DNA of 24,715 nt from a virus. This document shows, piece by piece, positions 1 to 24,715 of this stretch. The DNA is taken from positions 1 to 24,715 of IMG/VR virus record IMGVR_UViG_3300022821_000110; one strand, 5' to 3'. A model generated the notes under the pieces. It searched no databases, was not told the origin of the DNA, and saw only the letters and a program-made list of their open reading frames with translations. Made by a program: the position numbers and the translations under genes. Numbering within the stretch: position 1 is the stretch's first letter; every line of letters starts with the position of its first letter.

Positions 1-804
1 TCACGATGTCACCGCCATGTCGGCGAGCGCCCGGTCGAGCACATCGGTATCGACGTTGGTGGTGATGTGGCCCGTGTGTTGCTGGAATAGGTCAACGGCC
101 CTGTGTGCTGTCGACAGCACGGCGTTGAAGGCAGCGTCGGCGGCAGCGGCGGCGTCGGCGGCGGCGTAGGTGGCGTAGGCGGCAGCGTCGGCGGCGTAGG
201 CGGAGGCGTCGGCGGCGTAGGCGGCAGCGTAGGCGGCAGCGGCGGAGGCGTCGGCGTCGGCGTAGGCGGCGGAGGCGTCGGCGTAGGCGGCAGCGTAGGC
301 GGCGGCAGCGTAGGCGGCCTTGGCGTAGGCGTTGGCGGCGGAGGCGGAGGCGTTGGCGGCGGCGTAGGCGTTGGCGGAGGCGTTGGCGTTGGCGGCGGTC
401 ACCGTTCCGTCGCACCAACCCTCGGCCGCCAAGATCGCAGCCATGACGCGCGGGTCGGTATTGAGGTGGGCAACATCGCGCGCCAATGCCGCAGCCACAC
501 GCACCCAGACCCGGTGCCTGTCTGCGTCTGTGATGTCGAGCGCGTCGCCGGTGCCGACGATGCGGTGCCCCAGGTCGAGCACGAGGAGCGAACACGACGG
601 ACACAGCAGGTCGCCATCGCGATGGGTGCAGATCTTGTCGTTGACTCGTTGCACGATGCGGGCGAGCATCTGGTCGGCGCACGGTGGCATGTCGGTGATG
701 GTGGTGTCTCCGTTCTCCCATGAGATGACGTTCATGGCGCAGCCTTTGCCGCTGCCGGCCTTGTGGCTGCCGACGGCAAGCCGGAGTGGGTGTTCGGCGT
801 TCAT
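1..804 (-). CDS. Alanine-rich phage protein, copy A of a tandem duplication
   Basis: 267-residue protein, identical in sequence to the copy at 881..1684. Residues 1-130 form a normal-complexity domain with a GSGKGCAMN stretch (17-25) and a possible zinc knuckle (C59, H61, C68, C71). Residues 136-226 are almost only Ala with Tyr, Asp, Ser and Asn, suggesting a long helix. Residues 227-267 return to normal complexity. The segment around CAMNVISWENGDTTITDMP resembles proteins I recall from many actinobacteriophages, which also carry Ala-rich segments; their function is unknown. The start is supported by AAGGGAGACAC upstream of the ATG. The stop codon is the first three bases of the window, so nothing further downstream can be seen. 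Confident as a gene, no function assigned. Confidence 0.8.
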   Translation of the reverse strand: MNAEHPLRLAVGSHKAGSGKGCAMNVISWENGDTTITDMPPCADQMLARIVQRVNDKICTHRDGDLLCPSCSLLVLDLGHRIVGTGDALDITDADRHRVWVRVAAALARDVAHLNTDPRVMAAILAAEGWCDGTVTAANANASANAYAAANASASAANAYAKAAYAAAAYAAAYADASAAYADADASAAAAYAAAYAADASAYAADAAAYATYAAADAAAAADAAFNAVLSTAHRAVDLFQQHTGHITTNVDTDVLDRALADMAVTS

Positions 805-843
805 GTGGTGTGTCTCCCTTGGTTGGATGTGTTCGGTGGTTGT

Positions 844-877
844 TCAGAAGTTCGGGCGTAGGCGTTCGAGCAGTTGT
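844..877 (-). pseudogene. Duplicated C-terminal fragment of the gene at 1724..1912
   Basis: Between the two Ala-rich genes lies a second copy of the last eleven codons (QLLERLRPNF plus stop) of the upstream gene at 1724..1912. It has one substitution, A at 849 where the intact copy has G at 1729, changing the final Leu to Phe. No start codon belongs to it. It is the remnant that marks the duplication joint. Confidence 0.8.
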
Positions 878-880
878 GAT

Positions 881-1684
881 TCACGATGTCACCGCCATGT
901 CGGCGAGCGCCCGGTCGAGCACATCGGTATCGACGTTGGTGGTGATGTGGCCCGTGTGTTGCTGGAATAGGTCAACGGCCCTGTGTGCTGTCGACAGCAC
1001 GGCGTTGAAGGCAGCGTCGGCGGCAGCGGCGGCGTCGGCGGCGGCGTAGGTGGCGTAGGCGGCAGCGTCGGCGGCGTAGGCGGAGGCGTCGGCGGCGTAG
1101 GCGGCAGCGTAGGCGGCAGCGGCGGAGGCGTCGGCGTCGGCGTAGGCGGCGGAGGCGTCGGCGTAGGCGGCAGCGTAGGCGGCGGCAGCGTAGGCGGCCT
1201 TGGCGTAGGCGTTGGCGGCGGAGGCGGAGGCGTTGGCGGCGGCGTAGGCGTTGGCGGAGGCGTTGGCGTTGGCGGCGGTCACCGTTCCGTCGCACCAACC
1301 CTCGGCCGCCAAGATCGCAGCCATGACGCGCGGGTCGGTATTGAGGTGGGCAACATCGCGCGCCAATGCCGCAGCCACACGCACCCAGACCCGGTGCCTG
1401 TCTGCGTCTGTGATGTCGAGCGCGTCGCCGGTGCCGACGATGCGGTGCCCCAGGTCGAGCACGAGGAGCGAACACGACGGACACAGCAGGTCGCCATCGC
1501 GATGGGTGCAGATCTTGTCGTTGACTCGTTGCACGATGCGGGCGAGCATCTGGTCGGCGCACGGTGGCATGTCGGTGATGGTGGTGTCTCCGTTCTCCCA
1601 TGAGATGACGTTCATGGCGCAGCCTTTGCCGCTGCCGGCCTTGTGGCTGCCGACGGCAAGCCGGAGTGGGTGTTCGGCGTTCAT
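881..1684 (-). CDS. Alanine-rich phage protein, copy B of a tandem duplication
   Basis: Same 267-residue protein as copy A: possible CxH/CxxC zinc knuckle at residues 59-71, Ala/Tyr/Asp/Ser-rich segment at 136-226, and a C-terminal tail with a predicted helix (STAHRAVDLFQQH). This is probably the ancestral position because its upstream neighbour (1724..1912) is intact. The 40-base gap to that neighbour carries the binding site AAGGGAGACAC. The Ala-rich part is built from GCC/GCA/TAC/GAC codons arranged as imperfect repeats, which leaves all six frames nearly stop-free and creates long spurious ORFs. The role is unknown; a structural or scaffold-like helix is only a guess. Confidence 0.85.
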   Translation of the reverse strand: MNAEHPLRLAVGSHKAGSGKGCAMNVISWENGDTTITDMPPCADQMLARIVQRVNDKICTHRDGDLLCPSCSLLVLDLGHRIVGTGDALDITDADRHRVWVRVAAALARDVAHLNTDPRVMAAILAAEGWCDGTVTAANANASANAYAAANASASAANAYAKAAYAAAAYAAAYADASAAYADADASAAAAYAAAYAADASAYAADAAAYATYAAADAAAAADAAFNAVLSTAHRAVDLFQQHTGHITTNVDTDVLDRALADMAVTS

Positions 1685-1723
1685 GTGGTGTGTCTCCCTT
1701 GGTTGGATGTGTTCGGTGGTTGT

Positions 1724-1912
1724 TCAGAGGTTCGGGCGTAGGCGTTCGAGCAGTTGTTCGAGTTCGCTGGCCTCGCCGGTGTCGGGGGCTGCCTCGGCGA
1801 TCGTCTGGCAGCGCATCGGGTTGTCTGTGAGCGATCGGCCGCGGATGGCGACGAGCAGGTCGTGCTCGTCTTTGGTGATGGCGGTGACGATGTTGGTGGT
1901 CGGTGACCTCAC
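1724..1912 (-). CDS. Small phage protein of unknown function
   Basis: 62 residues from a GTG at 1912 that overlaps the stop of the upstream 27-codon gene by four bases (GTGA). I prefer this start to the ATG at 2077, because the longer reading would run through two upstream genes in a composition-biased frame. The C-terminal half is acidic and helical (EASELEQLLERLRPNL), suggesting a short coiled coil. No family recognised. Last gene of the overlapping chain before the 40-base leader of the Ala-rich gene. Confidence 0.65.
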   Translation of the reverse strand: MRSPTTNIVTAITKDEHDLLVAIRGRSLTDNPMRCQTIAEAAPDTGEASELEQLLERLRPNL

Positions 1913-1992
1913 GGCCGGGTCACCTTCTCGACGATGACCATTGCGACGAGAATCGCCACGAACACGGCGAGGGCGATGGCGTCTGCGTTCAT
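1909..1992 (-). CDS. 27-residue single-helix membrane peptide
   Basis: A microgene starting with MNADAIALAVFVAILVAM and ending in VTRP. About 17 hydrophobic residues make one transmembrane helix, followed by a short charged tail (EKVTRP). The ATG overlaps the stop of the preceding zinc-finger-like gene (ATGA) and its own stop overlaps the next GTG (GTGA), so it fits exactly in the chain of coupled genes. That fit is the main reason to believe it. Function unknown; small phage membrane peptides include antiholins and superinfection-exclusion factors, but nothing here decides this. Confidence 0.6.
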   Translation of the reverse strand: MNADAIALAVFVAILVAMVIVEKVTRP

Positions 1993-2156
1993 GCTGCGCC
2001 GTCGGTGTCGGGTGTCGGCCGATGGCTCGACGGGTGCAGTCGGCGGGACTGACCGCGTTTGGCGGCGAGCTCGTCACATCCAGCCCACTCGATGTGGGCG
2101 GCGAGCGTGGCCGGTGTCATGGGGTCGCCGCATTCCGGGCAGGCAATGAGGGTCAC
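1989..2156 (-). CDS. Small zinc-finger-like protein
   Basis: 55 residues from a GTG at 2156, reading VTLIACPECGDPMTPATL. The pattern CPEC, then H at about residue 22 and C at about 27, looks like a one-finger zinc-binding fold. The C-terminal half is basic, Pro/Ser/His-rich and probably disordered. The start overlaps the preceding stop by four bases (GTGA). An upstream ATG at 2363 in the same frame gives an arginine-rich leader that overlaps two other genes and is rejected. Likely a nucleic-acid-binding accessory protein, by inference only. Confidence 0.65.
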   Translation of the reverse strand: MTLIACPECGDPMTPATLAAHIEWAGCDELAAKRGQSRRLHPSSHRPTPDTDGAA

Positions 2157-2326
2157 GGCGTCACCTTCGGCGGATTCGTGAGGGCGTCGAGCAGCCCGCC
2201 GACGGTGGCCGCATGTCCCTGCCACCGGTAGTAGTTGCGGGCGATGGTGTTGACTGCGCGTCGCTCGGCGTGCGACAGTTGGTCGACATCGGCGGCGAAG
2301 AACTGGGCGTACATCTCGTGCGTCAC
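2153..2326 (-). CDS. Small helical phage protein of unknown function
   Basis: 57 residues starting VTHEMYAQFFAADVDQL from a GTG that overlaps the preceding stop (GTGA). The sequence is helical and mixed-charge (HAERRAVNTIARNYYRW), ending in NPPKVTP. Its stop overlaps the GTG of the zinc-finger-like gene. No family recognised. An alternative ATG four codons in is possible. Confidence 0.6.
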   Translation of the reverse strand: MTHEMYAQFFAADVDQLSHAERRAVNTIARNYYRWQGHAATVGGLLDALTNPPKVTP

Positions 2327-2424
2327 GGCTGCACCATTTCGGGCCAGGGTGCGTGGACTGCACGATGGTGGCGGCGGGCGACCACCGGATGGGCGATGAT
2401 GTAGCGGATCAGGCGCCAGGTCAT
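2323..2424 (-). CDS. 33-residue basic micropeptide
   Basis: Short gene MTWRLIRYIIAHPVVARR continuing with several His and Arg residues and ending in EMVQP. The ATG overlaps the stop of the two-helix membrane protein (ATGA) and the stop overlaps the next GTG (GTGA). This exact fit is the main evidence. The N-terminal part is amphipathic and basic and could associate with membrane or nucleic acid. A longer reading from 2862 is a composition shadow of the upstream gene. Function unknown. Confidence 0.5.
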   Translation of the reverse strand: MTWRLIRYIIAHPVVARRHHRAVHAPWPEMVQP

Positions 2425-2594
2425 GGCTCGGTCCCGTCGATGATGGCGACAGCGATGTTGACGGCGCCGACTGTGCCGACGGCGAGGAGTGTCCACCAGG
2501 CGGCGACGGTCCAACCGTTCAGGATGGCCGGTAGTTGCACGGCGATGACTGCGGCGGTCACGATGGCGACGAAGCCGAGGGTTGCGCGGATCAT
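2421..2594 (-). CDS. Two-helix small membrane protein
   Basis: 57 residues beginning MIRATLGFVAIVTAAVIAV. Two hydrophobic segments, about residues 4-25 and 31-53, are separated by a short NGW turn, giving a hairpin membrane topology. The ATG overlaps the stop of the upstream gene (ATGA). The longer in-frame ATG at 2780 adds an Arg/His-rich leader antisense to the real neighbour and is rejected. Function unknown. It lies far from the recognised lysis cassette, so a holin role is not favoured. Confidence 0.65.
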   Translation of the reverse strand: MIRATLGFVAIVTAAVIAVQLPAILNGWTVAAWWTLLAVGTVGAVNIAVAIIDGTEP

Positions 2595-2935
2595 GTGGTG
2601 ACCCGTTCGATGCGGTCGACACCGTCGGCGTCGGTCCAGATGTGGACGGTGGCGATGCGACCAGGCGTGGCGGTAGCTTCGGCTCTGTCTCTCGCGCCGT
2701 GGAGGAGGACGACTGCTTTGTTCGGGTAGAAGTTGGCCCACCTTTCGGGCAGTGGTGTCGGTGTTTCCACCTTGATCCACTCGCCGATGCTGAGGAACAT
2801 CGTGTGCTCATTGTCGTTCTCGTCGTAGCCGACAAACACAGAGCGACCGACGTAATCGACATCGATGTACTTCGGGTTATCCCACCCCGCTCGTCGCACG
2901 CGGTCGCCCTTGACCGGGACGTAGGGGGCGGTCAT
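2591..2935 (-). CDS. Hypothetical phage protein, beta-rich
   Basis: 114 residues from MTAPYVPVKGDRVRRAG. The first 60 residues look like a small beta barrel: a PVKGDRVRR opening, then alternating hydrophobic strands through VDYVGRSVFVGY and an NEHTMFLSIGEWIKV end, as in SH3-like or Tudor-like phage proteins. The C-terminal half contains NKAVVLLHGARDR and ends in WTDADGVDRIERVTT. The ATG overlaps the preceding stop by four bases. No specific family assigned. Confidence 0.7.
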   Translation of the reverse strand: MTAPYVPVKGDRVRRAGWDNPKYIDVDYVGRSVFVGYDENDNEHTMFLSIGEWIKVETPTPLPERWANFYPNKAVVLLHGARDRAEATATPGRIATVHIWTDADGVDRIERVTT

Positions 2936-4002
2936 GCTGACACCGTCCAGATGTCGCGCAGGATCTCTTTGCCTGTGATCCGCAGGGCGTGGGCGTGCTG
3001 GTGTCCGGCTGACCACGGCGAGCCGACCTGGGCTGGCTTGCCAGACGGGCCACATCGAACGCACTCGACGCTATGGACCTTCTCGGCGGTGGCGAGGCGT
3101 GACACCTCGTACACCCGCCGATACGGCCAGCAACAGTCGTCGGGGATCTGGTGGCAGGCGAGCAGTTCGAGTGTCGAGCGTCCCGGTTCCTTGACGGCGT
3201 TCTCGGCCATCAGGTGCAGCAGCATCTTAAGCGTCGGTTTGCCCTGTGCGGCGAGGTCGTCGGCGGTCATGCCCTTCCACTTGCGGCCGGGTGCGCCGTG
3301 TCCGCAGAACTGCCAGAGCTGGCCGACGGTGCGATCATACGGCGGATCGACGACGAGCACCCGGTTGGTGCCGGTGCCTTCCCAGTGGTGCGGGGTGGCG
3401 TGTACGGGGTGTCCGAGGTGGCCGAGGAGTCGGCCGAGCATGTCGATACCGATGCCGGTCGACGCCTTCTCCCAATTCTTGATCGGCTCGGGTGCCATCT
3501 TGCGGAACGTGCGCCGCAACATCAGGCGACAGTTGTGCTCGGTGGTGTGGAGTGCGGCGATGTGTGCGGCGAAGACGTCTGGGTCTGCACCGCCACGCTC
3601 GGCGCGGTTGACGTTGGCGATGCGTGATTTCTGTGCGTCGTCGAACATTTCGGCCCACACTCGAAGTTCCAGCCACCCACCCGGCGACCGCACCTTGGGT
3701 GTCGATTCTTGGTTGGCCGGTGGGTGGCTAGGGGAATCGCCGACAGCGACGACGCCCTTGCGATGGGTGTCGTATGTCGCCTGGTCGTCGCTGTCGGTCG
3801 AGGGGTCCGACCCGACGCCCAACCGATGGGTTTCGTTCGTCGAATGGTCGGGTCGGAGATCGTCCCCACCGACGACGCTAGCCCCGTGGGTTTCGTTCGT
3901 CGGATGGTCGTCGGTGGGGTGAAGGGGCGCAGCCAGCGCGACGAGTATGGGTGTCGTAACAGCTCTGGCTGGCTGCGCGATTGGGGTGAGCAGATCGGTC
4001 AT
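2932..4002 (-). CDS. Phage protein with IS110-transposase-like C-terminal region
   Basis: 356 residues. The N-terminal 100 residues are Pro/Asp/Thr-rich and contain three spaced motifs (TNETH 35-39, TNETH 55-59, TYDTH 76-80), probably disordered. Residues 110-180 are helical. Residues 181-197 (STGIGIDMLGRLLGHLG) resemble the helix-hairpin-helix 'GIG' of the IS116/IS110/IS902 domain. Residues 225-271 (LWQFCGHG, GRKWKGM, QGKPTLKMLLHLMAENA) resemble the following 'YxG ... GN..LR..L..AA' part. Residues 283-317 carry several cysteines, including CVRC. I see no paired RuvC-like N-terminal domain or terminal repeats, so this is a phage-resident relative rather than a complete insertion sequence. ATGA overlaps link it to both neighbours. 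Confidence 0.7.
   Translation of the reverse strand: MTDLLTPIAQPARAVTTPILVALAAPLHPTDDHPTNETHGASVVGGDDLRPDHSTNETHRLGVGSDPSTDSDDQATYDTHRKGVVAVGDSPSHPPANQESTPKVRSPGGWLELRVWAEMFDDAQKSRIANVNRAERGGADPDVFAAHIAALHTTEHNCRLMLRRTFRKMAPEPIKNWEKASTGIGIDMLGRLLGHLGHPVHATPHHWEGTGTNRVLVVDPPYDRTVGQLWQFCGHGAPGRKWKGMTADDLAAQGKPTLKMLLHLMAENAVKEPGRSTLELLACHQIPDDCCWPYRRVYEVSRLATAEKVHSVECVRCGPSGKPAQVGSPWSAGHQHAHALRITGKEILRDIWTVSA
3763..3900 (-). repeat. Three TxxTH-motif repeats within the 356-residue protein
   Basis: Three units spaced about 20 residues apart carry TNETH, TNETH and TYDTH, each followed by a Gly-Val or Val-Val stretch and an Asp-rich spacer. The first two cores share an almost identical 15-base DNA word. 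This suggests internal duplication of a short linear motif in a disordered segment. Confidence 0.65.
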
Positions 4003-4484
4003 GCCGACACCAGCTCGAGGGCGGCGAGGTTGTCGGCCCCGGTGTCACGGAGGTGCTTGGCGACGGTGATGCATTCGTCCATCGTCTTGGTGATGCCTGC
4101 GACCTGCGCCCCGAGGAACACTGCACGGGCTTCCCATTGGGCTGCAGTGGCGTCACCCTTGTCGACGTACCCGTGATCCATGCCGCAGAACATGCGGTCG
4201 GCGAGGAACACGGTAACGCCGTCGATGTGACACACCCGACACGGAGCATCGATGGCTGGCGTAGCGACCATGGTGTCGGGTGTGTCGAACTGGTCGTCGT
4301 CATCAACGCCACGCTCACGGCTGCGGACGACATTGCGAGCCGAACGGCGACACTCGTCGCGAACGACTTGGTAGAACATCTTCCGCCACTTCTGCGGGAC
4401 GCCGGCAGCGGCGAACACTGCTGCGGCGGTGACATCGGGGTCCGGATCTAAGTGATCGGCGATCAGTTCGGCAAGCGTTTTCAT
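3999..4484 (-). CDS. Hypothetical phage protein with possible zinc site
   Basis: 161 residues from MKTLAELIADHLDPDPD. AAGGGAGACACC just upstream supports this start; an ATG eleven codons earlier (4517) would overlap the HTH gene's stop by four bases and is the alternative. Residues 1-60 are helical (FAAAGVPQKWRKMFYQVV, DECRRSARNVVRSRE). The middle holds C-x2-C and C-x3-H (CRVC, CGMDH), a plausible zinc site. The rest is helical (TMDECITVAKHLRD). The N-terminal part resembles hypothetical proteins of actinobacteriophages that sit beside regulators; function unknown. Confidence 0.75.
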   Translation of the reverse strand: MKTLAELIADHLDPDPDVTAAAVFAAAGVPQKWRKMFYQVVRDECRRSARNVVRSRERGVDDDDQFDTPDTMVATPAIDAPCRVCHIDGVTVFLADRMFCGMDHGYVDKGDATAAQWEARAVFLGAQVAGITKTMDECITVAKHLRDTGADNLAALELVSA

Positions 4485-4513
4485 GGTGTCTCCCTTGGTT
4501 GTGTGATCGATCG

Positions 4514-4696
4514 TCATGCCGCTGCCCTTTGCGTGGCGAGGTCGATGACGACGGCACGTTCGTACAGGTAGGCGCCGGTCGCTCCAGGCATCTTCTGAAC
4601 GGGGTCCAACATGCCCGTCTTCGTGAGGTGCTGCACGTTACGTGTGGACGTCTTGAGTATTTCGGCGGCTGCTGCCGCTCCGATCAGGTCGCTCAT
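4514..4696 (-). CDS. Small HTH DNA-binding protein (MerR/excisionase-like)
   Basis: 60 residues. The stretch LIGAAAAAEILKTSTRNVQ, then LTKTGMLDPVQKMP and a wing-like YLYERAVV, fits the winged-helix layout of MerR and excisionase-like proteins: a helix-turn-helix reading a promoter, then a short beta wing. It is the first leftward gene from the divergent control region and is preceded by a good promoter only 8 bases upstream. It could therefore repress or regulate both promoters (inference). An excisionase role is possible, but no integrase is present here. Confidence 0.8.
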   Translation of the reverse strand: MSDLIGAAAAAEILKTSTRNVQHLTKTGMLDPVQKMPGATGAYLYERAVVIDLATQRAAA

Positions 4697-4704
4697 GGAT
4701 TGCC

Positions 4705-4733
4705 ACTATGACGCAATTACGCAACGCTGTCAA
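4705..4733 (-). promoter_or_regulatory. Leftward sigma70-type promoter, probably leaderless
   Basis: On the minus strand TTGACA (4733-4728), a 17-base spacer and CATAGT (4710-4705) form a near-consensus promoter. Only eight bases separate the -10 element from the ATG of the HTH gene. Transcription would start at or within a base or two of that ATG, and no Shine-Dalgarno sequence is present. Confidence 0.75.
4711..4724. promoter_or_regulatory. Operator-like direct repeat inside promoter spacer
   Basis: TTGCGTAATTGCGT (minus strand) is two TTGCGT words separated by AA, filling most of the -35/-10 spacer of the leftward promoter. A protein bound there would block RNA polymerase. A second repeat, GAATC-4 bases-GAATC around a TCGCGA palindrome, lies at 4766-4779 just upstream of the opposite promoter. 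Binding by the adjacent HTH protein is inference. Confidence 0.4.
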
Positions 4734-4781
4734 GGGGCGTGTTCGATATTTCTCGTGGGCTGAAAGAATCTCGCGAATCTG

Positions 4782-4810
4782 TTGACACTAGCTAACGATG
4801 TGTGTATGGT
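4782..4810 (+). promoter_or_regulatory. Rightward sigma70-type promoter, probably leaderless
   Basis: TTGACA (4782-4787), a spacer of exactly 17 bases and TATGGT (4805-4810). The ATG at 4818 lies seven bases past the -10 element, where transcription normally begins, so the message would have no leader. It drives the four-gene rightward cassette. Confidence 0.8.
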
Positions 4811-4817
4811 AATGGAC

Positions 4818-4970
4818 ATGACCTACACCGAACTCCACAACTTCCTAACCAACCGCCCGAGCGCTTCGGCCATGCGCCAGGCACTCCGGCAGGAGGGTGT
4901 CAACTACGGCTCCCTCACCAAGCCGGGCCTGGAGGGCCTCATCCTTGACCTCATGGCGGCACGGAAGTGA
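4818..4970 (+). CDS. Small protein opening the rightward cassette
   Basis: 50 residues starting MTYTELHNFLTNRPSAS. In-frame starts further upstream (TTG 4782, ATG 4806, ATG 4812) lie inside the promoter or before the expected transcription start, so 4818 is preferred with leaderless translation. The segment SLTKPGLEGLILDLMAA resembles the second helix region of SAP-like DNA-binding motifs, but the match is weak. Its stop overlaps the GTG of the next gene. Function unknown. The strong promoter suggests early or constitutive expression. Confidence 0.7.
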   Translation: MTYTELHNFLTNRPSASAMRQALRQEGVNYGSLTKPGLEGLILDLMAARK

Positions 4971-5143
4971 CCGCCGGTCAGGCTCACACCCTGCACTTCA
5001 CATTCGCCGATGCGGCCAGGGTCGCCGCCATCTCCTCCAAGGCGAGCGGCGAGCGGTGGGCGGTCACCGCCCGATGTGCCTTCACCTCTGGGTACGGGCG
5101 ACCCACCTACGCCACTCGCCGCACCTACTCGGTGTACTTGTGA
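4967..5143 (+). CDS. Small hypothetical protein
   Basis: 58 residues from a GTG that overlaps the preceding stop (GTGA). It starts VTAGQAHTLHFTFADAARV and runs through helix-like AAISSKASGERWAVTARC to a Tyr/Arg/Thr-rich end (TYATRRTYSVYL). The reading frame is closed by TGA overlapping the next GTG. No family recognised. The gene-on-gene overlaps on both sides are the main support. Confidence 0.6.
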   Translation: MTAGQAHTLHFTFADAARVAAISSKASGERWAVTARCAFTSGYGRPTYATRRTYSVYL

Positions 5144-5319
5144 GCGGTTCCGCCGAGTACGCCCGCCGCTACCGTGACAAGGTGCGCGGCGGGCCACCAC
5201 GCCAGCTCACGCCGTGCCCGTCGAGGGCTGCCGCTGCCCGCCATCGCCGCCACGGTGAGACGGTGTGCGACGGTTGCGCCGAAGCTGAGCGTGCCTACTT
5301 TCGGTCATGGCGGTCGTGA
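5140..5319 (+). CDS. Small Cys/His protein, zinc-ribbon-like
   Basis: 59 residues from a GTG overlapping the previous stop (GTGA): VSGSAEYARRYRDKVRGG, then a segment with C at about residue 26, AARHRRHGE, and VCDGCAEAERAYFRSWR. The layout C...HRRHGExxCxxC followed by a Tyr/Arg-rich helix occurs in many small actinobacteriophage proteins thought to bind zinc and nucleic acid; the function is not known. The long in-frame extension back to 4897 crosses the first two genes and is rejected. Confidence 0.7.
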   Translation: MSGSAEYARRYRDKVRGGPPRQLTPCPSRAAAARHRRHGETVCDGCAEAERAYFRSWRS

Positions 5320-5492
5320 GTAGTTCGCGTGTGTGCTGTGTTACTCATGGCGGTCAGGCGAGGGTCATTGACCTTGTCGATGACCTGTTTGACCACAGGT
5401 GCGACAAGGCGCTACTGCGTGACATCTGGCCGGACGACTGGCCCGAAGTCTCGGGCAAACCATGCGCGTATGAACGTCGGTTGACGGCCTGA
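5307..5492 (+). CDS. Small hypothetical protein closing the rightward cassette
   Basis: 61 residues from ATG 5307, overlapping the previous gene by 13 bases. A GTG at 5316 would give the four-base GTGA overlap seen elsewhere and is an equally good start. It contains CC and HRC pairs (VCCVTHGG, FDHRC) and an acidic, Trp-rich middle (LLRDIWPDDWPEVSG). No family recognised. A strong hairpin begins ten bases after the stop. Confidence 0.6.
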   Translation: MAVVSSSRVCCVTHGGQARVIDLVDDLFDHRCDKALLRDIWPDDWPEVSGKPCAYERRLTA

Positions 5493-5501
5493 AAACGCCG
5501 A

Positions 5502-5537
5502 ACAGCCCGCCCCTCGCCGAAGCAAGGAGCGGGCTGT
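5502..5537. terminator. Terminator hairpin, possibly bidirectional
   Basis: ACAGCCCGC (5502-5510) pairs with GCGGGCTGT (5529-5537), and an inner stem CCTCGC/GCAAGG with one mismatch closes a CGAA loop. On the minus strand the loop reads C(UUCG)G, an unusually stable tetraloop. It stands between the converging rightward cassette and the leftward genes ending at 5612. U-tracts are weak; on the minus strand a short TTTT run follows at a distance. Confidence 0.75.
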
Positions 5538-5582
5538 GGGTCGCGCGGAGCACCAGGGGGACGGATGCTCGGGCGATGGGGT

Positions 5583-5601
5583 GGCCAACAATGCGTTGGC
5601 C
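5583..5601 (-). terminator. Hairpin after the leftward gene group
   Basis: A perfect 7-bp stem GGCCAAC/GTTGGCC with a five-base loop begins about ten bases downstream of the stop at 5612. Placement suggests a 3' end or transcript stabiliser for the leftward operon. No U-tract follows. Confidence 0.5.
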
Positions 5602-5611
5602 GAGTGACGTA

Positions 5612-5800
5612 TTATGCGGCGATCTCGCGTTCGATGAAGTGGTCGACGATGAACCCGAGCCACAGCCACAGCGCGAACCGTCCGAACCGGAAGCGGCCCG
5701 ACATCTTCACGATGGCCGTGATCGTCGGGACCCTGTCTGTGGCAACGGCGACGATCTCGTACGTACAGCCGGCGACGATGACCCAACGGCCGAGTTTCAT
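5612..5800 (-). CDS. Small membrane protein
   Basis: 62 residues from MKLGRWVIVAGCTYEIVAV. Hydrophobic segments at about 5-22 and 42-56 (ALWLWLGFIVDHF) with a basic stretch between (KMSGRFRFGR) suggest two membrane passes or one pass plus an amphipathic helix. The ATG overlaps the stop of the zinc-ribbon gene (ATGA), so upstream in-frame ATGs are not favoured. Last gene of its group before two hairpins. Function unknown. Confidence 0.65.
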   Translation of the reverse strand: MKLGRWVIVAGCTYEIVAVATDRVPTITAIVKMSGRFRFGRFALWLWLGFIVDHFIEREIAA

Positions 5801-5964
5801 GGCTTGAGCGCCCATCGCACGACGCCGCCGCAACGGTTGCACGTCGACGTACGGTCGGGGCGTCCCCACGCCGACAGATGGCACGGCCAGGAACCGCCGC
5901 AGTCGCTGCACCGGGCAACACCGAGCGGCGAGCGATGGTAATGCGACTCGGCGTCGGGGTGCAT
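5797..5964 (-). CDS. Small zinc-ribbon protein
   Basis: 55 residues from an ATG at 5964, starting MHPDAESHYHRSPLGVA. Two CxxC pairs, CSDC near residue 19 and CNRC near residue 42, with a further Cys in SWPC, form a compact zinc ribbon. Overlaps link it on both sides: TGATG with the upstream gene and ATGA with the downstream one. Probably binds nucleic acid or protein partners; no specific role can be given. Confidence 0.65.
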   Translation of the reverse strand: MHPDAESHYHRSPLGVARCSDCGGSWPCHLSAWGRPDRTSTCNRCGGVVRWALKP

Positions 5965-6188
5965 CACTCGTCACCTCCGTAGGCATGGAACATGACGGCG
6001 TCGTGAGTCTCGCTGCTGACAACGAACGTCAGCTCCATGGTGGTGGCGTCGATGCGCCGCCATGCGTCGAGGCCGGCGAGCAGGTCGGCGAACACTTCAA
6101 GGGTGCGCCCGGCCTGGCGGACCACGTCGGGGTCGAGGAGCTCGGGGCAGTGCTTGGCGTTGGCTGCAAGTGCGGCGCCGTCAATCAT
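5964..6188 (-). CDS. Small hypothetical protein
   Basis: 74 residues from MIDGAALAANAKHCPELLD. It is helical up to about residue 45 (VVRQAGRTLEVFADLLAGL) and ends in a strand-like segment TTMELTFVVSSET. The start overlaps the stop of the metallophosphoesterase (TGATG), implying translational coupling. No family recognised. It may work with the phosphoesterase simply because the two are coupled. Confidence 0.65.
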   Translation of the reverse strand: MIDGAALAANAKHCPELLDPDVVRQAGRTLEVFADLLAGLDAWRRIDATTMELTFVVSSETHDAVMFHAYGGDE

Positions 6189-7417
6189 CACAGCACCGCC
6201 AGATCTGTCCAGCCGCGTGCCGTGGTGGCGTCGGCGACGAAGGTGAGCATTCCCGACGGCGACGACTGGCCCGTCGATTCGGTCCACCATCCGCTACCGG
6301 GGTCCATTGCCGGGCATTGCATCCATGTCCGCCCGGTCGACTCGGAGAGTGCAAGGTGGTGGTAGTGGCCGGTGACGAGGATGCGGGCATCCGCCACGGG
6401 CTGATATCCCATGACCTGCCCAGTCCACCATTTGGCGAGCTTCGCCTCGGGGGTCGCACCAGAGCCAGCCTTGTGGCCGTGTGCGAAGCCGACAGGGACG
6501 CCTGCTATGTCGAGGCACATCGACAGCATGGACGGCAGGAACGACGACACACGGTCGCCGTAGCGGTCGGAGTTCGACGCCATCACCTCGGCAACCTGCT
6601 CGATGACGGCGAGGTCGTCGTTGTCGGTCGGGTCCGTGATGGCCTTGCCGTCCTCACGGTTCTCGCCGTGGTTGCCGGCGACACCGGTCAACACGATCCG
6701 GCAGTCGGTGCGATCGACGAGGAGATCGACGGCGCGCAGGACGAGGCGGCGTGCGATGCGCATCTGTTCGCGCCTGTTGAGGTCGGTCGTGAACGCCTGC
6801 GACGGGTAGTGCCCTCCACATTGTTCGACGAGGTCGCCCATGCCGACGAGGTAGACGGCGCCAACGGGGCGCTTCATGCGCTTCAACTCGGCGATGCGCG
6901 CAACCGTTGCGTCGATGCTGGCAATGATCCGATCGACGGTGCCCGCCGTGCCGTCACCTTCACCCTTGCCGAGCTGCCAATCCGAGAACGCCACGACGAG
7001 CGCACGGTCGACGACGTCGATCACTGGCGCCTTGCGAGGTTTGCGCTTCATGGCCTGACGACACAGCGCTTCGATGTCGGCTCGTCCGATACTGTTCGAT
7101 ACGTCGCGACGGCGTAGCCTTGCCTTGTAGCGCTTCAACCGTTGGCGTTGGTCGGTGCCCTTGATCGGCGAGTCCCAGCCGATGAGTTCGATGGACCCGT
7201 CGACGATCTCGAGCAGCGTGGCGTCGAGTCCCCAGTCGGCGATGAGTTCGGCCCAGATGGCTGCGGTCGGCTCGCCGGCAAGGGCGTCGGTGACGATCGT
7301 CCCCTCACCCTTTGCCGCCGAGTAGCGAACACCGGGCTCCCACCCCTTCGGGACGTCTACCGGTCGCTGTGGGCGTGCGGGTGGCGCTGCCTGGGCGAGG
7401 GCGTCAGCGAGGCCCAC
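6188..7417 (-). CDS. Calcineurin-like metallophosphoesterase
   Basis: 409 residues. Metal-binding motifs appear in the expected order: FSDWQLG (D146), GMGDLVE (D195), GNHGE (249-252), HGH (313-315) and GHYHH (350-354). The first motif has D-W-Q where the family usually has D-x-H, so one metal ligand may differ. Residues 1-60 are Pro/Ala-rich. Phage enzymes of this class are proposed to hydrolyse phosphodiesters in nucleic acids or nucleotides; the substrate is unknown here. I chose GTG 7417 because GGAGAG lies five bases upstream, giving a 14-base overlap with the preceding gene. A GTG at 7471 is the longer alternative. Confidence 0.88.
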   Translation of the reverse strand: MGLADALAQAAPPARPQRPVDVPKGWEPGVRYSAAKGEGTIVTDALAGEPTAAIWAELIADWGLDATLLEIVDGSIELIGWDSPIKGTDQRQRLKRYKARLRRRDVSNSIGRADIEALCRQAMKRKPRKAPVIDVVDRALVVAFSDWQLGKGEGDGTAGTVDRIIASIDATVARIAELKRMKRPVGAVYLVGMGDLVEQCGGHYPSQAFTTDLNRREQMRIARRLVLRAVDLLVDRTDCRIVLTGVAGNHGENREDGKAITDPTDNDDLAVIEQVAEVMASNSDRYGDRVSSFLPSMLSMCLDIAGVPVGFAHGHKAGSGATPEAKLAKWWTGQVMGYQPVADARILVTGHYHHLALSESTGRTWMQCPAMDPGSGWWTESTGQSSPSGMLTFVADATTARGWTDLAVL

Positions 7418-7652
7418 ACGAGCACTCTCCGTTGATGTGACGACCGACGGTGGTGGCGCCGACAGTGACACCTTCGGCCTTCAACGCTCGCGCCAAATGC
7501 GAGTAGCCGATCCCCCTGCCGGGTCCGCAGTCGGCGAGGGTGTCGACGAGGTCGGTGTGATCCTTGCCGGTGAACGTGGCAAGCGCTGTGCCTACCCCGC
7601 ACTTCGATCCTGGTTTCTTCGCTGCACTGGTGAGCGCGTCGGCGAATGACAT
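7404..7652 (-). CDS. Small HTH-like DNA-binding protein
   Basis: 82 residues. GKDHTDLVDTLADCG, then RGIGYSHLARALKAEGV and TVGATTVGRHINGECSCG give a helix-turn-helix-like pattern with a terminal His and Cys pair. Similar short proteins in actinobacteriophages are labelled HTH DNA-binding; some sit near terminase genes. ATG 7652 has GGGGACA upstream at good spacing. First gene after a 145-base gap, so it may head a transcription unit with the phosphoesterase. Confidence 0.72.
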   Translation of the reverse strand: MSFADALTSAAKKPGSKCGVGTALATFTGKDHTDLVDTLADCGPGRGIGYSHLARALKAEGVTVGATTVGRHINGECSCGPR

Positions 7653-7797
7653 GGCGGTGTCCCCTGTCGGTCGGTGTCCGGTTCAGTTGTCAAGGTGCGG
7701 GTGACCGCTTGGAATTATGCGCGAGTGGTCCTTTGGGTTAGGCGGCTGTGCCTGGGAGTGATGCGGGCCATGCGTCGTTCGTTTCGGTGGACTGCGA
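7653..7797 (-). promoter_or_regulatory. Intergenic region with possible promoter
   Basis: The largest leftward gap in the window. It holds the ribosome binding site for the HTH-like gene, a CATAAT word (minus strand, 7719-7714) that could be a -10 element but lacks a good -35, and a TTGACA word (7693-7688) without a matching -10. A new transcript may start here, separating late structural genes from the HTH/phosphoesterase group. Only moderate evidence. Confidence 0.3.
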
Positions 7798-8535
7798 TCA
7801 CACTGCGCTACCCAGCAACGAGGTCGGCCATGCGGTCGTGGTCGCATACGAGGTCGCCATATTCAGGTCGGCCGACGTGTTCGCAGCGATGAGCGCCCCC
7901 GACGTGTTGAGGTATCCCTGCAACACTGTCGGCGCTGCCGATGATGTTGATGCAGCGGTATACAGAAAGACGTGCGTGGCGTCCGGCGACCAGTTGTCGG
8001 GGATCGACGTTCCAGCGACGAAGATCGGGTTCGTGGCCGAAGTCGAATCAAGCGCAGCAACACGCCAATAGACGACATAGCCGATGCGGCGCACATGCAG
8101 ACGGGTCGCCGTCCACCCGTTGGCGAGCAGCGACGAAACGTCCCGCCACCCGGTATCGCCCATCTCGACCCCACCCACCTGCAATTGCCCTGTGGCTGCG
8201 GTGATCGCTGACACTTGTGCGGCGTGAGTGGCAGCGGTGGCGGCGGGGACAATGACGGCACCGCTGAACGTGCCCGTCGAGGCATCGATCGGCCCCATCG
8301 CGGCCTGTGAGTGGACGAGCACCTCACCATCGGCGGTGGCGTCCTCGGCCACCGTGTTCCCGGTGAACGTGGCGTCGTTGATCGGTGCGAACACCGTCCC
8401 GATCGCCGTCTTCAAATTCGCCCAGGTGATCTTCTTCGTGACCGAGGTGGCGGTGACATCGATGATCGGGATCTCATCGGCGTCAGCGATCGTCACGGCC
8501 GAACGGCCGGAAATAAACGCAGTGAACTTTGGCAT
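7798..8535 (-). CDS. Virion structural protein, tail-fibre-like
   Basis: 245 residues from MPKFTAFISGRSAVTIADA. The N-terminal part (KITWANLKTAI) resembles the start of many phage tail-fibre or minor tail proteins. The middle is rich in Ala/Thr/Val with short coiled-coil-like stretches (AATAATHAAQVSAITAATG). The C-terminal half is beta-rich (GWTATRLHVRRIGYVVYWR), as in receptor-binding or fibre knob domains. The gene sits just downstream of other structural and lysis genes and one base after the preceding stop. Exact role uncertain. Confidence 0.65.
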   Translation of the reverse strand: MPKFTAFISGRSAVTIADADEIPIIDVTATSVTKKITWANLKTAIGTVFAPINDATFTGNTVAEDATADGEVLVHSQAAMGPIDASTGTFSGAVIVPAATAATHAAQVSAITAATGQLQVGGVEMGDTGWRDVSSLLANGWTATRLHVRRIGYVVYWRVAALDSTSATNPIFVAGTSIPDNWSPDATHVFLYTAASTSSAAPTVLQGYLNTSGALIAANTSADLNMATSYATTTAWPTSLLGSAV

Positions 8536-8536
8536 G

Positions 8537-8851
8537 TCAGTCGCTTTCTTCTCGAACGATGAGCACCGGTCTCGTAGACCCCTGCCCAGGATAGGTGGTG
8601 ATCGATGTCCCGGTGGTGGTCTGCCACTCCAAGGTGTACCGGCCCGCCACCAACGCCGCCGTGAACGTCGTGACCACGGCCCCGTTGGCATCCCCACTCA
8701 GCCCGGTGATGATCGTGGCCACCTCGGTGGTCGAGTCGACCTGATGGCACTCGATGGCATCCACAGCGGTCAGGTCGACCACGACCCCGTCGTCGTACAA
8801 CGTGCAACCCAAAGCACGATTCACGTCGCCGGACACCCAATAGATCGCCAT
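8537..8851 (-). CDS. Putative structural protein, beta-sandwich-like
   Basis: 104 residues from MAIYWVSGDVNRALGC. Alternating strands with the GRYTLEWQTTTGTS end typical of Ig-like phage domains, found for example at the N-terminus of baseplate or fibre-associated proteins. Gene order (between holin and fibre-like protein) supports a virion accessory role. No specific family is claimed. Confidence 0.6.
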   Translation of the reverse strand: MAIYWVSGDVNRALGCTLYDDGVVVDLTAVDAIECHQVDSTTEVATIITGLSGDANGAVVTTFTAALVAGRYTLEWQTTTGTSITTYPGQGSTRPVLIVREESD

Positions 8852-8852
8852 G

Positions 8853-8999
8853 TCAGTCCCCCGTCACAGTCACCGTTTGAGCATGGACGGTCGGATCGAA
8901 AGCGAACAACTCCGCCCCGTCGTCGTCGGTCAACGCCACCCCGTCATCATCCAACAGCACCGACTCGGTGCCGGCCGTTACCACAACCGTGCGGGCCAT
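8853..8999 (-). CDS. 48-residue acidic small protein
   Basis: Begins MARTVVVTAGTESVLLDDD and contains two DDDG turns and FAFDP, ending TVTVTGD. It looks like a small beta structure that could be a loose domain of the neighbouring fibre proteins. Its start is joined to the holin stop (TGATG). Its reality rests on this tight packing and the absence of other ORFs with sensible composition. Confidence 0.6.
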   Translation of the reverse strand: MARTVVVTAGTESVLLDDDGVALTDDDGAELFAFDPTVHAQTVTVTGD

Positions 9000-9202
9000 C
9001 AGATCACCGACGGCCCGGTCTCGACCTCGGGGAGGTCGGTGAGCACCGAGTTCAGCAGCGACAGCACACCAGCCAGAGCACCGGTCGACGCGACCAGCAC
9101 CCAGTCGACACCGTCGATCACGGTGGTCGTACCGATCACGGCAATGGTGGTCTGGGCGACGGTGCGGGCTGCACGGATGGCAGCAGCGTGAAGCTTGATC
9201 AT
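8999..9202 (-). CDS. Holin, r1t type
   Basis: 67 residues. HAAAIRAARTVAQTTIAVI, then VDWVLVASTGALAGVLSLL and NSVLTDLPEVE match the layout of the r1t-like phage holins: a basic N-terminal helix, two transmembrane segments separated by a short Asp-containing loop, and an acidic tail. Holins form lesions in the inner membrane to release endolysin. AGGAGGA precedes the ATG and the start overlaps the upstream stop (ATGA). Next to the amidase and another membrane protein, this is the lysis cassette. Confidence 0.82.
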   Translation of the reverse strand: MIKLHAAAIRAARTVAQTTIAVIGTTTVIDGVDWVLVASTGALAGVLSLLNSVLTDLPEVETGPSVI

Positions 9203-9453
9203 GTTGGGTCCTCCTGGTTGGCTTCGATGTGGTTGAGACGGATCTCGATGCGGCCGATGGCGTCGCGGGTGGTGGTGCCACCATTGAACCGCATCTCCGA
9301 CTCGATGTAGCTCACGGACTGCTCGATACGTTTCGAAATCTTGTAGCCCCAATGGACAGACTTGCCGATCGTGCCGAGCGCCACGAGGACGGCGGAGGTG
9401 AAGATCGGGTAGTCGTAGATCGCCGCGATGATCACGCCCGCTGCGCTGTCCAT
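9199..9453 (-). CDS. Single-helix membrane protein in lysis cassette
   Basis: 84 residues from MDSAAGVIIAAIYDYP. One N-terminal transmembrane helix (5-30) is followed by a charged helical cytoplasmic part (RIEQSVSYIESEMRF, RIEIRLNHIEANQ). The layout resembles the DUF2746-type proteins of mycobacteriophage lysis cassettes, thought to act as second holin or antiholin. Its start overlaps the amidase end by 22 bases. Confidence 0.7.
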   Translation of the reverse strand: MDSAAGVIIAAIYDYPIFTSAVLVALGTIGKSVHWGYKISKRIEQSVSYIESEMRFNGGTTTRDAIGRIEIRLNHIEANQEDPT

Positions 9454-10235
9454 GCGGCACCGCGAGCGGTATTCACCCACGGCGAGGGGCAGGCGGTGGT
9501 GGTTGCTGCTGACCGGATGAGCCCGTCGAGCTGGTTGTCGTCGACGGTCACACGTTGCACGTTGGCGAATCGGATCACCTGATCGGCGTGGCCGTTCACG
9601 ACGTGAGCCAGATGGCTGCCGGTGTACGTCAACGCCGTCCATTCCGGTGTGCCTGGCTTGTAGTCGATGGCGATCATGTCAACCTCGTCAGTCGTTGTGG
9701 GGATTGTGGGGATCGTTGGGGGGGTCGCCGTCTGGCCGATGACGCCGCTACGTACCTGCCCCGTCAGACCGACGCCAGCGCACGACGTGTAATCAACATC
9801 GCCGTGAACGATGACAGCCCAGTCGGGGTGCGTGGCGATGATCTCGTTGATCGACTCGATGGCGGCCGGTGACGCTTCGTCGTCGTTCGCGACCATCACG
9901 AAGATGGACCGGGACACGTCGTTGAAGTTGCCGGCCACCTTGCGACCAGGGTTCGACGCCGGGTTGAAATCGTCGCCACGGATCTGCCACTTCGAGCCGT
10001 CCTGAGCGACACCCCACGAGTACCCGATCGAGTAGCCGCGACTGCGGACATAGTCGGCCTGGATGTTGCGGAGGTACCCGGCCACGGCTGTGCCGATTGG
10101 TGCCGAGCCGCCGCCAGGGTAATGGATCACCCACGTGTGAGCGGTACCCCTGGGGACGGGTCCGGTGATGCGGTTCGATGGGTCTTCCCACTCCGTGCGG
10201 GCGTGGACGGTGGTGACGCCGGAGATGGTGGTCAT
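9432..10235 (-). CDS. Endolysin, N-acetylmuramoyl-L-alanine amidase
   Basis: 267 residues. The amidase/PGRP domain spans about residues 25-165: WVIHYPGGG (H38), a Tyr (Y72) in SIGYSWGV, and HGDVDYTSC (H144, C152), consistent with the zinc-binding His/His/Cys set of type 2 amidases. A Pro/Thr linker (about 172-183) leads to a C-terminal 80-residue domain, probably for cell-wall binding. It cuts the bond between N-acetylmuramic acid and L-alanine in peptidoglycan. There is no signal peptide, so export depends on the holin. The start overlaps the preceding stop (ATGA). Confidence 0.88.
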   Translation of the reverse strand: MTTISGVTTVHARTEWEDPSNRITGPVPRGTAHTWVIHYPGGGSAPIGTAVAGYLRNIQADYVRSRGYSIGYSWGVAQDGSKWQIRGDDFNPASNPGRKVAGNFNDVSRSIFVMVANDDEASPAAIESINEIIATHPDWAVIVHGDVDYTSCAGVGLTGQVRSGVIGQTATPPTIPTIPTTTDEVDMIAIDYKPGTPEWTALTYTGSHLAHVVNGHADQVIRFANVQRVTVDDNQLDGLIRSAATTTACPSPWVNTARGAAWTAQRA

Positions 10236-10750
10236 GCCGTCACCGAGAACGAGAAGACATACGAGACCAGTGCAGCGTTGGTTGCCAGGATGGTGACGAC
10301 ACCGTCCGACCCAATTTCGAGGGCGCACGCTATGAGGAATGTCCCAGCACCGTTACCCGGCCCCGCCACCGTGGCGGGCGGTCGGAACCCGACGGGGAGC
10401 GTGAACCCGGCTGCGTCGAGAGTGCCACCCTTGATGTTGCCTCGGAGCTGCACCATGTCGCCCACCTTGCGGTACTCGGCCTCCTGAAACCCGCTCCCGT
10501 AGTTCACCCACGAGTTCGAGAACGAGACCGCCGTCCACGCGGTCGCCATCGACCCCAGGATCAACCGGTCGGCACCCGTCGCCAACACGGCGCAATAATC
10601 GCCGGACACGACCGGTTCCAACGCTGGGAGTTCGACCGCCACTGTGGACCCGGCCACCAGCACCGTGTTGTTCGCTGTCGCCACCCCGTACAGAATCCGC
10701 AACGTCGGCGGACGATCAGCAATCAACTCCTGAACGAGCGACGGGTTCAT
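10232..10750 (-). CDS. Putative minor tail / virion-associated protein
   Basis: 172 residues from MNPSLVQELIADRPPTLRI. The first half carries a repeated-strand pattern (VAVELPALEPVVSGDYCAV, RLILGSM) typical of proteins beginning a tail-tip or fibre. The second half reads like a C1q- or fibre-type domain (RKVGDMVQLRGNIKGGT, then FTLPVGFRPP), a pattern known from phage fibre-like beta domains. Joined by ATGA to the preceding minor tail gene. The exact place in the tail tip is inferred from context. Confidence 0.65.
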   Translation of the reverse strand: MNPSLVQELIADRPPTLRILYGVATANNTVLVAGSTVAVELPALEPVVSGDYCAVLATGADRLILGSMATAWTAVSFSNSWVNYGSGFQEAEYRKVGDMVQLRGNIKGGTLDAAGFTLPVGFRPPATVAGPGNGAGTFLIACALEIGSDGVVTILATNAALVSYVFSFSVTA

Positions 10751-11856
10751 GCTGCCACCTGCTGCGTACGCGACGTACCTGACATGCCGGAGTCGGCGCC
10801 CAGACCGATGGTCAACGTGTCGATGATGTGAAGATCGTCGAGACCGAGGGCTGTGCGGGTGATCTGGACCACGTCGGAACACTCCAATCGAGGATCTGGC
10901 AGGACACCGAAGTCGACCGAGCTGGCCACACCGATGTTTGCCGTGAGGATCGACGCAGCAGCCGAAGCCGCTTGCGCGTCTGACGCCAGGAACTCCGAAG
11001 CAAAGAACCGGGGCTTCTTGCCGAACGGCCCGAAGTAGTAGGTGGGGGACGCCGGGTTGTCGTCGGTGACAACACCTCGGAACACGTCACCGGTCGACGA
11101 GTTCGCCGATGTGGCGATGACCCTGTTGTACGCACCGACCCGATCAAGCGCAACGGAGGCGGCGGTCATGTTGACCCCTTCGGCAATCGAAGCAACCGGG
11201 GTAGCGGTGAACGTCGGCTCTGGGCGCATCGTCAGTCGGCCCAGACCATCGAACAGCAACTCGTTGCCGAGCGACTTCGTCATCTCCTGCGCCTTCTCCC
11301 AACGGTCCTCCTGTGCGGCGAACGTGAGCAGCGGGGTGGTGAACGTCGTTGACGGGAACAGGTAGGTGAGACCGGACACGCCCGCTTCGATCATCGACTG
11401 GATGGCGGTCACGTAGTTGGTGCCGGCAGCGATCTGGTAGTCATCCTCGAACCGTGCGTCGGACACCAGGCGGGAGCGGTCCTCGGCGGTAATCGATGAC
11501 ACCAACGTGACGCCGTCGACCGCTGACTGTTGGATCGGGAACACCCCGAGCGGGATCAACTCGTCGGTCAGTACCGGCGACGGGTGATAGCCGGGCAGGT
11601 ACACACCACGCCACACGCCCAGCTCGTAACCGAACGGGGTCAGGATGTCATCAGCAGCCACCGGCAGGCGCAACGGGTCAGCAACGGTCAACGAGAGGCG
11701 TGCCAGGCGTGCAGCGTTGCGGTCGTAGGTGACCTGACCGGACGTGACAGCGATGCCCTGGAAGATCACCTCACGGTTGAACAGCACGTCGACACGCGTC
11801 GCCACCTGGTGTGACCCGGCGATCACCTGAGCGAACGCCGCGGTCGATGACCTCAC
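10747..11856 (-). CDS. Minor tail protein (DUF5047-like)
   Basis: 369 residues from a GTG at 11856, which overlaps the preceding stop by four bases (GTGA). An upstream ATG at 12258 runs through the neighbouring gene and is rejected. The N-terminal part (FAQVIAGSHQVATRVDVLF, RLARLSLTVADP) resembles actinobacteriophage minor tail proteins, and the later SNELLFDG-like segment (KSLGNELLFDGLGRLTMRP) resembles tail hub or baseplate-hub chains. Likely part of the distal tail tip complex. Confidence 0.75.
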   Translation of the reverse strand: MRSSTAAFAQVIAGSHQVATRVDVLFNREVIFQGIAVTSGQVTYDRNAARLARLSLTVADPLRLPVAADDILTPFGYELGVWRGVYLPGYHPSPVLTDELIPLGVFPIQQSAVDGVTLVSSITAEDRSRLVSDARFEDDYQIAAGTNYVTAIQSMIEAGVSGLTYLFPSTTFTTPLLTFAAQEDRWEKAQEMTKSLGNELLFDGLGRLTMRPEPTFTATPVASIAEGVNMTAASVALDRVGAYNRVIATSANSSTGDVFRGVVTDDNPASPTYYFGPFGKKPRFFASEFLASDAQAASAAASILTANIGVASSVDFGVLPDPRLECSDVVQITRTALGLDDLHIIDTLTIGLGADSGMSGTSRTQQVAA

Positions 11857-13355
11857 GGCGCGCTTGCCAACGGGTCGCGTGGTGCGTCGATCTCGACGTA
11901 CGGCACCGTCCACAACTGGTAGACGTGACCGTTGATCACCGTCGGCGTGAACGACACACCGGTGATCGAGATGTACCTGCCAACGGTGCCGCCTTCGCAG
12001 ACGGTCGGATGGTAGAGCAACACCAGGTCGCGCAGCAGTGCGAGCAGCGTGATGTCGGACGGCTCGGTGCGGATCATCAGCGTCGACCCGGGCGAAGACA
12101 TCACATCGGAGATGACGACGCGCTCCGCTGATCCGATGATGTCGAACACGCCGGCACGCACCGGAAGCGCCGTAGCGACGAACGGGGTGTCGATGTCGAC
12201 GATCAGGTTCCTCGACGGGTTCGACGGCGACTTCAACCATGCCGAGGTTGATGTCCACGAGTCAGGGTCGGGTGTCGACTCCACCCATTCCCCGGTGATC
12301 GGCAGCGTGGACAAGATGCGGGTGGCCCGTGCCCGGTACACCACGGTCTGGGCGTTCGCCACTTCGTAGTCGACGACCTCGAAACTGTCGCCGGTCGCTG
12401 CGACGTAGGTGGCGCTACGCACGTCCGACCAGACGGTGCCACCGTCGGTGGATCGCTGAACCTCGATGAACTCCCACGCCGTGTCGGGCGTGGTGTCCCT
12501 GGCAGCGGTGATGGTGATGCTGGCGGTGGCGTCCGACTCGACCGTGGTCAAGGTTTCCACGATGGCGGTGGTGACTGTGACGGTGAACTCGTCGTAGGCG
12601 TATGCGCCCCAATGGGCCACACCGTTGACGGTCTGGGCAACCCTGACATACGCCCGGTAGGTGGTGCCGGTCGCCAACGCCCCGGTCGTCGCCGTCGTCG
12701 ACCCGCTGAGTGTGTCACCGGAATCCCAGGTGGCGTCAGATGTGCTCGCATCGAACCCGCCGGCTCCATACTGGGCGGCGGTGAACACCCGCACCTGATA
12801 TCGGGTCTGCGTCCCACCATCAGCGTCCAGCGTGTTCACCCATGTGATCGGCACAAGGTTCGACGCCGTGTAAGGGTCGGGGGTGACGGCGGTAACCGTC
12901 GTGACCGGGATGGGCACGTGGATGATGTCGACGTAGGCCTCGGAGACCTGCATGTCGGAAATCGCTGCCCCGGCCCAGACTTGTAGACTGTCGATCTCCG
13001 CTTGGGTCAATGAGACGGCGACGGGGGACCCACTGAACTCGGCGAAAGAACTGCCGGATACGGCGTCGTACAGGAACACAAGTAAGCTACTGAACGGGGT
13101 GCGCCTCACTTCGAGTGTCACGAAACCAAAGGAGCCGGAGGTGCGGGCGCGTGCCCTGACCGCGACCGACTTCGTAACGGCGCCTGCCGGAAGAGTGAAT
13201 GTCCCTAAATCGAACTTGGGGAATGTGGATGGGGAACAAGTGAGGTACGAGGCGTCACTGTCGTCGTTCAACGCCAGGTGTCGTGTTGCTGCCCCGGTGA
13301 CCGAGGACCCGCCGTTGTCGATCGTGCCGTCAGGTCGCAGTGTCGTCGTCGTCAT
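11853..13355 (-). CDS. Minor tail protein with fibronectin-III-like domains
   Basis: 500 residues. Residues 1-148 form a beta-rich jellyroll-like domain; 151-260 and 262-350 look like two fibronectin-III-like repeats (TPDPYTASNLVPITWVNT start, TTYRAYVRVAQTVNG core). The C-terminal 150 residues resemble distal-tail/minor-tail chains. Such domains are typical of tail tip proteins of phages infecting Gram-positive bacteria. It lies right after the tape measure gene and overlaps it (ATGA). Confidence 0.8.
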   Translation of the reverse strand: MTTTTLRPDGTIDNGGSSVTGAATRHLALNDDSDASYLTCSPSTFPKFDLGTFTLPAGAVTKSVAVRARARTSGSFGFVTLEVRRTPFSSLLVFLYDAVSGSSFAEFSGSPVAVSLTQAEIDSLQVWAGAAISDMQVSEAYVDIIHVPIPVTTVTAVTPDPYTASNLVPITWVNTLDADGGTQTRYQVRVFTAAQYGAGGFDASTSDATWDSGDTLSGSTTATTGALATGTTYRAYVRVAQTVNGVAHWGAYAYDEFTVTVTTAIVETLTTVESDATASITITAARDTTPDTAWEFIEVQRSTDGGTVWSDVRSATYVAATGDSFEVVDYEVANAQTVVYRARATRILSTLPITGEWVESTPDPDSWTSTSAWLKSPSNPSRNLIVDIDTPFVATALPVRAGVFDIIGSAERVVISDVMSSPGSTLMIRTEPSDITLLALLRDLVLLYHPTVCEGGTVGRYISITGVSFTPTVINGHVYQLWTVPYVEIDAPRDPLASAP

Positions 13356-15811
13356 CGCATGCCTGCTCTCAGTTGGGCCACCTGTGCGGCCTCGTGTTCG
13401 GCAATCATCGCCGTGAACGGGCGACCCTCGATGATCAACGTGATCGGACCGGCCCCCGAACTCATGCCAGTGTTCTGCGACGCCGGGATCACCCGTTCGC
13501 CGGCTTCGAGGATGGCGAGCATCTCGGACCCTCGCCGTCCGGGCACCCGGTCAATGCCCTCATGGAAGCGCTGGATGTCCGGGGTGCCGAACGAGTTCCC
13601 GCCGATCGTCTGACCGAACGCCGAAATACTCGGGAGCGTGAACTCCAGACCGTTCCACTTGTCGATAATCCAGTTCAGCGCCGAGCGGAACGCATCCTTG
13701 AACCCGTCGAACAGGCCCGACGCAGCCGACGAGATGCGACCCGGCAGACCTGTGACGAACCCGACAACATCATCAATGCGGTTCGACACCCAATCCTTCG
13801 CAGTCGTCATCGACGTGCGGATCTGGTCGAACATCGAATATGCCGCACCGAAGATGCGACCGGCGACACCGGTCACGAAACCGACGATGTCGCCGACAGC
13901 GGTGCCGACCGTGGTGGCGACAGTCGAGATCGTCGACCCGATCACCTGGAGCACAGGGATCACCTTGTCGTTGATGAAGTTCCACATACCTGTGAGCGCC
14001 GGGATCACCACGTTCATCACGACGTCTCTGAGGAACCCGAAGTAGGTGATGACGGCGGTGATGTACGTCTCGACCAGCACCTTCAAAATCGGGAGCACCT
14101 TGTCCTGGAAGAAACTCCACATCGACTGGAGCGCCGGAATCACCACGTTCATCACAACATCCTTGAGGAACCCGAAGTAGGTGATGACGGCCTTGATGTA
14201 CGTCTCGACCAGCACCTTCAAAATCGGGAGCACCTTGTCCTGAATGAACTTCCAGACCACAGTGAACGCGTCGGCGACGGCGGCGAGGATCGGCGGCACG
14301 TTGGTCTTCATCCAGCCGAACACATCCTGCAAGATCGGCCACAACGTGTCAGTCAGGAACCGGCCGGTTGCATCGATCGCTTCACGGAACCACTCGACAT
14401 TCTGGTACGCCCAACCAATCGCACCGGCAGCAGCAGCCACAGCGACACCGACAGCGATGAATGGTGCAGCAGCCGCCAACGTCGCCACCGCGGCCGCAGC
14501 AGCCGACACACCCCACGCCACGAACCCGGCCGTGATCGCCACCAGGACACCGACGAGAGCGTTGCGGTTGTCGTTGAAGAAGTTGTAGATCCCCTTCGCG
14601 CCGTCGACGATGCGATCGAACGCTGCCGTCACCTTCGGCACGACGTTCGCGACGAGCCAATCGAACACATCGCCGATCGCCTTGCGGATCTTCGGCCAGT
14701 TTTTCTCGAACAGATCCCGGACCTTGGCGACGACGGGCGGCAGCTTGTCCCGGAACCATCCGATGAGCTGCTCGACCTTCGGGCCAAGGGTGTCCATCGC
14801 GTCACCGACGCCGTTGAATACCTTCATCGCCAACGGTTGCAGCCCGACGAGGACCCTGTTCTTGAACAGCAGCCACTTCTCGGAGAACGAGGCGGTTTCG
14901 GCAGCAGCACCGTTGATCGTGTCCTCACCGTTCTGGATGGCGGCGAGCATGTCATCGATGGCGAACTTGCCGCCGGCGATCGCGTCGGCCATGTCCGGCC
15001 CGGCGCGTTGGCCGAACAACTCGATCGCCAACCCGGTCGCCTCAGTGCCCGGACCCATAGCGGTGATCTCGTCAACGATCCGGGAGAACGTCTCAGGGAC
15101 GTCCTCGCCAGCCTTGGCGAGCTTGCCGACACCGGCCTTGAGTCCGGCGATCACGGTGTCTGTGTTCACACCGGTCTTATTGAACTGGGCGAGCAACGCA
15201 GCCGACTCGTCGAGGTTGAACCCCAAGTTTCGCAGCGGAGCGCCGGCTGTAACGATCGACTGCGACAGCTCATCGATGCCGATGCCGGACGCCTGAGACG
15301 CCCGATACAGCTTGTCGAGCGTCGCAGCCTGATCATCGACCGACACCCCCCAGTCACCGAACGTGCGGGTCAGGTTGTCGACGTTCGATGCGACGTCGGT
15401 GCCGGTGATGCGAGACAGGTTGATGAACTGGCCGGCGAGATCCTCGAGCGGCTTGCCGGTCAACCCCAGACGGGTATTCAGGTCCGCGATGGCCGATCCG
15501 GCATCCTCGAACGATGCGGGCACCGTCGATAGGACGTTATTGAACGAGTCCTGCAACCCGAGCAGAGCGTCACCGGTCGCGCCGGTGCCGACACGGATCT
15601 TGTCGAACTGCTCATCGAACGAGCTGCCCAACTTGAACAGGCCCACAGCGGCGCCGACAGCAGCGGCACCCACGGCGGCGGCGGCTGCGAGCCCGAGCTT
15701 CCCGATCTTGCCGGACCACGCGCCAACCTGCGATTCGGAAGCCTTCAGCGCCTTCGAGAGATCACGGTTGTCACCGAGGATCTTGACGTCTATCGTCGAC
15801 TTCGATGCCAT
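13352..15811 (-). CDS. Tape measure protein
   Basis: 819 residues. It sets tail length and occupies the tail lumen; by the usual rule of about 0.15 nm per residue it would predict a tail near 120 nm. Visible parts: an N-terminal coiled domain (DVKILGDNRDLSKALKAS), an Ala-rich stretch, the phage tail tape measure core (about 65-330), hydrophobic segments near 420-460, two 45-residue repeats (about 516-605) and a Gly-rich end with a helical tail. Position right after the chaperone pair is canonical. Start with GAGAGGGGGACG upstream. Confidence 0.92.
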   Translation of the reverse strand: MASKSTIDVKILGDNRDLSKALKASESQVGAWSGKIGKLGLAAAAAVGAAAVGAAVGLFKLGSSFDEQFDKIRVGTGATGDALLGLQDSFNNVLSTVPASFEDAGSAIADLNTRLGLTGKPLEDLAGQFINLSRITGTDVASNVDNLTRTFGDWGVSVDDQAATLDKLYRASQASGIGIDELSQSIVTAGAPLRNLGFNLDESAALLAQFNKTGVNTDTVIAGLKAGVGKLAKAGEDVPETFSRIVDEITAMGPGTEATGLAIELFGQRAGPDMADAIAGGKFAIDDMLAAIQNGEDTINGAAAETASFSEKWLLFKNRVLVGLQPLAMKVFNGVGDAMDTLGPKVEQLIGWFRDKLPPVVAKVRDLFEKNWPKIRKAIGDVFDWLVANVVPKVTAAFDRIVDGAKGIYNFFNDNRNALVGVLVAITAGFVAWGVSAAAAAVATLAAAAPFIAVGVAVAAAAGAIGWAYQNVEWFREAIDATGRFLTDTLWPILQDVFGWMKTNVPPILAAVADAFTVVWKFIQDKVLPILKVLVETYIKAVITYFGFLKDVVMNVVIPALQSMWSFFQDKVLPILKVLVETYITAVITYFGFLRDVVMNVVIPALTGMWNFINDKVIPVLQVIGSTISTVATTVGTAVGDIVGFVTGVAGRIFGAAYSMFDQIRTSMTTAKDWVSNRIDDVVGFVTGLPGRISSAASGLFDGFKDAFRSALNWIIDKWNGLEFTLPSISAFGQTIGGNSFGTPDIQRFHEGIDRVPGRRGSEMLAILEAGERVIPASQNTGMSSGAGPITLIIEGRPFTAMIAEHEAAQVAQLRAGMR
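13996..14265 (-). repeat. 135-bp repeat, two copies, in the tape measure gene
   Basis: Units 13996-14130 and 14131-14265 are nearly identical at DNA level, with an exact offset of 135 bases. A diverged partial copy continues to the left. Each codes for 45 residues built around DKVLPILKVLVETYI and FGFLKDVVMNVVIPAL. Confidence 0.85.
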
Positions 15812-15827
15812 GACGTCCCCCTCTCAG

Positions 15828-16375
15828 CTACCTGCTCTTGTTGCGGCGGGACTGCACCCGCTCGAACGCTTCACTGAGCGCCGACACCTCAACGGTGGTC
15901 AGCGTCCAGTAGGTCTCCCATGGCACACCGGTTACCAGGCACACCTCCCACGCTTCTACGAGGATGGCACGCTCGGCGTCGGCACGGTCGGCACGGTCGG
16001 CACGGTCGGCGCGGGCAAAGGGTCTGCGTCGCCCGCTACCTCCTGCTCGGCGTCATCCGACAACGACAGCACCCATTCACCGGTGTCGGCCTTGGCGAGG
16101 ATCTGCGCCTCGGTGGCGGTCGGCTCCCTGCGCTTCACCGCGCAGAACAGCAGCGCGAACCGTTCGTTCGGGCCGACGGCGCGAGTGAACACGCGGGCGA
16201 TCGCCATCTTCTCGTCCTGTGTCGGTTCGTCCGGGTCAACCGGGCGCGGCATATCGGCGAGGTCAACCTCGACGGCATCCCAGTTCACACCGAATTTCGA
16301 CGCCATCATGCGTCGTTCGGTCATCGTGATCGAGTTGAATGGGAGCGCGAACGCGCGTGGTGTTTCGGTGGTCAT
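15828..16375 (-). CDS. Tail assembly chaperone, -1 frameshift product (G-T-like)
   Basis: A -1 shift at CCCTTTG joins residues 1-120 of the first frame to 62 residues of the next: ARADRADRADAERAILVEA, VCLVTGVPWETYWTLTTVE and ALSEAFERVQSRRNKSR. The second part has no plausible start of its own and resembles the T half of actinobacteriophage chaperones. Translation resumes at base 16016 and the stop is TAG at 15828. Total 182 residues. Confidence 0.8.
15956..16375 (-). CDS. Tail assembly chaperone, unshifted product (G-like)
   Basis: 139 residues from MTTETPRAFALPFNSITMT. The acidic, helical protein ends in a short repeat (PTV three times, then PTPSVPSS). It lies directly before the tape measure gene and two genes after the major tail protein candidate, where the lambda G counterpart is found. 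ACCAAGGGGAACAC precedes its ATG. A fraction of ribosomes should shift to produce the longer G-T form. Its role is to bind tape measure protein and recruit tail tube subunits. Confidence 0.85.
   Translation of the reverse strand: MTTETPRAFALPFNSITMTERRMMASKFGVNWDAVEVDLADMPRPVDPDEPTQDEKMAIARVFTRAVGPNERFALLFCAVKRREPTATEAQILAKADTGEWVLSLSDDAEQEVAGDADPLPAPTVPTVPTVPTPSVPSS
16016..16022 (-). other. -1 programmed frameshift slippery heptamer
   Basis: On the minus strand C CCT TTG in the zero frame fits X XXY YYZ exactly (CCC, TTT, G). The alternate frame is open from about 35 bases upstream to the T-like stop 188 bases downstream. A 9-base repeat (GACCGTGCC three times) follows on the message. Confidence 0.8.
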
Positions 16376-16402
16376 GTGTTCCCCTTGGTTTGTTGCACGA
16401 TC

Positions 16403-16783
16403 TCAATCGAGGTCGTACTTCTTGATGAGTTCGCCGACACGCTTTTCGTACACGTCGATCACCTCTCCACGCCTATCGTCGAGGGCGTCGTACAGAAACG
16501 GCTGCGGGGCGATGTTGCGCTCCGGCCAGCCGAAGTGGATCGGACCGGCGTACGGGACGCTGGCACGCCCTGAGCGGACGACACCCTGGCGGGCCTGACC
16601 CGTTGAACGGGTCGACCCGGCCAGAGCACCAGAACGACGGGGCACCAACTGCACAGCACGCTGCTCGACGACCTTCGCCGACTCGGCGTGCGCCGCCTTG
16701 AGATCAGCACTGCCGTCGTCGAACTGACGTAGCGCCTTGCGGAGCTCGTCAGCACCGTTGACCGTGAGCGACGGCTTCGTCAC
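16403..16783 (-). CDS. HK97 gp10-like tail completion protein
   Basis: 126 residues from a GTG overlapping the preceding stop (GTGA). The layout matches the HK97 gp10 family: helical start (GADELRKALRQFDDGSAD, KVVEQRAVQLVPRRSGALA), then strand-like VRSGRASVPYAGPIHFGWP and the end APQPFLYDALDDRR. Such proteins help complete the head-tail joint or tail end. Here it sits after the major tail protein candidate, where it normally precedes it. Confidence 0.85.
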   Translation of the reverse strand: MTKPSLTVNGADELRKALRQFDDGSADLKAAHAESAKVVEQRAVQLVPRRSGALAGSTRSTGQARQGVVRSGRASVPYAGPIHFGWPERNIAPQPFLYDALDDRRGEVIDVYEKRVGELIKKYDLD

Positions 16784-17148
16784 GTGACGGCGGTGACCGG
16801 CTCCGCTTCGGTCATCACCGAGATGTCGATGACCATCCGATCACCGCGAGTGGTCGACGGCATGAACGGGATCGACGGCATCCGAATCGAGAACGTCGCT
16901 GACGGGTTCGTAGCGGCCACGGTGGCGTCTTCGGGCTTCAACACGACCGCGACGATCGTGTCGGCGAGTGCCGACAGCACGTTCCACGACTCAGCAGCGC
17001 CGTAGCCCAGCTCGATCTGTGCGGCGAACGTCCACTCCTGCTCACAGAAGTTGATGTAATCGCCCGGCTCCAAAGAGACCGAACGCGCCTTGCACTTGTA
17101 CTCGACGCTGTTGATGAGGATGGACGGGGCATAGAGACGCTTGGCCAT
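16780..17148 (-). CDS. Probable major tail protein
   Basis: 122 residues from MAKRLYAPSILINSVEYKC. Beta-rich with an INFCEQEWTFAAQIELGYG stretch, one helix (ESWNVLSALAD) and strand-like FSIRMPSIPFMPSTTRGD. This order of strands, one helix and two final strands is typical for tail tube proteins. A perfect GGAGG is upstream. No other gene between capsid and chaperones fits better, but the assignment is by fold impression and place. Confidence 0.65.
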   Translation of the reverse strand: MAKRLYAPSILINSVEYKCKARSVSLEPGDYINFCEQEWTFAAQIELGYGAAESWNVLSALADTIVAVVLKPEDATVAATNPSATFSIRMPSIPFMPSTTRGDRMVIDISVMTEAEPVTAVT

Positions 17149-17149
17149 T

Positions 17150-17368
17150 TCAGGCCTCCTTCGGGGTTGATGTGGTTTGCGCCTCTGCCGGGGTGGCGTC
17201 AGCAGTCGAGCCCTTGCGGGCGCGAGCGGTGTCCGTCGTCACGAACCGATCACCGAAACGGAGAACGGCATCGAGCACGATCGGGTCGGTGACCTCGTCG
17301 CCGACAACGAAGCTGCGACGGGCGCATCGGAAGTCAGCAACGGCGATGTACTTGGGGCGGACGGTCAT
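17150..17368 (-). CDS. Small head-tail region protein
   Basis: 72 residues from MTVRPKYIAVADFRCARRS. The core FVVGDEVTDPIVLDAVLRFGDRF looks like a short beta-hairpin plus helix, followed by a disordered Thr/Ala/Lys-rich tail. Short proteins of this type sit among connector genes in many siphoviruses. The start overlaps the preceding gene (ATGA). Function unknown. Confidence 0.6.
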   Translation of the reverse strand: MTVRPKYIAVADFRCARRSFVVGDEVTDPIVLDAVLRFGDRFVTTDTARARKGSTADATPAEAQTTSTPKEA

Positions 17369-17751
17369 GATTCCTCCTGGGTGAAACGTGAGAACTGGAT
17401 GCGGCACGCGAAGAACGTCGCGACCGGGTTGCCTTGCGAGAACAGAAACGGCGGATCGACCTCGACGGCACGCACCACCTCGTCGCCGATGGTGACGCCG
17501 GGGTGACCCATCAGGGCGGTGGATTGCACATCGAGCCAGCGGCCAGCCTCGATCGGGTCCGTCGAGCCGGCGACCAGGTAGGAGTCGAGACCGATCGAGA
17601 TGCCACAGAACGACTCGTCGAGCTGCTTCCACGGATCGGCAGGTTCAACGAACGCCATGCGGCCTTCGAGCCGGGTCGGGCGGAACGGCACCGCCTGAGC
17701 AACATCACACACGTCGGCGATGGCGTCGGCAATCAACTCGGCCGGCGTCAT
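17365..17751 (-). CDS. Putative tail terminator-like protein
   Basis: 128 residues from MTPAELIADAIADVCDVAQ. N-terminal helix followed by strands (LEGRMAFVEPADPWKQL, VVRAVEVDPPFLFSQG) and a final FFACRIQFSRFTQ strand; this order is similar to tail terminator proteins that cap the tail tube at the neck. Placement between adaptor and tail protein supports it. ATGA overlap with the gene before it. Confidence 0.55.
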   Translation of the reverse strand: MTPAELIADAIADVCDVAQAVPFRPTRLEGRMAFVEPADPWKQLDESFCGISIGLDSYLVAGSTDPIEAGRWLDVQSTALMGHPGVTIGDEVVRAVEVDPPFLFSQGNPVATFFACRIQFSRFTQEES

Positions 17752-18110
17752 TGCGCTGCGATCTGGGCGGCGGTCAACGCAGCGAACGGCGGCGCCACGT
17801 GCTTGCGCATCAGGATCTTGTAGTCGGGGTCCTCGTTGCTCACCCTGACGGCGAACTCGGCGAACCCGATCACACCAGACGGGGAGTCAGCTCGAGTGAG
17901 GAGGCGGTGAGCGAGGATGAACACGGCGAGCCGCACCCGGTGCGGGACCACGGCGGCGTCGACGGGCATGAAGTCTGCCCACACCTCGTCCTGCACCACC
18001 CCGAGGGCGGCTTCGAACGCGAACGGCACCCGGTTGTAGGACGTCGTCGTCGAGATCGACTGCCCGGACAGCCACCGTTCCATCTCGGTTGAAGTCGGCC
18101 ATCCTGCCAT
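17748..18110 (-). CDS. Putative head-tail adaptor
   Basis: 120 residues from MAGWPTSTEMERWLSGQ. Largely helical (FEAALGVVQDEVW, HRVRLAVFILAHRLLTRAD), with a later GVIGFAEFAVRV strand and a helical end. A helical bundle of about 100-120 residues in the region just after the capsid gene matches HK97 gp6-type adaptors that sit below the portal. Assigned by fold impression and position. Confidence 0.6.
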   Translation of the reverse strand: MAGWPTSTEMERWLSGQSISTTTSYNRVPFAFEAALGVVQDEVWADFMPVDAAVVPHRVRLAVFILAHRLLTRADSPSGVIGFAEFAVRVSNEDPDYKILMRKHVAPPFAALTAAQIAAQ

Positions 18111-18118
18111 CGTCTACC

Positions 18119-18328
18119 TCAGCTCTTGCGTATGGTGCGCTTGACGGACTTGTCAGCCTCGGGCTCGGCGATTGCCTTATCCTCGACCTTGTCGGCCTGC
18201 TTACGCTTCGGCGCCGAGTAGCCGTCAGGGATCTCGTCGGCCTCACCGCACAGCAACGTCGCCGCGGACGGATCGCCGTCCTCGACAACGTTGCCAGCAA
18301 CATCAAGCCAGAGGCGACGACCGGTCAT
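18119..18328 (-). CDS. Small hypothetical protein
   Basis: 69 residues from MTGRRLWLDVAGNVVEDGD. The N-terminal half resembles a short beta structure (LWLDVAGNVVED then ATLLCGEADEIP); the C-terminal half is highly charged with Lys and Asp/Glu and probably disordered. The start overlaps the decoration-like gene (ATGA). No family recognised. Confidence 0.6.
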   Translation of the reverse strand: MTGRRLWLDVAGNVVEDGDPSAATLLCGEADEIPDGYSAPKRKQADKVEDKAIAEPEADKSVKRTIRKS

Positions 18329-18903
18329 GACTGGTAGTAGTCCACGATCACTTCGGTGCCGTTGCTGGCACTGTTGAGATCGACCGTGTTCGACGACAGC
18401 GCCGAAGCGGACACGGCCACAGTTGGGGCGGTGCCTTCCTTGGCGCCTGCCCGGTATGCGGCGATCACCGTGTTGCGTGCCAGGTGCGCGCCGAGTCCGA
18501 GCTTGTCGGACGTACCGATCGACGTTGTAGCACCGGTGCCGTCATGCGGTGGGATGACCACCGACGTTACGGTCTTGAACGCCTTGGACCCGGTCACACT
18601 GCCGGCGGTGTTGACGGTGAACACCGGCAGCACTTCGGAGATCGCTGCGCCGCCAGCGTCGGTGCCATTGACCGTGACCGAGATCGCTTTGATGTCGGCG
18701 GCGGTGCCGCCAGCGGTTGCCGTGAGAGCCCTCGTTACTGCTGGGCTCGTGATGCCGGTGGTGACGGTCACCTCGACAGCAGTGTCTGTGACTGCTGCGA
18801 GCACCGCGGCGACCGCGGGGGCGGCTGGGCTGCCGAGTGTCTGGGAGATGATGCGTGTCCCGGTGCCGTCGTTGACGGCAGCCGATGGTTCGATGATTGC
18901 CAT
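18325..18903 (-). CDS. Putative head decoration or accessory virion protein
   Basis: 192 residues from MAIIEPSAAVNDGTGTRI. Rich in Thr, Ala, Val and Gly with many beta-type segments. The TSVVIPPHDGTGATTSIGTS pattern followed by DKLGLGAHLA resembles proteins located immediately after the capsid gene in other phages, with a decoration or fibre-like role in the virion. It carries AAGGAGTCACATC before its ATG, the same binding site as the capsid gene. A tail tube role is a less likely alternative. Confidence 0.6.
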   Translation of the reverse strand: MAIIEPSAAVNDGTGTRIISQTLGSPAAPAVAAVLAAVTDTAVEVTVTTGITSPAVTRALTATAGGTAADIKAISVTVNGTDAGGAAISEVLPVFTVNTAGSVTGSKAFKTVTSVVIPPHDGTGATTSIGTSDKLGLGAHLARNTVIAAYRAGAKEGTAPTVAVSASALSSNTVDLNSASNGTEVIVDYYQS

Positions 18904-18945
18904 GATGTGACTCCTTACGAGGGGGTGAAGTGATCGGGTGAACGC

Positions 18946-18978
18946 GACGAGGGGGCAACGGGTTGCTGCCCCCTCGTC
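18946..18978 (-). terminator. Hairpin directly downstream of the capsid gene
   Basis: A perfect 12-bp stem, GACGAGGGGGCA (18946-18957) with TGCCCCCTCGTC (18967-18978), and a nine-base loop. It starts eight bases after the major capsid stop and lies before the start of the next gene. No U-tract follows, so partial termination or protection of capsid mRNA from 3' decay is more likely than full termination. Confidence 0.8.
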
Positions 18979-18985
18979 AACTCGC

Positions 18986-20176
18986 TCAGATGCCGGTGAC
19001 CGTCGCGAACGCTGCCGGACGGGTGAACACCAGGGCTGCGCGCATGTCGGCGCGCACGGCCTGCTTGCCCTCGGTGAAGAACGTCGAGTGAGCGTTCGTC
19101 ACCTGCACCTCGACACCACGCCGGACGGCGAGTAGCGAGTAGTTGGTGAAGTCGCCGACCACGGCGGTGTTCTCCGTCTGAGCGTCGGACTCGATCGGGC
19201 GTAGACCCCAGATCGATGAAGGCCCAGGCTCGTTCGGGTTGCCGAGGATGTAGATGCCGTCGGCGGTACGAGTCAGGCGCAAGTCCTGCCAGTCGTTCGG
19301 GTGGAAGATGACTGCACCAGGCATGGCCCGACCGGTCACCTTCACCTTGGTTGCACCCTTAAGGATGGCATCGAACACCGGATCGCCGCCCTTTGCCTGG
19401 GTCTGGATGCCGACGACGTTGTTGATGCCACGCAAGTTGGGGGCCGTGCCGTTGCCGGTCAAAATCTGCGCGTCGAGACGCTGGCGCAGCATGAACGGAA
19501 GACGACGATCGAGGTACGCCTGTGCGGCGGGCTCGTCTTCGAGCTGCTCGTCGGTCACAGGCACCCACACGCCGATCTTACGGACAGTGGAGGTCTGCTC
19601 GGTCAGAGCGAACGCAGCCTCGCCGTAGGTGCCGCCCTCGGCGACCTCTGCGGCGTTGTTCGTGAACGTGGTCTCTGCCATGTACACGTACGCCGACTGT
19701 GAGGTCGGGTCCACCGGGATGATGTCGGTCACCTGCACCGGGCGGGTGGCGATGTCAACGAGAAGACCGGAACGGGTCGTCTCGGGCGCCCAGCCGGCCG
19801 TGGTCGTCATCAGTGTCTTGAACTCGATGTCGAGTTCGCTCGACGATCCCTTGTCGGTGTACGCAGCCGACTTCACGAACTGCTCGCCGAAGGTGCCCTT
19901 CACTGCCGGAGCGGTGGCGGGTGCGTCGTCTTCGGGGATGTCGCGCGACATGTCGTAGGAGCGCTTGATCATCGCCAGGTCGGTCTGCTTCACGCCGAGC
20001 TCGGTGAGGTCTGCGTTCAGTTCGCGGACCTTTCCAACGACGTCGTCGACCGACTTGAAGCCGTCGACCTTCGAAAAATCGATGCTCTCGCCAGCCTGGG
20101 CAAAGATGTCGGCGAGCTGCTTGCGACGCTCGACGATCTTGCCTTCGACTTCTTTGAGTTCTGGGAATGTGGTCAT
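18986..20176 (-). CDS. Major capsid protein, HK97 fold
   Basis: 396 residues. Residues 1-75 are a charged helical delta-like domain (KEVEGKIVERRKQLADIF) that acts as internal scaffold and should be removed by the protease. From about residue 120 the sequence reads as HK97 gp5: GWAPETTRSGLLV, VPVTDEQLEDEPAAQAYL and LRQRLDAQILTGNGTAPN, followed by the A-domain (FHPNDWQDLRLTRTADGIY). The cleavage point probably lies near residues 85-115. Strong binding site AAGGAGTCACATC. The start overlaps the protease stop (ATGA). Confidence 0.93.
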   Translation of the reverse strand: MTTFPELKEVEGKIVERRKQLADIFAQAGESIDFSKVDGFKSVDDVVGKVRELNADLTELGVKQTDLAMIKRSYDMSRDIPEDDAPATAPAVKGTFGEQFVKSAAYTDKGSSSELDIEFKTLMTTTAGWAPETTRSGLLVDIATRPVQVTDIIPVDPTSQSAYVYMAETTFTNNAAEVAEGGTYGEAAFALTEQTSTVRKIGVWVPVTDEQLEDEPAAQAYLDRRLPFMLRQRLDAQILTGNGTAPNLRGINNVVGIQTQAKGGDPVFDAILKGATKVKVTGRAMPGAVIFHPNDWQDLRLTRTADGIYILGNPNEPGPSSIWGLRPIESDAQTENTAVVGDFTNYSLLAVRRGVEVQVTNAHSTFFTEGKQAVRADMRAALVFTRPAAFATVTGI

Positions 20177-21144
20177 GATGTGACTCCTTGTGAGATGGCG
20201 ACGAACCGCAGGTATTCCCGTGCGGCTTCGTCTGTGTCGGCCGCAGGGGGCGGGTTATCCGACTCGGGGGTATTCGGTTCGATCAACGACTTCAACGACT
20301 CGCAACGCAACCCGAGGTCACGCAGCAGGTCCGCCGAAGCGGTACTGATCGTCTTGCCTTTCTCTGTGCGGAGAGCCACGACTTCCGCTGCCCTGACGGC
20401 GAGCCCGTCAACGGAGGCCAAGACCTGCGCTGCGTGCTCGGAGAACGTGCCCTTGCGGGCGTATGCGACGGTGCGGACCACTTCGGTCTGCTCGTCGGCG
20501 AACGTGACGGTGCCAGCGTCGGCGGTGTACTCGACCTGCACCAGATCGGATGACTCATCGGTCTCGATCGACACGATGGCGTACCCCTCTGTCGGGTCAA
20601 AATCTTCGACGTACACGTAGGTGGCGTCATCACCCCAACGGGCGAGCGCTGCGGCGCGCAACTCGTCGCGGGTGATCGATGCGAGCGCCTTCGTGGACAG
20701 CGTCGTGGTGTCGATCCCAGCACCCATCAGAACCGGGGAAACTTCCTTCACCCGGACCTTCTCGATCACACGGACCTTGCGGCCGTCGACGGTGTCCTTG
20801 CGTGACACGACGTCGGCGAGCGAATACGACCACTCCTGCAAATCCGACTCCGACAGTTCCTTCACGGTCTCCCACGTGTCGCGCCCGTGCGTCGTGTTCA
20901 GGAAGAACCGACCCCGCATGACGGCGGTGTCGCCCTCCTCGTGGATCGTGCCCTTGCCGACGGGGAGCAGACCCTCCCACGACTTGTGGCCGTACGCGGA
21001 GATCACCACGGGCGCACCCTCGGTGAACGCGCCCTTCACCGTGACGTCGCCGTCGAGATCGACAACGTCGAAACGGGAGAACACCGCCTCGATCTCACCG
21101 AGGTCAGCGTTCTTGATCGTGATGTCCGAGAGGGACTTGCGCAT
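20173..21144 (-). CDS. Prohead protease, HK97 family
   Basis: 323 residues. The catalytic region is visible: VVDLDGDVTVKGAF, AYGHKSW (His53) and QEWSYSLA (Ser106 likely nucleophile), as in the U35/S78 peptidases. Residues 150-323 are an extra C-terminal region, unusual in length for a protease alone, with a helical TFSEHAAQVLASVDG part that may act as added scaffold or delta-like domain. It cleaves itself and the capsid delta domain during maturation. Perfect AAGGAGG upstream. Confidence 0.88.
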   Translation of the reverse strand: MRKSLSDITIKNADLGEIEAVFSRFDVVDLDGDVTVKGAFTEGAPVVISAYGHKSWEGLLPVGKGTIHEEGDTAVMRGRFFLNTTHGRDTWETVKELSESDLQEWSYSLADVVSRKDTVDGRKVRVIEKVRVKEVSPVLMGAGIDTTTLSTKALASITRDELRAAALARWGDDATYVYVEDFDPTEGYAIVSIETDESSDLVQVEYTADAGTVTFADEQTEVVRTVAYARKGTFSEHAAQVLASVDGLAVRAAEVVALRTEKGKTISTASADLLRDLGLRCESLKSLIEPNTPESDNPPPAADTDEAAREYLRFVAISQGVTS

Positions 21145-21164
21145 GGTGGGCCCTCCTTCGGGCG

Positions 21165-22484
21165 TCAGGATGAAGCGGGCACGTTTGTGCCGGGCTCTTG
21201 GAGTTGCACGCTGTAGAGGCCACCGTGCTGGCCGGTGAGGCGAGACAGGTCGTCGGCCTCGACGGCGTCAATAACTGCGTCGGGCGAGAAACCGGCGTCG
21301 ACGAGTGCCCGGATGGTGGCCGCTGCCATCTGGAGGATCTCGGCGGCGTCCTTGCGGTCCTCTTTGAGGAACTCGACGTCGCGTGCGTCGTACCAAAGGC
21401 GGGCCCCGGACGGGACGTCGATGATCGTGGCCAGCGAACCGGCAACAGAACGCCACAGCGGGCGGATCGTCATGTCACCGAACTGGCGTTTCGCAGCACC
21501 ATAGTTGCCGGCATTCAACGAAGAGCCCTGCATCCCCTCGGACAGACGGGCAATAATCGAACCGACACCGGCAGCGGCAGCAATGCGTGTCTCGCCTGCA
21601 CCCTGAACAGCCTTGAAGTCGATCGACTTGAGGTCGGCGCCGAGCACAGATGCGTCGGCGCCGCCACCGAGGTGCAACGTTTGGTACGCCTTCGACGAAC
21701 CCTTGTACGACTCATCGAACAGCGCCTTGTACTTCGGCAGGTCGGCAGTGCTCACCGACGCGTCGTACTTGATGACAACGTTGAGTGCTGTCCCGTTCTC
21801 GAAGTAGGACAGCTTGTGGCGTGTCGCGTGCGTGTCTGACTGGATGTCACGAACGATCGGGGTGAGCCACGACATGCCACGCCACTGGGCGAGCGGGTCA
21901 GGGATCGGGGCGTAGTGAACGACACGGGCCGGGCTGAGCAGCGTCGGCTCCATGCGCTTACCGTTGACGATGGCGGTCGGATGATAGATGTACCCGAGGA
22001 TCTCGGCGTCGATGTCGTGCGCCGATGCCGACGGGTCACCACGGACACCGGAGAGGACCCTCACCCAGTCCGGACGCAACCGGCGGATACGCCCATCGAT
22101 GACCGTCAGGAACGAGTTACCGGCAAGCGACGCATCCTGCTCCATGCGTGACAACAGGTCGCCGGTCGTAGCGTTCGCCCACGGGTTCTCGAGGATGCTG
22201 AGCGACTCGTTGCCGAACAGGCGCCCTGGGCGACCCGACACGAGCTGCTGGAACTGGAAGCGCACCTCGGAGAACGGCAACATGCGCGCACCAATGCACG
22301 CCGCCACGATCCCGTTCGCCTTGTACAGGCCCGTGACATACGAATCGAAGTTGTTCTCAACCAGCTCTTCGCCGGCTGCGACACCGCTGAACGGTCGCCA
22401 CACCACATCGGTGTATTCGTTGGCGAACGCGTTGATATCGAACGCCTTGCGCTGTGCCTGCACCCGGTCGAGCAGCGACGCCAT
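21165..22484 (-). CDS. Portal protein, HK97 family
   Basis: 439 residues from MASLLDRVQAQRKAFDINA. FDSYVTGLYKANGIVAACI, then LSILENPWANATTGDLLSR and GNSFLTVIDGRIRRLRPDW match the conserved N-terminal and stem regions of HK97 portals. It forms the dodecameric gate for DNA packaging and joins head to tail. The start overlaps the stop of the membrane protein gene by one base. Confidence 0.92.
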   Translation of the reverse strand: MASLLDRVQAQRKAFDINAFANEYTDVVWRPFSGVAAGEELVENNFDSYVTGLYKANGIVAACIGARMLPFSEVRFQFQQLVSGRPGRLFGNESLSILENPWANATTGDLLSRMEQDASLAGNSFLTVIDGRIRRLRPDWVRVLSGVRGDPSASAHDIDAEILGYIYHPTAIVNGKRMEPTLLSPARVVHYAPIPDPLAQWRGMSWLTPIVRDIQSDTHATRHKLSYFENGTALNVVIKYDASVSTADLPKYKALFDESYKGSSKAYQTLHLGGGADASVLGADLKSIDFKAVQGAGETRIAAAAGVGSIIARLSEGMQGSSLNAGNYGAAKRQFGDMTIRPLWRSVAGSLATIIDVPSGARLWYDARDVEFLKEDRKDAAEILQMAAATIRALVDAGFSPDAVIDAVEADDLSRLTGQHGGLYSVQLQEPGTNVPASS

Positions 22485-22702
22485 CAGGACGGGTCACTGT
22501 CTGGTGCTGGCTGGACGTCGACACGCGCACGCACGTCGGCAACACCGAGCTTCACGGCGCCAGCAGCGACAACGGCCACGACGACAACGGCGCCGATCAG
22601 TAGACCGATGACGTAGAACGGTGCGGCCAGGATCGTCAGGATGATGCGACCGACACGGAGGTCTGTGGCCTGCTCGACGGAGCGTTGAACGAATGTCGAC
22701 AC
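22484..22702 (-). CDS. Small membrane protein between terminase and portal
   Basis: 72 residues from a GTG at 22702 with GAGAGGGG upstream. A long hydrophobic region, about residues 19-50 (IILTILAAPFYVIGLLIGA), gives one or two membrane helices, followed by a charged Asp/Pro-rich tail. Intact ORF at good spacing from terminase and portal, so it should be translated with the packaging genes. Function unknown. Confidence 0.7.
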   Translation of the reverse strand: MSTFVQRSVEQATDLRVGRIILTILAAPFYVIGLLIGAVVVVAVVAAGAVKLGVADVRARVDVQPAPDSDPS

Positions 22703-22713
22703 GTGTGCCCCTC

Positions 22714-24243
22714 TCAGGAGAATGCGAACCACGGCTCGGATGAGACAGGCGCCGAACTCAGCCGGCCGAGCGCCATGGTGATCGTGGTCAGGGGCGAAAT
22801 GTCGCCGGAAGCGGAACGCCTGGACCACATCTGGCCACCGTCGCCCCACGGCTTCACGGCCGCCAGCTCCAGCGCTTTGCGGATCTTCAGGTCACCACGA
22901 TGACGCAGCATCGGCGCATCGCCCTTCGTGGCATCGAGCAGCGCCCGGAACGCCTGCGCCTGCTCATGTGGTGGCATCAGGTACACGGTCAGCCCTGCGC
23001 GCTCGAGGTCGGGCGCCAGAGCCTCACCGGGCGAACCCTTCGGCAGCACCACCTCGGACACGCCGATCGTCTTGCACGCATCGACCAGGCCGGTCACGAA
23101 TGTGGATCTGTCAGTATTCGCCACCAACGTGCCCACATGATGCTTGCCGGACGGTGTCTCGCCAGCGACGCCAGCCTCGTACCACAGGTCACCGAAGTCG
23201 GCGGCGATACGGGCGGATGACGGCACGAACGTCGACGTCGCCCGCTCCAACGAATCCCACACGGTGAGCGGGATGGGTCCGTCTGTGCGGGCTTCAGTTT
23301 CGTCCCGGTTCCAGTTGAAGAAGAACCTGCACGACTCATCCCAGTCGGAATCGGGGTCACGGATGTCGGAGACAATGCGATCGATGTCTGCCCACCACGA
23401 ATCGCCGTACGCAACTTTCAGCGCTCGGCGTAGATGGTCGTCGGTTGATTCGAGGCCGATACCGACACCGTCGATCTCTGTGGGTGCCTCAACTTCGTCG
23501 GCGAACACGCCAGCGGCGCCCATCTGGACGGCCTTGAACGAATCCTCGGCCACGCTCTTAGAACCACGCACGAACGAGTTGGTCGTTTCGTAGGACCGGC
23601 CGTTCATCTTGGCCACGTTGCGGCGCATCGTTGCCGCCAGCTTCACGCCGCCGTTACGGGGTGTCCATAGGTGTGTCTCGTCGAGGCACGCATACGTGAT
23701 CGGTTGGCCTTCGCGAGATCCGGCCGAAGCGGTCACGGGTTCCAACTTGGCGCCCGGACGATTCCGTAGAAAGCACCGAGTAAGACCGGCGTCGATTCCC
23801 AGAGCGTCAGCAGCGGAGCCATCATTCTCGGTGAGCAGGTAGTACACGACGGACCACGTGTTGTCTGTCTGGTCCTCGGATACTGCACCGACCTGCACCC
23901 ACGGCTGTGGGTCACCAGGCCCACCCCACGGCCGGCCCACGGGCTCGCCGTTGGCGTCCCACCCGTCGAAGCGGACAGGGCCGGACAATTCAGCGATGAC
24001 CTTTGCGGCCTCGACCGGGGACTTGCCCCAACCCTTCGAACGGCGAGAGTACCCACGGCGATGCGCGAATCGCTCGCGCTGTGGATCGATCGTGAACCAC
24101 TCGACCAACTGCAACGCCTGCTCGTCGGTGAACCGCAACGACTGCGACGGGTCGCGCGGTGACGGCAACTGCTCGAACCAATCGAGGAGCTGCCACCCGA
24201 GCGACGGGAGCTCGCCATCTGATTCCGGGCCACGCCACGGCAT
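22714..24243 (-). CDS. Terminase large subunit
   Basis: 509 residues. The ATPase domain has a Walker A-like SRRSKGWGKS (66-75), Walker B ITYACLDETH (D188, E189) and a motif III-like ETTNSF (219-224). The nuclease domain shows a candidate first acid (D349 in IAADFGD) and a typical final motif GDISPLTTITMALG (D481). The region where the second acidic residue is expected reads EVVLPKGSPGEAL, with no Asp. It drives DNA into the prohead and cuts concatemers. The start overlaps the small terminase stop (TGATG). The ATG 85 codons upstream falls within the small subunit and is rejected. Confidence 0.9.
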   Translation of the reverse strand: MPWRGPESDGELPSLGWQLLDWFEQLPSPRDPSQSLRFTDEQALQLVEWFTIDPQRERFAHRRGYSRRSKGWGKSPVEAAKVIAELSGPVRFDGWDANGEPVGRPWGGPGDPQPWVQVGAVSEDQTDNTWSVVYYLLTENDGSAADALGIDAGLTRCFLRNRPGAKLEPVTASAGSREGQPITYACLDETHLWTPRNGGVKLAATMRRNVAKMNGRSYETTNSFVRGSKSVAEDSFKAVQMGAAGVFADEVEAPTEIDGVGIGLESTDDHLRRALKVAYGDSWWADIDRIVSDIRDPDSDWDESCRFFFNWNRDETEARTDGPIPLTVWDSLERATSTFVPSSARIAADFGDLWYEAGVAGETPSGKHHVGTLVANTDRSTFVTGLVDACKTIGVSEVVLPKGSPGEALAPDLERAGLTVYLMPPHEQAQAFRALLDATKGDAPMLRHRGDLKIRKALELAAVKPWGDGGQMWSRRSASGDISPLTTITMALGRLSSAPVSSEPWFAFS

Positions 24244-24650
24244 CAGGCTGTCTTCAGGTGGCCGTACGTCTTGCCCTTCGGGGCGGAAGCCTCGGCCGGT
24301 CCAGCCGGTGCCCTCCATCGGCGATCCTGCTGACCCTTCGGCGTGATGCCGTAGGTGTCCATCTGGAGTCGCAGCTCGCCGGCGCGCTGGAACTCGCCGC
24401 GCTCGACCTGGTCGTACAGGCGCACCAGTTGCCGAAGTCCCGGCAGATCGGCCGGCGTCCAGAACGCAGCGAACCAAGCACCCATCCACGTCGACCACGC
24501 CGCGGCCGACTCGGTCATCAGACCGTCAGGTGCCGGCGGTGCATCTCCGTGCTGCCAGCCCTCGCCATCAGCGGTGCGAACCTCGCCACGAGTGGGCACG
24601 TCGCACTGGTTCTGGCGGTTCTCCTTCGGAGCTCGTCCTCGTCCTGCCAT
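24243..24650 (-). CDS. Terminase small subunit
   Basis: 135 residues from MAGRGRAPKENRQNQCDVP. A basic disordered head with GRGRAPK is common in P27-like small terminases. The core (AAWSTWMGAWFAAFWTPAD, LRQLVRLYDQVERGEFQRA) is helical, and the C-terminal tail is Ala/Pro/Lys-rich. It recognises the packaging start site and regulates the large subunit. Good GAGAGGTGA at correct distance before the ATG, and a tight join to the large subunit. Confidence 0.82.
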   Translation of the reverse strand: MAGRGRAPKENRQNQCDVPTRGEVRTADGEGWQHGDAPPAPDGLMTESAAAWSTWMGAWFAAFWTPADLPGLRQLVRLYDQVERGEFQRAGELRLQMDTYGITPKGQQDRRWRAPAGPAEASAPKGKTYGHLKTA

Positions 24651-24715
24651 GATGTCACCTCTCGATCTGGGGGTTCATTGGATCGCCAGATTCCTAGACA
24701 ATTCGAGAGAAGAGG
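24651..24715 (-). promoter_or_regulatory. Leader of the packaging/structural operon (partial)
   Basis: The window ends 65 bases upstream of the small terminase. The ribosome binding site GAGAGGTGA is present. AGATCGAGAG and a TCTCTCGA word form an imperfect inverted pair that might belong to a cos/pac or operator site. No full promoter can be named. Confidence 0.35.

Follow-up and report, generated by a model that had tools for sequence, protein, structure and literature searches.

Divergent sigma-A-type promoters with predicted leaderless starts in a putative control region of an uncultured, probably actinobacterial, tailed phage

The intergenic region at positions 4,697 to 4,817 of the window (the whole 24,715-nucleotide stretch analysed here, an uncultured virus contig recorded in IMG/VR as IMGVR_UViG_3300022821_000110) is probably the divergent control region of an actinobacterial tailed phage, with two sigma-A-type promoters and predicted leaderless starts for both operons. 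The first-pass annotation had described promoters of the form TTGACA-17-CATAGT and TTGACA-17-TATGGT that face apart, with an ATG 8 and 7 nt past the respective -10 elements. Both promoters were read directly from the sequence in that form and the coordinates gave the same distances (Table 1). The bases between the -10 and the ATG are GGCAATCC on the minus side and AATGGAC on the plus side. With C in place of T as its first base, CATAGT does not strictly conform to TANNNT. Two additional ATGs in the plus frame, at 4806 and 4812, fall inside or just past the -10 and thus upstream of any transcript from the plus promoter.

Table 1. Features of the divergent region and its flanking genes, in window coordinates.
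Feature	Coordinates	Strand	Remarks
phrog_4285 protein, 356 aa	2932..4002	-	Related to early-region proteins Thor gp72 and Spooky gp50 (Mycobacterium and Gordonia phages)
Unknown-family protein, 172 aa	3999..4517	-	ATG 4517 overlaps end of Xis-like gene
Xis/excise-type MerR-like helix-turn-helix protein, 60 aa	4514..4696	-	Motif KMPG-TGAYLYER; predicted leaderless first operon gene
Divergent intergenic region	4697..4817	.	121 bp; 48% G+C vs. about 64% phage-wide
-10 CATAGT, minus promoter	4710-4705	-	17-nt spacer; 8 nt before ATG 4696
-35 TTGACA, minus promoter	4733-4728	-	Read directly from sequence
-35 TTGACA, plus promoter	4782-4787	+	Read directly from sequence
-10 TATGGT, plus promoter	4805-4810	+	17-nt spacer; 7 nt before ATG 4818
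Orphan protein, 50 aa, predicted helical	4818..4970	+	Predicted leaderless first operon gene
58-aa ORF	4967..5143	+	Overlaps preceding stop codon
59-aa ORF	5140..5319	+	Overlaps preceding stop; weak match to C-terminal part of phage WhiB-like families
61-aa ORF	5307..5492	+	Overlaps preceding ORF
G+C-rich stem-loop	5501..5538	.	Between plus operon and convergent minus genes; z -1.7 only

Six sites on the two strands of the 24.7-kb window matched the promoter at 9 or more of 12 positions, and the only sites with at least 10 matches were the two divergent promoters; no further site with at least 9 matches was found near the pair. Dinucleotide-shuffled windows (n = 200) contained on average 0.295 sites with at least 10 matches, and 10/12 sites with an ATG 5-9 nt downstream occurred at 0.035 per window in the same shuffles. 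When the local 135 bp were shuffled 20,000 times, a 10/12 site was present on both strands in 0.03% of the shuffles.

Neither ATG 4696 nor ATG 4818 is preceded by a Shine-Dalgarno match of at least 4 nt, in agreement with the first-pass annotation, while a clear match is found at several of the major phage genes (AAGGAGG at the protease gene and at 16780-17148; AAGGAG at the major capsid gene and at 18325-18903). The base before the A of the ATG is C at both starts. A pyrimidine-purine CA initiator at the ATG favours a transcription start at the A according to general start-selection rules, and the A of the ATG is likewise mostly preceded by C in related phages. A purine also occurs 5 nt past the -10 on the minus side (an A) and 6 nt past it on the plus side.

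A TANNNT -10 element is centred 7-12 bp before 73% of the primary transcription starts of M. tuberculosis (PMC3898074), and leaderless starts are marked by a TA-type -10 signal about 12 bp upstream (PMC3160421). Both starts in the window resemble TA-led leaderless genes: they lack a Shine-Dalgarno, and the -10 begins 13 bp before the ATG on the plus side and 14 bp before it on the minus side. Actinobacterial hosts commonly and efficiently translate leaderless mRNAs (PMC4633059, PMC3898074, PMC3160421); in mycobacteria nearly a quarter of transcripts are leaderless (PMC4633059). The likeliest reading of these sequence features is that the two are leaderless early or control promoters of a switch region, and that, as promoters of the host-sigma-A type, they would fire apart across the 121-bp A+T-rich spacer. 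Transcription most likely begins with the A of the ATG on both sides, because the -10s lie 7-8 nt before the ATG and there is no ribosome-binding site. Both messages are predicted to begin at the start codon, and ribosomes would read the 5'-terminal AUG directly, as is normal for about one fifth to one quarter of actinobacterial genes or transcripts. Translation of genes further down would use overlapping stop and start codons or their own Shine-Dalgarno sites.

The minus promoter would drive an operon in which a helix-turn-helix (HTH) gene in the Xis or Cro position is followed by relatives of actinophage early-region genes, with expression presumably in the early lytic phase. ATG 4696 is the start of the Xis-like gene: its ORF offers no earlier in-frame start, and the HTH core of the product extends from about residue 4 onwards. 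At 32-48% identity, the Xis-like protein resembles ten actinophage proteins, several of them annotated as excise or excisionase, and a PG-xGAYLF motif is shared. It was also matched by the excisionase family phrog_4691 (E 0.004) and, below the curated cut-offs, by Pfam HTH_17 and MerR_1. A MerR-like Xis HTH gene is the first gene of its operon, as in actinophage control regions. Relatives of the Xis-like protein were found in phages of Mycobacterium, Gordonia, Arthrobacter and Curtobacterium, and those of the 356-aa protein in phages of Mycobacterium, Gordonia, Arthrobacter and Rhodococcus. In the N-terminal region of the 356-aa protein, a NETHRLGVG-like segment of about 20 residues recurs; it is encoded by three 38-nt direct repeats (window 3750-3910) spaced 60-63 nt. 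A Pfam MHC_I match at window 2591-3064 (E 0.0003) was below the cut-off and is almost certainly spurious.

The genes for terminase, portal, capsid, tape measure and exonuclease all lie on the minus strand. Relatives of the capsid protein were found mostly in Actinomycetota genomes: those 51-60% identical were from Saccharopolyspora, Nocardioides, Streptomyces, Pilimelia, Allokutzneria and an Acidimicrobiia MAG, and two more were in Chloroflexi MAGs. Judged from these sequences, the host is most likely an actinobacterium. The first-pass annotation had proposed leaderless starts at a control point of a phage with such a host, and this proposal agrees with the indirect evidence, with 5' ends exactly at the start codons standing as a prediction. 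Early expression, which it had also suggested, fits the Xis-like gene and may apply, more weakly, to the orphan plus operon. Two other repeats were observed in the contig. An 880-bp stretch is duplicated in tandem (window 1-1757), with a single mismatch, at 849, among the 877 aligned bases. The duplication contains the gene of an alanine-rich repeat protein (267 aa; phrog_3416, unknown function) twice, with identical products, and is either a recent event or an artefact of assembly where the contig ends. The tape measure gene contains a 135-nt direct repeat (window 13911-14180, 72% alike) that corresponds to a duplicated 45-residue segment.

Downstream of the plus promoter, as many as four small, overlapping ORFs would form a short operon, convergent with the operon of structural and exonuclease genes. 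The coding signal of 4818-4970 was strong (log-odds 14.2 in its own frame, every other frame negative). A search for homologues of the 50-aa product found none, so its start and function are judged from coding statistics alone. Of the three ORFs that follow, the last two had weak coding signals. Single-sequence models of the 60-aa (pLDDT 72) and 50-aa (pLDDT 76) proteins gave no PDB match of value. The stem-loop beyond the operon is without a T-run and is a possible two-way terminator.

No repressor-like family match, as would mark a divergent immunity repressor, was found in the four plus ORFs, and neither an integrase nor an attP beside a repressor was recognised among the plus operon genes examined, in a contig that may be incomplete. 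It is a serious possibility, if somewhat short of an even chance, that the plus side is a small host-interaction or accessory operon that replaces the integrase-repressor cassette, and that the promoter design is a local convenience and not a switch. Consistent with such an operon, the four ORFs hold no recognisable regulator, save the weak WhiB-like match, and a tyrosine integrase occupies the plus-operon position in a relative found by its exonuclease (L006, 7896-9200). However, the position and orientation of the operon are those of the repressor side in annotated actinophage relatives with a divergent partner gene, and the operon may encode a small repressor that has diverged beyond recognition. 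This alternative is a rival on function only and is compatible with leaderless starts. Beyond the tyrosine integrase gene of L006 lies a tRNA-like stretch, a possible attachment site.

As a control region, the intergenic region may be regulated by the Xis-like protein or by an unseen repressor; an operator search of its 121 bp gave no convincing palindrome. Scans of IMG/VR with the 356-aa, Xis-like and 172-aa proteins, aimed at conservation of the promoters, found no relatives. None of 22 exonuclease-related records matched the Xis-like or the 356-aa protein, and their downstream layouts differ from that of the window.

Recurrence of the geometry was surveyed in 15 other actinophages that carry this Xis, some of which are related to one another (Jebeks and Purky), giving 28 starts of Xis and opposing genes. 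The first in-frame ATG was taken in place of annotated GTG or TTG starts, and the Xis starts of GRU3 and McGonagall were picked by the analyst, that of GRU3 with the promoter already in view. A promoter-like pair with a score of at least 6 ended 5-9 nt before the ATG at 18 of the 28 divergent starts. Pairs with a score of at least 8 were found at this distance at nine starts. The other distance bins for the same starts held 0-6 and 0-1 pairs, respectively, and the background among 986 ATGs in the same loci was 4.9% (score at least 6) and 1.4% (score at least 8). Gusanita had the geometry on both arms (scores 10 and 8), and it was absent in Corgi, in Idaho and on the xis side of GMA5 and Barebow. 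In most of the Xis phages inspected, Xis heads an operon that is transcribed away from the repressor gene, and most annotated relatives have structural genes, integrase and repressor leftward and Xis and early genes rightward. Among the 89 distinct divergent TTGACA pairs listed, at least four contigs (L060, L088, L117 and L122) had an ATG 6-8 nt past both -10s, counted with ORFs of at least 48 aa required on both arms; shifted control positions gave 0-2. These four are unrelated phages, mostly of low G+C. In L060, a 146-kb viral contig, several TTGACA-17-TANNNT-6-ATG starts occur within 3 kb (2309-5363), one of them a divergent pair.

Many of the relatives have 6 nt between the -10 and the ATG, and the slightly larger 7 and 8 nt in the window make short leaders possible. 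Real promoters with leaders of 1-5 nt (starting, for example, at A 4700 on the minus strand and A 4816 on the plus strand), which would lack a Shine-Dalgarno and not be strictly leaderless, would also suit the purines 5 nt (minus) and 6 nt (plus) past the -10, but we regard them as unlikely, given that the CA initiator falls exactly on both ATGs and that the relatives mostly keep the C as well. Ordinary leadered mRNAs from promoters further upstream, with the -35/-10 pairs coincidental or serving other conditions, are highly improbable: some mycobacteriophage promoters are unlike SigA, and none was readily identified at the Adephagia switch (PMC11373665), but the window has no further match of at least 9/12 nearby and no Shine-Dalgarno for a leadered start, and both sites would arise locally by chance with a probability of about 0.0003.

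The rarity of the arrangement that was implied in the first-pass annotation was not borne out, as similar architecture occurs in other actinophages and has been published (PMC4351075, PMC4488713). Cluster O mycobacteriophages (the Corndog group) have divergent promoters, PL1 and PR2, that are both predicted to be leaderless, and their intergenic regions are generally A+T-rich (PMC4351075). Like PL1/PR2, the window has two SigA-like promoters, an A+T-rich intergenic region and a predicted +1 at the start codon, and in both cases the leaderless starts are predicted ones. The window differs in phage group and genes, and its pair lies beside an Xis-like gene, whereas PL1/PR2 lie near the left genome end. 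In the Yersinia telomere phage PY54, the cI and cro mRNAs were both shown by RACE to be leaderless (PMC4488713). The two PY54 genes, which belong to a lysogeny switch, are likewise divergent, and the cro -10, CATAAT, is close to the CATAGT of the window; on rescanning, it was found 6 nt before the ATG with a score of 10, and the cI side was weaker. Unlike the window, PY54 has an enterobacterial host, RACE-proven starts, a CI repressor as partner and a strong cI promoter, P2, at the cro end. The -10s of the window lie about 6-8 nt before the start codons, as in divergent leaderless pairs of the Cluster O and PY54 type. Since leaderless starts were predicted in Cluster O and mapped by RACE in PY54, the window pair belongs to a known kind of arrangement, of which it is a new and well-formed example.

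In phiGD34-2, Gusanita, Emperor, Nyceirae, Rahul and Fishburnevirus, as in the window, a MerR-like Xis is first in the early operon and lacks a Shine-Dalgarno; a promoter-like pair lies 6-9 nt before its ATG and, in several, also before the opposing gene. These phages have an annotated repressor, usually with an integrase, opposite Xis, whereas the window has an orphan operon. Phage and prophage regulators are also translated from leaderless mRNA in lambda (cI from PRM) and E. coli O157:H7 (paaR2) (PMC8630535), although in these systems this has been described for one arm only, that of the repressor.

By itself, the window locus adds one clean example. If the 18 of 28 starts found in the survey hold in a larger set, leaderless starts at phage switch genes would be common in actinophages and not curiosities, and the choice of start codon would become easier for annotators. 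More tentatively, initiation without a leader on both arms may be a general, selected feature of lysis-lysogeny control in actinophages with a small MerR-like Xis, although we doubt that it reaches so far; the first regulators would then be products of leaderless initiation, and the switch might sense shifts in leaderless translation, for example during starvation. A survey result of this kind would suggest that phage decisions could couple to leaderless translation in the host.
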